Assembly (NCBI GenBank): GCA_028708845.1
Contig: JAQVXZ010000001.1
Coordinates: 1-64,000 of the forward strand
DNA length: 64,000 nucleotides
Direction: 5' to 3'
Source of the DNA: Bacteroidales bacterium
Lineage (GTDB): Bacteria; Bacteroidota; Bacteroidia; Bacteroidales; P3
Shown here piece after piece: positions 1 to 64,000 of this stretch; the stretch's first letter is position 1; each line of letters opens with the position of its first letter. The notes under the pieces were generated by a model. That model did not search any database. It had not been told where the DNA came from and saw only the letters and a program-made list of their open reading frames with translations. The position numbers were made by a program, and so were the translations under genes.

Positions 1-2
1 AT

Positions 3-104
3 GCAGAGTCATTCAATTCTAAAATCAAACTCTTTAGAGCTAATCTAAGAGGTGTGACTGATACTGACTTTTTCCTATTCAGACTTTATAAACTTTTCGC
101 TTAG
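3..104 (+). pseudogene. 3' end of an ISAon1/ISL3-like transposase (runs off window start)
   Basis: Frame 3 is open from the window edge to a TAG at 102-104. It reads as the conserved tail of IS204/ISL3-type (ISAon1-like) transposases: AESFNSKIK, then FRANLRGV, then FFLFRLYKLFA. This is from memory of the family, not a search. The rest lies before base 1, so whether the element is intact cannot be judged. The stop is followed by an A-rich stretch that should contain the right end of the element, and the next reading frame is a headless outer-membrane protein fragment. Confidence 0.6.
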
Positions 105-120
105 TCCCCAAAAAATTAAT

Positions 121-339
121 GTGAGCCGTACTAATTCCTTGAAGCCAAAATCTATTGCAGTTTTAGGAAGCCTAACAATTGCTAAGAGTGTAACTTTGTT
201 TTTAGACTATGAGTTTGGATTAGGTGATTTTTCAAGCATTAGAACCTCTTGGGAACTCGGACTACGTTTCAACCTTAACAAAGCTCTAAATAGAGAATCA
301 TTTGATAAGAGAGGAACAATCAGAAACTTTGGAATATAA
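121..339 (+). pseudogene. 3' remnant of an outer-membrane beta-barrel gene, possibly PorP/SprF
   Basis: Frame 1 is open from base 58 to the stop at 337-339 but has no proper N-terminus or signal peptide; only a GTG at 121 could start it. The sequence has alternating beta-strand character (SVTLFLDYEFGLGDF, then SWELGLRFNL), as in the last strands of an outer-membrane barrel. The pattern and the OmpA-family gene 23 bases downstream fit PorP/SprF proteins of the type IX secretion system, which are often paired with OmpA-like proteins. That assignment is inference. The transposase tail just upstream suggests the gene was cut by an insertion element. Confidence 0.4.
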
Positions 340-361
340 ACCCTCAAACCTATAAATACAT

Positions 362-1450
362 ATGAATATGAAAAAATATATTTTAATAGGATTGATTTTA
401 GTCCTTGGACAGTCACTAACAATGGTTGAAGCTCAGAACATGTCTTCTCAAAAGAAAGAGAAAATTGAACAAACAATGTTTAATATGAACTATGTACAAG
501 CATTGAAAGATGTTAATGCAGAACTTATAAACTACCCTGAAGACTATGACCTAAATCTCTTTAAAGCAATTTGCTATACCTATATCCCAGAGCATCGTAA
601 TGAAGCAGTTGCGGCTTATGATTTAGCGTTAACAAAAGCTAAGACAAACTACCAAAAGCATGAAGCATTATACTATCTTGCAGTTTATTATTGTGAAATG
701 GGTAATAAAGCAAAAAGCCTTGAAACATTAAATCTAATAATAAATAGTGGAGAAACTATTGATGAATGCTCTTTAGAATTAATTGAAAGATTAATGAAGT
801 CAGCTTGTATCTCTGATTGTGATGATGCAAAATGGCAGGAGAAAATAGCTGAGATAGAAAATGCTGCTAGAGTGAAAGATTCATTAAACAATAAAAAGAT
901 TAATGAATTGAACAATAAGATTAATGAATTAGAGAATCGTGCAAAGAACAATTCCGATATTTCAAAAATGACAACTACAAACGACAACACTAGAATAGTT
1001 AAGAGGATAGCAGATCCTTTACAACCTATTTCAGCTGATGGATACTATAAATTACATTTCGCATTTGACGAATCAGACTTAGATAAAGAATCTAAAGATA
1101 TATTAGATAGGTTTGTTATATTCTTAAATGATAATAAGGATTTGAAAGTTAATTGTGTCGGTCATGCTGATATAAGAGGCACGTATGAGGTAAATCAAAC
1201 TATTTCAAAAGAAAGATCCACCAAAGCTAAAAACTATTTAGTTGCAAAGGGGATTTCTGAAGACAGAATAGTTATATCCTATACAGGCTATACAGAACCA
1301 GAGATAATTGACCAGTATATAGCTCGATCTCATCCAGTATTTAAAATCGGAGATACATTAACTAATGAATTTATTGATAATTTATCTGGAGAAAAGAAAA
1401 CTAAAGCCCACCAACTGAACAGAAGGGTTGAGTTAAATATTATAAAGTAA
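362..1450 (+). CDS. OmpA-family protein with TPR-like N-terminal region
   Basis: A 362-residue envelope protein. Residues 1-25 form a signal peptide ending in VEAQ. Residues ~30-135 are helical with a TPR pattern (EALYYLAVYYCEMGNKAKSLE). Residues ~165-195 form a short coiled coil with two copies of an NKKINEL-type unit. The C-terminal ~130 residues are an OmpA peptidoglycan-binding domain (FDESDLD, GHADIRG, SKERSTKAKNYL, LNRRVEL). It probably sits in the periplasm or outer membrane and grips peptidoglycan. An ATG two codons downstream (368) is an equally possible start. The adjacent truncated barrel suggests it once formed a PorP/OmpA-type pair. Confidence 0.8.
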   Translation: MNMKKYILIGLILVLGQSLTMVEAQNMSSQKKEKIEQTMFNMNYVQALKDVNAELINYPEDYDLNLFKAICYTYIPEHRNEAVAAYDLALTKAKTNYQKHEALYYLAVYYCEMGNKAKSLETLNLIINSGETIDECSLELIERLMKSACISDCDDAKWQEKIAEIENAARVKDSLNNKKINELNNKINELENRAKNNSDISKMTTTNDNTRIVKRIADPLQPISADGYYKLHFAFDESDLDKESKDILDRFVIFLNDNKDLKVNCVGHADIRGTYEVNQTISKERSTKAKNYLVAKGISEDRIVISYTGYTEPEIIDQYIARSHPVFKIGDTLTNEFIDNLSGEKKTKAHQLNRRVELNIIK

Positions 1451-1482
1451 TCTCATTTAACTTATAGCCTAATTAAAGAAGA

Positions 1483-1519
1483 GTCGTTACAAAAAAAATG
1501 TAACGGCTTTTTCTTTTTT
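1483..1519 (+). terminator. Rho-independent terminator after the OmpA-family gene
   Basis: A nine-base stem (GTCGTTACA at 1483-1491 with TGTAACGGC at 1499-1507, one G-T pair) encloses an A-rich loop and is followed by a T-rich run to 1519. Confidence 0.8.
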
Positions 1520-1543
1520 CCAGAAATAATAAAATAAAATGCC

Positions 1544-1570
1544 TTGATATTGGTTTAATAAGTACATTTG
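1544..1570 (+). promoter_or_regulatory. Bacteroidetes-type promoter for the DUF5686 gene
   Basis: TTG at 1544-1546 is followed 16 bases later by TACATTTG (1563-1570), which matches the -7 consensus TAnnTTTG. The predicted transcript start lies only about ten bases before the ATG at 1586. The spacing is shorter than the 19 bases seen at other promoters here, so the upstream box is less certain. Confidence 0.45.
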
Positions 1571-1585
1571 TTGATTCTTTGATAT

Positions 1586-4060
1586 ATGAGTAAAATTAAA
1601 TTTTTTATTTTTTTAGTCCTTATTTTCTTCCTGATTATATCATTTTCTTCCTTTGGGCAATCAAAAACCTTTAAAGGGCAGGTTGTAGATGCAAGAAATA
1701 AGGAAGGGGTTTTTAGAGCTACAATTAGTTATTCTGTTGATGGCTTTGCAGAGGGGGTAACTAGTGATGATAATGGTCATTTCCAGATAGATGTTCCTGA
1801 TGGTATAGATAGCCTTAGGGTTTCACATATATCTTATCAGCCAACAATGAAGTCCATTAAGTTTATTAAAACAAAATCTATTAAGATTGCTATTGAGCCT
1901 CATGCATCGCAAATTAAGGAAGTTGTTATTACGGCAAAGAAAGAGAAGTATACTAATAAGGATAACCCTGCGGTTGAGCTAATAAGAAAGGTGTTGGAAA
2001 ATAGGGAGGCAAATTCAATTCTTAACTACTGTCCCCTAAACTACACTTCTCATAATAAAAGTCTTATTGCTATTGACCCAGTAAATGACACTGTGCTTTC
2101 TAGAATGAAATTAAAGCCTGTGCTTAATTTAATGACCAATCTAGAGCCAACTTATTTCGATAGCGAAAACTATCTTCCTGTTTATTTCTTTGAAGAGCTA
2201 TCGCAAATCTATTGCAAAAAGGGAAGGAGTTTTGAAGAGCAAAGACTAGTGCTTCAGGATATTCAATTAACTGCTATTTTGGACGAAAGCAATGCAAGAA
2301 GAATTAAATCGAGCATATTTACTAAAATAGATCTTTATCAGAAATACATTGATGTGCTTGGAAATCAGTTTATGAGTCCAGTAAATGTTTTAGCTCCTCA
2401 ATTCTATAAGTTTTTCATTGAAGACACTCTTTTTGTTGAAGAGAGGGAATGCATTAAGCTTTCTTTCCTTCCTCGTAATCTATACGATATGGGCTTTATG
2501 GGCGATTTATATATTGCAAATGACGAGACCTTTGAGATAATTAGAGCCAACCTTTCAATAACAGAGAAAGCAAATGTGAACTTTGTGGATAAAATTGAGT
2601 TTATCCAAAAATTTAAAACAGATACCATTGAAGTGGATGGTGTAATGAAACAATTCACTTATGTGGTTGAGGATGCAGTTTATGCTAAGATAAACTTTTA
2701 TACCCTAAAAGCTTCTGGGTATAGCATAAATACTTATTCCAAACCTAAGTTTGCGGAATATGTTTTGAAGGAAGAAAAAGAGCTAAAGAACTTTAAGCTA
2801 ACCGACTCCAATAGAATTTCTCCCCTAACTCAGGCGGAAAAGAAGACTTACCAATTACCAGATAGTCTAAATAAGATAACTTGGTTTAGGGTAACAAAAT
2901 ATTTGTCCGAAATCTTCTATGGGGGATATCTTCTTGCAGGACCCCTCGATATTGGACCATTAGATAATCTATATTCTTTTAATAAGATTGAGGGAAATCG
3001 TATACGTTTTAGTGGGAAAACAAATTATAAGCTAAGTAGAAGGTTTTACGCTGACTTTATGGTGGCTTACGGAACCAAGGATAAGAAAATGAAATATGAC
3101 TTAGGCTTAAAATACAGCTTTAACTCATTAACCAAAAATCCTTATTCGTATCCTGCCAACTTTATTGGGTTAGATTATACATATAATACCTTTATTCCGG
3201 GCAGAACAATAGAAAATAGCAACTACGACAGGTTAAGTCTTTCCCTAACAGATATTGTTGATTATAGACTAGCTTTCAATAAATCCATATTCCTACAATG
3301 GTACTACGAAACAAAAAAAGGAATATCAATTAACCCTTATCTTAGATTTCAGGAGGTAAAGGCTTATGGCGATTGGAAGTTTTCCGACCGTGATACTGTT
3401 GAGGTATCGAGTTTTAGAAAAGATAGGATAGGTATTAATATAAGGTTGCTGTTTAATGGGCAATGGGTACAAAACCAGAATAAGAGAATTAGCCTTGGAG
3501 GAAACTATACCTCAATGAATATTAACTACGAATACGGATTTGATAATACCCACCTTATTAAAGCTAATGCATACAGAAAATTAAACTTAATGCCATTTGG
3601 TTATATGATGTTTTGGGCAGAGGGAGGTTATATGGTAGGGAAGATAATGCCTCCTTATCTTTTCACAAGTTCAACCTATAATAGTATAATTTATCATAAT
3701 AATGCTTTTAACCTAATGAGGGTTATGGAGTTCTTTACCGACAAATATATTCAGCTAATAACGGTTTACAATCTTAACGGATTAATTTTTAATCGTATTC
3801 CCTATATTAGAGAGTTAAAACTAAGAGAAGAGTTCAATATAAAGATGGTTTATGGAGGCTTAAGAGATGAAAACAAGTTTATGATTGATAACCTAGAAGT
3901 AAAGAGTTTCGAGAGCAAACCATATATTGAAGCTGGCTTTGGTTTTAGGAATCTCTTCCAAGTTTTGGGAGTAGAATATATAAGGAGGGTAACCTATACC
4001 GAAGGACTGCCTGAAATGAAGAAATGGGGAATAAGGGCAACTCTAGGTTTTAGATTCTAA
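1586..4060 (+). CDS. DUF5686 / carboxypeptidase-like regulatory domain protein
   Basis: An 824-residue outer-membrane-type protein. Residues 1-24 are a signal peptide. Residues ~28-110 are a CarboxypepD_reg-like beta-sandwich (FKGQVVDARNKEG, DDNGHFQIDVPDG, LRVSHISYQP). The rest matches DUF5686: a soluble part, then many amphipathic strands ending in LGFRF, a terminal aromatic typical of outer-membrane barrels. Proteins of this architecture are common and of unknown function in Bacteroidetes, and some resemble TonB-dependent receptors without a plug. It appears monocistronic: a terminator lies upstream and ~90 bases separate it from the next small gene. Confidence 0.8.
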   Translation: MSKIKFFIFLVLIFFLIISFSSFGQSKTFKGQVVDARNKEGVFRATISYSVDGFAEGVTSDDNGHFQIDVPDGIDSLRVSHISYQPTMKSIKFIKTKSIKIAIEPHASQIKEVVITAKKEKYTNKDNPAVELIRKVLENREANSILNYCPLNYTSHNKSLIAIDPVNDTVLSRMKLKPVLNLMTNLEPTYFDSENYLPVYFFEELSQIYCKKGRSFEEQRLVLQDIQLTAILDESNARRIKSSIFTKIDLYQKYIDVLGNQFMSPVNVLAPQFYKFFIEDTLFVEERECIKLSFLPRNLYDMGFMGDLYIANDETFEIIRANLSITEKANVNFVDKIEFIQKFKTDTIEVDGVMKQFTYVVEDAVYAKINFYTLKASGYSINTYSKPKFAEYVLKEEKELKNFKLTDSNRISPLTQAEKKTYQLPDSLNKITWFRVTKYLSEIFYGGYLLAGPLDIGPLDNLYSFNKIEGNRIRFSGKTNYKLSRRFYADFMVAYGTKDKKMKYDLGLKYSFNSLTKNPYSYPANFIGLDYTYNTFIPGRTIENSNYDRLSLSLTDIVDYRLAFNKSIFLQWYYETKKGISINPYLRFQEVKAYGDWKFSDRDTVEVSSFRKDRIGINIRLLFNGQWVQNQNKRISLGGNYTSMNINYEYGFDNTHLIKANAYRKLNLMPFGYMMFWAEGGYMVGKIMPPYLFTSSTYNSIIYHNNAFNLMRVMEFFTDKYIQLITVYNLNGLIFNRIPYIRELKLREEFNIKMVYGGLRDENKFMIDNLEVKSFESKPYIEAGFGFRNLFQVLGVEYIRRVTYTEGLPEMKKWGIRATLGFRF

Positions 4061-4153
4061 AATAGTATTTAATAAAGTAAAAAAAAGAACTATTTCATCT
4101 TCTTATCGTATACATTAATAGTATATAGTAATAATCACTTTAATACAAATATC

Positions 4154-4279
4154 ATGGCAAAAGGAAAAGACAGTAAAGAGAAATTAGTTAAGAAAGAACC
4201 TCTAAAAAGCAAGAAAGAAAAAAAGGCTGAAAAGATTGCAAAGAAGAATGACAAGGGAGGTAGCGGAAGCATATTCTAA
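4154..4279 (+). CDS. Small Lys-rich protein (41 aa)
   Basis: An ATG-to-TAA reading frame of 41 codons starting MAKGKDSKEK and ending GGSGSIF. Nearly half the residues are Lys, with no hydrophobic segment, so it should be soluble and strongly basic. Similar short proteins beginning MAKGK and rich in Lys are seen in many Bacteroidetes, often as hypothetical genes; this is recollection, not a search. It opens the group of envelope/stress-type small genes that runs to 7.5 kb. Nucleic-acid binding would fit the charge but is only a guess. Confidence 0.6.
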   Translation: MAKGKDSKEKLVKKEPLKSKKEKKAEKIAKKNDKGGSGSIF

Positions 4280-4422
4280 TATCACTTAAAAGCATAAAAG
4301 ATTGTATAATTGTATTGTAAGATAAAATAAAATTAAGAATTTTACGTTATAAGAATATAATTTTATATAAGGTGAATTAGAAAAGCCTTAATTAATTATT
4401 TATTAATTTAAAACTCGAAATA

Positions 4423-5070
4423 ATGAAAAAAACAATTTTAATCCTTGCCGCAACATTTTTATTGGCAACTAACCTTAGCGCTCAAATTGGTAATGGTTCT
4501 GATTCTCGCGATAATCTTCGTTTTGGAGTGAAAGCAGGAATGAATCTATCAAACATGTATGATTCTAAAAACGAACAATACGATGCAGATACTAAAGTAG
4601 GGTTTGTTGGAGGTGTATTTATCAGTATTCCTATTGTAGGTAAAGTAATAGGTATTCAACCTGAGGTTTTATTCTCTCAAAAAGGATTCTCTGCTTCTAC
4701 TAACTACCCTTTAATAGGTGAAATCTCCTTTACACGTACAACTAACTATCTTGATATTCCTATTTTCTTAGCATTTAAACCAATTGAAAACTTAACTATA
4801 TTGGCTGGTCCTCAGTATTCTTATCTGTTTAAGCAAATAGATAATTTTAAAGGCCTAGGAGCTAATAATTCTGTGGTAACTGATTTTGAAAATGAAAACA
4901 TTCGTAAAAATACATTTTCTTTAGCAATTGGTGCTGACCTTAATTTTAATTATTTTGTCGTAGGAATAAGAGGAGGATGGGATCTTACCAATAATAATGG
5001 TAATGGAACCTCAGACACACCTCGTTACAAAAACGCTTGGGGTGGTCTAACGGTAGGTTTCAGATTATAA
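4423..5070 (+). CDS. PorT-like outer-membrane beta-barrel protein
   Basis: A 215-residue protein with a clear signal peptide (MKKTILILAATFLLATNLSAQ) and a barrel of about eight strands. It starts FGVKAGMNLSN, a hallmark of the outer membrane beta-barrel (PorT/OMP_b-brl_2) family, and ends TVGFRL. Other family signs are GIQPEVLFSQKGF and YLDIPIFLAFKP. The family covers many small Bacteroidetes surface proteins with no common enzymatic role, so no specific function is claimed. About 140 AT-rich bases precede it. Confidence 0.8.
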   Translation: MKKTILILAATFLLATNLSAQIGNGSDSRDNLRFGVKAGMNLSNMYDSKNEQYDADTKVGFVGGVFISIPIVGKVIGIQPEVLFSQKGFSASTNYPLIGEISFTRTTNYLDIPIFLAFKPIENLTILAGPQYSYLFKQIDNFKGLGANNSVVTDFENENIRKNTFSLAIGADLNFNYFVVGIRGGWDLTNNNGNGTSDTPRYKNAWGGLTVGFRL

Positions 5071-5088
5071 ATCATTAAATAATATATT

Positions 5089-5241
5089 ACGGGAAATATA
5101 CTTTATATTCTTGCTGTAATATTAGTTATAGCATGGTTAGTAGGCTTGTTTGCCTTTCAATTAGGAAACCTTATTCATATTTTGCTTGTCATTGCAATTA
5201 TTGCAGTACTACTAAGACTAATTAGGGGGTCAGCAAAATAG
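5089..5241 (+). CDS. Lmo0937-like small membrane protein lacking an ATG start
   Basis: Frame 1 encodes 50 residues with two hydrophobic helices: GNILYILAVILVIAWLVGLF and, after the short linker with LGNLIHI, LLVIAIIAVLLRLIRG. This matches the lmo0937-family membrane peptide, which normally begins MGNILY. Here the expected ATG is ACG (5089), preceded in frame only by ATT (5086), TAT and a TAA stop (5080). Either translation starts at a non-standard codon (ACG or ATT) or one point mutation has silenced the gene. The coding part is otherwise undamaged, and the neighbours (PorT-like barrel, YtxH, holin-like) fit the envelope-stress context of this family. Confidence 0.6.
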   Translation, partial: TGNILYILAVILVIAWLVGLFAFQLGNLIHILLVIAIIAVLLRLIRGSAK

Positions 5242-5299
5242 AGAATAAATAATAAAATAATAATTCAAATAAATATTAATCTTTAAAAAAACAAACATT

Positions 5300-5536
5300 A
5301 TGAGTAACGGAAAAATAGCTTTAGGAGCTTTAGCAGGACTTGCAGCAGGTGCAATATTAGGAATATTATTTGCTCCTGAAAAAGGATCAACAACAAGAAA
5401 GAATATATGCAAAAAAGGAGAAGAAAGCATAGAGGATTTAAAAGAAAAATTCAGTGATTTTGTTGATAATGTTTCACATAAATTCAATAAAGCGAAACAA
5501 GAAGCTGCAGAAAACATAGAAAAATGTGATGAATAA
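5300..5536 (+). CDS. YtxH domain-containing protein
   Basis: A 78-residue protein with an N-terminal Gly/Ala-rich membrane segment (LGALAGLAAGAILGILFAPE), the GxLFAPxxG signature of YtxH proteins, and a charged helical tail of about 50 residues (EDLKEKFSDFVDNV). YtxH proteins are small single-pass stress-associated proteins of unknown mechanism. In Bacteroidetes they commonly sit with holin-like membrane proteins, as here (next gene 5660). A strong terminator follows at once, so it may be transcribed apart from the next gene. Confidence 0.85.
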   Translation: MSNGKIALGALAGLAAGAILGILFAPEKGSTTRKNICKKGEESIEDLKEKFSDFVDNVSHKFNKAKQEAAENIEKCDE

Positions 5537-5561
5537 GTCCTTTTCATCTATTTAAATATGG

Positions 5562-5622
5562 TAAATCTACCTTGAAATAATAGTAAATTAAGCTTATAAG
5601 TTTCAAGGTGGATTTATTTTTT
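5562..5622 (+). terminator. Hairpin terminator after the YtxH gene
   Basis: Sixteen-base arms (5562-5577 and 5601-5616; TAAATCTACCTTGAAA with TTTCAAGGTGGATTTA, one G-T pair) enclose a 23-base loop and run into TTTATTTTTTAT. The T-rich tract follows on the plus strand. Confidence 0.75.
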
Positions 5623-5659
5623 ATCATTAAAACCAATACTTATTTATAAAAACAATGCT

Positions 5660-6016
5660 ATGGATGAAAATGTGAAATCTTCTATCGAGTCTTTATTAGA
5701 AAGGATAACAGTGTATGGGAAGACAAACTATAAAATTGTGAAATTGACAATAATAGATAAGGTTTCTGATATTCTCTCTTCATTAATACCTTTAATTGTT
5801 ATTTGCATTCTTATAGGATCTTTTCTAGTTTTTATAAATGTTGGACTTGCATTATGGCTTGGTGAAATACTAGGTGAAGTTTATTACGGATTCTTTGCAG
5901 TAGGGGCTTTCTATGGACTTATCACCATTATATTCTCTTTGTTTATGAACAAATGGGTAAAAAGAGTTTTCTATGATTATTTTGTAAGAAAGATAATTAA
6001 ATCAGATAAAGAGTAA
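5660..6016 (+). CDS. Holin-like (DUF1469 family) membrane protein
   Basis: A 118-residue protein: an amphipathic N-terminal helix (~40 residues), then two long transmembrane helices (~42-67 and ~72-96) separated by a short loop, then a basic tail (KWVKRVFYDYFVRKIIKS). This is the layout of the phage-holin-like family DUF1469/Holin-X, a chromosomal family often placed beside YtxH genes. There are no phage genes nearby, so a lysis role is unlikely. It shares a direction with, and lies 22 bases before, the next gene, so they are probably one transcript. Confidence 0.7.
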   Translation: MDENVKSSIESLLERITVYGKTNYKIVKLTIIDKVSDILSSLIPLIVICILIGSFLVFINVGLALWLGEILGEVYYGFFAVGAFYGLITIIFSLFMNKWVKRVFYDYFVRKIIKSDKE

Positions 6017-6038
6017 ATAATATAATAAATCATATATC

Positions 6039-6416
6039 ATGCAAAATATTAACTCAGCAGCCGACTTGAAAAAAGCTATTATACAGCTAGAACTAGACCG
6101 AACAGTTCAATGGGAATTTTTGCAAGAGCAAGTTTGTAATACTTATGAGAGTATGAAACCTGTTAATTTAATTAAGAGTTCTCTTATAGACTTGGCATCA
6201 TCACCATATTTAAAGAATAAAGTATTTGCTTTGGTCTTAGGCTCATTAAATAAGTTTATTTCAAAGCATACATCTAAAGAGAAATCAGCTAATCCTCTTA
6301 AAAACTTTTTTAATAACCTTTTGCAGGTTGGCGTAACAAACTTTATTGTTAACCCAATTGCTTTTAACTTGGTAAAAGGATTCTTGATGCAGTCTCTTTT
6401 CAAAAAAACGAAATAA
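6039..6416 (+). CDS. Uncharacterised protein of the YtxH/holin-like cluster
   Basis: A 125-residue protein of unknown function. The first ~30 residues are charged (NSAADLKKAIIQLELDRTVQWEFLQEQ). The middle has moderately hydrophobic helices (SSPYLKNKVFALVLGSLNKFISK) and the tail is amphipathic (GVTNFIVNPIAFNLVKGFLMQSLFKK). There is no signal peptide. Twelve bases separate it from the AI-2E family gene and 22 from the holin-like gene, so the three probably form one operon. A peripheral membrane role would suit the composition but is inference. Confidence 0.6.
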   Translation: MQNINSAADLKKAIIQLELDRTVQWEFLQEQVCNTYESMKPVNLIKSSLIDLASSPYLKNKVFALVLGSLNKFISKHTSKEKSANPLKNFFNNLLQVGVTNFIVNPIAFNLVKGFLMQSLFKKTK

Positions 6417-6428
6417 ATCCCTCTAAGA

Positions 6429-7544
6429 GTGATAGAGAAAAAATATACGCTACCATTTTATGTGAAAGCAAGCATATTTCTAATTGGAATGTATGCTCTA
6501 ATATCAATGCTTTACATAGCTCAAGATATAATAGTTCCACTTGTCTTTTCTTTTATTATAGCTATCTTGCTTAACCCAGTAGTTAATTTCTTTAATCGAT
6601 GGAAAATAAATAAAGTATTATCCATAACAATAACCCTATTTCTTTTTGGAATAGTTTTTCTTGGTCTTGGAGCTTTTTTAGTTTGGCAAATAAGTGGCTT
6701 TAGTGAATCGTGGCCAATCTTTGTTGACAAGCTCTCAATAATGTTTGATCAGTCAATAACCTATCTTTCAAAATACTTCGATATAGACCGTAAATACATT
6801 TATGATTGGATAGCAAATTCACGCAAAGACTTAATAAATAAAAACGGAATGCTAATCGGACAAACTATTTTTTCTTTAACAGGTTCTATCCTATCATTAG
6901 TTTTAATCCCAGTTTATATTTTCTTCATCCTTTACTATAAAGCATTATTATTAGAATTTGTTTGTCGACTCTTTGCAGAAGATTATCAAACAAAAGTACA
7001 TGAGATAATCACAGAAATCAAAACTGTTGTTCAAAAGTATATTTCAGGACTAATGATTCAGCTAGTTATCATTGCTATACTTAATTCAGTAGGTCTATTA
7101 ATAATAGGAATAGATTATGCAATCTTACTTGGAGTTCTAGGAGCATTATTAAATCTAATCCCTTATATCGGAGGAGTAGTAGCAGTAGCCCTTCCAATGA
7201 TGATAGCCTTTGCAACCAAATCAACACCTTGGCCAGCAGTTTATGTATTAGGACTTTATGCTCTTGTCCAAATGATTGATAATAATTATGTTGTACCTAA
7301 GATAGTAGCTTCAAAAGTACAAATCAATGCACTCTTCTCAATTATAGTAGTCTTATTAGGAAACGCACTCTGGGGAGTATCAGGCATGTTCCTTTCCATA
7401 CCAATGCTTGCAATAATGAAACTAATATTCGACAGAATAGATTCCTTAAAACCATGGGGATTCCTATTAGGCGACACAATGCCAAATATTCTTAAGCTAA
7501 AACCAATTTCACGAAAAAAGAAAGAAAAACCACCTATAGAATAG
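6429..7544 (+). CDS. AI-2E family transporter (PerM/TqsA-type)
   Basis: A 371-residue polytopic membrane protein with about eight hydrophobic segments. It carries the family's conserved region near residues 230-255 (GIDYAILLGVLGALLNLIPYI, then GG) and a final NALWGVSGMFLSIP segment. Members include TqsA, YdbI and PerM, and have been linked to signal export or Na+/H+ exchange; the substrate cannot be read from sequence. The best start is GTG at 6429, because the first ATG would remove the first membrane helix. It closes the envelope cluster. Confidence 0.8.
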   Translation: MIEKKYTLPFYVKASIFLIGMYALISMLYIAQDIIVPLVFSFIIAILLNPVVNFFNRWKINKVLSITITLFLFGIVFLGLGAFLVWQISGFSESWPIFVDKLSIMFDQSITYLSKYFDIDRKYIYDWIANSRKDLINKNGMLIGQTIFSLTGSILSLVLIPVYIFFILYYKALLLEFVCRLFAEDYQTKVHEIITEIKTVVQKYISGLMIQLVIIAILNSVGLLIIGIDYAILLGVLGALLNLIPYIGGVVAVALPMMIAFATKSTPWPAVYVLGLYALVQMIDNNYVVPKIVASKVQINALFSIIVVLLGNALWGVSGMFLSIPMLAIMKLIFDRIDSLKPWGFLLGDTMPNILKLKPISRKKKEKPPIE

Positions 7545-7587
7545 AAAAATTACCTTACTTTGCATCTTGAAATAAAATAAAAGACAA

Positions 7588-8202
7588 ATGAAGATAATTT
7601 GTGTTGGCAGGAACTACCTTGCACATATAAAAGAACTAAACCACCCTATTCCAGAAGAGCCATTGTTTTTCTTAAAACCTGATTCCGCACTTCTACAAAA
7701 AAACTCCCCATTCTACTATCCCGACTTCTCAGAAAATGTTCACTACGAATGCGAACTAGTAGTAAAGATTAACCGCTTAGGAAAATCAATCCCAGAAAGA
7801 TATGCAAAGAACTACTATTCCGAAGTAGCACTTGGATTAGATATGACCTGCCGCGATATACAAGAAAAAGAAATCTTAAACTCATCCCCTTGGTCAATAT
7901 CCAAAGTATTCGACTATTCAGCCCCAGTGAGTAAGTTTATAGAATTAGAAACCCTAGGAAAAGACGTTCAAAACCTCAACTTCAAACTCCTTAAAAACGG
8001 AGAAATAGTCCAAAAGACCAACACCTCCGATATGATATTCACCGTAGATAAAATCATATCCTACCTATCCCAATACATGACCCTAAAAATAGGCGATATG
8101 ATATTCACCGGCACCCCATGCGGAGTAGGAGAAGTAAAAATAGGCGACCATCTAGAAGGATTCCTCGAAGAAGAATCAGTCTTAATGTGTGATATTAAAT
8201 AA
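7588..8202 (+). CDS. Fumarylacetoacetate hydrolase (FAH) family protein
   Basis: A 204-residue cytosolic enzyme of the FAH fold. It begins KIICVGRNYLAHIKEL and contains the metal-binding acidic triad (E54 and E56 in HYECELVVK, D85 in ALGLDMTCRD) plus the family's DMIFTGTPCGVG. The length is typical of single-domain members such as YcgM/FAHD1-like acylpyruvases or oxaloacetate decarboxylases. The reaction is probably hydrolysis or decarboxylation of a small beta-keto acid, but the substrate is not predictable. Codon choice is unusually rich in A- and C-ending codons compared with minus-strand neighbours. Confidence 0.85.
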   Translation: MKIICVGRNYLAHIKELNHPIPEEPLFFLKPDSALLQKNSPFYYPDFSENVHYECELVVKINRLGKSIPERYAKNYYSEVALGLDMTCRDIQEKEILNSSPWSISKVFDYSAPVSKFIELETLGKDVQNLNFKLLKNGEIVQKTNTSDMIFTVDKIISYLSQYMTLKIGDMIFTGTPCGVGEVKIGDHLEGFLEEESVLMCDIK

Positions 8203-8232
8203 ATCCCACGCCCAAATTATAACATAAAGATT

Positions 8233-8258
8233 GTAGAGACGTGATTTATCGCGTCTAT
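8233..8258. repeat. Degenerate TAGAGAC-type palindrome
   Basis: TAGAGACGTGAT is followed directly by TTATCGCGTCTA, an imperfect inverted repeat in which the right arm has lost two bases relative to the left. The TAGAGAC end matches the perfect palindrome at 11813-11840, so the two probably belong to one REP-like family. Confidence 0.5.
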
Positions 8259-8278
8259 TTTCTTATCCAATTATTCAT

Positions 8279-8313
8279 AGTTTCTCCTAATTTGTGTAAA
8301 ATTAGGAGAAACT
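8279..8313. terminator. Perfect 15-bp hairpin between FAH gene and mcrC
   Basis: AGTTTCTCCTAATTT (8279-8293) pairs perfectly with AAATTAGGAGAAACT (8299-8313) across a five-base loop. It lies one base beyond the mcrC stop codon, between convergent genes, so it can end transcription from both sides. No long T run follows on either strand. Confidence 0.65.
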
Positions 8314-8314
8314 A

Positions 8315-9685
8315 TTACAACATACATTCTACCTGTGATCGTTTAGGTAATTTAATCCCTAATTTATAGAATTGTGAAAATTGATTTATTCTTACGTTAC
8401 TTATTGTTGTTTTTTCCTGTGTATCATCTAAGGGATAGATAATTAAACAAGGGATAACCGTTTTATGATAATCTTTTTTATTTATTTCACATTTCTTCAG
8501 TATTCCTATATCTCTTGCATATCCACTTAACTGTCTAACATCTTCTATTTTAAAACGACCTTTTACTTTTTCAGTTTCTTCAAATTTAATATCAATTTCT
8601 TCTTCAACTTCATTCTCCTTTTTAATAAGCCTATCACTATATACTGGCTTATATTTTGCATCAATTATTAACGGACTCTTGATTCTCAAATAATCAACAT
8701 TCCCGTATTTGCTTTTGAATTGATACTCTATTTTGTTACGCCTTGTTTGCATAAGAGTAAGAACATAAACCTCAAATAATAAAGGCATATCAATCCAGAA
8801 AGGAGGGAGGTTGCTATCAATTTCACTTGTTGCATTGTCAATTGAATAGCTAAAACGTCTAAGAATTAACTTTGCAACTTTTAAACTTTCGGCATAGTCT
8901 TTATATAATGGATTAACTTTAAATTGTTTTATTTGTTGAATGCTTAAATCATCAGAAACATATTCAAATGCTGATAAGCAACTATTACAGAGATTAGTTA
9001 AATCAATTGCTTTACAGCTAATAGCAGTATTATATGTTAGGTACTTCCGAACATACATTAGCGTTCTTTTTAATATTCTATTCTCAATGCAATCAACAGT
9101 GTAGTCTTGACACCTACAATAATACCTATCATCTCTTCCTTTAAAAGTATTTTGTTTAAGATTCCGAGAAAACAATATCTTACCCTTAATCTTAGAATTA
9201 AGATTTTCTTCTACTTGAATATAATCCTTTTTCAAATTACGTTTAACCAAAGACTGCATAAGCTTTAAGAAATGCACAATCAATAAAGGAGTTAATTCAA
9301 AAGTATTATTCTTAACTTCAATAGATTCTCTATTAAAATCAATATGATAAATATCTTTTAGTTTTTTCTTTGCTTCAGTATTATCACAATCAAAGCATTC
9401 CATAAACATCCTTAAATAATCCAACCTTTCAATCTTAGGTTCAACCATTATGGCTGTTTCTTTCTCAACAATCCAATCTAAACCAATATAATAATTAGCT
9501 TGAAAGGTCTTTTGCTTATGATTGCAACAACTTAATCCTAAATATCTATTTGCATCATTAACATCACAATCATTATAAATTGTTTCAGTATATTTATTCA
9601 ATAATTCTTTATAATCAAAGTTATTATCACTTGATTTTTGGTGTTCTTTGAATATTATTAGATTATGTTTCATTGCTTTGTCCAA
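8315..9685 (-). CDS. mcrC: McrC-family restriction nuclease subunit
   Basis: A 456-residue protein, the nuclease partner of a McrBC-type GTP-dependent restriction system. The N-terminal part has McrC features (YYIGLDWI, VEPKI). The C-terminal third has a PD-(D/E)xK nuclease core: E305 in LLFEVYVL, D331 in YGNVDYLRI and DAK at 342-344 in LIIDAKYKPVY. It overlaps the 3' end of the McrB gene by 23 bases (or 11 if Met5 is used), implying translational coupling. Such systems cut modified or foreign DNA; the specificity comes from the McrB N-terminus. Confidence 0.85.
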   Translation of the reverse strand: MDKAMKHNLIIFKEHQKSSDNNFDYKELLNKYTETIYNDCDVNDANRYLGLSCCNHKQKTFQANYYIGLDWIVEKETAIMVEPKIERLDYLRMFMECFDCDNTEAKKKLKDIYHIDFNRESIEVKNNTFELTPLLIVHFLKLMQSLVKRNLKKDYIQVEENLNSKIKGKILFSRNLKQNTFKGRDDRYYCRCQDYTVDCIENRILKRTLMYVRKYLTYNTAISCKAIDLTNLCNSCLSAFEYVSDDLSIQQIKQFKVNPLYKDYAESLKVAKLILRRFSYSIDNATSEIDSNLPPFWIDMPLLFEVYVLTLMQTRRNKIEYQFKSKYGNVDYLRIKSPLIIDAKYKPVYSDRLIKKENEVEEEIDIKFEETEKVKGRFKIEDVRQLSGYARDIGILKKCEINKKDYHKTVIPCLIIYPLDDTQEKTTISNVRINQFSQFYKLGIKLPKRSQVECML

Positions 9686-11573
9686 TTTCTTCAGGTTGAG
9701 AAGTTTCTTCTTTTGTTTGAATAGGCTTAATCCAATCTGTAAAATCTTTTTCTATTTCAAGGTATGTTCCTTTGGACTCATCATCTTTTTTACTTGGGAT
9801 TAAATTTATTATTCCATCGTTTGCATATTCTCTAAGTAATGGTTTAATTTCATATTCCAATTTAAGTTGTAATTCCTCTTCATCTTCCGCTAAGAAATAA
9901 CTATGACCTATCATCAAATCTTTAATAATAAAATCAGAAGCAATTTTGCCAGAAATTAAGGTCTTAACATTATTAAATATATTAATTGCCTTATTTTTTA
10001 AATCGTCATCATTATAATGGTTTTCTATAATTTTTTTATTAGACTCTAATGTGTAGAAAGCAAATCTACGTCTAATAGCATAATCAATATATCCTAAACT
10101 TCTATCAGCAGTATTCATTGTCCCAATAATATAAAGATTAGATGGAACTGAAAACTTTTCATTAGAATAGGGTAGCGTAGCCTGCAATTCATTTTCTTCT
10201 CCTTTCCTCTTGTCATTTTCCAAAAGAGTAATTAGTTCACCTAAGATTTTAGAAATATTACCTCTATTAATTTCATCTATAATTAAGACATAAGGTTTGT
10301 CATTATTTTCAATTGACTGTTCGTATTCTTTATTTTTCTTTATAATTCCTAATACATTATTTACAGATATATTACTAAGTTTATGAATTGTTTTCCGACT
10401 CATTTTTTTATTATTATTCAACTCATAAATATCTTCTCTAATATCTTTTACTATCCAATTTACCCTCCTTACTCTCTTCTTTTCTTTAAATGAATCATCC
10501 CATTCATATTCTCCTTCAATAATTCCAATTGCATCAATAAGTTTTTCAGAATAGCAACTTAAAACAACATCGCCAATTTCCATTGTGTTTATAAAATAAT
10601 CAAGATTTTGTTTACCATTTGTTATGTTTTTAATATCTAAATCTTTTCCGTATTCACTCCAGCCAATACGTATCCTATTATTATCTAAACAATCTCTTCT
10701 AACATCATTATCTCCAGTGTTTTTTAATGTAACTTTCCAGATAGTAACGTTTTCATCTATTTCTAATTCTTTATCATGTATAATAGGTCTATTAGCTTTT
10801 TCACACATCCTTTTGAAAATACCAGGAGTAACTTCAAATCGTAGAGGGTCAGAATCTTGAACAGGTTTTAATCCTTCAACAAATTCTTCATAGTCCATTG
10901 ATTGATGGAAAGTAGTAAAAGCTATTCTCCCCTCTTCTTTTAACTCACGATATCTTTCCATTATCTCTTTTCTTGTGTCTGGAACTTTATCATCACACAG
11001 CTTAACAGCAATTTCAGCACTATAATAAGTTTTTCCTGTCCCTGGTGCTCCTTGAAGAATAATTTGTTTCTTCGTTTTAAGAAGCTTGATAATACTATTT
11101 ATTTCTTTCATGTTACTAATATTTAACTTATTGATATAATCTAATCCTTCTGTGGGCAAGAAAAACTTACTTACCTTATGTAAATCTGTTCTTTCTAAAC
11201 CAAGTTCATTTAAATTCTCTACATATTTATCTAATAACGTACTAAATTCTTCATTATCTCTCTTCCTGCTTTTTATTATTTCCTTGTATAATTCCTTGAA
11301 TAAAGGAGAAGTTTCTTTCCTTCCATCACCATGGTTATTATTATGTTCGATGAAGTTGTTATTTAAATATCCTGAATATCTGGAAGGGCTAAATTTGAAT
11401 TTCCCATCGACTTGTTCAACAACAAAATTTTTACCTTTGCGAATCAAGTCTTCAGCGAATACTTTTTCACCATCATTCCCTTCTTTAACATAATTATACA
11501 ATGTTTTGATGTTATTTATAACGTCCTCTCTAGAAATAACAAGTTCTCTTGTAGTAACACGTTTTCTTACCAT
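9663..11573 (-). CDS. mcrB: McrB-family AAA+ ATPase/GTPase with an inserted domain
   Basis: The motor subunit of the McrBC system. Positions are counted from the upstream Met at 11600. Walker A is GAPGTGKT (184-191), Walker B is VLIIDEINRG (438-447), sensor 1 is GTMNTADRS (493-501), with arginines at 510-512. About 145 residues (~280-425) are inserted between Walker A and B; the pattern TIWKVTL, RIGWSEYG, IGDVVLSCY, IDAIGIIEGEY resembles EVE/PUA-like modified-base readers. The N-terminal ~150 residues include FKFSPSRYSGY and DGRKET, reminiscent of other restriction proteins. I prefer the start at 11573 because a -7 box overlaps the upstream Met. First gene of the mcrBC pair. Confidence 0.85.
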   Translation of the reverse strand: MVRKRVTTRELVISREDVINNIKTLYNYVKEGNDGEKVFAEDLIRKGKNFVVEQVDGKFKFSPSRYSGYLNNNFIEHNNNHGDGRKETSPLFKELYKEIIKSRKRDNEEFSTLLDKYVENLNELGLERTDLHKVSKFFLPTEGLDYINKLNISNMKEINSIIKLLKTKKQIILQGAPGTGKTYYSAEIAVKLCDDKVPDTRKEIMERYRELKEEGRIAFTTFHQSMDYEEFVEGLKPVQDSDPLRFEVTPGIFKRMCEKANRPIIHDKELEIDENVTIWKVTLKNTGDNDVRRDCLDNNRIRIGWSEYGKDLDIKNITNGKQNLDYFINTMEIGDVVLSCYSEKLIDAIGIIEGEYEWDDSFKEKKRVRRVNWIVKDIREDIYELNNNKKMSRKTIHKLSNISVNNVLGIIKKNKEYEQSIENNDKPYVLIIDEINRGNISKILGELITLLENDKRKGEENELQATLPYSNEKFSVPSNLYIIGTMNTADRSLGYIDYAIRRRFAFYTLESNKKIIENHYNDDDLKNKAINIFNNVKTLISGKIASDFIIKDLMIGHSYFLAEDEEELQLKLEYEIKPLLREYANDGIINLIPSKKDDESKGTYLEIEKDFTDWIKPIQTKEETSQPEEIGQSNET

Positions 11574-11597
11574 ATCAATAAATTTTAAATTATAAAG

Positions 11598-11605
11598 CAA
11601 AGATA
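11598..11605 (-). promoter_or_regulatory. -7 element of the mcrBC promoter
   Basis: On the minus strand these bases read TATCTTTG, an exact TAnnTTTG match. Transcription should start about 7-10 bases further on, after the Met codon at 11600, which supports translation from the ATG at 11573. No good TTTG lies 19 bases upstream. Confidence 0.5.
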
Positions 11606-12007
11606 TTGTTTTTTATTTATAAACTATAATATTAAGATATTTATTTTTAATTAGATTAATATGTTTAAGCTCCTTTGGTTATATAGATTGAATAATTAAG
11701 TCTATTCTTTTAATTCCATGACCTATAAGGAGAACAAGAAGTGGTTAATTAAGCAATTAAAACAAATGCCAATATCATAATTGGAATCGTATTCATTATT
11801 ATAACCGTTGTAGTAGAGACAAGGCATGCCTTGTCTCTACGTTTGTTTATATTGTTCCATTTAAAATTAACGATTTGTCATTTCTAATTTCTGATTTACC
11901 AATTCTATTATTATTTCATCTATAATCAGATTATTCATATAATATATCTGTTACAGAATTCTAAAACCAAGAATTAATCTTACCAAACAAAGCAATGAAC
12001 TTCTGAA
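11606..12007. other. Non-coding AT-rich spacer before the IS3 element
   Basis: No convincing reading frame. It holds the mcrB upstream region, the REP-like palindrome at 11813-11840 and, just before the insertion element, ACCAAACAAAGCAATGAAC, which resembles the AAACAAAG words that flank the hairpin arrays near 36.0 and 52.4 kb. Confidence 0.6.
11813..11840. repeat. Perfect 28-base REP-like palindrome
   Basis: GTAGAGACAAGGCA (11813-11826) is followed immediately by its exact reverse complement TGCCTTGTCTCTAC. Palindromes with TAGAGAC ends are frequent as dispersed repeats in Bacteroidetes genomes (recollection). A degenerate relative lies at 8233-8258, so the mcrBC operon is bracketed by the family. 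Confidence 0.75.
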
Positions 12008-12050
12008 TGACTTGTCCTGAAAAAAGTTGACACAAAAACAACTTAAAAAA

Positions 12051-12410
12051 ATGGACAAAACCGTAAAAAGAGAACCCATCACCGATGCCTTTCGTTACAA
12101 AGTAGTCAGTGATTTCCTTCAAAAAGGAGGCTCATGGAAAGAAGCAGCCCGAAGAAACGACATCTCAGATGGCACACTTCAGAGATGGATTAGTATCTTT
12201 GCACCATTATCGGAGTTTGAATTAGAACTCCCAGAAAACGAAACAGATATGGAAGCATTAGAAAAGAAGAAGCTAGAGAAACGTATTAAGGAATTAGAAA
12301 AAGCCTTAGAGTACTCTAACCTAAGGGCACGCGCCTATAACACAATGATTGATGTTGCAGAAGACATGTTTAAGATCCCCATCAGAAAAAAGCCTGGCAC
12401 CAAGCAGTAA
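12051..12410 (+). CDS. IS3-family transposase OrfA (InsE/helix-turn-helix)
   Basis: A 119-residue DNA-binding protein. The N-terminal helix-turn-helix reads FRYKVVSDFLQKGGSWKEAA, then RRNDISDGTLQRWI; the C-terminal half is a leucine-zipper-like coiled coil (ELEKALEYSNLRA). The upstream ATG-like start at 12027 lies within the inverted-repeat region and is less likely. The gene ends IRKKPGTKQ; within its KK codons lies the AAAAAAG slippage heptamer by which IS3 elements shift -1 to make the OrfAB transposase. Confidence 0.8.
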   Translation: MDKTVKREPITDAFRYKVVSDFLQKGGSWKEAARRNDISDGTLQRWISIFAPLSEFELELPENETDMEALEKKKLEKRIKELEKALEYSNLRARAYNTMIDVAEDMFKIPIRKKPGTKQ

Positions 12411-13326
12411 CAACACTGCGCATAGAAGAAAAACCTTCCTCCTTAAGTGGAATATGCGATCTGTTTGGTTATAGTAGGCAAGCTTACTACCAGTACAATA
12501 ACAAAGAATATGAGGCTTTTGCAGGAAAGGAGATAATCCTAGAGTATATTAGATATATAAGGGAAAAAAGTCCTAAGATGGGAGCAAGAAAATTACTTAT
12601 CATGATACAATCTCAGAAGAACCTACCCGCTTTAGGCAGAGACAAGCTTATCTCCTGGCTAAGAGAAGAAGGTCTTTTAGTCAAGACAAGAATAAGACGC
12701 TGCACAACAACAGACTCAGCCCACCACTATCATAAATACTCTAACCTAATAAGAGACTTCGTCCCATACAGACGTAATCAATTATGGGTAACAGACATAA
12801 CATACATCCAAACCCTGCAAGGATTTATCTATCTAAACCTAATAACAGACGCCTACTCAAGAAAAATAATAGGATGGAGACTAGCCCCAACCCTTGAAGC
12901 CAAATACTCCACACAAGCACTTGATATGGCAATAGATAATGCAGAAGAAGGACTAGAAATTCCGATAGAGGCGTACAATACTGTTGCATTAGATATACCG
13001 ACATACTCCAAAACAAAGGAATAAATATAAGCATGACAGAAAGTGGCGATCCCTTAGAAAATGCAATAGCAGAAAGAGTTAATGGCATCTTAAAGCAAGA
13101 GTGGATACATAATATGGACTTCAAAGACATAGAAGAAGCACAAGAAAGCATCTCAACCATCATTGACTTCTATAATAACGAAAGACCACACTCAAGTATC
13201 GATATGCTAACCCCTAACGTAGCTCATGACCTAGTTGGAGTAATCCAAAGAAGATGGAAGAACTACTACAAAACAAAAAAGGAGAAAGAAGAAAACATAG
13301 AGAATGAAATCTACGAATATGAATAA
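12386..13326 (+). pseudogene. IS3-family transposase OrfB (rve integrase), frameshifted
   Basis: Read after a -1 shift at 12386-12392. The first part (frame 2 to a stop at 13024) contains FGYSRQAYYQY, the HTH_21 region KMGARKLL and the first catalytic Asp in WVTDITYI. After IDNAEEGLEIP the frame is wrong; changing frame near 12958 restores SDRGVQYCCIRYTDIL, SMTESGDPLENAIAERV and the catalytic Glu. The bases GAAATTCCGAT where GAA-ATT-CAT-CAT-TCC-GAT would be expected suggest a seven-base deletion between ATTC repeats, removing the His-His before the second Asp. The enzyme is therefore broken at its active site. Confidence 0.8.
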
Positions 13327-13390
13327 ATAGAAAATAAAGTATATCTTTGTATCAAAATAGGGACCTTTGTCTCTAAAATTATTATCAGCC

Positions 13391-13460
13391 TGTTTTTATC
13401 AAGTGTAAACTAAAATCAGGACGATAGAAAACAAATGCAAACTGCATTTAGTCTTAATTA
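13391..13460. repeat. 70-bp repeat, copy A (inside the IS3 element)
   Basis: Aligned without gaps to 52131-52200, 62 of 70 bases agree, starting with an identical 20-base run TGTTTTTATCAAGTGTAAAC at both sites. Similarity continues more weakly (18 of 30) through the IS right inverted repeat. The block is non-coding. Confidence 0.8.
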
Positions 13461-13510
13461 CAAATCTGTCAACTTTATTCAGGACGGGTCAATCTTTGTT
13501 TTAAACTCAT

Positions 13511-13639
13511 GACATACCCATGTCAGACCTCGTGACATACCCATGTCAGGGTCGCTCACATGGGTATGTCACGTATGCTGACATGGGTATGTGACGGACT
13601 CTGACATACCCATGTGAGCGAGTCTGACATGCCCATGTC
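13511..13639. repeat. Hairpin-unit array 1 (six GACAT-4-ATGTC units)
   Basis: Six 14-base units at 13511, 13534, 13557, 13580, 13603 and 13626, exactly 23 bases apart. Each has GACAT/ATGTC-type arms around ACCC, GGGT or GCCC (units C, D and E have one C/G arm change). Units occur in both orientations: plus, plus, minus, minus, plus, and GCCC for the last. Spacers of nine bases vary but repeat words such as CGTG and AGCGAGT. There is no coding potential and no match to CRISPR layout. The rest of 13492-13879 is AT-rich with no gene. Confidence 0.8.
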
Positions 13640-13823
13640 GTGACTTTGTTTCTGCGTTTAAAAAGTTTGGGACTTTGTTTTAATATTTTATTCCTTGATT
13701 ATAGTAGTTTCTTTCTTTATTTCAGTGTTTTCTTCCTTCGTTTTATGATTTTCTTACGCCTATTTGTAACTTTTAACTATCTTCGCTTGTCTTATTAATA
13801 CAAACCTTTAGTAGAGTAAAGAG

Positions 13824-13831
13824 TAATTTTG
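13824..13831 (+). promoter_or_regulatory. -7 element upstream of the ECF sigma gene
   Basis: TAATTTTG matches TAnnTTTG, 48 bases before the sigma-factor start. No good TTTG is present at the usual distance upstream, so a specialised or autoregulated promoter cannot be excluded. Confidence 0.4.
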
Positions 13832-13879
13832 TTGGGGAGGCTTAGAAATAGGCCTCTCTAAGCAAAAAAAGATTTATGA

Positions 13880-14356
13880 ATGACGGAGAAAGAGTATAAA
13901 CTTTGTGTAGATAATTTTGCTGATGCGGTCTTGCGTTTCCTTGTGAAAAACACTAAGGATATGGACTCTTCAAAGGATATCCTCCAAGATACATATGTTA
14001 AGCTCTGGGAAAAGAAAGAGGGGGTTGATTTTTTAAAAGCTAAGTCCTATATCTTCACTACTGCCTACCATACAATGATTAACGATATTAAGTATAACGC
14101 ACAAAAAGACAGCCTAACTCCTTCTCAAAATACTGACAGAAACAAATATAGCGATTTAAAGGACGTACTGAATGAAGCCTTAGAACGTTTACCCAAGGTG
14201 CAGAAAGCTGTAATTCTTCTACGAGATTATGAGGGTTATGCTTATAAAGAAATTGCTGAAATCCTCGCTCTGACTGAGGAAAATGTGAAAATAAATATTT
14301 TTAGGGCAAGGGTAAAACTAAAAGAGTATATAGGTTCTATTGACAGAATAATTTAA
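13880..14356 (+). CDS. ECF-type RNA polymerase sigma factor
   Basis: A 158-residue sigma-70 family protein with only regions 2 and 4. Region 2 covers ~5-75 (DSSKDILQDTYVKLWEK, FTTAYHTMIND). Region 4 covers ~100-150 (LPKVQKAVILLRDYEGYAYK, EIAEILALTEENVKINIFRA). It should direct polymerase to a small regulon. Four bases downstream begins a gene with one membrane segment, the usual anti-sigma position, and after that a surface protein, so the three probably form an envelope-responsive operon. Confidence 0.88.
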   Translation: MTEKEYKLCVDNFADAVLRFLVKNTKDMDSSKDILQDTYVKLWEKKEGVDFLKAKSYIFTTAYHTMINDIKYNAQKDSLTPSQNTDRNKYSDLKDVLNEALERLPKVQKAVILLRDYEGYAYKEIAEILALTEENVKINIFRARVKLKEYIGSIDRII

Positions 14357-14360
14357 GATT

Positions 14361-15176
14361 ATGATAACAAAAGATAATTACCAGGCATATCTCCTTGACT
14401 TTTTGGAAGGCAATCTTTCTAAAGAGGATAAAAGAGAATTAGAGGTTTTCTTAGAAAAGAATCCTCATTTTGCAGATGAGCTTAAGGCTTATGATGAAAG
14501 CATTTTTCTATCTCCTGATTTGACAATTAAGTTTGAAGACAAAGAAACACTAATGCACAAAAAGAGATTTATATTCCCTATTTGGGCAAGATATTCTTCT
14601 TATGCTGCTGCAATTCTCCTTCTAATTGGTTTTTCTTTTACGCTTTTCCATAATCCTAATTTAGAAAATGATTTAACGATAGATAAAGCTACTTCTCAAA
14701 ACACAAGTAAGCCAATAATTTTTGAAAAAAAGATAACAGAAGAACCTCAACAGGAAAATCTGATTGCAAAAATAGAAAATACTAATTCTACTTATAAAGA
14801 TATTCAACCAACAACGCCAAAAGTTGTTTCTCAAACTCAAACAGAAGGCAAAGCAAATGATATTATTATTGAAAAGGAACCAAGAATTATCCTTTCAAAT
14901 AACTTAGTAGTTTACGTTGTAGATAATTTAATTACCTATGTTGAAGAGGAAGAGTTTAAAGAAGTCAAAGTCTATGAGGTGGATAATTTAATTGCATATA
15001 ATGATATTAAGAATACTTATAAAAGTCCTTTTATGAGAAATAAATACGTGGCTAATTTGGCAAATAAGATAGAAGATAAGATTGAGAAAACCCAAGATGG
15101 ATTTAATAATGCTATAGCTTATATCCAAGAAAACATTAGTAATAATCCATTTTCAAAAAATAAACCTAAAGAATAG
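14361..15176 (+). CDS. Putative anti-sigma factor (single-pass membrane protein)
   Basis: A 271-residue protein four bases after the sigma gene. The N-terminal ~70 residues are a cytosolic acidic domain with an anti-sigma-like opening (YQAYLLDFLEGNLSKEDKRE, LEVFLEKNPHFADEL). One transmembrane helix lies at ~75-93 (YSSYAAAILLLIGFSFTLF). The rest is periplasmic, polar and low in complexity, with a repeated motif (VVDNLITYVEEEEFKEV, then EVDNLIAY). The position and the LLDFLEGNLS start are typical of Bacteroidetes zinc-less anti-sigma proteins. Function is inferred from position and topology. Confidence 0.65.
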   Translation: MITKDNYQAYLLDFLEGNLSKEDKRELEVFLEKNPHFADELKAYDESIFLSPDLTIKFEDKETLMHKKRFIFPIWARYSSYAAAILLLIGFSFTLFHNPNLENDLTIDKATSQNTSKPIIFEKKITEEPQQENLIAKIENTNSTYKDIQPTTPKVVSQTQTEGKANDIIIEKEPRIILSNNLVVYVVDNLITYVEEEEFKEVKVYEVDNLIAYNDIKNTYKSPFMRNKYVANLANKIEDKIEKTQDGFNNAIAYIQENISNNPFSKNKPKE

Positions 15177-15200
15177 TATAAACAATTAAAATTAAAAGAT

Positions 15201-16802
15201 ATGAAAACCAAGAATTTACTAGTTCTAATCCTAGTTTTAGGATTATCTTTCAATGCTTTCTCACAAGAAAAGATAACGATAAAGCAGGTTATTAAGAATA
15301 AGGCTACAAATGCAAGTACTTATGGAGATGGAATCAAAATTATTAAAATATGGTCAAGCCTTCCTATTACTATTAAGTCAGGAAAGGAAAATGCAATCTA
15401 CTTAACTGGAGATATGAAAGAAAATGAAAAAGAAAAACTTTCAAGTTTCTGCGAATTGAAAAATAATATTTTCAGCATTAGTTCTCCTTATTTATTCTTA
15501 GATGAAGAAGGTAAGCGTAAAGATTTAAGTGATTTTACCATTACATTAGAATTAGCAGACGACGTTTACTCTTACTTCTTAAGATCTAGTTGTAATGTTA
15601 CTATAAAAAAAGATATTATTACAGACGAAAGCGGTACATTTAATTTATGGGGTAATGCGCAAATAACATTAGAGGGAGAAGTTAAATTTGGTGTATTAAA
15701 CATTTTCGCCCAAGAAGGTTCAAAGATAAGATTTAACTCTATTAATGCAACTGCAGCAATTTTGGATATGGGGAAAGGATCAGTTATAGATTTTAATGGA
15801 AGAGTAAGAGATATTGAAATTAGTAATCAAGGAGAAGGCTCAAAACTTATTGGGGATTATAAAAGCAATACTCTTATGACACATCATGCAGATATTATAG
15901 ATATTAATGACCCCACTAAAGTTAAGAGAACAAAAAGTATTGCTTATAGCATAGAGAATGATGTAACAAATGCAGAAGATAATGCTGCTACAAATATAAT
16001 AAAAGATACGTTTAAATTATCTTCTTTATTGGAAGCATTTGATAATGATTATAACGATTCTATTTATAATACCAGTGAAGAAATAAACATTGAAAAACCA
16101 AATATAAAAATATTTCAACCTAATAACGAAGGAAAGAATATAACGAAGGAAAGGTGGTATGATGAGATGTATGTTTATAAAAACTTTGGTTTACAATTTG
16201 GTTATGGAAGATTAAATTGGTCTAAAAAGGTTAGTAATGTTGATGATCTTTTTGCATCACCACAAAATCAATACACACTAAGAAATGGTAATAGCTGGAC
16301 AATGGGATTTAGATATGAATTCAAATTTGGTTGGACTCATAGATGGAAGATATCAACTGGACTAGGATATGAATCAAATATATTCCGCTTTGACAATAAT
16401 GTTAAGCTAACAGATATTGGAACAGAAAAAAGAATTGGCTTTGAAACAAATCCTGCAATAGATGCGAAAAGCAAAATAGTTGCACGCTATATTACTTTGC
16501 CTTTATTTGTAAAGGTTAGGGTAGTTAAAAGCTTAGAGCTTCATGTTGGAGCAATTGCTGGAGTTAATTTTAATTCTTCATCAACAGGTTTTAAAAGAAA
16601 TTATAACAGTCCAAATGGAGAAGTAAAAGAACGTTGGGGATATAAGTACGATAACTTTAAGCCTTTAAAACTAGAACTTCAAGCAGGTTTTGGATGGAAT
16701 GTATTTAACTTTTATGCGAAGTACGCAGTAACCCCACTCTTTAAAAACTATAGAGAAATTGTAGTTTATCCTTTTAGCGCTGGTATTTCTTTCGGACTAT
16801 AA
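15201..16802 (+). CDS. GIN-domain (DUF2807-like) protein with C-terminal beta-barrel
   Basis: A 533-residue exported protein. The signal peptide ends FNAFSQ (~22). Residues ~35-250 form a right-handed beta-helix-like GIN/DUF2807 region (IWSSLPITIKSG, SSCNVTIKK, GNAQITLEGEV, GSKIRF). After a polar linker, residues ~325-533 resemble a PorT-like outer-membrane barrel (YKNFGLQFGYGRLNWS, YITLPLFVKVRVVKSLELHVG) ending AGISFGL. Combining a GIN head with a barrel suggests a surface-anchored structure. The gene follows the putative anti-sigma gene by 24 bases and may be both target and signal input of the ECF system. Confidence 0.7.
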   Translation: MKTKNLLVLILVLGLSFNAFSQEKITIKQVIKNKATNASTYGDGIKIIKIWSSLPITIKSGKENAIYLTGDMKENEKEKLSSFCELKNNIFSISSPYLFLDEEGKRKDLSDFTITLELADDVYSYFLRSSCNVTIKKDIITDESGTFNLWGNAQITLEGEVKFGVLNIFAQEGSKIRFNSINATAAILDMGKGSVIDFNGRVRDIEISNQGEGSKLIGDYKSNTLMTHHADIIDINDPTKVKRTKSIAYSIENDVTNAEDNAATNIIKDTFKLSSLLEAFDNDYNDSIYNTSEEINIEKPNIKIFQPNNEGKNITKERWYDEMYVYKNFGLQFGYGRLNWSKKVSNVDDLFASPQNQYTLRNGNSWTMGFRYEFKFGWTHRWKISTGLGYESNIFRFDNNVKLTDIGTEKRIGFETNPAIDAKSKIVARYITLPLFVKVRVVKSLELHVGAIAGVNFNSSSTGFKRNYNSPNGEVKERWGYKYDNFKPLKLELQAGFGWNVFNFYAKYAVTPLFKNYREIVVYPFSAGISFGL

Positions 16803-16823
16803 AGCAAATGCAAATTAATAAGA

Positions 16824-16862
16824 AAAGCTTCGTTTAAATAAATAAACGAAGCTTTTTCTTTT
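16824..16862 (+). terminator. Terminator after the GIN-barrel gene
   Basis: AAAGCTTCGTTTA (824-836 of the 16 kb block) pairs perfectly with TAAACGAAGCTTT (16843-16855) around a six-base loop, followed by a T-rich run to 16862. It closes the ECF operon just before the convergent tRNA-Ser gene. Confidence 0.85.
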
Positions 16863-16865
16863 TTG

Positions 16866-16953
16866 CGGAGAGTAAGAGATTCGAACTCTTGAAAGCCTTT
16901 AGAGCTTTACTCGCTTTCCAAGCGAGCTCCTTCAACCACTCGGACAACTCTCC
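16866..16953 (-). tRNA. tRNA-Ser (GGA)
   Basis: On the minus strand, an 88-base tRNA with a seven-base acceptor pair (GGAGAGT with ACTCTCC), a type-II long variable arm and a TTCGAATC T loop. The anticodon loop TTGGAAA sits on a CTCGC/GCGAG-type stem, giving anticodon GGA, which reads UCC and UCU. The long variable arm is as expected for serine. The CCA is not fully encoded. Confidence 0.93.
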
Positions 16954-16995
16954 TTTTTCTTAACCAAGGCCTATAAAACGAGGATTGGTATTTCT

Positions 16996-17952
16996 TTATT
17001 GTATTGTAGTATCCTCTTCTTCTGTTTTAACTTCCTTTTCTCCTCTTTCTAGTGCTATTTCCTTTCCTCCCTTTTCTGCAAATATTGGTAGGTTTACATT
17101 CTTAAAGGATAGAGGTAGAGAGGTTTCAATCTTTATTCTCTTCCCTGTTATTGGGTGTTGTAGTTGTAGGGATGTGCAGTATAGTTTTAAATAGTTTTCT
17201 GATATTTGTCTTGCTCCAAAACGGTGGTCGCCTATTACAGGGTTGCCAATACTACTTAGGATAAAACGTATTTGAGAATCAAAATAGGTATGTGGGGTTA
17301 CAAGTATATGTGTGTATTGTTCAAAGTTTTCTATCGTTGCATATTGAACTACGCATAGCTCTGCTCCTACTGTATCTTGTTTTTCAACAAATATCCTATT
17401 CTTTGTGCCTGCCTTAAGCCAAACATTTAATTTGTCATTCTTGTGTTTTGGTTTGCCTGCTATTAGTGCGTGATATTCTTTTTTTGCTTGTGGGAATGTT
17501 CTTTTAAGTACTAGTTGTGCTTGTTTTGATTTGGCGAATAAGCATATTCCTGCCTCGTCATCTTCTGGTGTTTCAATAACGAATAGGTTTTGTCTTATTC
17601 CCCACTTCCTTCTAACATAGCTTTTGGTTAGGGCATAAAGGGATTTAGTCTTTTCGTTTGGTTTTGCGTCAACATGAATTCCTGATGCTTTCAAAACAGC
17701 TATTATATCTTCATCTTCAAAAAGAATTGGAACGTCTGTTTTCTCTCTTGCTATATGTTTTCCTCCTGAATATTTTGAATATTCTATTTCTTCTCCTTTG
17801 CTTATTATTAGCTCTGGGCTTTTTATAATTGCTCCTTTATAGGCTATACAACCATAAATTATCATTTTCTTTGCCTTCGATATGGACACTTCAGGGAAGG
17901 TTTCCAAAACTAAACTAAGCAGTGATACATTGTCTTTTGCGGTAATCTTCAT
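16996..17952 (-). CDS. RluA-family pseudouridine synthase homologue with degenerate active site
   Basis: A 318-residue protein with an N-terminal S4-like region (residues ~1-60) and an RluA-type fold: VPILFEDEDIIAVLKASGIHV and GNPVIGDHRFGA match the family. The catalytic motif HRLDxxTSG (~127-135) instead reads ETPEDDEAG, so the catalytic Asp is aligned with Glu130, and the His-Arg is lost. The TGRTHQIR motif is also altered (TPHTYFDSQIR). It therefore probably does not act as a standard uridine isomerase, though the neighbouring Asp131/132 might substitute. Divergent from gldA, with overlapping -7 elements between the two genes. Confidence 0.7.
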   Translation of the reverse strand: MKITAKDNVSLLSLVLETFPEVSISKAKKMIIYGCIAYKGAIIKSPELIISKGEEIEYSKYSGGKHIAREKTDVPILFEDEDIIAVLKASGIHVDAKPNEKTKSLYALTKSYVRRKWGIRQNLFVIETPEDDEAGICLFAKSKQAQLVLKRTFPQAKKEYHALIAGKPKHKNDKLNVWLKAGTKNRIFVEKQDTVGAELCVVQYATIENFEQYTHILVTPHTYFDSQIRFILSSIGNPVIGDHRFGARQISENYLKLYCTSLQLQHPITGKRIKIETSLPLSFKNVNLPIFAEKGGKEIALERGEKEVKTEEEDTTIQ

Positions 17953-17971
17953 TAATTATTTCTTCTTATAG

Positions 17972-18003
17972 TTTGCAAAAGTACATTTTTTATTTTAATT
18001 TCG
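17972..18003 (+). promoter_or_regulatory. Promoter of gldA, overlapping a divergent -7 box
   Basis: TTTG at 17972-17975 lies 20 bases before TAATTTCG (17996-18003), one base off the TAnnTTTG consensus. On the minus strand 17976-17983 reads TACTTTTG, a consensus -7 box for the RluA-like gene, so the two promoters overlap. Confidence 0.5.
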
Positions 18004-18029
18004 CAGTTCATTTCTAATATTGAATAACT

Positions 18030-18737
18030 ATGTCGATATCAATTTCGAATCTTACAAAAATATATGGCCAACAAAAAGCCTTGGATAATGTCTCTTTAGA
18101 AATCAATAAAGGAGAGATTGTTGGGCTCTTGGGTCCTAATGGTGCAGGGAAAAGTACTATGATGAAAATCATCACTTGTTTTATCCCTCCAACAGAGGGG
18201 AGTGTTAGTGTTTGTGGCTATAATATCTTTGATGACTCAATAGAAGTTAGAAAGAAAATCGGCTATCTTCCAGAACATAATCCCTTATATCTCGATATGT
18301 ATGTTAGGGAATTTCTTCTTTTTATTGCTGGTATTCATAATTTGGGCAAGGAAAAGAAGGAAAGAACTGAATATATGATTGAGCTTACTGGCTTAACTAA
18401 GGAAGTAAATAAGAAGATTGGTGCTCTTTCGAAAGGATATCGTCAAAGGGTTGGCATTGCTCAGGCTATGATTCATGATCCAGAGGTTCTAATTCTTGAT
18501 GAGCCTACCTCAGGACTTGACCCTAATCAATTAATTGAGGTTAGAGAACTAATTAAGAATGCTGGAAAAGACAAGACTGTCTTACTTTCAACCCACATTA
18601 TGCAAGAGGTTGAGGCTGTTTGCGACAGAACAATCATTATTAATAATGGACTTGTGGTTGCAGATGATAATACTCAACACTTAATTGCAGATCAAAGCCT
18701 TGAAACAATATTTAGAAAGATAACGAAGAATCTTTAA
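18030..18737 (+). CDS. gldA: GldA-type ABC transporter ATP-binding protein
   Basis: A 235-residue ABC ATPase with Walker A (GPNGAGKST), Q-loop region, signature-like motif LSKGYRQRVGIAQAM, Walker B (VLILDEPTSGLDP) and H-loop (LLSTHIM). Features such as IGYLPEHNPLYLDMYVREFL match the GldA subgroup, which with GldF and GldG forms an ABC transporter needed for gliding in Flavobacterium but found in many non-gliders. No membrane partner is encoded nearby. The next gene begins nine bases after its stop, so the two are probably cotranscribed. Confidence 0.75.
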   Translation: MSISISNLTKIYGQQKALDNVSLEINKGEIVGLLGPNGAGKSTMMKIITCFIPPTEGSVSVCGYNIFDDSIEVRKKIGYLPEHNPLYLDMYVREFLLFIAGIHNLGKEKKERTEYMIELTGLTKEVNKKIGALSKGYRQRVGIAQAMIHDPEVLILDEPTSGLDPNQLIEVRELIKNAGKDKTVLLSTHIMQEVEAVCDRTIIINNGLVVADDNTQHLIADQSLETIFRKITKNL

Positions 18738-18745
18738 GGAATGAA

Positions 18746-19861
18746 ATGAGGAAATCTATTAGACTTATATTGTTTCTGCTCTTTATATTCCTAAACTTTG
18801 AATCCTTCTCTCAGTTTGTCAAGATTGAAAACTATCCTTTTATCAGCTACGAGGATAATAAGATTGAGTTCTTTGGGAGTTCAGAGAAGAGGTTTGATCC
18901 TTTGTTTGACAAAATAAAACAAACAATTGCTTTAGGGACAGATCAAGTTAGGGTACTTCATATTGGCGATAAACAAATTCTGGATGATGTTTTCACTGCT
19001 CAAATTTACCATAACCTTTCCCTAACCTTGCATGGGCTTGAAAGCCGTAGAGGAATGCTTTGGAATGAAGCAACAACTCTTAGACCAAAGAAGGAAATGG
19101 AATATGTGATTGCTGATTACAAAAAAGAAGAAGACCTATTATGTAAGAAGTTTAGATTATATCATAGTCCTCTTAATGATTCCATAAGTATTTATATCAA
19201 CGATAGGGAGTCTTCATATAAAACAATTTACTTTGAAGATAAGGGCTATACCTTATTTGAAATAACAAACCCAATAAGTAAAGTTAGTTTGAATATTATT
19301 AATACTTCAAGTGAGAACTTTATTATATACGGACATTACTTGGAGTCAAGGAACGCTGGATTTATATATGATATAATTTCAGAAAACAGCATAAACTCAG
19401 ACCAAGCTGTTTTTAATGAAAGCTTGCAGCCAATGCTAAAAACAATGAGCTTTGATATGGTTGTGATTTCAATAGGGGAAGCAGAAGCATACTCCCCTTC
19501 TTATTTATCTGAAAGCTTTAAATACAATCTCAAAGAGTTATTAAAGAGACTTCGATTAAATAATCCCAATGTTCCAATCCTATTAACAACGCCCTACGAT
19601 TACTACGTAAATAACAAGCCTAATCAAAGACTGGAGTTAGTAACTGAGGATTTGATTGAGGTTGCCAAAACTTCAAATTGTGCTGTTTGGAATTTCTATA
19701 AGATAATGGGTTCAAAAGGATCTTCTGAAACTTGGAGTAGGAATGGGCTTATGGATAATAGGAAAACAAGCTTAACAAATAGAGGTTCTATCTTGCAAGG
19801 AGAATTATACTACAATGCGTTGTGGCAATCTTTTGAGAACTATATAGGCAAAACAAATTGA
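18746..19861 (+). CDS. SGNH/GDSL hydrolase-like secreted protein with lost catalytic residues
   Basis: A 371-residue protein with a signal peptide (~1-22, ending ESFSQ). The layout resembles SGNH-type lipase/esterase families of Bacteroidetes: block I VRVLHIGDKQ, then SFDMVVISIGEAEA, then a late LTNRGSILQGELYYNAL. The catalytic residues are changed. Block I normally reads GDSH but here is GDKQ (residues 74-77), and the usual late Asp-x-x-His is missing. It is thus more likely a binding protein than an esterase. It is downstream of gldA by nine bases. Confidence 0.55.
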   Translation: MRKSIRLILFLLFIFLNFESFSQFVKIENYPFISYEDNKIEFFGSSEKRFDPLFDKIKQTIALGTDQVRVLHIGDKQILDDVFTAQIYHNLSLTLHGLESRRGMLWNEATTLRPKKEMEYVIADYKKEEDLLCKKFRLYHSPLNDSISIYINDRESSYKTIYFEDKGYTLFEITNPISKVSLNIINTSSENFIIYGHYLESRNAGFIYDIISENSINSDQAVFNESLQPMLKTMSFDMVVISIGEAEAYSPSYLSESFKYNLKELLKRLRLNNPNVPILLTTPYDYYVNNKPNQRLELVTEDLIEVAKTSNCAVWNFYKIMGSKGSSETWSRNGLMDNRKTSLTNRGSILQGELYYNALWQSFENYIGKTN

Positions 19862-19890
19862 TAATAAATAAATAATAAACACTTAAAACC

Positions 19891-20981
<1,091 letters not shown>

Positions 20982-21007
20982 ACTAAAATTAGTTTAACAA
21001 ACTATAC

Positions 21008-21040
21008 AAAAGGCTACCTTTAATTAGGTAGCCTTTTTTT
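21008..21040 (+). terminator. Terminator after the GAPDH gene
   Basis: AAAAGGCTACCT (21008-21019) pairs with AGGTAGCCTTTT (21026-21037) around a six-base loop, followed by more T residues: a classic intrinsic terminator. Confidence 0.93.
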
Positions 21041-21056
21041 GTTTGATAGCAAATTG

Positions 21057-22640
21057 TTAACGATTAATCCTATTTAATAAAGATGTTTTTTGAGGAGAAT
21101 CTTTTAATTGATTAGTGAAATATAGAGCATCCGCTTTATTTGATGGTATGCTATTCCCTTCATATTGCTCAACATAATGAGTTGCATGTTCAAGAAGGAA
21201 TTTCCTACAATCAATGTTTACCATTATTCCTTGTTCATAATTACCATAAGACAAGCCGGTAACAGCATCATTTGAATTAAGACTTTGAATTTGATTAGTT
21301 CTTATTCCTCCCACATTAACAGTGATTGAAGGATAGTAGAAATACTCCCCTGAAGGAATATTGATAGTTATTTTAATTGTGCTATCATTAATTTGAGTTT
21401 TAGTAATTGAAGTGTTATGACGATAATAATTATATTCATAATACTCTTCCAAAGAAGGAAACCAAAGGGAGTCATTGCCATCTTTCCCATAGTTATCATT
21501 TAGCCACAACAATAATGAAACCCAACTTGAATCTGTAGAATGCACTCCGATATTTACCGCCTCTCTTTGTTCTTTTGGCTTTTGTAATTCGGTTAAAACC
21601 CTTGTTCTAATATTTGCTGGCTCAATAAAATATCTTTTAATTAACACTTGGAACAAATCAGTTGTATCCATATAAGGGTATAATTCTCTAGACAATATAC
21701 CGTCACCATTATTTTGGGCAGTAATAGTTTGAATAGAACTATAATTGTATGCAGCTCTTATATAATCTTTATTTCCATTGGGTTCTGCTAAGGTTTTACA
21801 TCCTCTGTTTTGAAGATGGAGCTTGATGCTATCTTGAACAATTAAGTAATGATTGTAAATGTCTGTTATGTTATGCACGTCATCTGCATTGACATCATGA
21901 AAAGCTATACTATTTCCGTAATTTACGATTTCTCTTACATTGCCCCATGTAAGATTATGTTTCATGAAGCGATAATAATTTGAAGTATAACCTGGATTTA
22001 TTGTTTCAGCACTATTCATATACTCCCCTTCAGGATAAACAGTTGTTGTAAATGCAAAACGAACTTCTTTACCTGTTCCATCTGTAATACCTAATGTTTT
22101 TCCTAAATAGTAAGATTCTGGAGGAAGATCCCCTGCTAATAATTGTCCAATATTGTATGAGTTTTGTTTTTGATTATTTGCATTAGTATAATTACTTAAT
22201 GGTTTTCCATTAATAGCAGCCCATGTTTGATGAAACGCTGAATTTAAACAGTCATCTTGAGTAAGCATAAATAACCACGACTTATTATATTTTAAATTAG
22301 GTATTGCGAATGTAATACTATCAAAATTAATACTATCATTTGTGTGAATAATTATCTCTGCTGTTACATTCGAGGCTTCTTGTCCAAAAGGGTATGGGTA
22401 TACAGCATTACTTGTTGAAAAGACAATACTATCGATTTCACTAATCTCTAATATTCTTGTACTATTTCTCTGATTAATAACTATATTATTGGCACTAGAA
22501 TCTAATATTATGCTATCAATTGCAGAAATATTTTGTTCAAAAAGAATTACTGAGTCATGATGAAATTCTATTCTCTTTTCTTGACCTATTAATGTTAAAT
22601 TAATAGATAAAACAATAACTAATAATATTATTTTTCTCAT
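21057..22640 (-). CDS. Secreted protein, possibly polysaccharide-deacetylase-like
   Basis: A 527-residue protein with a signal peptide (~1-20, ending LIGQ). The N-terminal ~80 residues carry two IDSI motifs (IDSIILDSS, IDSIVFST) common in Bacteroidetes secreted proteins. Then SWLFMLTQDD and IAFHDVNADDVHN could be remnants of NodB-type metal-site motifs (TFDD, HxxxH), suggesting a carbohydrate deacetylase-like fold, but this is a weak match. There is no T9SS tail. Its start codon overlaps the stop of the upstream gene (ATGA, 22637-22640), so the two are translationally coupled. Confidence 0.5.
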   Translation of the reverse strand: MRKIILLVIVLSINLTLIGQEKRIEFHHDSVILFEQNISAIDSIILDSSANNIVINQRNSTRILEISEIDSIVFSTSNAVYPYPFGQEASNVTAEIIIHTNDSINFDSITFAIPNLKYNKSWLFMLTQDDCLNSAFHQTWAAINGKPLSNYTNANNQKQNSYNIGQLLAGDLPPESYYLGKTLGITDGTGKEVRFAFTTTVYPEGEYMNSAETINPGYTSNYYRFMKHNLTWGNVREIVNYGNSIAFHDVNADDVHNITDIYNHYLIVQDSIKLHLQNRGCKTLAEPNGNKDYIRAAYNYSSIQTITAQNNGDGILSRELYPYMDTTDLFQVLIKRYFIEPANIRTRVLTELQKPKEQREAVNIGVHSTDSSWVSLLLWLNDNYGKDGNDSLWFPSLEEYYEYNYYRHNTSITKTQINDSTIKITINIPSGEYFYYPSITVNVGGIRTNQIQSLNSNDAVTGLSYGNYEQGIMVNIDCRKFLLEHATHYVEQYEGNSIPSNKADALYFTNQLKDSPQKTSLLNRINR

Positions 22641-23110
22641 TCTTTAACTAATTTAAATTCTTTATTCCCAACTTTGACTATATATACTCCATTAGATAAA
22701 TTTGAGATATTTATGCTTTTGTCTTGATAAATTATGTCAGACATCACCAATACTCCGTTCATATTATAAATAGACATTGGTGTTTTGGCATTAATATTTG
22801 ACAATATTATATAGTTTTTTGATGGATTAGGGTAAAGTGTAATGTCGTTTTTTGGCAAAACTTCTAATAATGAAGTTCCTGTAGTAAAATAGATCTTTCT
22901 AATACTATCAATAGCAAAGTAATATACCTCACCTGATGGTTGAGAGATAATAATATCATTATTTGAAAAAGTTAATTTGCTATTTTGGTTAATGGAATAA
23001 GTTATTAATACATCATCAATATATTGTATATTAATATTTCTTTGAGCTTTTGAAGCAAAAGAAGAGAATAATAGCAATAATAAAAATAATGCCAACCTAT
23101 TTTTTTTCAT
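22637..23110 (-). CDS. Short T9SS type A sorting-domain protein
   Basis: A 157-residue secreted protein from Met at 23110, where a signal peptide begins (MKKNRLALFLLLLLFSSF). The track start 33 bases further up is disfavoured because it overlaps a -7 box (TAACTTTG on the minus strand, 23141-23148). Residues ~30-80 contain YYFAIDSIRKIYFTTG. The C-terminal ~75 residues are a type A sorting domain (ITLYPNPSKNYI, MSIYNMNG, LSNGVYIVKV), targeting the protein to the type IX secretion system. Almost nothing but the sorting domain is present, which is unusual. The IDSI motif is shared with the coupled downstream protein. Confidence 0.8.
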   Translation of the reverse strand: MKKNRLALFLLLLLFSSFASKAQRNINIQYIDDVLITYSINQNSKLTFSNNDIIISQPSGEVYYFAIDSIRKIYFTTGTSLLEVLPKNDITLYPNPSKNYIILSNINAKTPMSIYNMNGVLVMSDIIYQDKSINISNLSNGVYIVKVGNKEFKLVKE

Positions 23111-23140
23111 ATGTTTTTTTATATTTATTAATTTCACCTG

Positions 23141-23148
23141 CAAAGTTA
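23141..23148 (-). promoter_or_regulatory. -7 element for the secreted gene pair
   Basis: The minus strand reads TAACTTTG, an exact TAnnTTTG match about 30 bases before the ATG at 23110. It rules against translation from 23143. Confidence 0.5.
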
Positions 23149-23233
23149 TTAATAATTTTGATTTAAAGATGATTTTTAATCTTTATTTTGGAAAGCCTAA
23201 CAGCTTGTTTTAGAAAGTTTGAAATAAATGATG

Positions 23234-23241
23234 TAAATTTG
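23234..23241 (+). promoter_or_regulatory. -7 element for purM
   Basis: TAAATTTG matches TAnnTTTG and lies 20 bases before the purM ATG at 23262. No TTTG occurs at the 19-base distance (the nearest TTTG is 13 bases upstream). Confidence 0.45.
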
Positions 23242-23261
23242 CAGTCGAAAAGATTAATGGT

Positions 23262-24428
23262 ATGAATACTGAGAAATATAATTTAAGAGGAGTTTCGGCT
23301 TCGAAAGAGGATGTTCACAATGCAATTAAGGATATCGATAAAGGATTGTTCCCTAAGGCGTTTTGCAAGGTTGTGGAGGATAGTTTGACCAATGATGAGG
23401 ACTATTGTATGGTTATGCATGCTGATGGGGCTGGAACAAAGTCTTCTTTGGCTTATATGTATTGGAAAGAAACTGGAGATATTAGCGTATGGAAAGGCAT
23501 TGCTATTGATGCTATTGTGATGAATCTTGACGATTTGCTTTGCGTTGGTATAACTGATAATATTCTTCTTTCTTCAACTATTGGAAGAAATAAAATGCGT
23601 ATTCCAGGTGAGGTTATCTCTGCTATTATTAACGGTACGGAAGAGTTTCTTGCTCAGATGAGAGACTTGGGAATTGGGATTTATTCCACTGGCGGCGAAA
23701 CGGCTGATGTGGGCGACTTAGTTAGAACTATTATTGTTGATAGCACAGTTGTGGCAAGGTCGAAAAGAAGTGATATTATTTCAAATCATAATATTAAACC
23801 AGGAAATGTAATTGTTGGACTTTCTTCTTTTGGTCAGGCAACTTACGAAACCTCTTATAATGGCGGTATGGGCAGCAATGGTTTGACCTCTGCACGCCAC
23901 GATGTTTTCGCAAAAGAATTGGCTAAGAAGTATCCAGAAAGTTATGATAATTCTCTAAGCGATGAGGTTGTTTACTTAGGAGGAATGAAACTAACTTCTA
24001 AAACTGAAATTAAAGGCGTTGACGCTGGAAAGCTAGTTTTATCACCTACCAGAACCTATGCTCCAATCATAAAACAGATATTAGAGAAACACCGCTTAAA
24101 GATTGACGGCTTGGTTCATTGCAGTGGTGGAGCTCAAACAAAGGTACTTCATTTTGTTGATGATGTTCATGTTATAAAAGACAATCTTTTCCCAATTCCT
24201 CCTCTATTTAAGATGATTCAAGACCAATCTCATACCTCATGGCAAGAGATGTATAAGGTCTTTAATATGGGTCATAGGATGGAAGTTTATACCGATAGCG
24301 AGACTGCAAAAGAGGTTATAGCAATTAGCAAAAGCTTTAACGTAGATGCTCAAATTATTGGTAGGGTTGAGGCTAATACTGGAAAGAAACTTACCATTAA
24401 TTCAGAATTTGGAGAGTTTATATATTAG
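23262..24428 (+). CDS. purM: Phosphoribosylformylglycinamidine cyclo-ligase (AIR synthase)
   Basis: A 388-residue cytosolic enzyme of purine synthesis that closes the imidazole ring of FGAM with ATP. It has the PurM/AIRS fold: HADGAGTKSSLAY near residue 55 binds substrate and ATP; then AIDAIVMNLDDLLCVG and STGGETADVGDLV, with LSSFGQATYETSYNGGMGSNGL in two parts of the C-terminal half. At 388 residues it is longer than the E. coli enzyme, as usual in Bacteroidetes. No other pur gene is adjacent. Confidence 0.9.
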   Translation: MNTEKYNLRGVSASKEDVHNAIKDIDKGLFPKAFCKVVEDSLTNDEDYCMVMHADGAGTKSSLAYMYWKETGDISVWKGIAIDAIVMNLDDLLCVGITDNILLSSTIGRNKMRIPGEVISAIINGTEEFLAQMRDLGIGIYSTGGETADVGDLVRTIIVDSTVVARSKRSDIISNHNIKPGNVIVGLSSFGQATYETSYNGGMGSNGLTSARHDVFAKELAKKYPESYDNSLSDEVVYLGGMKLTSKTEIKGVDAGKLVLSPTRTYAPIIKQILEKHRLKIDGLVHCSGGAQTKVLHFVDDVHVIKDNLFPIPPLFKMIQDQSHTSWQEMYKVFNMGHRMEVYTDSETAKEVIAISKSFNVDAQIIGRVEANTGKKLTINSEFGEFIY

Positions 24429-24573
24429 TAATCCTTCCTTAGATTGCTAAAAACAAGCTTCGGTTTATTATAATCAAGATATAGTAAAATGAATCGCTAA
24501 AAGAATTCCTTGAATCAAAGGAATAATAAATTAATACGCTGAAATAAATTACTGAATCGCAGAGTTAGAAGTC
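24429..24573. repeat. Intergenic word-repeat region (TGAATC family), copy A
   Basis: No gene. It contains ATGAATCGCT (24489-24498), TTGAATCAAAG (24510-24520), CGCTGAAA and TTACTGAATCGCAG. The same words recur, partly in the same order, at 59743-59799, also between convergent genes. Confidence 0.45.
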
Positions 24574-24637
24574 AAATGATGTAGATCTTTCATACCAAAT
24601 GATGCACATCTTTCGGGGTGAAAGATGTGCATCATTT
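24574..24637. repeat. Three-unit 18-mer array with an 18-bp hairpin
   Basis: AAATGATGTAGATCTTTC (24574-24591) and AAATGATGCACATCTTTC (24597-24614) are direct copies with two differences. The second pairs perfectly with GAAAGATGTGCATCATTT (24620-24637) across the five-base loop GGGGT. T-rich bases follow. It separates the convergent purM and nadB genes and may end transcription from both. The rest of the space to 24748 holds nothing recognisable. Confidence 0.8.
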
Positions 24638-24748
24638 TATTTAAGGAAATTTATGAGGGGATTTTGTTTTAAAATATACAAGACCTTAGTCCTATCAATT
24701 TTATAATGCAAATATACGAATAGTTTCTGTATTAATCAATGGTTTTCT

Positions 24749-26302
24749 TTAGTATTTTACTAAATAATGAAGTCCTACACTTTCTTTTCTTGCCTTTGCC
24801 ATTTTTATTATTAGATAGCAATTAGCAATAAGGTTTCTAAGTTCGCATAGCTCTGGAATTAGAACCGAACGATTATATAATTCTTCCGTTTCTTTGAATA
24901 TTAGGCCTACTCTTTCGAGGGCTCTTTGAAGGCGAAGCTCAGAACGAACTATTCCTACGTAGTTTGACATTATCTGCTGCACCTCTTTAACTGATTGGGA
25001 TATAAGTACCATTTCTTCATTAAGTACCATTCCTTCGGCATTCCAATTAGGGACTTCGTTTTTGAAGGGTATATTATTGTGTTTCTCTATGCTGTCAACT
25101 GCAGCTCTATGCGAGAAAACTACTGCTTCAAGAAGTGAGTTGGAGGCTAGCCTATTTGCTCCGTGAAGTCCTGTGCAGGCACATTCTCCTGATGCATAAA
25201 GGTTCTTAACTGTTGTTCTGGCAAATTCATCTACTACTATTCCTCCGCAGGTATAGTGAGCTGCCGGCACAACTGGTATCATGTCTTTTGTGATATTGAC
25301 TCCTATTTCTAGGCATTTGGCATAAATATTAGGGAAATGGGTCATAATTACTGACTTTTCTATCTTTCTGCAGTCTAAGTAAACATGGTCTTCTCCCCTT
25401 ATTTTCATTTCATTGTCAATTGCTCTTGCTACAATATCTCTTGGAGCTAAGGATTCTCTTTTATCGTATTTTTCCATAAATGTTTCTCCATCTATGGTTT
25501 TTAGGATGCCTCCTGCTCCTCGCATTGCCTCTGTTATAAGGAAAGAGGGCTTCTCTGCGGGGTTATATAGGGATGTTGGATGGAATTGTACAAACTCCAT
25601 GTTTGCAAGCTTTCCTTTTGCTCTATGTACCATTGCTTGTCCGTCTCCTGTTGCAATAACTGGATTTGTGGTAGTGCTATATACGTTTCCATTTCCTCCT
25701 GTTGCTAGTAGGGTTATTTTGGCTAAGTATGTATCTATTGAATTATCGGTTTGATTTAGAACATAGGCGCCATAGCATTCTATTGATGGGTGATGACGAT
25801 TTACTGCTTCTCCAAGGTGGTGCTGGGTTATAAGATCGACAGCGTATTGATTCTCTTTAATTGTTATGTTTGGGTGTTGCTTGGCGCTTTCAATTAGAGC
25901 TCTTTCTATCTCGTAGCCAGTTTTATCTTGGTGATGGAGTATTCTATATTCAGAATGTCCTCCCTCTCGTGCAAGATCGAAGGTTCCTAAGGCATTTTTG
26001 TCGAAGTTGGTGCCCCATTCAATTAGTTCTTTAACTCTTTCTGTGCCTTCGGTAATTGTTATCCTAACAGCCTTTTCATCGCAAATTCCTGCTCCTGCAA
26101 TAATTGTGTCTTGGATATGTTTATCGTAGCTATCGGGTGAATACATTACGGCTGCAATTCCTCCTTGAGCATATTTTGTTGAGGAGTCCGATGTACCTTT
26201 TTTTGTAAGAATACATACCTTTCCATGCTCAGCTACTTTCAATGCATAACTAAGTCCAGCTATGCCTGAACCTAGAACAAGAAAATCAACTTCAAATCTC
26301 AT
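24749..26302 (-). CDS. nadB: L-aspartate oxidase
   Basis: A 517-residue flavoprotein oxidising L-aspartate to iminoaspartate, the first step of de novo NAD synthesis, using fumarate or O2. The FAD-binding motif is VLGSGIAGLSYAL at ~8-20. The succinate-dehydrogenase-family signatures are present: SSTKYAQGGIAA, EFVQFHPTSL, ITEAMRGAGG and TGLHGANRLASNSLLE. The start lies three bases after the atpG stop, so it is the last gene of the atp operon. nadA and nadC are not in the window. Confidence 0.93.
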   Translation of the reverse strand: MRFEVDFLVLGSGIAGLSYALKVAEHGKVCILTKKGTSDSSTKYAQGGIAAVMYSPDSYDKHIQDTIIAGAGICDEKAVRITITEGTERVKELIEWGTNFDKNALGTFDLAREGGHSEYRILHHQDKTGYEIERALIESAKQHPNITIKENQYAVDLITQHHLGEAVNRHHPSIECYGAYVLNQTDNSIDTYLAKITLLATGGNGNVYSTTTNPVIATGDGQAMVHRAKGKLANMEFVQFHPTSLYNPAEKPSFLITEAMRGAGGILKTIDGETFMEKYDKRESLAPRDIVARAIDNEMKIRGEDHVYLDCRKIEKSVIMTHFPNIYAKCLEIGVNITKDMIPVVPAAHYTCGGIVVDEFARTTVKNLYASGECACTGLHGANRLASNSLLEAVVFSHRAAVDSIEKHNNIPFKNEVPNWNAEGMVLNEEMVLISQSVKEVQQIMSNYVGIVRSELRLQRALERVGLIFKETEELYNRSVLIPELCELRNLIANCYLIIKMAKARKESVGLHYLVKY

Positions 26303-26305
26303 ACT

Positions 26306-27187
26306 TTAACCATTTAATGCCTCTGCACCTGAACTAATCTCGAGAATTTCGTTTGTAATTGCGGCTTGTCTTGCCTTATTATATGATAATTTCAGGTCTT
26401 TTAACAGTACTTCTGCGTTGTCGGTTGCCTTATGCATTGCTGTCATTCTTGCTCCGTGCTCTGCTGCAAAACTATCTAACATGCAACGGAACATTTGAAT
26501 TTTTAAGGCTTGGGGAATAATATTTTCTATAATTTCTTCCCTTGATGGTTCAAAAATATAGTATTTATTTATTATTTGGTCTTGGTCGTCATTAAGAGAA
26601 CCTAGGGGTAAGAATTCTTCTCTTGAAATAATTTGAGTTGTAGCGTTTTTAAATTTATTGTAAATGATTTCTACTTTATCGTATTTCTCACTTACAAAAA
26701 GTTCCATAACTTCTTCTGTGATTTTAGTTACGTTTTCAAATGTTAAATCATCCCAAATATTATCCTGCATCTTGATAATGTCACATCCTTTTAGCTTTGA
26801 GAAATGTTCAGAGGATTTCTTCCCAAAACTCATCACATCAACTTTAATATACTTATCTTGATTAGATATTTCCTTTATTCTATTTTTAACTTCTTTAATT
26901 ATGTTGGTGTTAAATCCTCCACATAATCCTTTATTGGATGTAAGAACGAGTATAAGAACGTTATCAATTTCAGCACTTCTTCCATAAGGGCTTTCCATTA
27001 ACTCTACGTTATCTTCCATTATATTAGAAATCACATTAGAGAGTAGCTTGGAGTATGGTCTTAGGGCAACAACTGCATTTTGAGCTCTACGAAGTTTTGA
27101 TGCAGATACCATCTTCATTGCTGATGTTATCTGCATTGTTGAGCCAACGGATGCTATTCTATTTCGTACCTCTTTTAAATTTGCCAT
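26306..27187 (-). CDS. atpG: F1 ATP synthase gamma subunit
   Basis: A 293-residue central rotor shaft of F1. It starts with the conserved NLKEVRNRIASVGSTMQITS, then AMKMVSASKLRRAQ, and ends with the second coiled-coil helix (SYNKARQAAITNEILEISSG). The middle has LTSNKGLCGGFNTNI. The stop of the upstream atpA overlaps its first base. The gene lies in the usual order atpH-atpA-atpG. Confidence 0.95.
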   Translation of the reverse strand: MANLKEVRNRIASVGSTMQITSAMKMVSASKLRRAQNAVVALRPYSKLLSNVISNIMEDNVELMESPYGRSAEIDNVLILVLTSNKGLCGGFNTNIIKEVKNRIKEISNQDKYIKVDVMSFGKKSSEHFSKLKGCDIIKMQDNIWDDLTFENVTKITEEVMELFVSEKYDKVEIIYNKFKNATTQIISREEFLPLGSLNDDQDQIINKYYIFEPSREEIIENIIPQALKIQMFRCMLDSFAAEHGARMTAMHKATDNAEVLLKDLKLSYNKARQAAITNEILEISSGAEALNG

Positions 27188-28767
27188 TATACAATATATT
27201 TAGCCGCTTTATCTTGAGCTACTTTCTTTAATTTTTCAATTATTTCATCGTCTAGCATTCCTTGACGAAGTTTTTTTAATGTTTCTTTATGATTGTTTTC
27301 TAATGAAAATAGGTAATCGGTTTCAAAATCATGAATTTTATTTATTGGCACGTTTTGTAACCAACCCTTAACTCCACAACAAATGATTGCAATTTGATGC
27401 TCAACCTTCATTGGAGAATATTGCTTTTGTTTCAATATCTCAACGTTTCGCTTACCTTTTTCAATAACAAACTTAGTTGAAGCATCAAGGTCAGATGAGA
27501 ATTTAGAGAAAGCTTCCAATTCACGATACTGTGCTTGGTCAAGTTTAAGTGTTCCTGCTATTTTCTTCATTGATTTGATTTGTGCATTTCCTCCTACACG
27601 TGAAACAGATATACCAACATTAATAGCTGGTCTAATACCTGCATTGAATAGGTTTCCTTCCAAGAATATCTGTCCATCTGTAATGGAAATAACGTTTGTT
27701 GGGATATATGCTGAAACGTCACCTGCTTGAGTTTCAATTATAGGAAGAGCAGTTAATGAGCCACCTCCTCTGACTTTGTCTTTCAAACATTCTGGTAAGT
27801 CGTTCATGTTTTTTGCAACAGAATCTTCTTGAATGATTTTTGCAGCTCTTTCCAATAATCTTGAGTGAAGATAGAAAACATCTCCGGGATAAGCCTCTCT
27901 GCCTGGTGGACGGCGAAGTAATAGGGAAACTTCACGATAAGCAACAGCTTGTTTTGATAGGTCATCAAAAACAACTAATGCATTTCTACCTGTATCACGG
28001 AAGAATTCACCTATGGAAGCTCCTGCAAATGGAGCATAGAATTGAAGCGCAGCTGAGTCAGACGCAGTTGCTGCAACAATAATGGTGTAGTCCATAGCTC
28101 CTTTTTCTTCAAGAGTTTTAAGGATATTTGCAACCGTGGATCCTTTTTGACCACAAGCAACATATATACAATATACTGGTTCACCTTTATCGTAAAATTC
28201 TCTTTGGTTTATTATTGTGTCAATCGCAATTGCTGTTTTACCAGTTTGTCTATCACCAATAATTAATTCTCTTTGACCTCTTCCGATTGGAATCATTGAG
28301 TCAATTGCCTTAAGACCTGTTTGTAGGGGTTCAACAACAGGTTGACGGAAGATTACTCCTGGAGATTTTCTTTCAAGTGGCATTTCAAAAAGCTCTCCTT
28401 CAATCTTGCCCTTGCCATCAATTGGATCTCCAACAGTGTTGATAACTCTACCAACCAAACCTTCCCCAACGTTTATGGATGCAATTTTATCTGTACGCTT
28501 AACAATGTCACCTTCATTAATATTATTAGTCTCTCCCAAAATTACAACTCCAACATTGTCTTGCTCTAAGTTTAGAACAATTCCTTTGACGTCATTGTCA
28601 AACATAACTAATTCTCCACTTTGTGCGTTATTTAACCCATAAATACGAGCAATACCATCTCCGACAGTAAGAACCGTACCAACTTCCTCTAATGAAGCTT
28701 CAAGGTTTGTGTCAGATAATTGATTACGTAAAATAGCTGTAACCTCTGAAGGTTTAATATCTACCAT
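27187..28767 (-). CDS. atpA: F1 ATP synthase alpha subunit
   Basis: A 526-residue nucleotide-binding subunit of F1. The Walker A loop is GDRQTGKT, the family block [19 protein letters not shown] is present, and the conserved [14 protein letters not shown] motif follows. It forms the alpha3-beta3 hexamer with beta, but no atpD or atpC is present in the window. It is cotranscribed with atpH (12 bases upstream) and atpG. Confidence 0.96.
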
Positions 28768-28779
28768 ATTTCTTTATTA

Positions 28780-29337
28780 TTAAAATCCCTTTTCGTATAA
28801 ATTCTTTGCAAACGATTTTTTCAATTGAATTAATTGATTAGCTATCGACGCATCATATACTTTGTCCTCAATAAGTATTTTGAAACCACCTAAAACCGAA
28901 CGGTCTATCTTTTCAACTAGTTCGATTGTGCAGTTAAATTGTTTCTCAAAGATTTTTATTATTTTATCTTTCATCTCGTTTTCCATTGGGCTTGCAACAA
29001 TTAAAGTAGCAATCTTAACCCCTCTGTATTCGTTATAGAAACCAAGAAAAGCCTCAGCAATTTCTTTTAAGTGAACGACTCTTCTTTTTGAAACCAGTAG
29101 AGTTACAAAGTCTAGGGATAGCTTTTCTATCCTTGACTCAAACAAGTCCTTAACTATTCCCTTTTTGCTTCCAATATGAATATTAGGATTACGCATAATA
29201 GCATTAAGTACTTTATTTTCCTTACATACCCTTGAAACCAATACCATATCGTTATTCACCTTTTCTAGTGTATTCATCTCTAGTGACAAATCGAAAAGGG
29301 AACGTGCATAGCGAGAAGAAATAATGCTTGAGGTCAT
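28780..29337 (-). CDS. atpH: F1 ATP synthase delta subunit
   Basis: A 185-residue peripheral-stalk subunit joining F1 to the b subunits. It shows the OSCP/delta opening (ISSRYARSLFDLSLE) and the C-terminal signature (VEKIDRSVLGGFKILIEDK, then VYDASIANQL). Its length is normal. Position between atpF (nine bases) and atpA supports the call. Confidence 0.93.
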   Translation of the reverse strand: MTSSIISSRYARSLFDLSLEMNTLEKVNNDMVLVSRVCKENKVLNAIMRNPNIHIGSKKGIVKDLFESRIEKLSLDFVTLLVSKRRVVHLKEIAEAFLGFYNEYRGVKIATLIVASPMENEMKDKIIKIFEKQFNCTIELVEKIDRSVLGGFKILIEDKVYDASIANQLIQLKKSFAKNLYEKGF

Positions 29338-29346
29338 AATAATATC

Positions 29347-29841
29347 CTAGTTAAAATTGAAGTCCGACACTCTTTTTTCAATGACCCTAATTTTAGTATC
29401 ATTTTTGTCAAGTTCTTCTTCCAATATTTTTGTTGCTATATCAATTGAGAAGCTTGCAATTTGGTTCTTAAGTTCCGTTAGAGCTTGAAGTTTTTCATAG
29501 TTGATACTGTCGCGAGCTGATGCAATAATTCTTTGTGCCTCCTCTTGAGCTTTCAAACGAGCCTCTTCTTTTTGAGTTTCACCTAACAAACGAGCTTCTT
29601 TCAGAATCTCATCTCTCTCTTCCATAGCTTGCTTGAATAGAACCTCATTATTAAATTTAAGTTGTTCCATTTCGTCACGAGCTTTTTGAGCCTCATTTAA
29701 AGAGTTTTCTATAAGAGTTTCTCTTTCTGATATCATGTTAGTTATCACAGGCCATCCAAATTTTCCTAATATAAATAATAGGACAAGGAAGGTTAATGTC
29801 ATCCAAAAAATTAATCCCAATTGCGGAGTAATCAAATCCAT
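29347..29841 (-). CDS. atpF: F0 ATP synthase subunit b
   Basis: A 164-residue peripheral stalk protein with one N-terminal membrane helix (GLIFWMTLTFLVLLFILG) and a long charged coiled coil (ERETLIENSLNEAQKARDEM onward). I take the start at 29841 (MDLITPQLGLIF), the usual N-terminus of Bacteroidetes b subunits, rather than the ATG nine bases upstream. It forms the stator with delta. Confidence 0.92.
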   Translation of the reverse strand: MDLITPQLGLIFWMTLTFLVLLFILGKFGWPVITNMISERETLIENSLNEAQKARDEMEQLKFNNEVLFKQAMEERDEILKEARLLGETQKEEARLKAQEEAQRIIASARDSINYEKLQALTELKNQIASFSIDIATKILEEELDKNDTKIRVIEKRVSDFNFN

Positions 29842-29894
29842 AAAAATCAAATTAAATTTAAAACAATAAATTCTTTCTTAATTGAAAGAGTAAA

Positions 29895-30173
<279 letters not shown>

Positions 30174-30228
30174 TCAATAATTAATTTAATAAAAATTTAT
30201 CCCTTTCGTTTCCCGAAAATAGAATGGA

Positions 30229-30260
30229 CAAAATTATACAAAATTTCAGTACTTATCCAA
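30229..30260 (-). promoter_or_regulatory. Promoter of the atpE-nadB operon
   Basis: On the minus strand 30229-30236 reads TAATTTTG, the -7 consensus, with TTG 21 bases upstream (30258-30260). The start of transcription would lie about 65 bases before the atpE ATG. No atpB is found upstream. Confidence 0.5.
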
Positions 30261-30359
30261 TCTTTTTGATAAAATTAACAGTTAATTCTTCTAAATGCCC
30301 AATAACTAGATTGATAATACGGCTTTTAGAAAGTGATAAAACATTTTTTAATTAAAAAG

Positions 30360-30390
30360 TTTGGTGTTAAAAGAAAAATAGATATCTTTG
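30360..30390 (+). promoter_or_regulatory. Promoter of tRNA-Lys
   Basis: TTTG (30360-30363), exactly 19 bases, then TATCTTTG (30383-30390). It is a full match to the Bacteroidetes housekeeping promoter and sits 28 bases before the tRNA. Confidence 0.8.
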
Positions 30391-30418
30391 CACCTCAAAA
30401 TTTCTTAGAACTAAGAAT

Positions 30419-30491
30419 GTCTTCGTAGCTCAGATGGTAGAGCAATTGACTCTTAATCAATGGGTCCGGGGTTCGAGTCCCCGCGAGGACA
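30419..30491 (+). tRNA. tRNA-Lys (CTT)
   Basis: A 73-base tRNA. The acceptor arm GTCTTCG pairs with CGAGGAC (one G-T pair), the D arm is GCTCAGATGGTAGAGC, the anticodon loop CTCTTAA sits on an ATTGA/TCAAT stem (anticodon CTT, reading AAG), and the T arm is GGGGTTCGAGTCCCC. The discriminator is A; CCA is not encoded. It has its own promoter and terminator. Confidence 0.95.
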
Positions 30492-30515
30492 CAATCTTAA
30501 TTTAATAAGTTAATC

Positions 30516-30552
30516 GAAGGACTGCATTTCATTTGTAGTCCTTCTTTTTTTT
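30516..30552 (+). terminator. Terminator after tRNA-Lys
   Basis: GAAGGACT (30516-30523) pairs with AGTCCTTC (30537-30544) around a 13-base loop, followed by eight T residues. Confidence 0.88.
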
Positions 30553-30690
30553 CAGTTCAATTACATTGGCTATAATTTAATGAAGTTCAATTACTCATTA
30601 CAAAAAAAAGATAATAATATTTTGAGGGTAATTATTATTATTGTAATATTGCAAACTGAAAAATTATTATTTATATAACACTTTTGACAT

Positions 30691-32493
30691 ATGAAAAAGA
30701 TTTTTATCTCTCTTTTTGGCGCTTTCTTAGCTTTCGGAGCTATAGCTCAGCCTACTTTTGTATCAACAGCACCAGCAAATAAGAATGTTGTGTTGGAAGA
30801 ATACACAGGAAAATCTTGTGGATATTGTCCAGATGGACATAGGTTAGCTAATATTTTTGCTAATGCCAATACTGGTAGAGTCGTTTTAATTAACATTCAC
30901 CAAGGTGGCTTTGCTAACGGGACACCAAATTATAAAACTGTTTGGGGTGATGCACTTGCAAATCAAACAGGATTGACAGGATATCCTTCAGGAACTGTAA
31001 ATAGAAGAGTGTTTTCAGGAGCTAATTCAGCACTTGACAGAGGACAGTGGGCGACAAAAGGAGCTATCGTACTTAACGAACCTTCTTTTGTGAATGTAGC
31101 TTCTAAAGCTTATATTGATACTATTACCAGAATTATTACGGTGGATGTTGAAGTTTATTATACAGGGAATGCTAATTCTAAAGTAAATTTGTTAAATGTT
31201 GCACTTTTACAAGATAGTGTCCTTGGACCTCAAACGGGAATGACAAGTAATCCTGCTCAAGTTATGAATGGTCAATATGTTCACATGCATATGTTACGTC
31301 ATTTGTTTTCAAATCAATTTGGTGATGCATTAATTGGAGAAGGAAACGTAATAGCATCTGGAACTTTTTTTACAAAAAGATATGTTTACGCATTACCTGA
31401 GAATATAAATGCTATTCCTTTAGTATTAAAAGATTTAAATGTTGTTGCATTTGTATCTAAAGATAATCAAGAAATATATACCGGTTCTGTAGGAGAAACA
31501 GTTCTAGGGGAATACTCTAATGCTGTTGTTTCTGATTACGTACAAGCACTTTCACTTACAGGTTCAGCAGCTCCTAATTGTTCAAATACAACTATGTTAA
31601 CCAATCTTACTTTTAAAGTTAAAAACATAAGTGGTAGCACAATTAACTCAATAATCGTAAAAGGAATAAAGAATAATTCCGCTTCAACTTATACATACTC
31701 TAATCCTATTAATGCAGGAGCAACTGCTACTATAGTTTTACCTCAAGAAGAAGTTAATAACGACGGATTAAAAACAACGTTTATGGCTTATGTTTCTGAA
31801 GTAGATGGAGTAAATATTGAAAATACAAGTGGTATTATTTATCCATTTACACTTAATAATCCTCCAGTTTCTAAAGATGCAAATCTAAAAGTAACTTTAT
31901 ATTTAAAAACTGACTATTTTGGTGACGAAACTAAATGGAATGTTAAAGATATAAACGGAAGTCTTATTAAAAAAGGAGGACCTTACGCAAATGGAACTAA
32001 CGTTTATGATACTGTTGACCTATCTCTTCCTTCAATTGGTTGTTATGTTTTTGAAATAACAGATGCTTATGGAGATGGAATAGGAACAAGCTATACAGAC
32101 AATGTTGTTGGGAACTATAAATTAGTTGATGGAAACGGCATAGTTATTAAAAATTCTAATGGATTATTCGGAATGGGAGAAAAGATTGCGATTAATCTTC
32201 TATCTATTCTTGGATTAAATGATATTGAAAACAACATTTCTTCAGTTAATGTTTATCCAAATCCAGTTAAAGACATAGCAAATCTTGAAATCAACCTAAA
32301 CTCTAGTTCTGATGCAACAATTCAAGTTCTTGATATGTTAGGTAGAAATGTAATTGACTTAGGAAGAAAATCAATGAAAGCTGGACAAAACACAATTGAA
32401 CTTAATACATCTAATCTTAATAATGGAATGTATTTCGTTAAAGTAATCACTAATGACGGCATAGTTTCAACAAAGATTACTATAAGTAAATAG
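30691..32493 (+). CDS. Omp28-like secreted protein with T9SS sorting domain
   Basis: A 600-residue T9SS cargo protein. The signal peptide is ~1-20 (ending AIAQ). Residues ~30-260 are a thioredoxin-like Omp28 domain with a CGYC motif (Cys43/Cys46) in EYTGKSCGYCPDGH. Residues ~285-390 are a beta-sandwich, and ~400-505 carry the DYFGDETKW and YGDGIG motifs often found in Bacteroidetes secreted proteins. The tail (~520-600) is a type A sorting domain (VNVYPNPVKDIANLEI, LNNGMYFVKV). It probably sits on the cell surface with a redox or folding-linked domain; the role is unknown. Confidence 0.85.
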   Translation: MKKIFISLFGAFLAFGAIAQPTFVSTAPANKNVVLEEYTGKSCGYCPDGHRLANIFANANTGRVVLINIHQGGFANGTPNYKTVWGDALANQTGLTGYPSGTVNRRVFSGANSALDRGQWATKGAIVLNEPSFVNVASKAYIDTITRIITVDVEVYYTGNANSKVNLLNVALLQDSVLGPQTGMTSNPAQVMNGQYVHMHMLRHLFSNQFGDALIGEGNVIASGTFFTKRYVYALPENINAIPLVLKDLNVVAFVSKDNQEIYTGSVGETVLGEYSNAVVSDYVQALSLTGSAAPNCSNTTMLTNLTFKVKNISGSTINSIIVKGIKNNSASTYTYSNPINAGATATIVLPQEEVNNDGLKTTFMAYVSEVDGVNIENTSGIIYPFTLNNPPVSKDANLKVTLYLKTDYFGDETKWNVKDINGSLIKKGGPYANGTNVYDTVDLSLPSIGCYVFEITDAYGDGIGTSYTDNVVGNYKLVDGNGIVIKNSNGLFGMGEKIAINLLSILGLNDIENNISSVNVYPNPVKDIANLEINLNSSSDATIQVLDMLGRNVIDLGRKSMKAGQNTIELNTSNLNNGMYFVKVITNDGIVSTKITISK

Positions 32494-32521
32494 GATTCTT
32501 TTATCTATATTTAATTTTTTT

Positions 32522-32564
32522 AAGGCTTATGTTTTGGGACTCTTTATTCCAAAACATAAGCCTT
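32522..32564 (+). terminator. Hairpin after the Omp28-like gene
   Basis: AAGGCTTATGTTTTGG (32522-32537) pairs perfectly with CCAAAACATAAGCCTT (32549-32564). The downstream AAACTTTTATA is only moderately T-rich, but the 16-bp stem and its position after the stop support termination. Confidence 0.7.
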
Positions 32565-32635
32565 AAACTTTTATATATCACAAATAATTTATAATTTCGC
32601 AAGTTGAAACCTTAAAAAATTTAATAATAAAACAA

Positions 32636-34267
32636 ATGAAAAAATTAATTTATGTTTGCTTAGCAATATGTTTAGTATCATTTGCTAGCTGTTCGAAAAA
32701 AGAAACAAAAGAAGAAATGAAAAACCCTATGCAAGAAAAAGTTGATGAGTTTGCATCAGTAAAACTAACAACAGATCTTTCAAGTCTTACAGAAAATGAG
32801 AAAGAACTTATAAGAACCTTTCTTGAAATCGGACAAATAATGGACGATTTGTTTTGGAAGCAAGCATACGGAAACAAAGCAGACATGGACACCATAAGTG
32901 ATGTTGCAGTAAGAAATTTTGCAATGATAAACTATGGACCATGGGAAAGATTGAATGGCATGAAGCCTTTTGCTGCTGGATTTGGAGAAAAGCCACTTGG
33001 TGCACAATTCTATCCTGTTGATATGACAGATGAAGAATATAATGCACTTAAAGATAAAAACAAAGACAATCTTTATACCGTTATTCGTAGGGATAATGAA
33101 GGAAAACTAGTTGTTAAATGGTATCGTGAAGAGTACAAAGAAGAACTAGCAAAGGTTGATGTATTATTAGAAAAAGCAATAGCTCTTGCAGATGATGCAG
33201 GACTTAAAAAATACCTAACAGAAAGAAGAAAAGCATTCCAAACCGATGATTACTTTGCATCAGATATGGCTTGGATGGATATGAAGAAATCAAAAATTGA
33301 TTTTATTGTTGGACCAATTGAAAACTATGAAGACCGTCGTTTTGGTTCTAAGGCAGCATACGAATCATTCATTTTAGTAAAGGATGAGAAATGGAGTAAT
33401 GACCTAGCAAAGTTTACTGCAATGCTACCTGAACTTCAAAAAGGACTACCTGTTGACGCTAAATTTAAGAAAGAAATACCTGGAACAGACTCTGACCTTA
33501 ATGTTTATGACGTAATATTCTATGGTGGCGACTGCAATGCAGGAAGCAAGACAATAGCTATCAACTTACCAAATGACGAAAGAGTACAACTTAAAAAAGG
33601 TGCAAGACGCCTTCAATTAAAGAATGCAATGAAAGCTAAGTTTGACAAAATACTTATGCCAATAGCAGAACAAATAATGGTTTCTGACCAAATGAAACAT
33701 ATAAAGTTCGATGCATTCTTCTCAAACGTAACCTTCCACGAAGTATCTCACGGACTAGGAATTAAGAACACAGTTAATGGTAAAGGTTCTGTTAGAAAAG
33801 CGCTTGGAAACCAATACTCATCATGGGAAGAAGCTAAGGCAGACATCCTAGGACTATATATGGTTACCTCACTTATCAAAAAAGGAGAAATAACCAATAT
33901 AACAGAAGAAGATGCTTATGCAACATTTATCGCAGGCATACTTCGCTCAGTTCGTTTTGGAGCAGCCTCAGCACACGGACAAGCAAATATGATGTGCTTT
34001 AACTATTTCGAAGACCAAGGAGCATTCAAAAGAAACCAAGATGGTAAATATGTAATAGACTTTGCAAAAGCTAAGACAGCAATGGAAAGCTGGGCAGCAC
34101 TTATAATAAAGGTTGAAGGAGAAGGAGACATTGCATTTGCAAAACAATACAGCGAAAAGAATAGTAATATCCGTCCTGCACTTCAAAAAGACTTAGACAA
34201 AATTAACGCATCTAGAATACCAAAAGACATTGTTTTTGAACAAGGAAAAACAACACTAGGACTATAA
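32636..34267 (+). CDS. M49-like (dipeptidyl peptidase III-type) zinc lipoprotein
   Basis: A 543-residue lipoprotein (lipobox FASC near residue 19). The zinc motif is HEVSH (368-372) followed by GLG, and the second motif is EEAKAD (398-403), the M49 type. Classical DPP III enzymes have the six-residue HELLGH; the five-residue HEXXH form is known from a minority of bacterial DPP III homologues (recollection). The KxNxYD-type middle and C-terminal region also match the family. It probably trims peptides in the periplasm. About 12 bases separate it from gpsA. Confidence 0.8.
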   Translation: MKKLIYVCLAICLVSFASCSKKETKEEMKNPMQEKVDEFASVKLTTDLSSLTENEKELIRTFLEIGQIMDDLFWKQAYGNKADMDTISDVAVRNFAMINYGPWERLNGMKPFAAGFGEKPLGAQFYPVDMTDEEYNALKDKNKDNLYTVIRRDNEGKLVVKWYREEYKEELAKVDVLLEKAIALADDAGLKKYLTERRKAFQTDDYFASDMAWMDMKKSKIDFIVGPIENYEDRRFGSKAAYESFILVKDEKWSNDLAKFTAMLPELQKGLPVDAKFKKEIPGTDSDLNVYDVIFYGGDCNAGSKTIAINLPNDERVQLKKGARRLQLKNAMKAKFDKILMPIAEQIMVSDQMKHIKFDAFFSNVTFHEVSHGLGIKNTVNGKGSVRKALGNQYSSWEEAKADILGLYMVTSLIKKGEITNITEEDAYATFIAGILRSVRFGAASAHGQANMMCFNYFEDQGAFKRNQDGKYVIDFAKAKTAMESWAALIIKVEGEGDIAFAKQYSEKNSNIRPALQKDLDKINASRIPKDIVFEQGKTTLGL

Positions 34268-34278
34268 AATAATATATA

Positions 34279-35268
34279 ATGAAAATTGCAATATTTGGAA
34301 GTGGAAGTTGGGCAACAGCAATTGTAAAAATCGCTTCTGAAACCCACCAAGAAGTTTTTTGGTGGGTTAGAGAAGAAGAGATTGTTGAAGGAGTTAAGCT
34401 TTACGGACACAATCCCCTCTACCTAAGTCAATGTCAGTTAGATAAAGATAAAATAACTATTGACTCTGACATAAAGAAAATCATTTCTTCTGCAGACAAC
34501 CTACTTTTTGTTATCCCATCAGCCTTCTTTGCCCGTTCACTCGAGGGACTAAGTGCCGATGACTTAAAAAACAAAAACATAATCTCAGCAACAAAAGGTA
34601 TAATTCCAGAAACAAATCAAATTGTAGCCGAATACCTAAGAGATACATTCGATGTTTCATATGCCAACCAAGCAGTAATAAGTGGACCTTCGCATGCAGA
34701 AGAAATTGCAAAAGAAAGCCTAACCTACCTAACAGTTGGCTCTCATAACCCATTACTAGCAAAACATATTGCCGACAATTTCAAATGCAGATACGTCAAA
34801 ACAACAATCTCAAGCGATATTGAAGGAATAGAATATGTTGGGATAATGAAAAATATCTACGCCCTAGCAGTTGGAATGTGTAAGGGACTAGGAGGCGGAG
34901 ATAATTTAATAAGCGTATTAGTTGCAAACGGACTACAAGAAATAGAAACCTTTTTATCCGCTTGTTCACCCTTGCCAGAAAGAAACATACATCACTTAGC
35001 ATATCTTGGAGACCTACTTGTAACCTGCTATTCACAACATAGCAGAAACAGAACTTTCGGTCAAATGGTAGGCTCAGGCTATTCTGTAAATACAGCACAG
35101 CTTGAAATGAAGATGGTTGCCGAAGGGTATTATGCCGCAAACTGCATACACATTCTAAACAAAACCTTTAAAGCAGAAATTCCAATAGCAGATGCAGTAT
35201 ATAGAATACTCTATAAGAGCTCATCAGCAAAAAAAGAATTTGATCAGCTAACAGAAAACTTCCAATAA
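34279..35268 (+). CDS. gpsA: NAD(P)H-dependent glycerol-3-phosphate dehydrogenase
   Basis: A 329-residue cytosolic enzyme reducing dihydroxyacetone phosphate to sn-glycerol-3-phosphate for phospholipid synthesis. It has the Rossmann start FGSGSWATAI, the conserved SGPSHAEE, the catalytic-lysine block GIMKNIYALAVGM and the late LGDLLVTCYS, SRNRTFGQMVG. It follows the peptidase gene by 11 bases, so it is likely in the same transcript. Confidence 0.93.
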   Translation: MKIAIFGSGSWATAIVKIASETHQEVFWWVREEEIVEGVKLYGHNPLYLSQCQLDKDKITIDSDIKKIISSADNLLFVIPSAFFARSLEGLSADDLKNKNIISATKGIIPETNQIVAEYLRDTFDVSYANQAVISGPSHAEEIAKESLTYLTVGSHNPLLAKHIADNFKCRYVKTTISSDIEGIEYVGIMKNIYALAVGMCKGLGGGDNLISVLVANGLQEIETFLSACSPLPERNIHHLAYLGDLLVTCYSQHSRNRTFGQMVGSGYSVNTAQLEMKMVAEGYYAANCIHILNKTFKAEIPIADAVYRILYKSSSAKKEFDQLTENFQ

Positions 35269-35296
35269 AAGAAAAAGGAAGTTAAAACCTATAACT

Positions 35297-35363
35297 ATGG
35301 GTAGAATGAAAGATTAAAAATAAGGAAATCCCTTTTCTTATTATTTACTTTTGTTCTACCCAT
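35297..35363. terminator. Long-range hairpin between gpsA and the lipocalin gene
   Basis: ATGGGTAGAA near 35297 pairs with TTCTACCCAT near 35354, inside the end of the lipocalin frame, enclosing about 45 bases. It lies between convergent genes. Evidence for termination is moderate only. Confidence 0.4.
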
Positions 35364-35875
35364 ATTATTTTTGAAGTATCGAAACCTCTTTCCTTAGCCC
35401 TTTTCACAAGCATATCCAAAACCTCATCGCTAAGCTTAGGAGTTCGGCTTAGAATCCAGAAATACTTATCCGAGTTCGAGCCAATCATAGCGTAAGAATA
35501 ATTCTCATGGTCAAGTTCCAAAACATTATAAGCCCCATAGAACCAAAGGAAGAACGCAACCTTTAACATAGCAGGGTTATCCTTATTTGCAAATTTTCCC
35601 TTCCCAATAGCAGTCTTAAACTTACCTGAAAAACTATCCTGATAGCCACTATTTTCAACCCTAATTGTATTATCCTCATTCAAAGAATAAACAGCAGTCG
35701 TCCCAACCATACCTTTTTCAAAACGATGATCAAACCTAGCAATCTCATACCACTTCCCCAAATACCTATTTATCTCAAAATTCTTAACAGTAGTCAGATC
35801 CAAACTCGTTTTCTGCTGAGCACAAGACCCAAGCCCAAGAGCAACTGATATTAAAACTAAAATATTCTTTTTCAT
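35345..35875 (-). CDS. blc: Lipocalin-family lipoprotein (Blc-like)
   Basis: A 176-residue outer-membrane lipoprotein (lipobox GLGSC near residue 18). It shows the Blc/apolipoprotein D signature (INRYLGKWYEIARFDHRFE), then VENSGYQD, and the C-terminal block YAMIGSNSDKYFWILSRTP. Family members bind fatty acids or lysophospholipids and help in envelope maintenance. Monocistronic by position. Confidence 0.85.
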   Translation of the reverse strand: MKKNILVLISVALGLGSCAQQKTSLDLTTVKNFEINRYLGKWYEIARFDHRFEKGMVGTTAVYSLNEDNTIRVENSGYQDSFSGKFKTAIGKGKFANKDNPAMLKVAFFLWFYGAYNVLELDHENYSYAMIGSNSDKYFWILSRTPKLSDEVLDMLVKRAKERGFDTSKIIWVEQK

Positions 35876-35956
35876 TTTCGTAATTTATTAGGTGATAATC
35901 AAAGCAAAGGTATAAAATAAAGAGAAAATATCATAATATCCCAATTTAAAAAATTA

Positions 35957-36124
35957 AAACAAAGAAATAAACTTGTGAAACGCTGTATTAAACTCACCAA
36001 ACAAAGAAACAAACTCGTGACATGCCCATGTCAGACTACGTGACATACCCATGTCACGGTTGCTGACATACCCATGTGAGGAGTGCTGACATGGGTATGT
36101 GAGCGAGTGTGACATGGGTATGTC
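35957..36124. repeat. Hairpin-unit array 2 with 22-base direct repeat
   Basis: Five 14-base units with GACAT/ATGTC-type arms at 36019, 36042, 36065, 36088 and 36111, again exactly 23 bases apart: GCCC, ACCC, ACCC, GGGT, GGGT centres, the third and fourth with a G for the last C. In front, a 22-base direct repeat (35957-35978 and 35999-36020; 20 of 22 identical) with AAACAAAGAAA and AAACT. The rest of 35876-36257 is AT-rich with no gene. It is the same family as 13511-13639. Confidence 0.8.
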
Positions 36125-36202
36125 AGGAGTTCAAAACAAAGATGCATGATTTTGAAATAGCTAAGTATTTCTTTATTATGGTGTTTCGTTAGATTGTTTG
36201 GC

Positions 36203-36238
36203 AAAAAAATAAGGGTAAGTTATTAGCCTACCCTTATT
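36203..36238 (-). terminator. Terminator of the cyclophilin-pheS operon
   Basis: AATAAGGGTA (36208-36217) pairs with TACCCTTATT (36229-36238); on the minus strand a run of U follows. It lies 20 bases past the pheS stop. Confidence 0.8.
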
Positions 36239-36257
36239 GATTATTAGTTGTATTTTT

Positions 36258-37289
36258 CTAGTAAACGGAGGTGAATTGTTTTAAGAACCTCATGTCGTTT
36301 TCAAAGTATAGTCTTAGGTCTTTTACATTGTATTTGAGCATAGTTATTCTTTCTATTCCCATTCCAAATGCAAAGCCTGAGTATTCTTTTGAGTCAATTC
36401 CATTTGCTTCAAGTACGTTTGGGTCGACCATTCCGCAGCCCATTATCTCTAACCAACCTGTCTGTTTACAAACATTGCAGCCTTTTCCTCCACATAGGTT
36501 ACATGATATGTCCATTTCGGCAGATGGTTCTGTGAATGGGAAATAGGATGGCCTTAGTCTTATCTTTGTGCTTTCGCCAAACATTTCTTTTGCAAAGTAA
36601 AGCAGGTTTTGTTTTAGGTCGGCAAAGGATACGTTTTTGTCTATATATAGTCCTTCTATTTGATGGAATATGCAGTGTGCTCTTGCTGATATTGCTTCAT
36701 TACGAAAGACTCTTCCTGGTGCTATAATCCTTATTGGGGGTTTTTGAGTCTCCATTACCCTTACTTGAACTGATGAGGTATGGGTTCTAAGTACTGCATT
36801 ATTGCCATCTTCCCTGTTTTCCACAAAGAAAGTGTCTTGCATATCTCTTGCAGGATGCTCTGGTGGAAAATTAAGTGATGAAAACACATGCCAGTCGTCT
36901 TCTATCTCTGGTCCTTCTTCAACAACATAGCCTACTTTTGAGAAAATTTCTATTATTTCATTTCTAACTATTGATAGGGGATGGCGTGAGCCTAAGGTAA
37001 ATTCTGTTGAGGGTTTTGTTAGGTCGTCTTTTTCCACTCCACTTTCTTCCTCGCTAACAACTGCTTCCCTTAATGCCTCTATCTTATCTTGAACTGCTAT
37101 CTTTAGTTCATTAAGCAGTAGTCCTATTTCTTTCTTCTCTTGAGAAGGGGCTGCTTTAAATTCTAAAAACAGGTCGTTCAATAATCCTTTTTTACCTAAG
37201 TATTGTATTCGAATATTCTCAACATCATTTATTTCTGATGCTTTCAAATCGTTTACTTTACCAATCTCCTCTAAAATTCTCTCTTTCAT
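36258..37289 (-). CDS. pheS: Phenylalanyl-tRNA synthetase alpha subunit
   Basis: A 343-residue class II synthetase subunit. It has an N-terminal coiled coil (~1-85, with [15 protein letters not shown]) that contacts tRNA, and the catalytic core with motif 2 ([22 protein letters not shown]), the zinc-like [12 protein letters not shown] cluster typical of Bacteroidetes members, and motif 3 ([11 protein letters not shown]). pheT is not adjacent. The start lies six bases after the cyclophilin stop, so the two are cotranscribed. Confidence 0.95.
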
Positions 37290-37295
37290 TTATTT

Positions 37296-38030
37296 TTATT
37301 TTTCTTCAATAATAGATACTGTCATCTTAATGTCTTCTAATGGACGATCTGATCTATCTTTTTGTGCATTTGCTATCTTATCTATTACGTCAAGTCCTTC
37401 AACTACTTCTCCAAAAACGGTGTATTCATAGTCTAGGAAAGGTACTCCTCCAACTGTTGTATAGGTTTTCTTTTGTAGTGGGTTGAATTGTTTTCCCATG
37501 CGTGATTCGAAGTTACTTAGCTCTGCTTCTGAGTAAACCTTACCGTGTGTAATGTAGAACTGTGAGCCTGAAGATGCCTTTTGAGGGTTCATTTGGTCAC
37601 CCATTCTTGCTGCAGCTAATGCTCCTTTTTTATGAATTAAAGCTTGGTTAAATTCTGCTGGTATTGTGTAACTTGGACCTCCTTGACCTAATTGTTGTCC
37701 TTTCTTTGCTGTCTTTGAATCTGGGTCTCCTCCTTGAATCATAAACTCATTGATTACTCTGTGAAAAAGAGTTCCATTGAAATATCCTTCTTTTGCAAGC
37801 TTTATGAAGTTATCTCTATGTTGGGGGGTCTCATTATAAAGAACCGCCTTCATATTTCCGTAATTTGTACTGATTAATACCATAGTTTGTTTTTCTTTTA
37901 CTTCTTGTTTTTGAATTTCTTTTCCTGTGTTTTCTGGTTGCTTATTTTCTGCTTGAGTTGATTTATTTGCACAACTCATTGTGAAAAGTCCAGAGAAAAG
38001 GACTAAAATTGAGAGAACTTTTGCATTCAT
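37296..38030 (-). CDS. Cyclophilin-type peptidyl-prolyl isomerase, lipoprotein
   Basis: A 244-residue lipoprotein: from Met at 38030 the signal peptide reads MNAKVLSILVLFSGLFTMSC with a lipobox at SC. The upstream ATG (38072) overlaps a -7-like box and is unlikely. After a Lys/Glu-rich linker (~20-45) comes a cyclophilin domain with FHRVINEFMIQGGDP, GSQFYITHG and YTVFGEVVEGLDVIDKI. It probably accelerates proline isomerisation in the periplasm. It precedes pheS. Confidence 0.88.
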   Translation of the reverse strand: MNAKVLSILVLFSGLFTMSCANKSTQAENKQPENTGKEIQKQEVKEKQTMVLISTNYGNMKAVLYNETPQHRDNFIKLAKEGYFNGTLFHRVINEFMIQGGDPDSKTAKKGQQLGQGGPSYTIPAEFNQALIHKKGALAAARMGDQMNPQKASSGSQFYITHGKVYSEAELSNFESRMGKQFNPLQKKTYTTVGGVPFLDYEYTVFGEVVEGLDVIDKIANAQKDRSDRPLEDIKMTVSIIEEK

Positions 38031-38092
38031 ATTAATAATTTTATTAGATTTGCACTTTAAATTAAACCGCAATATTACAAAATTTCAGTGTT

Positions 38093-38452
38093 ATGAAAAA
38101 GAATATAGTTAGATTTTTTTCTTTTATGCTTGTATTAGCTATCGCAATTCCTTTCCTTTCAGGATGCAAAGAAGATAATAAATGCAAATTGATTGTCAAG
38201 GTGGTTGATGTTACTAACACTTCAATTGTTATTCCTGAGGCAACTATTAGCATATCTAAGGAGTCAGGCAGTGTTAAAGCAGATGGAATAACAGATATAA
38301 AGGGTGAAGCTTTCTTTACTTTCGACAATGAAGCTATATTAGATATCAATGTTACAAAAATTGATAATTTAGGTTATACTCGTGTAGGAAAATCTACTGT
38401 TAGGCTTATTCCTGGTGAAACTGTAGAAAAGCTAGTACTACTTCAACAATAG
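38093..38452 (+). CDS. Small lipoprotein with carboxypeptidase-regulatory-like domain
   Basis: A 119-residue lipoprotein with a lipobox at FLSGC (~25). The mature part is a single beta-sandwich of the transthyretin-like/carboxypeptidase-regulatory type (CKLIVKVVDVTNTSIVIPEA, SVKADGITDIKGEAFFTF). No enzymatic signature is seen. It is divergent from the cyclophilin gene. Function unknown. Confidence 0.65.
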   Translation: MKKNIVRFFSFMLVLAIAIPFLSGCKEDNKCKLIVKVVDVTNTSIVIPEATISISKESGSVKADGITDIKGEAFFTFDNEAILDINVTKIDNLGYTRVGKSTVRLIPGETVEKLVLLQQ

Positions 38453-38490
38453 TATAATTGTCTATTAATCTTCATTAAACCTATTCCTTT

Positions 38491-39102
38491 TTAGATAGAT
38501 TTAAACTTATATCCTTTTGCCGAAAAGAAGAATAGGGTGTTTCTTAGGGCGTAAATCATATTTTCTTTTGCTTTAATGCTATCGTGGAAAAGAACAATAT
38601 CATTATTTGTTATTGCATTTCTTACATTTCTCCAAACCCTTCTTTTGGTTAACATTTTATTATAATCGTAGCTCAAAACACTCCAAAGTATTATTCTATA
38701 TTTCTTTTTAAGGTGGAAATGTTGTTTTGGGGTTATTCTTCCGTAAGGAGGACGAAATAGATCGGAATTAATTAATTGATTTGCCGATTCAATATCATCA
38801 TAATAATCTTCATCTTTCTTTGCACTCCAGCCTTTGATATGATGAAAGGTATGATTACCCACACTATGTCCTCTTTTAATTATCTCTTGGAAGATCTCTG
38901 GGTGTTTTTTTACATTCTCACCAACACAAAAGAAAGTAGCCTTTGCCCCATACTCATCTAAAAGGTCTAATACCTCTGGAGTAACCTCAGGAACTGGACC
39001 ATCATCAAAGGTTAGGAAGATATTCTTTCCCTCCGATGAGACTTTAAATTCACATTGTTTGAAAAAAGAAAACTGCAATATTGGATGTATTCTTGTTAGC
39101 AT
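38491..39102 (-). CDS. Polysaccharide deacetylase (NodB-homology)
   Basis: A 203-residue NodB-fold hydrolase with all family motifs: LTFDDGP (metal Asp), HSVGNHTFHH (metal His), RPPYG (catalytic region) and DIVLFHDS. No signal peptide is evident and the N-terminus is short, so it may be cytosolic or membrane-associated. It would deacetylate N-acetylated sugars, possibly in cell-wall or surface glycans. Its start overlaps the end of recX by seven bases, implying coupling. Confidence 0.85.
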   Translation of the reverse strand: MLTRIHPILQFSFFKQCEFKVSSEGKNIFLTFDDGPVPEVTPEVLDLLDEYGAKATFFCVGENVKKHPEIFQEIIKRGHSVGNHTFHHIKGWSAKKDEDYYDDIESANQLINSDLFRPPYGRITPKQHFHLKKKYRIILWSVLSYDYNKMLTKRRVWRNVRNAITNNDIVLFHDSIKAKENMIYALRNTLFFFSAKGYKFKSI

Positions 39103-39578
39103 TTATTTTCGTTTATTTTGTCTAAAACATTATCTATCACTTCGTATTCAAACCCTTTGGTATTGAGATAAGTTATTATCTTTCGTTTTTTTGTTAAGTG
39201 CTGCTCACCTTTAAGGGTTTCAAGCTTTTTGATTGCAAGCTCTAAGCATAGGTCAAAGTATTCTTTTTCGTCAATTTCATTTAATCCAATTGAAATACAT
39301 CTATCCGAAATATTCTTTTGTTTAAGTGAATATCTAATTTTAACCCTCCCCCATTTGTTTTGGTGAAACTTACTTATAGAATATAATTTGGCATATCTTT
39401 CTTCATTCAAATAGTCCTGGGAAATAAGGTTTACAATTACTTGATCGGTCTGATCATTGTCTAGTCCCCATTCTCGAAGTTTTTTAGTCACTTCTTGATG
39501 GCTTCTTTCCTGAACTGAGCAATAATCTTTTGCTAAATCCTCTCCTTGTTTAACCGTATAAATTTGTCTTTTAGCCAT
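39096..39578 (-). CDS. recX: RecX-family regulatory protein
   Basis: A 160-residue mainly helical protein of three-helix RecX repeats (SHQEVTKKLREWGLDNDQTD, DYLNEERYAKLYSISKFHQN, and the C-terminal ITYLNTKGFEYEVIDNVL). RecX modulates RecA filaments; recA is not in the window. It is divergent from the lipoprotein gene at 39662, with the two promoters interlocked. Confidence 0.85.
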   Translation of the reverse strand: MAKRQIYTVKQGEDLAKDYCSVQERSHQEVTKKLREWGLDNDQTDQVIVNLISQDYLNEERYAKLYSISKFHQNKWGRVKIRYSLKQKNISDRCISIGLNEIDEKEYFDLCLELAIKKLETLKGEQHLTKKRKIITYLNTKGFEYEVIDNVLDKINENKC

Positions 39579-39605
39579 TAGAATAAAAATAACACGAAAA
39601 ATAGT

Positions 39606-39639
39606 TTTGCAAATGTAAGAAAATGGAGTATTTTTGCAA
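39606..39639. promoter_or_regulatory. Interlocked divergent promoters: recX (-) and lipoprotein gene (+)
   Basis: Plus: TTTG 39606-39609, 19 bases, TATTTTTG 39629-39636. Minus: TTG (39637-39639), 19 bases, TACATTTG (39610-39617). Each promoter's core lies inside the other, so the two polymerases should exclude each other. The plus start of transcription is expected near 39643, which rules out translation from the ATG at 39623. Confidence 0.7.
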
Positions 39640-39661
39640 TGAAATTATTAATAATTTTTCA

Positions 39662-40678
39662 ATGAAAGCATCAAAACTTTACTTTTCTGTTTTGTTTATC
39701 ATTTCTGTTCTTAATGTATCGTGCAATAAAAATAATAAAGAAATAGACTACGGCGTTTCAATTTCGGCTCCTAAAATGATTGGAACATCTGCAGATTTGT
39801 TTTCAGAAGAAAATATTATAACACTAGGGAAGTCAAACACTTTTAACTTCCTTATTTTAAATAATTCTTTCTCAAACTCCGACACAACCTACAACCTCTC
39901 TTTTTCACCTTTAGGCATAATGCAATCTGTTTATAGTATCAATGATGAGTCATATATTGAATCATTCAACCAAACGTTTGATATTATTGACACAGTAATC
40001 CTTTTCAATAATATATCCACAATTAGAGATCTTGTTAGTGAGATTGATTCAACTATTAAGTTTGACAACCAAATAATATCAGAGAAATCAAAAGGTATAA
40101 TGATTTCACAAAAGCTCCAGTTTCCTTTAATTTACGAAGGAATTCTAAAGTCAAAGAAACTTGCATTTAATATTAGCGAACAAGAGAAAAAGACGATTGA
40201 ATACTTTTCAATAAAAGGAAGGTTTGGGGTTTTTATCGATAAGGACTATAGTGCAGTTGACATTTCAATTGGAAACGAGAACTATTCTCTTTTATTAATA
40301 GAGCCAACACAAACTGATATTAAGAACTTCACTCGTAAGTTTTCTGAAAACGATTATAAAATAATTATTGACAAGTTAGAGAAACAAGTAATAAGAATAA
40401 CATTCCCTAATATTTCAGACTCTTCAACTTATTCTCTTAACCTTCCAAACCTTTATTCGTCCCCCTCTATGATGCCAAGTAGTTTATTAATTAATTCAGA
40501 AATAAAAATTATTAAACCTACACCTGCAGAGTTGAAAATGAGGGAGTCTAACATTGAAAACCAAATTCAAGTGTCTTCAAAAACCGAAAATCATATATTT
40601 GACAAACCATTCATCTATATTATTAGAGGACAGAATTCAAATTCAATCCTTGCAATTGGGGTATTCATTAACAGGTAA
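39662..40678 (+). CDS. Lipoprotein of unknown function
   Basis: A 338-residue lipoprotein with a lipobox at LNVSC (about residue 20). The upstream ATG at 39623 lies within the promoter, so this start is preferred. The mature sequence is rich in Ser, Asn and Ile with beta-strand character and no recognisable motif; it may contain two similar halves (FSIKGRFGVFIDKDYSAVD in the middle). Not recognised; surface or periplasmic location is inferred from the lipobox. Confidence 0.6.
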   Translation: MKASKLYFSVLFIISVLNVSCNKNNKEIDYGVSISAPKMIGTSADLFSEENIITLGKSNTFNFLILNNSFSNSDTTYNLSFSPLGIMQSVYSINDESYIESFNQTFDIIDTVILFNNISTIRDLVSEIDSTIKFDNQIISEKSKGIMISQKLQFPLIYEGILKSKKLAFNISEQEKKTIEYFSIKGRFGVFIDKDYSAVDISIGNENYSLLLIEPTQTDIKNFTRKFSENDYKIIIDKLEKQVIRITFPNISDSSTYSLNLPNLYSSPSMMPSSLLINSEIKIIKPTPAELKMRESNIENQIQVSSKTENHIFDKPFIYIIRGQNSNSILAIGVFINR

Positions 40679-40722
40679 TTAAAGAGAAATATAATTATTT
40701 TAATTCTTTATATTATTTTTTC

Positions 40723-40753
40723 TTTGAAACTTGATACCAATTTTATATCTTTG
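40723..40753 (+). promoter_or_regulatory. Promoter of the EF-G paralogue
   Basis: TTTG (40723-40726), 19 bases, TATCTTTG (40746-40753): the same arrangement as the tRNA-Lys promoter. Confidence 0.75.
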
Positions 40754-40808
40754 CCTTTTCAATTCGGAATTACAGTTCTTAATAGTTATAACCTTATAAT
40801 AAAGAGAG

Positions 40809-42947
40809 ATGAAAGTATACCAGACATCAGAAATTAAAAACATCGCCTTAGTTGGCGGGGCCAAATCAGGAAAGACAACTTTAGCTGAAGCAATGGCTTT
40901 CGAATCAGGATTAATAACACGTAGAGGTAGTGTTGAAGACAAAAACTCCTTATCCGACTATAGGGAAATTGAAATTGACAGAAAAAACTCTATCGTCTCA
41001 ACTATCTTATACGCTGAACACAGTGGAAAGAAAATAAATATTATTGATGTACCAGGTTTTTCAGATTTTCAAGGAGAGCTTGTAGCTTCACTGAACGCTG
41101 TTGAAACCGCAGTTGTTGTAATTAACTCTCAAATTGGTATTGAGGTTGGAACAGAAATAGCTTTCAAGCATACTGAAAAACTAGAAATGCCTATTATGTT
41201 TGCTATGAATCAGCTCGATGCTGAGAAAGCAGGCTTCGATGAACAAATCCGTGAGATGAAAGATTTCTTTGGTGAAAAGATTACAATAATTCAATATCCT
41301 GTTAATGCAGGTGTTGGATTTGATTCTTTTATCGACCTAATCACTCAAAAGCTATATAAATATAAAGCAGGTGGAGGAACCCCTGAGATCTTAGATATTC
41401 CTGAATCAGAGAAAGAGTACGCAGCAAAACTTCATCTAAAATTAGTTGAGAATGCAGCAGCAGGATCTGACGAATTAATGGAAAAATACTTTGAACAAGG
41501 AACCCTAACAATTGAAGATGTTAGAAAAGGAATAAAGCTTGGACTAGCTTCAAGAAGTGTATTCCCAGTAATGTGCGTAAGTGCAAAAGAAAATATGGGA
41601 GTTGGAAGAATGCTTGAATTTATTGCAAATAATGTTCCAAGTCCAAACGAAGCAATAGCAACAAAGACTTTAGTTAATGGAAATAAGGTTTCTTATGACC
41701 CTGCAAAACCAACAACCCTATTTATATTTAAAACCTCAAACGAACAACATTTGGGAGAGATTGCGTATATGAAGATTGTTTCAGGAGAGGTTATAGAGGG
41801 AATGGATGTTGTGAACTCAAAGAAAGAATCTAAAGAAAGAATTTCACAAATCTTTGCTAACTACGGAAAGAATAGAACAAAACTAGATAAAGCAGTTGCA
41901 GGAGATATAATAAGTACAATCAAACTAAAAGACGCTAAAACAAACACAACCCTAACATCACCAAAAAACACTTCTGAAGTAGTAACTCCAATTATATTTC
42001 CAGAACCAATTTACACAACAGCAATAAAAGCAGTTATTAACACCGACGATGAAAAGGTTGGAGCTATTATCAATGAATATTGTCAACATGACCGCTCGAT
42101 GAAAGTTGAAATGTCAAGAGAATTGAAGCAAACTATCATAAGAGGGATGGGAGAACTTCATATAAACACTCTTAAATGGTATTTCGATAACCAACATAAA
42201 ATTGCTATTGAAATAATGGCACCAAAGATTCCTTACCGTGAAACAATAACTAAGAATGCCGAAGCATCATATCGTCATAAAAAACAATCTGGAGGAGCAG
42301 GGCAATTTGGAGAAGTTTATCTAATGATTGAGCCTTTTGTTGAAGGAGGTCCAGTACAAACAAAGTATCCAATTCGTGGAACAGAAGTACATGAGCTTCC
42401 ATGGGGAGGAAAACTAATATTCAATAACTGTATTGTTGGAGGAGCAATTGACACAAGATTTCTTCCAGCTATACTAAAGGGAATTATGGAAAAAATGGAA
42501 GAGGGTCCATTAACAGGTTCCTATGCAAGAGATATAATAGTGAATGTATATGATGGAAAGATGCACCCAGTTGACTCAAACGAATTAGCATTTAAACTAG
42601 CAGGTAGAGCAGCCTTTAGAGAAGCATTCAAAAACGCAGGCGCAAAAATACTTGAACCGATCTACGATATAGAAGTTGAGGTTCCTTCAGAAATGATGGG
42701 AGGTGTTATGACAGACCTTCAAGGAAGAAGAGCAATTGTAATGGGAATGGACTCAGAGGGAAGAAATCAAATCATTAAAGCTCAAGTTCCTCTTGCAGAA
42801 ATGTATCGTTACTCAACATCTCTTTCATCTCTAACCTCAGGACGAGGATGGTACTCTATGAAATATAAAGAATACCAACATGTTCCAATAGATGTGCAAA
42901 ATGCATTGTTAAAAGCATACGAAGAAGAAACAAAAGACGACGAATAG
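40809..42947 (+). CDS. Elongation factor G-like GTPase (EF-G2-type)
   Basis: A 712-residue five-domain translational GTPase. The G1 loop is GGAKSGKTT (EF-G: GHIDAGKTT), G3 is DVPGFSDF (EF-G: DTPGHVDF, so the His that positions water is Phe), G4 is NQLD instead of NKxD. Domain IV (RHKKQSGGAGQFGEVYL) and the C-terminal domain (DLQGRRAIVMGM) are conserved. Bacteroidetes have paralogues of this kind; they may act in recycling or stress rather than normal elongation. It is monocistronic with a strong promoter and terminator. Confidence 0.85.
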   Translation: MKVYQTSEIKNIALVGGAKSGKTTLAEAMAFESGLITRRGSVEDKNSLSDYREIEIDRKNSIVSTILYAEHSGKKINIIDVPGFSDFQGELVASLNAVETAVVVINSQIGIEVGTEIAFKHTEKLEMPIMFAMNQLDAEKAGFDEQIREMKDFFGEKITIIQYPVNAGVGFDSFIDLITQKLYKYKAGGGTPEILDIPESEKEYAAKLHLKLVENAAAGSDELMEKYFEQGTLTIEDVRKGIKLGLASRSVFPVMCVSAKENMGVGRMLEFIANNVPSPNEAIATKTLVNGNKVSYDPAKPTTLFIFKTSNEQHLGEIAYMKIVSGEVIEGMDVVNSKKESKERISQIFANYGKNRTKLDKAVAGDIISTIKLKDAKTNTTLTSPKNTSEVVTPIIFPEPIYTTAIKAVINTDDEKVGAIINEYCQHDRSMKVEMSRELKQTIIRGMGELHINTLKWYFDNQHKIAIEIMAPKIPYRETITKNAEASYRHKKQSGGAGQFGEVYLMIEPFVEGGPVQTKYPIRGTEVHELPWGGKLIFNNCIVGGAIDTRFLPAILKGIMEKMEEGPLTGSYARDIIVNVYDGKMHPVDSNELAFKLAGRAAFREAFKNAGAKILEPIYDIEVEVPSEMMGGVMTDLQGRRAIVMGMDSEGRNQIIKAQVPLAEMYRYSTSLSSLTSGRGWYSMKYKEYQHVPIDVQNALLKAYEEETKDDE

Positions 42948-42974
42948 TCTTAGTGAAATTCGAAATATACTTAA

Positions 42975-43010
42975 AAAGGGGTTTGACATTCAAGCCCCTT
43001 TCCTTTTTTA
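42975..43010 (+). terminator. Terminator after the EF-G paralogue
   Basis: AAAGGGGTTTG (42975-42985) pairs with CAAGCCCCTTT (42991-43001, one G-T pair) around a five-base loop, followed by CCTTTTTT. Confidence 0.85.
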
Positions 43011-43066
43011 TATAGTCGAAAAAGCCTCGTTTGTCAGGATAAATGGGTTGTTTGGTCGGTTTTCAC

Positions 43067-43098
43067 TTGTTCTTAATAGCAATATATCAATATCTTTG
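43067..43098 (+). promoter_or_regulatory. Promoter of the LiaF-like/LytTR pair
   Basis: TTG (43067-43069), 21 bases, TATCTTTG (43091-43098). The transcript would begin after 43100, so the ATG at 43043 cannot be used and 43112 is the start. Confidence 0.65.
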
Positions 43099-43111
43099 CC
43101 GAAAAAATAAT

Positions 43112-43885
43112 ATGAAACAAAACAAACATTCAAAAAACGACTCCATATTTGGAATATTAATTGGTTTACTCCTTATAGCTGGAGGATTAGTTTACCTATT
43201 TTACAATTTAGGATATATCGAAAAGCCATTAATGAAGATAGTAATAAGTTTCCCTTCTATACTACTTATTATTTCTCTATATTGGTTGTTTTTTAGAAAT
43301 TTCTTCTCAGGATTTATGCTACTATTAGTTTCATTAATTCTCTTAGTTCATAAGATTTCAATATATTATCCCGACCTTATCAATTTCCCTTTCCAAAACC
43401 TAAGTTTTAAATTAACAATTCTACCCATACTATTTATTATAATAGGAATATCTATTATCTCTAAAATTCTTGCAAAACCAAAGGAAAAAGACCATCAGCA
43501 AGAATATGAGTTTATTGATAGGATGAAAAATATTGGTTTCTTACAAAAGCTATTCTCAGGTAAAAACGTTATCTTTGGTGCGTCGAAAAACATTGTAATA
43601 GCACCAATCTTCAATGGAACAGATATAAACACCATCTTTGGAGGAGCTGTTCTTGACCTTAGGAAAACAGATATTGAAGAGGGAGAAACAACTATTGAAG
43701 TAAATGTAGTATTTGGTGGAGTTGAGATTTACGTGCCTTCCAATTGGGAAGTAATTGTAAATACAACCAATATATTAGGAGCAACAGAAGACAAGAGATT
43801 CTATACCGATGAAAAGACATTCTCAAACAAGCAACTAATAATAAAAGGGTCTTGTATCTTTGGAGGAATAGAAATTAAGAACTAA
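43112..43885 (+). CDS. LiaF-like membrane protein (cell-wall stress sensing type)
   Basis: A 257-residue protein with four membrane helices in the first ~115 residues (GILIGLLLIAGGLVYLFYNL and others), of the DUF5668 type, then a soluble C-terminal domain with repeating beta motifs (APIFNGTDINTIFGGAVLDL, VNVVFGGVEIYVPSNWEV). This matches LiaF/YvqF-like proteins that modulate sensor kinases in Gram-positives; in Bacteroidetes they pair with LytTR regulators, as here (18 bases apart). The role is probably signal input to the LytTR protein. Confidence 0.8.
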   Translation: MKQNKHSKNDSIFGILIGLLLIAGGLVYLFYNLGYIEKPLMKIVISFPSILLIISLYWLFFRNFFSGFMLLLVSLILLVHKISIYYPDLINFPFQNLSFKLTILPILFIIIGISIISKILAKPKEKDHQQEYEFIDRMKNIGFLQKLFSGKNVIFGASKNIVIAPIFNGTDINTIFGGAVLDLRKTDIEEGETTIEVNVVFGGVEIYVPSNWEVIVNTTNILGATEDKRFYTDEKTFSNKQLIIKGSCIFGGIEIKN

Positions 43886-43903
43886 GAAAAGAAAGATAAG
43901 CAG

Positions 43904-44473
43904 ATGCTGGAAAACAAACGCAATATATTCATCATAATAGGTTTTCTTATTGTATGGTCTCTAATAGTTTCTGGGCTATTAACCCTCCTTACAAAAGAAA
44001 ACCTATTATATGTTTTTGCCATAACCTTTCTATTATTTGGAATCTTTACCTACCTTATTCTTCTAATATTAAACAAATTCTCTTTCAATCAAGAGGAAGA
44101 AGAGAAGGTGGAAGAAGATAAAAGAGACAATAAGCTCCAAGACTATATTGAAAGGATTAGCGTTAAGACAGGGCAAAAGCTAGACCTTTTAAACCTAAAC
44201 GATATTATGTTCTTGCAAGCCAATGGCGACTATGTGTCGATATATTCGAAGGAAAAGGTTTACCTAAAAGAAGAGACAATGAAGTATTTTGAAAATAACC
44301 TCCCACCAAAACAGTTTATAAGAATACACCGCAGTTATATTGTCAATGTAGATTTCATAAATAGCATAGAAAACTATAAGAAAAACCAATTTATAGTTAA
44401 GCTCAAAAACAGCTACGAACTAAAAGCAAGTCTCCCAGGCTACAAAATTCTAAAAGAAACCTTATCCCTATAG
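43904..44473 (+). CDS. LytTR-domain transcriptional regulator, membrane-anchored
   Basis: A 189-residue protein. The N-terminal ~60 residues contain two membrane helices (NIFIIIGFLIVWSLIVSGLL and LYVFAITFLLFGIFTYLIL). The C-terminal ~100 residues are a LytTR DNA-binding domain (DIMFLQANGDYVSIYSKEK, FIRIHRSYIVNVDFI). There is no response-regulator receiver domain, so activity is probably controlled through the membrane part or the adjacent LiaF-like protein. Its target sites cannot be read here. Confidence 0.85.
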   Translation: MLENKRNIFIIIGFLIVWSLIVSGLLTLLTKENLLYVFAITFLLFGIFTYLILLILNKFSFNQEEEEKVEEDKRDNKLQDYIERISVKTGQKLDLLNLNDIMFLQANGDYVSIYSKEKVYLKEETMKYFENNLPPKQFIRIHRSYIVNVDFINSIENYKKNQFIVKLKNSYELKASLPGYKILKETLSL

Positions 44474-44509
44474 TAAATTGAAATGGATAGGTGGTGTTAG
44501 ATTCAATAT

Positions 44510-46333
44510 TTAAAGAGTTTGGAGGGCTATTAGTTTTGAATAAATGCCGTCTTTAGCAAGAAGACTATGGTGGTCGCCTTCTTCAACTATTTTACCTTCA
44601 TCCATAACTATTATCTTATCTGAGTTAAGAATGGTGGAAAGTCTATGAGCAACAACAAGGGTTGTCCTCCCTTTCATAATGGTTTCAAGGGATTCTTGCA
44701 CTAGTCTTTCACTTTCGGTGTCTAGGGCTGAGGTTGCCTCGTCTAAAAGTAATATTGCTGGATTCTTTAATATAGCCCTTGCAATACATATCCTCTGACG
44801 CTCTCCTCCTGAAATGGTTAAGCCCCTATCTCCAATATTAGTATAATAGCCCTTTGGTAGATTTTCAATGAATTTATGAGCATTAGCCGCTTTTGCCGCC
44901 TCTTGTACTTCTTCAAGGCTGGCATTTATCCCGAAGGCAATATTACCAAATATGGTGTCATTAAATAATATGCTCTCTTGTGTTACAACCCCTATTTTGT
45001 TTCTAAGGGAATTGATATTAAAGTCCTTAATTGATATTCCATCAATTGTAATATCTCCTTGCAATGCATCTTGGAATCTTGGTAATAGGTCAATTAATGT
45101 ACTTTTCCCTGCACCTGATCGTCCAACTATTGCAATTGTTTTACCTTTTTCAATCTCAAGGTTTATATTATCTAAAACAAGTTTATCTTTCCCTTCTTCC
45201 TCAATATAAGAAAAGTAAACATTTTTATATTCTATCCTATCTTCGAAATTAATTGTTGTTATTGCGTTTGGCTTTTCAATTATTCTTTCTGGGGCATCTA
45301 AGATTTCATATATTCTTTGTGCTGCTGCTTCGGCTTTCTTGAGATTATAATAAGCTGTTGTTACGCTTTGCATTGGAGAGATTATTCTTGCAAACAATAG
45401 AACAAAACCTATTAGTATGCTTGGGTGGATTTCTCCATTAATTACCATCATTCCACCAAATAGAACAACTACCACTAGGGCGAAAATTGCAAATATTTCA
45501 GTTAGGGGAGAGGATAGGTCTTTTCGGCGAAGGATTTTTGTCATAAGCTTGGTGTAGACGTTATTTTCTCCTTCAAACTTCTTTTTAACAATCTCTTCTG
45601 CATTATATGCATTAATCACTCTTATTCCTCCAAGTGTCTCTTCAACCGTCGACAGAACTCTTCCTATTTGTTTTTGACCTTTTTCCGAATTCCTATTAAG
45701 GCTTGCCCCAATTTGTCTGATAAGGATTGCGACCAAAGGAAGTATAATAAAAATAAATATTACGAGTTTTGGACTTGCAATGATTAGGGCAACAAGGAAA
45801 ACAATAACCATAATTGGGTCCTTAATTATCATTTGCAAACTACTTATAACAGATATTTCAATATCTAAAAGGTCTGAGCTCATTCTTGAAAGCAAGTCTC
45901 CTTTTCTTTTGTTGGAGAAGAATGAAAGAGGAAGGGTTGTGATTTTATGGTATATGTCGTTTCTCAAATCTTTCACAACTCCATTTCTGATTGGAGCTAA
46001 GAAATACATACCTAGATAACGAAATAGGGCAGAGAAGAAAGCAAATATTAAATACACTACACTTAGAATAGCCAAACAAGTATAGAGACCATATTCTAGG
46101 CTTAAGTTATTGAGCTTCCAAGCAAAATAATCAATAATTACGTCTTTATTAAATGCAAGTTCAGGACAAATAGCTGGAGCCTTAATGATTCCAAAGAGTA
46201 CGGAAACAAAAGGAATTACAATAACAAAGGAAAAAAGAGAAGCAAAAACATAGAGTATATTAAAAACTATATTTAAGATTACTTCTCTTTTGTAACCTTT
46301 GATGTATTTGAATATTCTAAATATATTTTTCAC
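44510..46333 (-). CDS. MsbA-like ABC exporter (fused permease/ATPase)
   Basis: A 607-residue type IV ABC exporter half. Six membrane helices (~1-330) are followed by an ATPase with Walker A (VGRSGAGKSTL), signature LTISGGERQRI, Walker B (ILLLDEATSALD) and H-loop (VAHRLST). Its size and motifs are those of lipid A/lipid exporters of the MsbA group; the substrate is not certain. The start is GTG at 46333, one base overlapping the ahcY stop (TAGTG), showing translational coupling. Confidence 0.85.
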   Translation of the reverse strand: MKNIFRIFKYIKGYKREVILNIVFNILYVFASLFSFVIVIPFVSVLFGIIKAPAICPELAFNKDVIIDYFAWKLNNLSLEYGLYTCLAILSVVYLIFAFFSALFRYLGMYFLAPIRNGVVKDLRNDIYHKITTLPLSFFSNKRKGDLLSRMSSDLLDIEISVISSLQMIIKDPIMVIVFLVALIIASPKLVIFIFIILPLVAILIRQIGASLNRNSEKGQKQIGRVLSTVEETLGGIRVINAYNAEEIVKKKFEGENNVYTKLMTKILRRKDLSSPLTEIFAIFALVVVVLFGGMMVINGEIHPSILIGFVLLFARIISPMQSVTTAYYNLKKAEAAAQRIYEILDAPERIIEKPNAITTINFEDRIEYKNVYFSYIEEEGKDKLVLDNINLEIEKGKTIAIVGRSGAGKSTLIDLLPRFQDALQGDITIDGISIKDFNINSLRNKIGVVTQESILFNDTIFGNIAFGINASLEEVQEAAKAANAHKFIENLPKGYYTNIGDRGLTISGGERQRICIARAILKNPAILLLDEATSALDTESERLVQESLETIMKGRTTLVVAHRLSTILNSDKIIVMDEGKIVEEGDHHSLLAKDGIYSKLIALQTL

Positions 46334-47742
46334 TAATATCTATAATGGTCTGCTTTATATGGACCGTTTTTCGGAACTCCTAGATAATCAGCTTGTTCAT
46401 CAGTAAGAATAGTTAGCTTAACGCCAATTCTTTCTAAGTGAAGTCTTGCAACTTCTTCGTCAAGTTGTTTAGGTAAACGATATACCCCAACTTCATAATC
46501 ATTTTCCCAAAGGTCAATTTGAGCTAAGGTTTGATTGGTGAAAGAACTACTCATAACAAAAGAAGGATGTCCTGTTGCACAACCAAGATTAACTAAACGA
46601 CCTTCTGCTAATAAATAAATACAATTACCATTTTCGAAAGTATATTTATCAACCTGTGGTTTAATGTTTAGTTTCTTAATTCCTGGCCAAGTTTCTAATT
46701 TCTCAACTTGTATTTCATTATCGAAATGTCCTATATTACATACAATAGCTTCATCACACATCTTTGACATTTGCTCAGCAGTGATAACATCTTTGTTTCC
46801 TGTTGTTGTAACAAATATATTACCTTCACTAAGAGCATCATCAAGTGTTGTAACTTCAAAACCTTCCATAGCAGCTTGAAGAGCACAAATAGGATCTATT
46901 TCAGTTACAATAACTCTTGCTCCATAGCTTTTCATTGAATGAGCACAACCCTTACCAACATCGCCATAACCACAAACAACACAAACCTTACCAGCAATCA
47001 TAACATCTGTTGCTCTTTTGATTCCGTCAGCAAGTGATTCTCTACAACCATAAAGGTTATCGAATTTTGATTTAGTTACTGAGTCATTAACGTTTATTGC
47101 AGGAATAAGAAGTTCTCCTCTTTCCATCATTTGATATAAACGGTGAACACCAGTAGTTGTTTCTTCACTAACACCCTTAAGTTCTGCAATTGTCCTATGC
47201 CATTTTTGATTATCTTCTTTTAAGATTTCTTTTATGGTTTTTAGAATAACAGACTCTTCAGCTGAAGAAGGAGTTTTATCTAAAATAGAAGCATCTTTCT
47301 CTGCTGCATATCCCTTATGAACTAAAAGAGTAGCATCTCCACCATCATCAACAATCAATTGAGCTCCCTTTCCATTAGGAAAAGAAAGAGCTTGGTTAGT
47401 ACACCACCAATATTCTTCAAGTGTTTCACCTTTCCAAGCAAAAACAGGAATTCCTGCTGCTGCAATTGCTGCTGCTGCATGGTCTTGAGTTGAAAATATA
47501 TTGCAAGAAGCCCAACGAACATCTGCTCCAAGAGCAGTTAAGGTTTCAATTAATACTGCTGTTTGAATAGTCATATGAAGAGAACCCATAATCCTAACCC
47601 CATTAAGAGGCTTTTTCTTACCGAACTTTTCTCTTAGAGCCATTAGACCTGGCATTTCTTTTTCTGCGATATCAATTTCTTTTCTACCAAAGTCAGCTAA
47701 GCTAATATCTGCTACTTTATACTTTAAGTTGTAGTCTGTCAT
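46333..47742 (-). CDS. ahcY: S-adenosylhomocysteine hydrolase
   Basis: A 469-residue enzyme that cleaves S-adenosylhomocysteine to adenosine and homocysteine, resetting the methyl cycle. It has the NAD-binding [10 protein letters not shown], the conserved [15 protein letters not shown] and the C-terminal [17 protein letters not shown] ending KADHYRY, required for activity. A -7 box TAACTTTG on the minus strand (47781-47788) lies about 40 bases before the start. Followed directly by the MsbA-like gene. Confidence 0.96.
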
Positions 47743-47780
47743 CTTTATATTTTTATGTTATATTATTATTTATTCTCGTG

Positions 47781-47788
47781 CAAAGTTA
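47781..47788 (-). promoter_or_regulatory. -7 element for ahcY
   Basis: Minus strand TAACTTTG, an exact TAnnTTTG match about 39 bases before the ahcY ATG, close to the 3' end of the alkaline phosphatase gene upstream. Confidence 0.45.
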
Positions 47789-47791
47789 CAA

Positions 47792-48862
47792 TTACAAATC
47801 CAATAATGAAGAGATTTTCGTAAAAACATCTGTATTCTCCATTACTCCAGTAAAATTTTCAGCTCCAACGCCAAAGGCATAAATAGGAACCATAATAGCT
47901 GTATGATGAAAACTAGTCCATTTATCCTTAACATTACCAGTTTTTATATCACCTCCATTAAGTGTTAGACCACCTGTTTCGTGGTCAGCAATAACAATAA
48001 CAATGGTGTTTTTATCTTTTTTTGCAAATTCAATAGCAATGCCAACAGCCTTATCAAAGTCAAGCACCTCTTCAACCATATTGTCAAATTTATTAAGGTG
48101 AGCCTCGAAATCAATTTGCGACCCTTCCAACATCAAAAAGAAACCTTTTTTGTTAGAAGATAGAAGCTCAAGAGTTTTCTCTAAGCTCTTTGAAAGCATA
48201 TCATTTCTCTTTGATGCTAGTGGTGGATGTCCATCATAAAATAAGCCCCCAAGAAGATTTCTTCCTTTATGAGCTTTTAATGAATTTAGTCCATCTAGCT
48301 CATAAACCATCTTATAACCTCTTTTTTCTAAGCTATCAGTTAAAGAAAGCCCATCTTTTCTGTTTTTTGCAAGAAAGTTCTTTAACCCTCCACCAATAAA
48401 TATATCAATATTCTCATCCAAAAGAGCTAGAGCTATCTCCTGCTCCATTTTTCTATGCTTAACATTTGCATAGAAGCTTGCAGGCGTAGCATGAGTTATA
48501 TCACAAGTAACTACAATTCCTGTTGAAAGTCCTTTTCTCTTTGCAAGCTTCATTAAACTTGGATGAGATGTCCAAAGAGAATCAAGCCCTATGGATTCAT
48601 TATTTGCTTTCTGACCTGTTGCCATTGCAGTCCCACCTGCTCCTGAGTCAGTAATATATTTATCTGCTGAATATGTTTTAGAAAAACCAGTTACTGGCAT
48701 ATTAAACATATTTAACTGCCCTTTGTTTACCGTATAAGCAGCGTATGCTTGTGCAAGTCCCATACCATCTCCTATCATTAAAATCACATTCTTAGGTTGA
48801 GAAAATGATAATAAGGGCAATAGAAATATTAGTATAAAGGCTTTAAGTCTTGTTTCTTTCAT
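47792..48862 (-). CDS. Alkaline phosphatase (PhoA superfamily)
   Basis: A 356-residue exported phosphomonoesterase. After a signal peptide (~1-21) come NVILMIGDGMG (metal Asp), the nucleophile Ser in TDSGAGGTAMATG and IADHETGGLT (metal His). ITHATPASFYANV and IDFEAHLN are further metal-site blocks. Shorter than E. coli PhoA, as is usual in this subgroup. Likely released into the periplasm for phosphate scavenging. It follows ddl at 14 bases. Confidence 0.88.
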   Translation of the reverse strand: MKETRLKAFILIFLLPLLSFSQPKNVILMIGDGMGLAQAYAAYTVNKGQLNMFNMPVTGFSKTYSADKYITDSGAGGTAMATGQKANNESIGLDSLWTSHPSLMKLAKRKGLSTGIVVTCDITHATPASFYANVKHRKMEQEIALALLDENIDIFIGGGLKNFLAKNRKDGLSLTDSLEKRGYKMVYELDGLNSLKAHKGRNLLGGLFYDGHPPLASKRNDMLSKSLEKTLELLSSNKKGFFLMLEGSQIDFEAHLNKFDNMVEEVLDFDKAVGIAIEFAKKDKNTIVIVIADHETGGLTLNGGDIKTGNVKDKWTSFHHTAIMVPIYAFGVGAENFTGVMENTDVFTKISSLLDL

Positions 48863-48876
48863 CTAGGCCTTTTGTT

Positions 48877-49854
48877 TTAGAAGATTTCTTCTAGCATCCT
48901 TAAATAAAGGTCTTTTGTTGTCCATCCCATCGATTGAACTTGTTTTGGAACAATGCTCTCTGAGGACTGACCAGGTATAGTATTTACTTCTAAGAAGAAT
49001 AACTCTTCTTTCTCAGAATCATAAATTAAATCTATCCTACAAACTCCCTTACAATTTAACTGCTTATATAGTTTTTTAGCCGTAGATTGAACTTCCTCTC
49101 TTACCTTATCCTCAATCTCTGCTGGCGTTATCTCAGCTGTTGAACCGTCATACTTAGCTTGGTAGTCGAAAAACTCATTAACAGGAATTACTTCTGTTAT
49201 TGGAAAAGCAATTACCTCATTCCTTGTTTCCAAAACCCCACAAGTTAGCTCCTTTCCCTTAATAAATTCTTCAATAATCACTCTTTCATGAACCTTAAAT
49301 GCTGTTTCTATCGCCTCTTTCAGGTCTTCTTTTCTCTTAACCTTAGTCATACCAATGCTTGAACCACCTTCTGAGGGTTTAACAAAAAGAGGTAAACTAA
49401 GCTTTTTAAGAATATCATCAACACTTACTTGATTGTTTTTATAGAAGCTAATGTTTCTTGCAACCTTTACTACATCCAATTCCCTAACTACTGCATTACA
49501 AACAACCTTGTCGAAAGTTATTGCAGAAACCAATGAGCTACATGAAGCAAAAGGAATATTCATCATCTCGAAATAAGCTTGCAAAAGCCCATTCTCACCA
49601 GGTGTGCCATGAATTATAATAAACACTCCATCGAAAACAACCTTCTCATCTCCTATTCTAAGAGAGAAGTCATCCTTATTAATATTATATCTCTTGCTAT
49701 CTACTTCGTAGTACCAATCTCTTTCCTTAAGAATAATCTTATAAACATTATAAATTGATTTATCTATGTTTTGCTCAACCTGAATTGCAGAACGAAGAGA
49801 AACCACTGCCTCTTCACTATTCCCCCCAGCCATTAATGCAATATTCTTTTTCAT
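48877..49854 (-). CDS. ddl: D-alanine--D-alanine ligase
   Basis: A 325-residue ATP-grasp enzyme making the D-Ala-D-Ala dipeptide for peptidoglycan. It has the N-terminal ALMAGGNSEEAVVSLRSA, the VKPSEGGSSIGMTKV ATP-grasp loop and the CRIDLIYD, EVNTIPGQS metal-site motif near the C-terminus. The length fits. It stands at the head of a minus-strand cell-wall stretch ending in the LD-carboxypeptidase to its left and alkaline phosphatase to its right. Confidence 0.93.
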   Translation of the reverse strand: MKKNIALMAGGNSEEAVVSLRSAIQVEQNIDKSIYNVYKIILKERDWYYEVDSKRYNINKDDFSLRIGDEKVVFDGVFIIIHGTPGENGLLQAYFEMMNIPFASCSSLVSAITFDKVVCNAVVRELDVVKVARNISFYKNNQVSVDDILKKLSLPLFVKPSEGGSSIGMTKVKRKEDLKEAIETAFKVHERVIIEEFIKGKELTCGVLETRNEVIAFPITEVIPVNEFFDYQAKYDGSTAEITPAEIEDKVREEVQSTAKKLYKQLNCKGVCRIDLIYDSEKEELFFLEVNTIPGQSSESIVPKQVQSMGWTTKDLYLRMLEEIF

Positions 49855-49897
49855 ATAATAATCTTGTTTTTTGGTTCTCTATTATTAATTTCTTCTA

Positions 49898-50362
49898 TTA
49901 TTGTTCAAATCCCTCACATTCATGCTTTGTACATATAATTCCCTCTTGCCCAAATACCTTTTCATTAAGGAAAAAGAATATATGATTTATCTCTAAGCTA
50001 ATACGCCTAAACTCTTCAAATATAAACTCATCACTTCCCTCCGCTTTCGATGGGTCTTCAAAAGAGTAGTGAAGGAAGTTCTTTGCATCACCCGTAAAAC
50101 AAGGGCAGGTCTCTTTTGCATTATCGCAAACAGAAATAACATAATCCCAATCCTTATCTAAGAACTCATCAACCTTTTTTGGCTTATTTGAAGAAATATC
50201 AATACCATTTTCTTCCATAACCTTAACGGCTAAGGGGTGAACTTCGTTTGCAGGAAAGGTTCCTGCTGAGTAAACATTTAAGTTTGGGTTTATTTGTTTT
50301 AGCCAAGCTTCTGCCATTTGTGAACGGCATGAATTGCCTGTGCAAAGTATTAGTATGTTCAT
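49898..50362 (-). CDS. Low-molecular-weight phosphatase / arsenate reductase (ArsC type)
   Basis: A 154-residue protein with the P-loop CTGNSCRSQMAEAW at the N-terminus and the acid DPSKAEGSDEFIFEEF near the C-terminus, typical of thioredoxin-coupled arsenate reductases that share the LMW-PTP fold. Additional cysteines at CPC (in ETCPCFTGD) and CTKHECEG could serve in the disulfide relay, supporting reduction over phosphatase activity. No ars regulator or efflux gene is nearby. It overlaps the MerR gene by four bases. Confidence 0.8.
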   Translation of the reverse strand: MNILILCTGNSCRSQMAEAWLKQINPNLNVYSAGTFPANEVHPLAVKVMEENGIDISSNKPKKVDEFLDKDWDYVISVCDNAKETCPCFTGDAKNFLHYSFEDPSKAEGSDEFIFEEFRRISLEINHIFFFLNEKVFGQEGIICTKHECEGFEQ

Positions 50363-50700
50363 AAGTTATCTTTTAACTCTAAGAGGAATTCTTTTATTTC
50401 ATTAAGCGAACGAACAAGCTCAACATTAACTGTATTGTTTTCGCCTTTGTTTTCAGTATTTACTTTAGTCTTCAAATAGTTCTTTGTTCCCTCAATAGTA
50501 TATCCACAGGTCTTAGTCAGATAGTGGATTTGCTTTAGGAGTTCAATATCTTTCTTAGTATAGAACCTTACTCCCCTCTTATTCTTATGAGGTTTGATTT
50601 GAGAAAATTCTGTTTCCCAAAACCTAAGAGTAGGTAAACTAACGTCCAATTCCTTTGCAACCTCTCCAATACTATAATATAATCTATTTGAATCTTCCAT
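50359..50700 (-). CDS. MerR-family transcriptional regulator
   Basis: A 113-residue regulator: an N-terminal winged helix (YYSIGEVAKELDVSLPTLRF, WETEFSQIKPHK) and a dimerisation helix. No metal-binding cysteine pair is present in the short C-terminus. It lies four bases from yraN and overlaps the ArsC-type gene by four, so they are probably one transcript, which hints at regulation of, or by, neighbours. Confidence 0.85.
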   Translation of the reverse strand: MEDSNRLYYSIGEVAKELDVSLPTLRFWETEFSQIKPHKNKRGVRFYTKKDIELLKQIHYLTKTCGYTIEGTKNYLKTKVNTENKGENNTVNVELVRSLNEIKEFLLELKDNL

Positions 50701-50704
50701 TTAT

Positions 50705-51070
50705 CTAATAGGGCATTGGTGTAAAGGCGTTTTCTATATGATTTATCTTTGTGCCATCTTCATTGGTAACAATAGCTATGATATCAAACCTTGCTTCTTC
50801 GTTAATGTTATTTCTCACTATATAACTATTTGCAACCTTTATTATTGCTCTTTGTTTCTCTTTTGTAACCGCAGTTTCAGGCTCGCAAAATACATCCGTG
50901 CTCCTAGTCTTAACCTCAATGAAAACAATATCTCCGCCATTTCTTGCAATAATATCAATCTCATTCTTCCCACTCCTATAATTCCTTTCCAAGATTATAT
51001 AATTCTTTTCAATCAAATACTCTAAGGCTAACTTCTCTCCCTTTTGTCCAAAAATATATGATGTATCCAT
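50705..51070 (-). CDS. yraN: YraN-family (UPF0102) protein
   Basis: A 121-residue protein of the UPF0102 family: GEKLALEYLIEKNYIILERN at the start, then the nuclease-like core EIDIIARNGGDIVFIEVKTR, with the acidic residues and Lys expected of a PD-(D/E)xK-type fold. Biological role not settled. It lies nine bases after the LD-carboxypeptidase stop in the same direction. Confidence 0.9.
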   Translation of the reverse strand: MDTSYIFGQKGEKLALEYLIEKNYIILERNYRSGKNEIDIIARNGGDIVFIEVKTRSTDVFCEPETAVTKEKQRAIIKVANSYIVRNNINEEARFDIIAIVTNEDGTKINHIENAFTPMPY

Positions 51071-51079
51071 ATCCTTTTA

Positions 51080-51988
51080 TTATTGCTCTATAATTACTTT
51101 GTCTTTTTCCACAATCAAGGTAGTTTTTCTTCCCACCACATAAGCTTGGTTCTCTTCTTTGATATGTCCAATTGGAATATTGAAAGCAACTGGAAAATTA
51201 TATTCTTTGACAGTATCCATAATGATTCTATTTGCTGTCTTCCCAAATGGAATTGCATTATCGTGCATATCAGTCATTCCACCAACAATCAAACCCTTCA
51301 AATCCTTTAACTTTCCAGCTCTTCTCAAAGCCTGCATCATCCTATCTATATGATAAATATATTCGTCTAAGTCTTCAATAAATAAAATCTTGCCTTTTGT
51401 TTCTCCAAAACTATTTGAACCCAGCAAGCTATAAAGAACCGATAAGTTTCCCCCAATAAGATCTCCCTCAGCCTCGCCTTTTCTATTCATTATATACTTT
51501 TTATAAACGTTCTTGTTCTCTCCCTCAAACAATATCTTCTTTAAGCTAATTACAGCATTTGAAAAGAAATTATCCTTATTAATATTAAGAGGCATAATGC
51601 CGTGAATGGTCTCAATATTATAGTTGAAATATATATGTGAAAGCAAGACCGTTGGGTCAGAATAGCCTATTATCCATTTTGGATTTTGAATAAATAGAGA
51701 GAAATCAAGCATATCAATAATCCTAACCGTACCATAACCCCCTCTTGCACAAAAAACAGCTTTTATCTCCTTATTATCTAAGAAAGACTGCAAGTCCTTA
51801 GCCCTTTCCATATCAGAACCAGCAAATTGATTCTCTTCTTCACCAATACTTTTCCCAATAACAGGCACCAAACCCCAAGAAAGAAATAGCTTAATACTAG
51901 CCGCCACCTCCTCAATACTAATCTTACGAGCAGTTGCAACAATCCCAATCTTATCTCCTTTTTTCAGTAGTTCCGGTCTCTTAGTCAT
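51080..51988 (-). CDS. ldcA: LD-carboxypeptidase (peptidase family S66)
   Basis: A 302-residue cytosolic peptidase trimming the terminal D-Ala from tetrapeptides of recycled peptidoglycan. It has the family's KKGDKIGIVATARKIS start, ARGGYGTVRI, the nucleophile Ser in IIGYSDPTVLL, the Glu in FIEDLDEY and the late His in IPIGHIKEEN. Its length is normal. It is the first gene of the minus-strand run to ddl. Confidence 0.9.
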   Translation of the reverse strand: MTKRPELLKKGDKIGIVATARKISIEEVAASIKLFLSWGLVPVIGKSIGEEENQFAGSDMERAKDLQSFLDNKEIKAVFCARGGYGTVRIIDMLDFSLFIQNPKWIIGYSDPTVLLSHIYFNYNIETIHGIMPLNINKDNFFSNAVISLKKILFEGENKNVYKKYIMNRKGEAEGDLIGGNLSVLYSLLGSNSFGETKGKILFIEDLDEYIYHIDRMMQALRRAGKLKDLKGLIVGGMTDMHDNAIPFGKTANRIIMDTVKEYNFPVAFNIPIGHIKEENQAYVVGRKTTLIVEKDKVIIEQ

Positions 51989-52130
51989 CCTTATAATTTA
52001 TAGAAAGCAAAGATACTTAAAAAGAAATAAATAATTGTACAAATTGATTATTAAATCTGATTACTTAGATTTTAGGGAAAGAATAGCATTATAAACCTCA
52101 ACTAAAACTTTAAATAAAGAAACCTCAACT
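51989..52130. other. Non-coding spacer with repeated AAACCTCAACT
   Basis: No reading frame is seen. Two AAACCTCAACT words (~52093-52104, and ~52119-52130) flank ACTTTAAATAAAG. This leads into the 70-bp repeat at 52131. Confidence 0.5.
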
Positions 52131-52200
52131 TGTTTTTATCAAGTGTAAACTAGAATCAAGACCATAGAAAACAAATGTAAATTGTATTTAGGCTTAGTTA
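52131..52200. repeat. 70-bp repeat, copy B
   Basis: Matches 13391-13460 at 62 of 70 bases without gaps, including an identical first 20 bases. There is no transposase, left inverted repeat or IS3 coding remnant around this copy; similarity decays through 52230, where GTAAACCTT and AAGGTTTAC form an inverted pair. Confidence 0.8.
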
Positions 52201-52273
52201 GAACTATGTAAACCTTGATTAGAACGAGGGAAACTAAGGTTTACACTTTTTAATCTTCGTTTTGATTCCCAAT

Positions 52274-52350
52274 TCATGCCATGATATGACCAGTTTCATG
52301 CCATGAATTGATAAGTATCATGGCATGAATTGGGTGGTATCATGGCATGA
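52274..52350. repeat. Hairpin-unit array 3 (four TCATGSCATGA units)
   Basis: Units of 11 bases (TCATGCCATGA twice at 52274 and 52296, then TCATGGCATGA twice at 52318 and 52340) spaced by exactly 22 bases, so the second pair is the reverse complement of the first. Each folds as a TCATG/CATGA hairpin around one base. AAACAAAG-type words follow (52377-52394, on the minus strand), as beside array 2. It is the same design as arrays 1 and 2 with different arm sequence. Confidence 0.75.
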
Positions 52351-52415
52351 TTCTTAGATTGAAAGGGGGATTTAGGAGTTTGTTTCTTTGTTTTAGTAAT
52401 AGGAAATGGGCAAAG

Positions 52416-52448
52416 AAAAAAGGACAACCTTGTGGGGTTGTCCTTTTT
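52416..52448. terminator. Bidirectional terminator after the PpiD-like gene
   Basis: AAAAAGGACAACC (52417-52429) pairs with GGTTGTCCTTTTT (52436-52448) around six bases. On the minus strand the U run follows the stem, 29 bases past the PpiD-like stop. Confidence 0.85.
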
Positions 52449-52476
52449 CTGTATTTGGGTTTAGTCTTTTCTAGGT

Positions 52477-54612
52477 TTAGTAGAAGAAACTAAAGTTGTT
52501 TTTAATTTTTGCCTTTTCTTGAAGTACTTGAAGTGGTAGACGAAGTTGTGATGTCTTTTGCATATTACGCATTTCGAATGATTGTTGAATCATTTGTGGG
52601 TCTTCCTTGGTTTCTCTCTTGCCCATTGAATCAACGTTCACAATATAGACTCCGTTATATCCCTTGATTGGTTTTTGGATTCCTGTTTTTGTTGCTGCTG
52701 ATAGGGTTCCGATTACTCTCATCTCTGGTCCTGCTTGAACGAAGTATGGGTCGCCAAATGAAACGTTTGCTGCTGTGTCAACTGCTGTGTTTTCTTTTAG
52801 TGCTATTGCGTCAATTGTCTTTTCGCTTGCTATTAGTGTTTCGGCTTTCTTCATTAAGATTTCGGCTTTCTTTTCCATTCTTACCATGTTTTCAATATAT
52901 GGTTTAACTTGGTCAAGTGGTAGGATGCCCTTTTCTTTTATATCTTTTACTCCTACAACGAGGAACATATCTGTTAACTCATATATTTCTGGTGCTACAT
53001 CACCTTTCTTGGTGTCTTTGTTGAATGCCCAACGAACTATCTCTCTTGCATATGGTGTTCCGTTTAGTTGGTAATCCATTTCTCTAAGTTGTGAGGTTAG
53101 GATGTTTAGGTTTTGTTTTTGTGCTGCTTGTGTGAAGCCTGCCATGTTCGATGATGCGCCTAAGAAGTTATTAGCATTATCACGGATTTCATTAACTGTT
53201 TTTTCGCTTGGGCGTATTTCCATAACAATTGTTGCAAGTTGTAGTTTGTTTACTGGACTTGTTTTTTCTGTTACTTTAATTAACATATAGCCAAGGTCAT
53301 TTGGAATGTTATAAACAAATACTCCATTTACAGGGGTTGTGTTAATTAGGTTGTAAAGGTCTGATTGAAGTTGACCATCTAATAGCCAGCCAGAGTCTCC
53401 CATGTTTTTCTTTGCCTCTGGGTCGTCAGAGTATTTTGCTACATTGTTTTCAAATCCTGCTGCATCTTTACTTACTATTGAATAAACGCTGTCTTTTAGT
53501 TTTGTTGCTGCTGCTTCATTTCTTTTTATTTCTCCTCCTGCATTGCTGTTAAGGATTAGAATTCTTGAGAAACGAACTGAGTCTGGACGTGCTTGCATTG
53601 ATGTAAGTTTTGCCATTACCCAATTTGATCCGTTTTGGAATGGAGAAATAAATTCACCTATCTTAACTCTTGATAGTATTGAATCTGGGATTATTTGTTC
53701 AAATTGTTCTCTCTTATAGTAGTTACTATCGTAGTATTGATCTGATACGCTTGAAACAAATCCTGGAATTTCATATGAAGGTGTTTCTTTGAATTGTTCG
53801 AATGTGCTATATACTGAATCGTTGATTGCTTTTATGTCCTCTGGTGATGGAACGATAGGGAATTTAACAAATTCAACGTCACGCATTGTTTCGTTAAGTT
53901 TAAATTCATTCTTATGTTCTGCGTAGTATTTCTTGTAATCTGATTCTTCAATCTTAATTGTATTGTCTGCTATTGCTGAGAAAGGAAGAATGGTATAACG
54001 AGAGTTTGTTGTCTTGTCGTAAACTGTGCTAAGGTGTCCTGCTATTGCTTTTGGCATATACATGCTCTTAGCTAGTAGTTTTTCGTATTTTTCTTGTAAA
54101 CGGCTTTTCTTAACATATTTTTCGAAGTTTTTCCAAGATGCTTGTTCTTCTGCAGGAAGTTTATCGAACTGTGCAATGTATTGTGCAATTGCTTGTTTGT
54201 TATAGTTACCTGTTTTTGGGTCTGAGAAATTTTGAATAACCATTGGATGAATGAAGGTTCCAAAGAACATATCATTTAATTCTTCTTTTCCAACATTAAT
54301 ACCAATCTTTTCGTACTCAGCTGACAATAGTTTTTCATTTAAAAGCTCTTGATATGCTTGTTGACGTACAGTATAGCTTTGTTCAGGATTTAACGACTCT
54401 GTTTGATATTGTTGTTTCATGTTTGTTTCAATGTTTTGAGACATTTCTTCAAACTCGTTTCTTGTGATTTCAACACCATCAATTGTACCTATGTTATTAG
54501 GAACACTTGTGTTTTTTGTAAAGATGTCGCTGAAAATAAATGATAAGATAGCTATTGCAATGATTGCAACTGCTATACCCGCTCTTTTTCTGATTCTACC
54601 AATAATCGCCAT
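52477..54612 (-). CDS. PpiD/SurA-like periplasmic peptidyl-prolyl isomerase
   Basis: A 711-residue inner-membrane anchored chaperone. One N-terminal membrane helix (~12-32), then a SurA-N-like helical domain, and two parvulin-type regions: the first with a low-confidence core (SVSDQYYDSNYYK), the second near residues 345-445 (RFSRILILNSNAGGE, VAKYSDDPEAKKNMGDSG). It assists folding of exported and outer-membrane proteins. A -7 box TACTTTTG (minus, 54672-54679) lies 60 bases upstream; the S41 protease gene starts divergently. Confidence 0.82.
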   Translation of the reverse strand: MAIIGRIRKRAGIAVAIIAIAILSFIFSDIFTKNTSVPNNIGTIDGVEITRNEFEEMSQNIETNMKQQYQTESLNPEQSYTVRQQAYQELLNEKLLSAEYEKIGINVGKEELNDMFFGTFIHPMVIQNFSDPKTGNYNKQAIAQYIAQFDKLPAEEQASWKNFEKYVKKSRLQEKYEKLLAKSMYMPKAIAGHLSTVYDKTTNSRYTILPFSAIADNTIKIEESDYKKYYAEHKNEFKLNETMRDVEFVKFPIVPSPEDIKAINDSVYSTFEQFKETPSYEIPGFVSSVSDQYYDSNYYKREQFEQIIPDSILSRVKIGEFISPFQNGSNWVMAKLTSMQARPDSVRFSRILILNSNAGGEIKRNEAAATKLKDSVYSIVSKDAAGFENNVAKYSDDPEAKKNMGDSGWLLDGQLQSDLYNLINTTPVNGVFVYNIPNDLGYMLIKVTEKTSPVNKLQLATIVMEIRPSEKTVNEIRDNANNFLGASSNMAGFTQAAQKQNLNILTSQLREMDYQLNGTPYAREIVRWAFNKDTKKGDVAPEIYELTDMFLVVGVKDIKEKGILPLDQVKPYIENMVRMEKKAEILMKKAETLIASEKTIDAIALKENTAVDTAANVSFGDPYFVQAGPEMRVIGTLSAATKTGIQKPIKGYNGVYIVNVDSMGKRETKEDPQMIQQSFEMRNMQKTSQLRLPLQVLQEKAKIKNNFSFFY

Positions 54613-54796
54613 TACTAAATGTTATTTGTTGTTTTTACTTAATTTCTCTAAGACTTTTTTCTAATAGCTTGCAAAAGTAGGAAGAAAATCAGTAATTAAG
54701 AACTTTTTAATTGAAAAAGTGCATTTAATACAATAAAACATAGTTTAGATTTGTTTGTTTGGAGTATCTTTGCTACAAATTAAACAATATAGTTCT

Positions 54797-56443
54797 ATGC
54801 AACATAAAAGAATAATACTAGTTCTGCTTTCATTTATACTGATAGTTCCAACGCTTAAAGCTCAAGAGGAAGATAAGGGTTTTGAACTATCGAAGAACCT
54901 TGAAATCTTTTCATCTGTATATAAAAATCTTCATTTAAATTATGTTGATGATATTAACCCTGGGGAGTTGATGAAGAATGCTATTGATGCAATGCTTGCT
55001 AAACTTGACCCATATACTAATTATATTCCAGAATCGGATATTGAGGATGTTAAACTTCAACTTATGGGACAGTATGGAGGAATTGGTGCTTTAATTCACT
55101 CAAAAAACGGTCAAGTAATTATATCAGAACCCTACGAAGGGCTTCCCGCAGATAAGGCAGGGCTTAGGGCAGGGGATATTATCTTAGAAGTTAATGGACA
55201 AATTGCAAAAGATAAGAGCACAGACCAGGTTAGAGAGTTTCTTAGAGGACAGGCTGGTTCAGAAATTAAGATAAAAGTACTTAGAAATGGAAAAGAGCTT
55301 GAAAAAATCTTTAAGAGAGAAGAGATAACTCTTGAAAACGTTCCTTATTATGGAATGGTAAAGAATGAGATAGGCTATATTAAGTTAAATGAATTTACAA
55401 AAGATGCTGCCAATAATGTTTCAAATGCTTTTAGAGAGCTGAAAAACAAAAATCCTAAGATGAAAGGTTTAATTCTTGACCTAAGGGGAAATGGTGGTGG
55501 CTTACTTACCGATGCTGTTAATATTGTTAATATATTTGTTGATAAAGGTCAAAATATTGTTTCAACAAAGGGAAAGATTGTTGAAAAGAACCAAACCTTC
55601 AAAACCCTTTATCCTTCTGTTGACTTAAATATTCCTGTTATTGTTTTGGTTGATAACTATTCTGCTTCAGCATCTGAAATTGTTGCAGGAAGTCTTCAAG
55701 ACTTAGACCGTGCAGTTATTATGGGTCAAAGAACATTTGGGAAAGGCTTAGTTCAAAACATTATCCCCCTAACCTATAATGCTCAAATGAAGGTTACGGT
55801 TTCAAAATACTATATCCCAAGTGGTCGTTGTATTCAAGCTATTGATTATTCACATAGGGACGATAACGGCAGAGCAACGAAACTTCCAGATTCTCTAAAA
55901 ACAGCTTTCAAAACAAAAGGAGGAAGAACGGTTTATGATGGATTTGGTATTGAGCCAGATATTGTGATTGAACCAAAATATGCAAGCCCTCTAATAATGA
56001 CAATAATTACTAAGTTCCTTGCTTTTGACTTTGCTTCCGAATTTGTAAAGAATAACCCTACAATTCCTAGCGCTAAAGACTTCAAGATAACAGACGATAT
56101 ATATAAACAATTTACGGATTTCATAAGTGATAAGGATTATTCATACTCCACAATAACTGAAAGGATGCTAAAAGAACTTGAAGAGATGTCTAAAAAAGAA
56201 AAGTATAGTGAAGAGATTGAAAAGACTATTGAAGACTTAAAACAGAAGATTGAAAAAGATAAGAGTAATGATCTAATCAAATTCAAAGAAGACATTAAGG
56301 ATATACTATTATCAGAAATTGTTGTTAGATATCATTATCAAAAGGGAAGGATAGAGGCTCTTTTACAGTCAGATGCTGAGATTGAAGAGGCTGTAAAACT
56401 GCTTTTAAATCCAAATCAGTATAATAAAATACTATCAAAATAA
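54797..56443 (+). CDS. S41-family C-terminal processing protease
   Basis: A 548-residue exported protease (from Met at 54797, signal peptide ending PTLKAQ at ~22; the longer start at 54755 lies within a -7 box TATCTTTG, 54765-54772). A PDZ domain (~95-175, GLPADKAGLRAGDIILEVNG) precedes the S41 core with catalytic Ser in DNYSASASEIVAGS and Lys in FGKGLVQNI. The C-terminal ~150 residues are helical. Cleaves periplasmic proteins at C-termini; here it precedes a transglutaminase-like gene by 41 bases. Confidence 0.9.
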   Translation: MQHKRIILVLLSFILIVPTLKAQEEDKGFELSKNLEIFSSVYKNLHLNYVDDINPGELMKNAIDAMLAKLDPYTNYIPESDIEDVKLQLMGQYGGIGALIHSKNGQVIISEPYEGLPADKAGLRAGDIILEVNGQIAKDKSTDQVREFLRGQAGSEIKIKVLRNGKELEKIFKREEITLENVPYYGMVKNEIGYIKLNEFTKDAANNVSNAFRELKNKNPKMKGLILDLRGNGGGLLTDAVNIVNIFVDKGQNIVSTKGKIVEKNQTFKTLYPSVDLNIPVIVLVDNYSASASEIVAGSLQDLDRAVIMGQRTFGKGLVQNIIPLTYNAQMKVTVSKYYIPSGRCIQAIDYSHRDDNGRATKLPDSLKTAFKTKGGRTVYDGFGIEPDIVIEPKYASPLIMTIITKFLAFDFASEFVKNNPTIPSAKDFKITDDIYKQFTDFISDKDYSYSTITERMLKELEEMSKKEKYSEEIEKTIEDLKQKIEKDKSNDLIKFKEDIKDILLSEIVVRYHYQKGRIEALLQSDAEIEEAVKLLLNPNQYNKILSK

Positions 56444-56484
56444 GGATTAATCATTAAAGGTAAGTATATAAATTAAGTGGGTAT

Positions 56485-59061
56485 ATGAGGAAGTTTTATT
56501 TATTATTTTGTGTTTCATTTCTATTTGTTTTAAATGCTAATGCACAAACAAAGAATACTTTATCTGAAAGAGAAGAAGAGGCAATGGCTTTTCTTAAAGC
56601 TTATATGCCACTAAGCGATATTGCAGACTATGATGAGGAATTTTTCGTTACTCAGGTTAAAACAGCTTTCCAGGCAAGAGATTATTTTGATTGGGGAAAA
56701 ACAATACCAGAAGAGATATTCCGCCACTTTGTTTTGGTATATAGGGTAAATAATGAAAACTTAGATAGTGCAAGACTTGTTTTCTTTAATGAGTTAAAGG
56801 ATAGAGTTAAGAATATGAGTATGTATGATGCTGCTTTGGAAGTTAACCACTGGTGTCATGAATATGTAAATTATAAGGGATCTGACGGAAGAACTTCATC
56901 TCCACTTGCAACCATAAGAACCTCTCATGGGCGATGTGGTGAGGAATCAACTTTTACAGTTACTGCTCTTAGGGCTGTTTCTATTCCTGCACGCCAATGT
57001 TATACTCCTCGCTGGGCACATACTGATGACAATCATGCTTGGGTTGAGGTTTGGATTGATGGCTCATGGTATCACCTTGGAGCTTGTGAGCCAGAACCAG
57101 AACTTAATATAGCTTGGTTTGATGCTCCTGCAAAAAGAACAATGATGGTTCATACTACTGTTTTTGGAGGCAACTATAAAGGACCGGAAGAAGTAAACTA
57201 TCAAACAGAACTTTATTCTAAGATTAATCTTCTACCAAACTACGCTAAAACAAAAAAGATATATGTTAAGGTTTCTGACTATAAGGGCAATCCTGTAAAA
57301 GATGCTGATGTTGATTTTGGCTTATATAATTACGCAGAGTTCTATCCTATTGCTCAAACAAAAACAGATTCTAGTGGTTTAACCTATCTAACAACAGGCT
57401 TTGGCGACTTAGTTATTTGGGCAAATAAACAAACAAGCTATGCTTACAAGAAAGTTACTGTTAAAGATACCGATACGCTTTCTCTTGTTCTAATGCCTAA
57501 TCAAAATAGAGAATATGAGGAGCTGTTTGAAGTTAGTCCTCCAATACAAAGAGCAATTACAACAATTTCTGGTGATAAGTTAAAAATAAATACAAGACGC
57601 CTACTATATGAAGACTCAATTCGAAATGCTTATATAGCAACATTCCCAAATGATGACTACATAAAGAACCTTAGTCTTGAGCTACCTTTGTTTGACGCAA
57701 ATGATGTGGCAGAAATAATTAAGAATAGCTGGGGAAACTATAAGGAAATCGAAGGCTTTCTTAGAGAAAACAAAAACACTCCAGAGGCCTTAGATATTTT
57801 AAAGGTTATTTATGAGAAGGATTTAAGAGATACGCCTAAAGAAATCTTGCAAAGTCATTTAGATGCTTATTTAAAAACTAAACCAAATCTCACTTACCCA
57901 AAAGAGATAATTGATAACTATATCCTTAATCCAAGAATTCAATTGGAGTTAATTACATCTTGGAGAGAATATATAAATGAAAACAAAAAAGAAATATTCC
58001 TTGAACAAGATATTACATCTCCTTTGCAAATAGGAAAGTGGATTAAAACTAATATTAACCTAAACACAACCGATAACTATTATGGTTGTCAAATTTCACC
58101 TAAGGGAGTTATTCGCTTAGAAGAGGCTGACCAGGTTTCAATGGAGATTCTATTTGTTGCAATGGCAAGAACATTCTTCTTCCCTGCAAAATACGACTGG
58201 GCAACAGGAAAGGCTATGTATTATGATAACGGAGAATGGATAGTTGCTTTAAATAATAGGAAAGCAGGAGAGGATAGAGAGATTAATAATATAAGCAATG
58301 GTAAGTGTATTTTGAATGTTTATAATAATACTTCCACAAATAGGATTAAACCAGAGTACTCAACTCATTTCACTCTGGCAAAATTTGTTGACGGTAAGTT
58401 TCAAACACTCGACTACGAATACGACCCAAAGTTTAAAGACTTTCCTGAACACTTAAGCTTAGAATCAGGATATTATCGTTTGCTTACAGGCAATAGGGCA
58501 AATGATGGAACAGTTTATATTAAGACTAACTACTTTTATCTTAAGCCAGACAGGACTTATGATTTATTTGTGGAGCTAAGAGAAATATCACAAGAGCTTG
58601 TTGTTGAAGGCGTGATGAATATGAAAACTAAGGTTAATCTTCAAAATAAAGAGAAGACAACCCTTGCAGAGCTTTCTAATGGTAAGGGGTTAGTTATTGC
58701 AATTATTGATCCTGATTCAGAGCCAACAAAACATATAATGGTTGATATACCACTTTTCAAAAAAGAATTTGAACAATGGCAAGGAGGAGTTCTTTTCTTA
58801 GTTCCAGATAATAAATTAAGAGGAGATTTTTCTGAAAAAAGCTATAAGAACCTTCCAGAACAATCTCTTTTTGCAATAGATAAAGGAAGTAAAATATTAA
58901 AACAAGTTCTCAAAGCCACAAAGAAAGAAATTAAAGATAATCTCCCAATTATTCTTTTAATCACAAATGAAGGGAATATAGTTTTCCTTTCAGATGGTTA
59001 TAGGATTGGCTCAGGAGAAAACCTTATTAAAACAATTTATCAGATAGAAGAAAAGAAATGA
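56485..59061 (+). CDS. Transglutaminase-like domain protein, secreted
   Basis: An 858-residue exported protein with a signal peptide (~1-20, ending NANAQ). Residues ~120-215 are a transglutaminase-like Cys protease domain: Cys in TSHGRCGEESTF, His in DDNHAWVEVWIDGSW and Asp/Glu nearby (GACEPEPEL). Then come a carboxypeptidase-regulatory-like beta-sandwich (~265-350, KVSDYKGNPVKDADV) and a long region of unknown fold with two more beta domains. Substrate unknown; likely on the outer surface or in the periplasm. It overlaps the downstream barrel gene by four bases. Confidence 0.75.
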   Translation: MRKFYLLFCVSFLFVLNANAQTKNTLSEREEEAMAFLKAYMPLSDIADYDEEFFVTQVKTAFQARDYFDWGKTIPEEIFRHFVLVYRVNNENLDSARLVFFNELKDRVKNMSMYDAALEVNHWCHEYVNYKGSDGRTSSPLATIRTSHGRCGEESTFTVTALRAVSIPARQCYTPRWAHTDDNHAWVEVWIDGSWYHLGACEPEPELNIAWFDAPAKRTMMVHTTVFGGNYKGPEEVNYQTELYSKINLLPNYAKTKKIYVKVSDYKGNPVKDADVDFGLYNYAEFYPIAQTKTDSSGLTYLTTGFGDLVIWANKQTSYAYKKVTVKDTDTLSLVLMPNQNREYEELFEVSPPIQRAITTISGDKLKINTRRLLYEDSIRNAYIATFPNDDYIKNLSLELPLFDANDVAEIIKNSWGNYKEIEGFLRENKNTPEALDILKVIYEKDLRDTPKEILQSHLDAYLKTKPNLTYPKEIIDNYILNPRIQLELITSWREYINENKKEIFLEQDITSPLQIGKWIKTNINLNTTDNYYGCQISPKGVIRLEEADQVSMEILFVAMARTFFFPAKYDWATGKAMYYDNGEWIVALNNRKAGEDREINNISNGKCILNVYNNTSTNRIKPEYSTHFTLAKFVDGKFQTLDYEYDPKFKDFPEHLSLESGYYRLLTGNRANDGTVYIKTNYFYLKPDRTYDLFVELREISQELVVEGVMNMKTKVNLQNKEKTTLAELSNGKGLVIAIIDPDSEPTKHIMVDIPLFKKEFEQWQGGVLFLVPDNKLRGDFSEKSYKNLPEQSLFAIDKGSKILKQVLKATKKEIKDNLPIILLITNEGNIVFLSDGYRIGSGENLIKTIYQIEEKK

Positions 59062-59735
59062 GAAATATAATTCTATATAGACTAAAAGGATTTTTGCTTT
59101 CAGCCTTTGTATTGCCTTTATTTTTCAGCATAAACCTAATGGCTCAACCAGTTAGAAGCACAGTAGAAACCTCAAACCAACCATGGAGATACGGCATAAG
59201 AGCAGGGGCAAACTATGACATAGCAACCCTTCAACAGGGTGGAGAATATAAACTTGGATGGAAAGCAGGGTTTGTTGCAGAGAAGAGACTAGTATATAAT
59301 ATGTATTTCCAACCCTCATTGTCATTCCAAAACAAAGGCTATAAATACGAAAGAACTTTCAACGATAAGGGTAATGTAAATGCGTATTTGATTGAAGGAG
59401 TTGCAGGAATCTTGATGAAATTTGGAGACGAGAGGATTGGAAGGGGATTAATTATTTCAGTTGCACCTTATTTTACGTATGGTATTGGAGGAAAATCATC
59501 TTTTGAAGACCTAAGAGACACATCAGCAAACAACTTTTATGGTAAAATAACTGAAAATACATTTTCGGACAATAGGTTAAAGGCATTTGATCTTGGATTT
59601 CAACTAGGCGTTGGTTACGATATTAGCCATAGATGGGAATTAGGAGGGACTTATGTTTTTGGGCTTCATAGAATGATGACATATACAAATTTCCGTTGGA
59701 AAGGCTTCCAAGTTCATCTAAGCTATTTCTTTTAA
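59058..59735 (+). CDS. PorT-like outer-membrane beta-barrel protein
   Basis: A 225-residue barrel protein with a signal peptide (~1-30, ending LMAQ). It has YGIRAGANYDIATL and ends FQVHLSYFF, a terminal aromatic as expected for outer-membrane insertion. Small PorT-like protein of unknown function. The start overlaps the transglutaminase gene stop by four bases (ATGA), implying the two act together, for example as a surface protein and its anchor. Confidence 0.75.
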   Translation: MRNIILYRLKGFLLSAFVLPLFFSINLMAQPVRSTVETSNQPWRYGIRAGANYDIATLQQGGEYKLGWKAGFVAEKRLVYNMYFQPSLSFQNKGYKYERTFNDKGNVNAYLIEGVAGILMKFGDERIGRGLIISVAPYFTYGIGGKSSFEDLRDTSANNFYGKITENTFSDNRLKAFDLGFQLGVGYDISHRWELGGTYVFGLHRMMTYTNFRWKGFQVHLSYFF

Positions 59736-59742
59736 GGAAGAA

Positions 59743-59799
59743 ATGAATCGCTGAAACAATTTACTGAATCAAAGAAAGAAAATCTTGAATCAAAGAAAG
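59743..59799. repeat. Intergenic word-repeat region (TGAATC family), copy B
   Basis: ATGAATCGCT (59743-59752), TTACTGAATCAAAG (59761-59774) and TTGAATCAAAGAAAG (59785-59799) between convergent genes. The same words occur at 24489-24565. Confidence 0.45.
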
Positions 59800-59832
59800 G
59801 ATTTATTAAAACGAAGACTTAGAAAACAAGTT

Positions 59833-60744
59833 CTATTTCTTAATAAATTTATCTTGATATATGCTTTTTGGTCTTTGGTGTTTCCATCTTTTATGTGACC
59901 AAAGCCAATATTGAGGTGCTTGTTTTATAGTTTTTTCTAACTCAGAAAGATATTTAAGAGTGATTTCTCCATACTGGGTTTCTTGTGGCTTGTCTTCAAG
60001 TGGGATTAGTTCAAATGAATAATAGCCTCTTTTAATTTTATTTACCCTATAGTAAATTATTGGGTAGTTTTCTTTCTTTGCTAAGTTCTCTGGTCCAAAA
60101 ATTACAGGTGTATCTTGGTTAAGAAATTCTGTCCAATAGCACTTGTGTTTGTCATTTGGGCTCTGGTCTGCAAGTAACATAAATATAGTTGGCGTTTTCT
60201 CTTGTTTTTTTTGCTCAATTAATGCTTTAACATTATCCGAATAGCAGACCTCTGTTCCATAACGGGTCCTTTTCTTATGCATAAGGTTTCCAAATGTGCT
60301 ATTTGTCATTCTTTTTCCAACACCAACTGCTTGAAAAGGAAACTGCATTCCTAGTGACAATACCATATACTCCCAATTATTATGGTGAGAGGATACGAAT
60401 ATTAGGCTTTGATTGTTTTGGTAATACTTATCCAAGATTTCTTTGTTTTGGCAAGAATATCTCTTTATTAGGTTCGTTTTGGAGATTGTAAGAATCTTTA
60501 ATCCTTCAATAAATACATCTGAAAGGTGGTTATAGAATTGGTTTTTAATTGTTTTTAGTTCTTTTTCTGTTTTGTTAGGGAAAGATTTCTTAAGGTTTGT
60601 CTCCACAACCTTAACTCTATACTTCAATATGTGTTGAAGGATGAAACTTATAAGATTAGAAATACCATATAGCATCCACATCGGCAAAAGAGATAATGGG
60701 ACTAGTAGGCAATAGAAAATAAGGTAATATCCAATTTTTTTCAT
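59833..60744 (-). CDS. LpxL/HtrB-type lipid A acyltransferase family protein
   Basis: A 303-residue membrane-associated acyltransferase. One N-terminal membrane helix (~5-25) precedes the acyltransferase domain with HHNNWE (an HX4E/D motif), and LADQSPNDKHKCYWTEFLN, which matches LpxL/LpxM-like late acyltransferases that add acyl chains to lipid A. The exact acyl donor and position are not predictable. It is divergent from nothing nearby and convergent with the barrel gene upstream; the histidine kinase lies 17 bases upstream on the same strand. Confidence 0.8.
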   Translation of the reverse strand: MKKIGYYLIFYCLLVPLSLLPMWMLYGISNLISFILQHILKYRVKVVETNLKKSFPNKTEKELKTIKNQFYNHLSDVFIEGLKILTISKTNLIKRYSCQNKEILDKYYQNNQSLIFVSSHHNNWEYMVLSLGMQFPFQAVGVGKRMTNSTFGNLMHKKRTRYGTEVCYSDNVKALIEQKKQEKTPTIFMLLADQSPNDKHKCYWTEFLNQDTPVIFGPENLAKKENYPIIYYRVNKIKRGYYSFELIPLEDKPQETQYGEITLKYLSELEKTIKQAPQYWLWSHKRWKHQRPKSIYQDKFIKK

Positions 60745-60760
60745 TCCACAAACTTAGATT

Positions 60761-63277
60761 TTAGTTCTTGTGTTCAGCCTTTGGCATTGTGAAAATGAAA
60801 TCACTTCCTTTCCCTATTTCCGATTCTGCCCAAATTGTTTCATCATGACTTTGCACAAGGTCTTTAATAATAGTTAGACCTAACCCAGTGCCTTTCTCAC
60901 CGTTGGTTCCTTCTTTTGTTTGGTAAGAATCATTAGTAAATATTCGGCTTGCCTCTTCTTTGCTCATCCCAACGCCGTTATCAGAAACAATTATATTAAT
61001 CTTATCTTCCTTTTCTTCCATCTTAACTTCAATTTCTCCCTTTTCATCAGTGAACTTTATGGAATTATTGATTAGATTTCTTAATATTGTCTTTAGCATA
61101 TTGATGTCTGATTCAATATATACACTTTCTGGGATTGAACAAGATAGTTTTATATCCTTAGTTTGTGCATTTGTTTTCAGACCTTCAATAACATTTAAAA
61201 CTATTTGCCTAAGCTCAACTTCTTTCTTCTCAACACTAAGTTTGCCCGACTGAACCTTAAGCCAAAGAAGTATTTCCTCTAGTAGCTGATATGCATTTTC
61301 TGAGCTTTCGTTTATAATACTTGTAAACTCTTTTATAGTGTTTTTATCTATTTCTTCTAAGTTGTCTATAATATATTCTGAAAATCCTATTATGGAATTA
61401 AAAGGATTCTTTAAATCATGAGCTAGTATTCTAATAAACTTGTCTTTATCGGAGTTAAGCTTTTGAAGTTTTTTAGTGGAATTAATGATTTGTTTTGAAC
61501 GTTCTTTCCTTTCAGTAATATCTAAGAAGGTAACAACAGCTCCAACAATTTTCCCTTCATTTATTTGTAGGTAAGAGAAATATTCAACCGGTAAACTTGT
61601 GCCATCTTTCTTCCAAAAAACTTCCTTATCTGAGCTCATTTCTTCTCCATGCTGAAGAGTGTGATTAATGTTACAATCATATTGACTGATAGGCTCCCCA
61701 TTTGCATTGGAATGATGAATTAGATTATGCATATTTTGACCTAGCAATTCTTCTCCTTTTGAATATCCAAGCATTTCAATACAAGATTGGTTCACAAAAG
61801 TACAGTTCCCATTAAGATCTAATCCATAAATTCCTTCGGCAGTTGAGTTTAGAATTAGGTTAAACTTTTCTTCTTGTTCTTCAATAAGGTCTTTCTCTCT
61901 TTTTAGGTCTGTAATATCCCTACTTATGCTAATTATTCCCACGACATTCATATCTTCATCAAGCAAAGGAACTTTATTCGTTTGTTCATATCTAATCTCT
62001 GAATCATTCCCTAAGAACATATTAACCTTTCCTTCTAGTCTTTTTCCTGTGCTAAGAATGATTTTGTCTTCACTTTCATATTGTAGTGCAGACTCTTCAG
62101 GAAGAATATCTGAATAATTTTTACCGATAAGATTTTTCCAACTACTATAACCAGTAAGTTGTGCAAGACTTTGGCTGCAGAATACTATTTTCCCGTTAAT
62201 ATCTTTAAAAATAACATAGTCAGTAATATGCTCCAAGAAGGCTTCGAAGTAACGGTTGAAAACAACCTGTTCTTGTTCCATTTTCTTCTTCTGGGTTAAG
62301 TCGTGAAGGGTAAGGAAGACTCCATATCCTTCAATCTTTAGAGGTTCAGAACTAAGGCTAATCCATTTGATTTGGTCCTCTTGTTGTAATCCCACTTCAA
62401 AACCAGAGATAGAAACTCCTTTTTCTAATGTTTTTACTCCTGGGCATTCCTCATCAGGAACTGGACTTAGGTTTGGATAGATGAAGCTAAAGTTCTTTGA
62501 ATGCAAGTTAACACTTAATAAATCACTTTTTGAAGCTCCTAAAATGTCTTCTGTAGCTTTATTGCAATCAATAATATTACCCTCCTGGTCAGTAAGAATA
62601 ACACCTTCATTAAGAGTTTGAAAAATTGCTTTATATTTTCTTTCACTTTCCTCAACCTTAACGAATACATCTTTATAAGAAGAGTTTAATATGTTGAGTT
62701 CAATATTGTTTTTATCAAGCTTTTTTACTAAACTAATGAAAGCTTTATTGATATAATTTATTGAACTAATAAGTATTATTGCTGTAATAAATATAGTAAA
62801 TAATGCATATATCCAGCTTATGAAATTAGCGTTAAAAGCATTGAAGTCTATTTCTCTAACAAATAGGTTGTTTAATATAATATATTCAATAAAAATATAA
62901 CCTAAGAGGGCAATAATAGAATAGATTATTCCTAATTTTTTCCCGTATAAAACAGTAATTATTGCAATACCAATAAGACATAAGAAGTGACCTCCTGAAA
63001 ACCCAAAGAATAAATTCCCAATAAATCCCGAAATAAGGAATAATGAACCGACAATATGAGATTTTAGAATAATGGATAGTTTGTTTCTTAAAAGGAAAAT
63101 AGCCGAAATGAGTATAAACATGCTACAAAACAAAACATAATTAATATCAAATCCATATTTGATAATTTGAATTAAAGAAAAAACAATAGCTGGAATGGCT
63201 AAAATTAATATACTAAGAATAGAATATTTGAATAGTTTGTCTCTAGCTGCATTCATTTCTTGTCTTAATCCGTTCAT
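60761..63277 (-). CDS. PAS-domain sensor histidine kinase, membrane-bound
   Basis: An 838-residue hybrid-free sensor kinase. The first ~190 residues contain six or seven membrane helices. Three PAS domains follow (~215-330, ~340-460, ~470-595; e.g. GVILTDQEGNIIDCNKATED, YVIFKDINGKIVFCSQSL, GIYGLDLNGNCTFVNQSC). HisKA has the phospho-acceptor in RILAHDLKNPFNSI, and the ATPase domain has the N box NLINNSIKFTDEKG, G1 VSDNGVGMS and G2 KGTGLGLTI. No response regulator is adjacent. The signal is not known. Confidence 0.9.
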   Translation of the reverse strand: MNGLRQEMNAARDKLFKYSILSILILAIPAIVFSLIQIIKYGFDINYVLFCSMFILISAIFLLRNKLSIILKSHIVGSLFLISGFIGNLFFGFSGGHFLCLIGIAIITVLYGKKLGIIYSIIALLGYIFIEYIILNNLFVREIDFNAFNANFISWIYALFTIFITAIILISSINYINKAFISLVKKLDKNNIELNILNSSYKDVFVKVEESERKYKAIFQTLNEGVILTDQEGNIIDCNKATEDILGASKSDLLSVNLHSKNFSFIYPNLSPVPDEECPGVKTLEKGVSISGFEVGLQQEDQIKWISLSSEPLKIEGYGVFLTLHDLTQKKKMEQEQVVFNRYFEAFLEHITDYVIFKDINGKIVFCSQSLAQLTGYSSWKNLIGKNYSDILPEESALQYESEDKIILSTGKRLEGKVNMFLGNDSEIRYEQTNKVPLLDEDMNVVGIISISRDITDLKREKDLIEEQEEKFNLILNSTAEGIYGLDLNGNCTFVNQSCIEMLGYSKGEELLGQNMHNLIHHSNANGEPISQYDCNINHTLQHGEEMSSDKEVFWKKDGTSLPVEYFSYLQINEGKIVGAVVTFLDITERKERSKQIINSTKKLQKLNSDKDKFIRILAHDLKNPFNSIIGFSEYIIDNLEEIDKNTIKEFTSIINESSENAYQLLEEILLWLKVQSGKLSVEKKEVELRQIVLNVIEGLKTNAQTKDIKLSCSIPESVYIESDINMLKTILRNLINNSIKFTDEKGEIEVKMEEKEDKINIIVSDNGVGMSKEEASRIFTNDSYQTKEGTNGEKGTGLGLTIIKDLVQSHDETIWAESEIGKGSDFIFTMPKAEHKN

Positions 63278-63356
63278 AAGAAATTGTAATTGTATAGATT
63301 CGAAAATATTAGTAGATAATAATACGTATAAAAGCTAATAAAGTTATACTATAAAA

Positions 63357-63382
63357 GCAAAAAAGCCACCTATAAGGTGGCT
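63357..63382 (-). terminator. Terminator after tRNA-Cys
   Basis: On the minus strand AGCCACC pairs with GGTGGCT (plus 63364-63370 and 63376-63382) around five bases, followed by U residues. It lies 19 bases past the tRNA 3' end. Confidence 0.8.
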
Positions 63383-63400
63383 GAAACGATTATTTTCTTG

Positions 63401-63471
63401 AGGTCTCTTCCAGATTCGAACTGGAGTAGACGGTTTTGCAGACCGGTGCCTAACCGCTCGGCCAAGAGACC
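63401..63471 (-). tRNA. tRNA-Cys (GCA)
   Basis: On the minus strand, a 71-base tRNA: acceptor GGTCTCT pairs with AGAGACC, the T arm is CCAGTTCGAATCTGG and the anticodon loop is CTGCAAA with anticodon GCA. The discriminator is U, as expected for tRNA-Cys. CCA is not encoded. Confidence 0.94.
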
Positions 63472-63566
63472 TTGCTTTAATCAGGGTGCAAAATTACAAC
63501 TTTTTTTCATATTTCCAAAATCACAAGCATTTTTAACTAAAAACTGATTAGGTCTTCGGTTTTTTA

Positions 63567-63574
63567 TATCTTTG
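63567..63574 (+). promoter_or_regulatory. -7 element for lpxD
   Basis: TATCTTTG, identical to the -7 boxes of the tRNA-Lys and EF-G promoters, 26 bases before the lpxD ATG. The TTTG at 19 bases upstream is not present. Confidence 0.5.
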
Positions 63575-63600
63575 CATGAGGAATAAAATTATAAGAAAAT

Positions 63601-64000
63601 ATGGAATTTACTGCAGGACAAATCGCTCAAATGTTGGGAGGAGAGGTAGTAGGAAACGAAAATGCTGTCATTAACACTCTTTGTAAGATTGAAGAGGGCA
63701 TAGAAAAAGGGATGTCTTTCCTTTCAAACCCTAAATACGAACATTATATTTACGACACAAAAGCTTCTGTGGTTATTGTGAATAAAAGCTTTGAGCCAGA
63801 GAAAGACATAAAGACAACTATTATTAAGGTAGATGATGCTTATGCTTGCTTTGCTAAGGTCTTAGATATATATAATGAATATATGCTAAATAAGGAAGGA
63901 GTTTCTTCTCTTTCGTTTATCTCAAAGACTTCCACAATTGAGGGCGAGCCTTATATTGGAGAGTTTGCTTATATTGGAGAAAATGTGAAAATAGGTAAGG
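63601..64000 (+). CDS. lpxD: UDP-3-O-acylglucosamine N-acyltransferase, N-terminal part (runs off window)
   Basis: Open to the window end from an ATG at 63601. The start MEFTAGQIAQMLGGEVVGNE and KIEEGIEKGMSFLSNPKYEH match the LpxD N-terminal uridine-binding domain; the last residues (TIEGEPYIGEFAYIGENVKIG) begin the left-handed beta-helix of hexapeptide repeats. LpxD adds the second acyl chain to the lipid A precursor in the cytoplasm. The rest of the enzyme lies beyond base 64000. Confidence 0.9.
   Translation, partial: MEFTAGQIAQMLGGEVVGNENAVINTLCKIEEGIEKGMSFLSNPKYEHYIYDTKASVVIVNKSFEPEKDIKTTIIKVDDAYACFAKVLDIYNEYMLNKEGVSSLSFISKTSTIEGEPYIGEFAYIGENVKIGK

Follow-up and report, generated by a model that had tools for sequence, protein, structure and literature searches.

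A row of six short palindromes at positions 13511-13639 raised the question of what kind of element repeats at an exact 23-base pitch between the genes of a Bacteroidales genome. The row was studied in the window (the whole stretch of 64,000 nucleotides that was analysed; features are listed in Table 1). Its units start at 13511, 13534, 13557, 13580, 13603 and 13626, with successive starts exactly 23 bp apart, which confirmed the number of units and the pitch given in a preliminary description of the locus. The unit centres read ACCC, ACCC, GGGT, GGGT, ACCC and GCCC in order; the changes between ACCC and GGGT mean that the orientation does switch, as had been proposed. GACAT/ATGTC arms had been ascribed to all units. 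They were found perfect in three of the six, with one outer base changed in the other three (CACAT in unit 3, ATGTG in units 4 and 5). The ends of the row hold for the units themselves, while the feature as a whole runs further: the left side of the array carries an AT-rich flank unit, and the right side a more degenerate form of it. In the window, GACAT-N4-ATGTC was matched 12 times at up to one mismatch (1.65 expected by chance), and 11 of these matches fall in array 1 and array 2. The IS3-family element adjoining array 1 on the left has apparently inserted into the left flank of the array. Part of its right end region, 123 bp long, is found again at 52125-52247 (78% identity), next to the family C array. 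McrBC-type restriction genes at 8315-11600 are neighbours of this element and of array 1.

Table 1. Positions of palindrome arrays and associated repeats in the window
Feature	Position	Strand	Description
IS3-family element	12013..13486	+	Degenerate; 20-bp ends TGTCCTGAAAAAAGTTGACA / CGTCCTGAATAAAGTTGACA; split orfB; outside the array
Array 1, left flank	13492..13510	+	ATCTTTGTTTTAAACTCAT, unit of the AT-rich repeat bracketing family A arrays
Array 1 (family A)	13511..13639	.	Six 14-bp palindromic units, 9-bp spacers, 23-bp pitch
Array 1, right flank	13640..13686	-	Two CTTTGTTT motifs, degenerate opposite bracket
Family B array	24576..24635	.	Three GATGYRCATC-type units, 23-bp pitch
21-bp AT-rich repeat	35957..36020	+	AAACAAAGAAATAAACTCGTG, three copies, abutting array 2
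Array 2 (family A)	36019..36124	.	Five units, 23-bp pitch; flanked by pheS and a lipocalin-like gene
Family C array	52273..52349	.	Four TCATGSCATGA units, 22-bp pitch, orientation ++--
21-bp AT-rich repeat	59753..59805	.	No palindromic core; between convergent genes

The preliminary description had suggested a search for similar arrays in the same genome and in related genomes. The dispersed palindrome-array family to which array 1 belongs was named family A, and the genome analysed here (2.43 Mb, 33% GC) G000; other G numbers denote comparison genomes. The search in G000 yielded 16 dispersed arrays with 88 units. These arrays account for 82 of the 83 unit-pattern matches obtained with up to one mismatch, compared with a single match for a reversed control pattern. 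The outcome in related genomes was divided: at least nine arrays were found in the sister species G004, five of them inherited vertically at sites orthologous to G000 arrays, and none was found with the paired-unit pattern in G009, the closest relative compared (pheS 97%, ppiD 95%, DNA 92%). Array counts in relatives are lower bounds (assemblies are fragmented, and a third G009 site falls at contig ends). With the paired-unit pattern, two genus members were positive for family A, G000 and G004, and the 39 further relatives searched gave none. A looser pattern gave no comparable array in 293 other Bacteroidales genomes, with a single unrelated-looking match in two of them. Scanning of the GTDB genome collection recovered the G004 records (Bacteroidales MAG Go_Prim_bin_146). 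It also recovered 23-bp arrays that have the ACAT/ATGT arms in common with family A and other centres (ACGT, GCGC, AGGC); these are in four genomes, two of uncultured Bacteroides, one of Xylanibacter muris and one a Prevotella MAG. The arrays in these four may be either homologous to family A or convergent.

Over 25 arrays, the family A unit reads S-A-S-A-T-R-S-S-Y-A-T-S-T-S (units are GACATRSSYATGTC), and the pitch is 23 bp in 109 of 110 steps. Intact arrays comprise 4-7 units; the cores of the 16 copies span 83-152 bp. The six A/T arm positions are identical in 135 of 135 units, a result that the unit detector partly presupposes. At positions 1, 7, 8, 14, 16 and 22 of the 23-bp repeat, at least 93% of units have C or G, and both bases are common there, which is unusual for a genome of 33% GC. 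CACAT-type units lie mostly in left halves of arrays and ATGTG-type units mostly in right halves. The copies are also homologous position by position, and the spacers follow a mirrored position consensus (identity 0.575 vs 0.455 after permutation). Polarity and mirrored consensus together indicate an inverted-symmetric plan that the arrays share, probably by ancestry. When spacers were exchanged between arrays at corresponding positions, identity was 0.569 compared with the observed 0.575, so there is no array-specific matching beyond the shared position consensus. An AT-rich flank unit with the consensus TTTCTTTGTTTCAAACTC tends to bracket the copies on both sides in inverted orientation; mean identity of the inverted flanks was 52% over 25 bp. 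The copies are intergenic, in tandem, divergent and convergent gene arrangements, with the nearest called gene 19-273 bp away. A preference for gene orientation, as a terminator would show, was not seen among the copies, and all three orientations occur.

The shared plan and the scattered copies fit MITE-like dispersal, and the 16 copies are short, non-coding and dispersed and have inverted ends. Family A could be a purely selfish MITE-like element without host function: a long palindrome, imperfect and flanked by AT-rich inverted sequences, that some transposase spread over many intergenic sites in an ancestor. Its 23-bp units would form an internal minisatellite as in BrickBuilt (see below). 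The position-specific spacers and the left/right polarity common to the copies agree with such an origin and suggest that the copies probably descend from one master array. The inverted repeats in the flanks, the confinement of the family to part of one genus and the placement of copies at the above distances from genes in all orientations fit as well. We nevertheless consider the purely selfish explanation unlikely, if worth keeping in view: neither a target-site duplication nor a clean empty site was found at the orthologous sites of G009, which differ over the whole intergenic region, contain a 21-bp repeat array or retain a single decayed unit; no transposase with such ends was encountered in unsystematic reading of the genome; and the conservation of the arms after dispersal, described below, is not explained by a dead element.

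Structure was tested on an alignment of 12 six-unit arrays. Within unit hairpins, 88.6% of cells pair, compared with 90.2% in shuffles. In unit 3 the outer pair is disrupted in 11 of the 12 arrays, and in unit 4 in 9 of the 12. Unit hairpins with compensatory changes were rejected on this basis, and the initial view of the locus as an array of short hairpins was not supported. The changes at the unit ends had been called arm-conserving; CACAT and ATGTG instead break the outer base pair. A perfect hairpin spanning the array was rejected as well, as mirrored unit centres are anti-complementary (42.4% paired vs 62.7% in shuffles, the observed value being reached or exceeded by all 500 shuffles). 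Array-wide pairing is otherwise no better overall than in shuffles (150 of 500 reach the observed value).

The array might nevertheless act as RNA, if read-through transcripts fold into a single long hairpin and thereby influence where transcripts end or how stable they are. Two results speak for this. Folding energies lie far below those of shuffles (z -7.1 and -9.5), and 12 spacer pairs across the array show two-sided changes, compared with 8.5 in shuffles (reached by 5 of 500). The strong energies follow from units that are complementary to themselves and to each other, and the spacer complementarity is accounted for by the shared position consensus noted above. Considering also the anti-complementary centres, the lack of better array-wide pairing and the absence of a gene-orientation preference, a role as RNA is improbable. 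Searches against Rfam gave no match above the gathering score; matches below it were mostly to microRNA precursors. Of the two alternatives offered initially, a protein-binding or an RNA-structural array, the results favour the first in the form of double-stranded inverted-repeat sites, while hairpin formation by the units was not borne out.

Divergence was determined from only five orthologous array pairs of G000 and G004, comprising 24 units. Inner arms differ at 8 of 192 sites (4%), spacers at 50 of 171 (29%) and 100-bp flanks at 155 of 857 (18%); the outer S positions differ at 7 of 48 sites and unflipped centres at 6 of 88. Fisher tests gave p=3e-11 for arms vs spacers and p=1e-7 for arms vs flanks. 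The arms of family A therefore appear to be under constraint. Together with the pitch, this substantiates the earlier suggestion that arms and spacing are retained and spacers vary, and it corresponds to what is seen in dimeric sites, where half-sites are kept and spacers are free. Homogenising gene conversion is not an expected cause of the pattern, since it should not correct 14-bp cores while sparing the 9-bp spacers between them.

The same orthologues bear on neutral growth of a minisatellite by slippage, in which template-switch correction within quasi-palindromes would preserve the palindromes. Unit numbers do vary between orthologues (5 vs 4; six units vs one decayed unit in G009), 2 of the 24 orthologous unit centres were flipped in place, and a 21-bp repeat pervades the intergenic DNA. 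However, template-switch correction should mend outer arm mismatches, and many units keep them, several being inherited at orthologous positions. Nor does slippage account for the restriction of unrelated families to a 21-23-bp pitch (see below), and we regard neutral slippage as quite improbable.

At the G009 site corresponding to the array at C25:179434, a 21-bp AT-rich array is present instead. At the site of the six-unit array at C54:28991, a single decayed unit remains with the same flanks on either side, and it is the only solo family A unit found in G009. Loss of family A in G009 is more likely than two independent gains, judged from the shared sites, because G004 is more distant and yet shares them with G000. 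The arrays are thus dispensable in the closest relative and not essential. Downstream of pheS, where array 2 and the lipocalin-like gene are located in G000, G009 carries a family B array of three units together with an HU-like gene.

The statement that no named element has this design proved too strong. The BrickBuilt element of Porphyromonas gingivalis is a minisatellite-MITE with a 23-nt tandem unit located between genes (PMC4596501). It occurs in about 19 strictly intergenic copies per genome, with variable unit numbers of up to 22.8, and copies are mostly conserved between strains at orthologous sites (PMC4596501). The units are direct repeats without spacers, and the element has long leader and tail regions and IS5-type 12-bp ends (PMC4596501). 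BrickBuilt is the closest described element to family A, with which it has in common the 23-nt unit length, the intergenic placement, the copy number and the variable unit number. Its published consensus, as distinct from genomic copies, also holds a 12-bp palindrome across the unit junction (TCTCATATGAGA). Family A differs in its unrelated sequence, its 4-7 units, the variable 9-bp spacers, the orientation switches and the flanks. Membership by sequence was rejected: the BrickBuilt unit AGAYCATARTATCCTCTCRTRTG, searched as a 32-base consensus pattern with up to 3 mismatches, had no match in G000 or 392 other Bacteroidales genomes. The IS5-type terminal inverted repeats GAGACCTTTGCA are absent from the 45-80 bp of family A flanks that were read. 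A literature search for other arrays of 21-23-bp palindromes in Bacteroidetes revealed nothing relevant.

REP/BIME elements resemble family A in being short intergenic palindromes that are dispersed in both orientations. Unlike these, family A has a fixed 23-bp pitch, arrays of 4-7 units, neither a GTAG nor a CGTC tag in the unit, and no associated RAYT that was found. G000 does contain four RAYT-like genes and one IS200-like gene, so that movement or maintenance by RAYT (Y1 tyrosine transposase) was considered. It is most improbable, as none of the RAYT loci examined had a family A unit nearby, and no RAYT was found in the array-bearing sister G004, the assembly of which is only 76% complete. 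Those RAYT-like Y1 transposase genes of G000 that were read are near-identical and have their own flanking repeats; elsewhere in the genus, single weaker matches were seen in two other members only.

Tandem operators and centromere-like arrays consist of regularly spaced inverted-repeat sites that are bound by dimeric proteins. Family A is similar to them in its regular inverted-repeat sites, conserved half-sites and free spacers, and differs in having sixteen chromosomal copies and no common adjacent partition or regulator gene that could be seen. The reading that we tentatively favour, with somewhat less than even confidence, is that array 1 is a dispersed MITE-like element, a long palindrome in which the units serve as phased docking sites for a putative dimeric DNA-binding protein. 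Sites of this kind for cooperative loading are suggested by the constrained arms, the free spacers, the fixed pitch and the lack of covariation in unit hairpins. The core of the element would be the row of 23-bp units, and each 14-bp inverted repeat would bind one protein dimer. A pitch of nearly two helical turns would let neighbouring dimers lie on about the same face of the DNA, and dimers aligned in this way may assemble cooperatively between genes, e.g. as an architectural or insulating platform; the protein, its cooperativity and any effect on neighbouring genes are putative. MITE-like spread may have come first and selection on the sites later, so that both readings are compatible. Some findings count against docking sites. 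As 23 is not a whole-number multiple of 10.5, each dimer would be rotated somewhat around the helix relative to the one before; the mirrored position-specific spacer consensus is not needed by independent binding sites; and the arrays were lost in the closest relative.

Family A is not the only palindrome array in this genome. A sequence-blind, arm-based scan of 240 kb of one contig detected 13 palindrome arrays, 11 of which have a pitch of 21-23 and fall into five sequence families, whereas three Markov controls of equal length gave 0, 1 and 0 chance arrays. G000 thus holds at least four families besides A, all with a pitch of 21-23 bp. Of 11 genus members, 10 carry family B (GATGYRCATC; three units at pitch 23). 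In the family C array at 52273, the cores differ from the G009 orthologue at 1 of 44 sites and the spacers at 8 of 33, a split like that between arms and spacers in family A. Family D is a palindromic 22-bp repeat (GTAAGGTGGCAGGTTACT...) at three sites of the contig (C25:113363, 199415 and 213373), and family E has AATGGCATT-type units at 21-bp pitch (G000 C25:214758-214831). Arrays of TAATGSCATTA with a 22-bp pitch occur in other genus members. Three TACC...GGTA inverted repeats with a 41-bp pitch were noted at C25:111429-111524, and a similar 41-bp set in G005; a 41-nt repeat element has been described in P. gingivalis.

The family A arrays are embedded in a degenerate 21-bp AT-rich repeat. 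Autocorrelation of intergenic DNA of their own contig has peaks at lags 21, 42 and 63. Lag 21 was the top lag in 9 of 9 genus members analysed and in some members of the taxonomic family, and it was not the top lag in the order-level genomes sampled. Stretches of Xylanibacter and Bacteroides peak at lag 23, as anticipated for stretches selected because of their arrays. The lag-21 signal in the genus is caused by the degenerate AT-rich repeat, which is TTTCTTCGTTTCAGTAAAT-like. Near-perfect seven-unit 21-bp tandem repeats (G001 L145:2059; G021 L174:18062) suggest ongoing expansion of 21-bp repeats in some species. The several families may belong to a general class of 'two-turn' palindrome arrays in Bacteroidales, in which the palindrome sequence turns over both between genomes and within them, while the 21-23-bp pitch and, at several positions, the GC/AT pair type, though not the strand, are kept. 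Such a class would point to a chromosome-organising system with species-specific binding partners that reads spacing and DNA shape more than sequence; we put this forward as speculation that is unlikely as it stands.

Repeats of this type between genes tend to be classed as junk or as mobile debris. For family A, the parts that resist mutation are now defined as the arms and the pitch, and nearly the same pitch recurs across several unrelated families in one genome. The loss of family A in a closely related species provides a natural experiment. If a protein binds the arrays, Bacteroidales would have a chromosome-scale DNA-binding system of a new type, and BrickBuilt would gain an explanation that can be tested.
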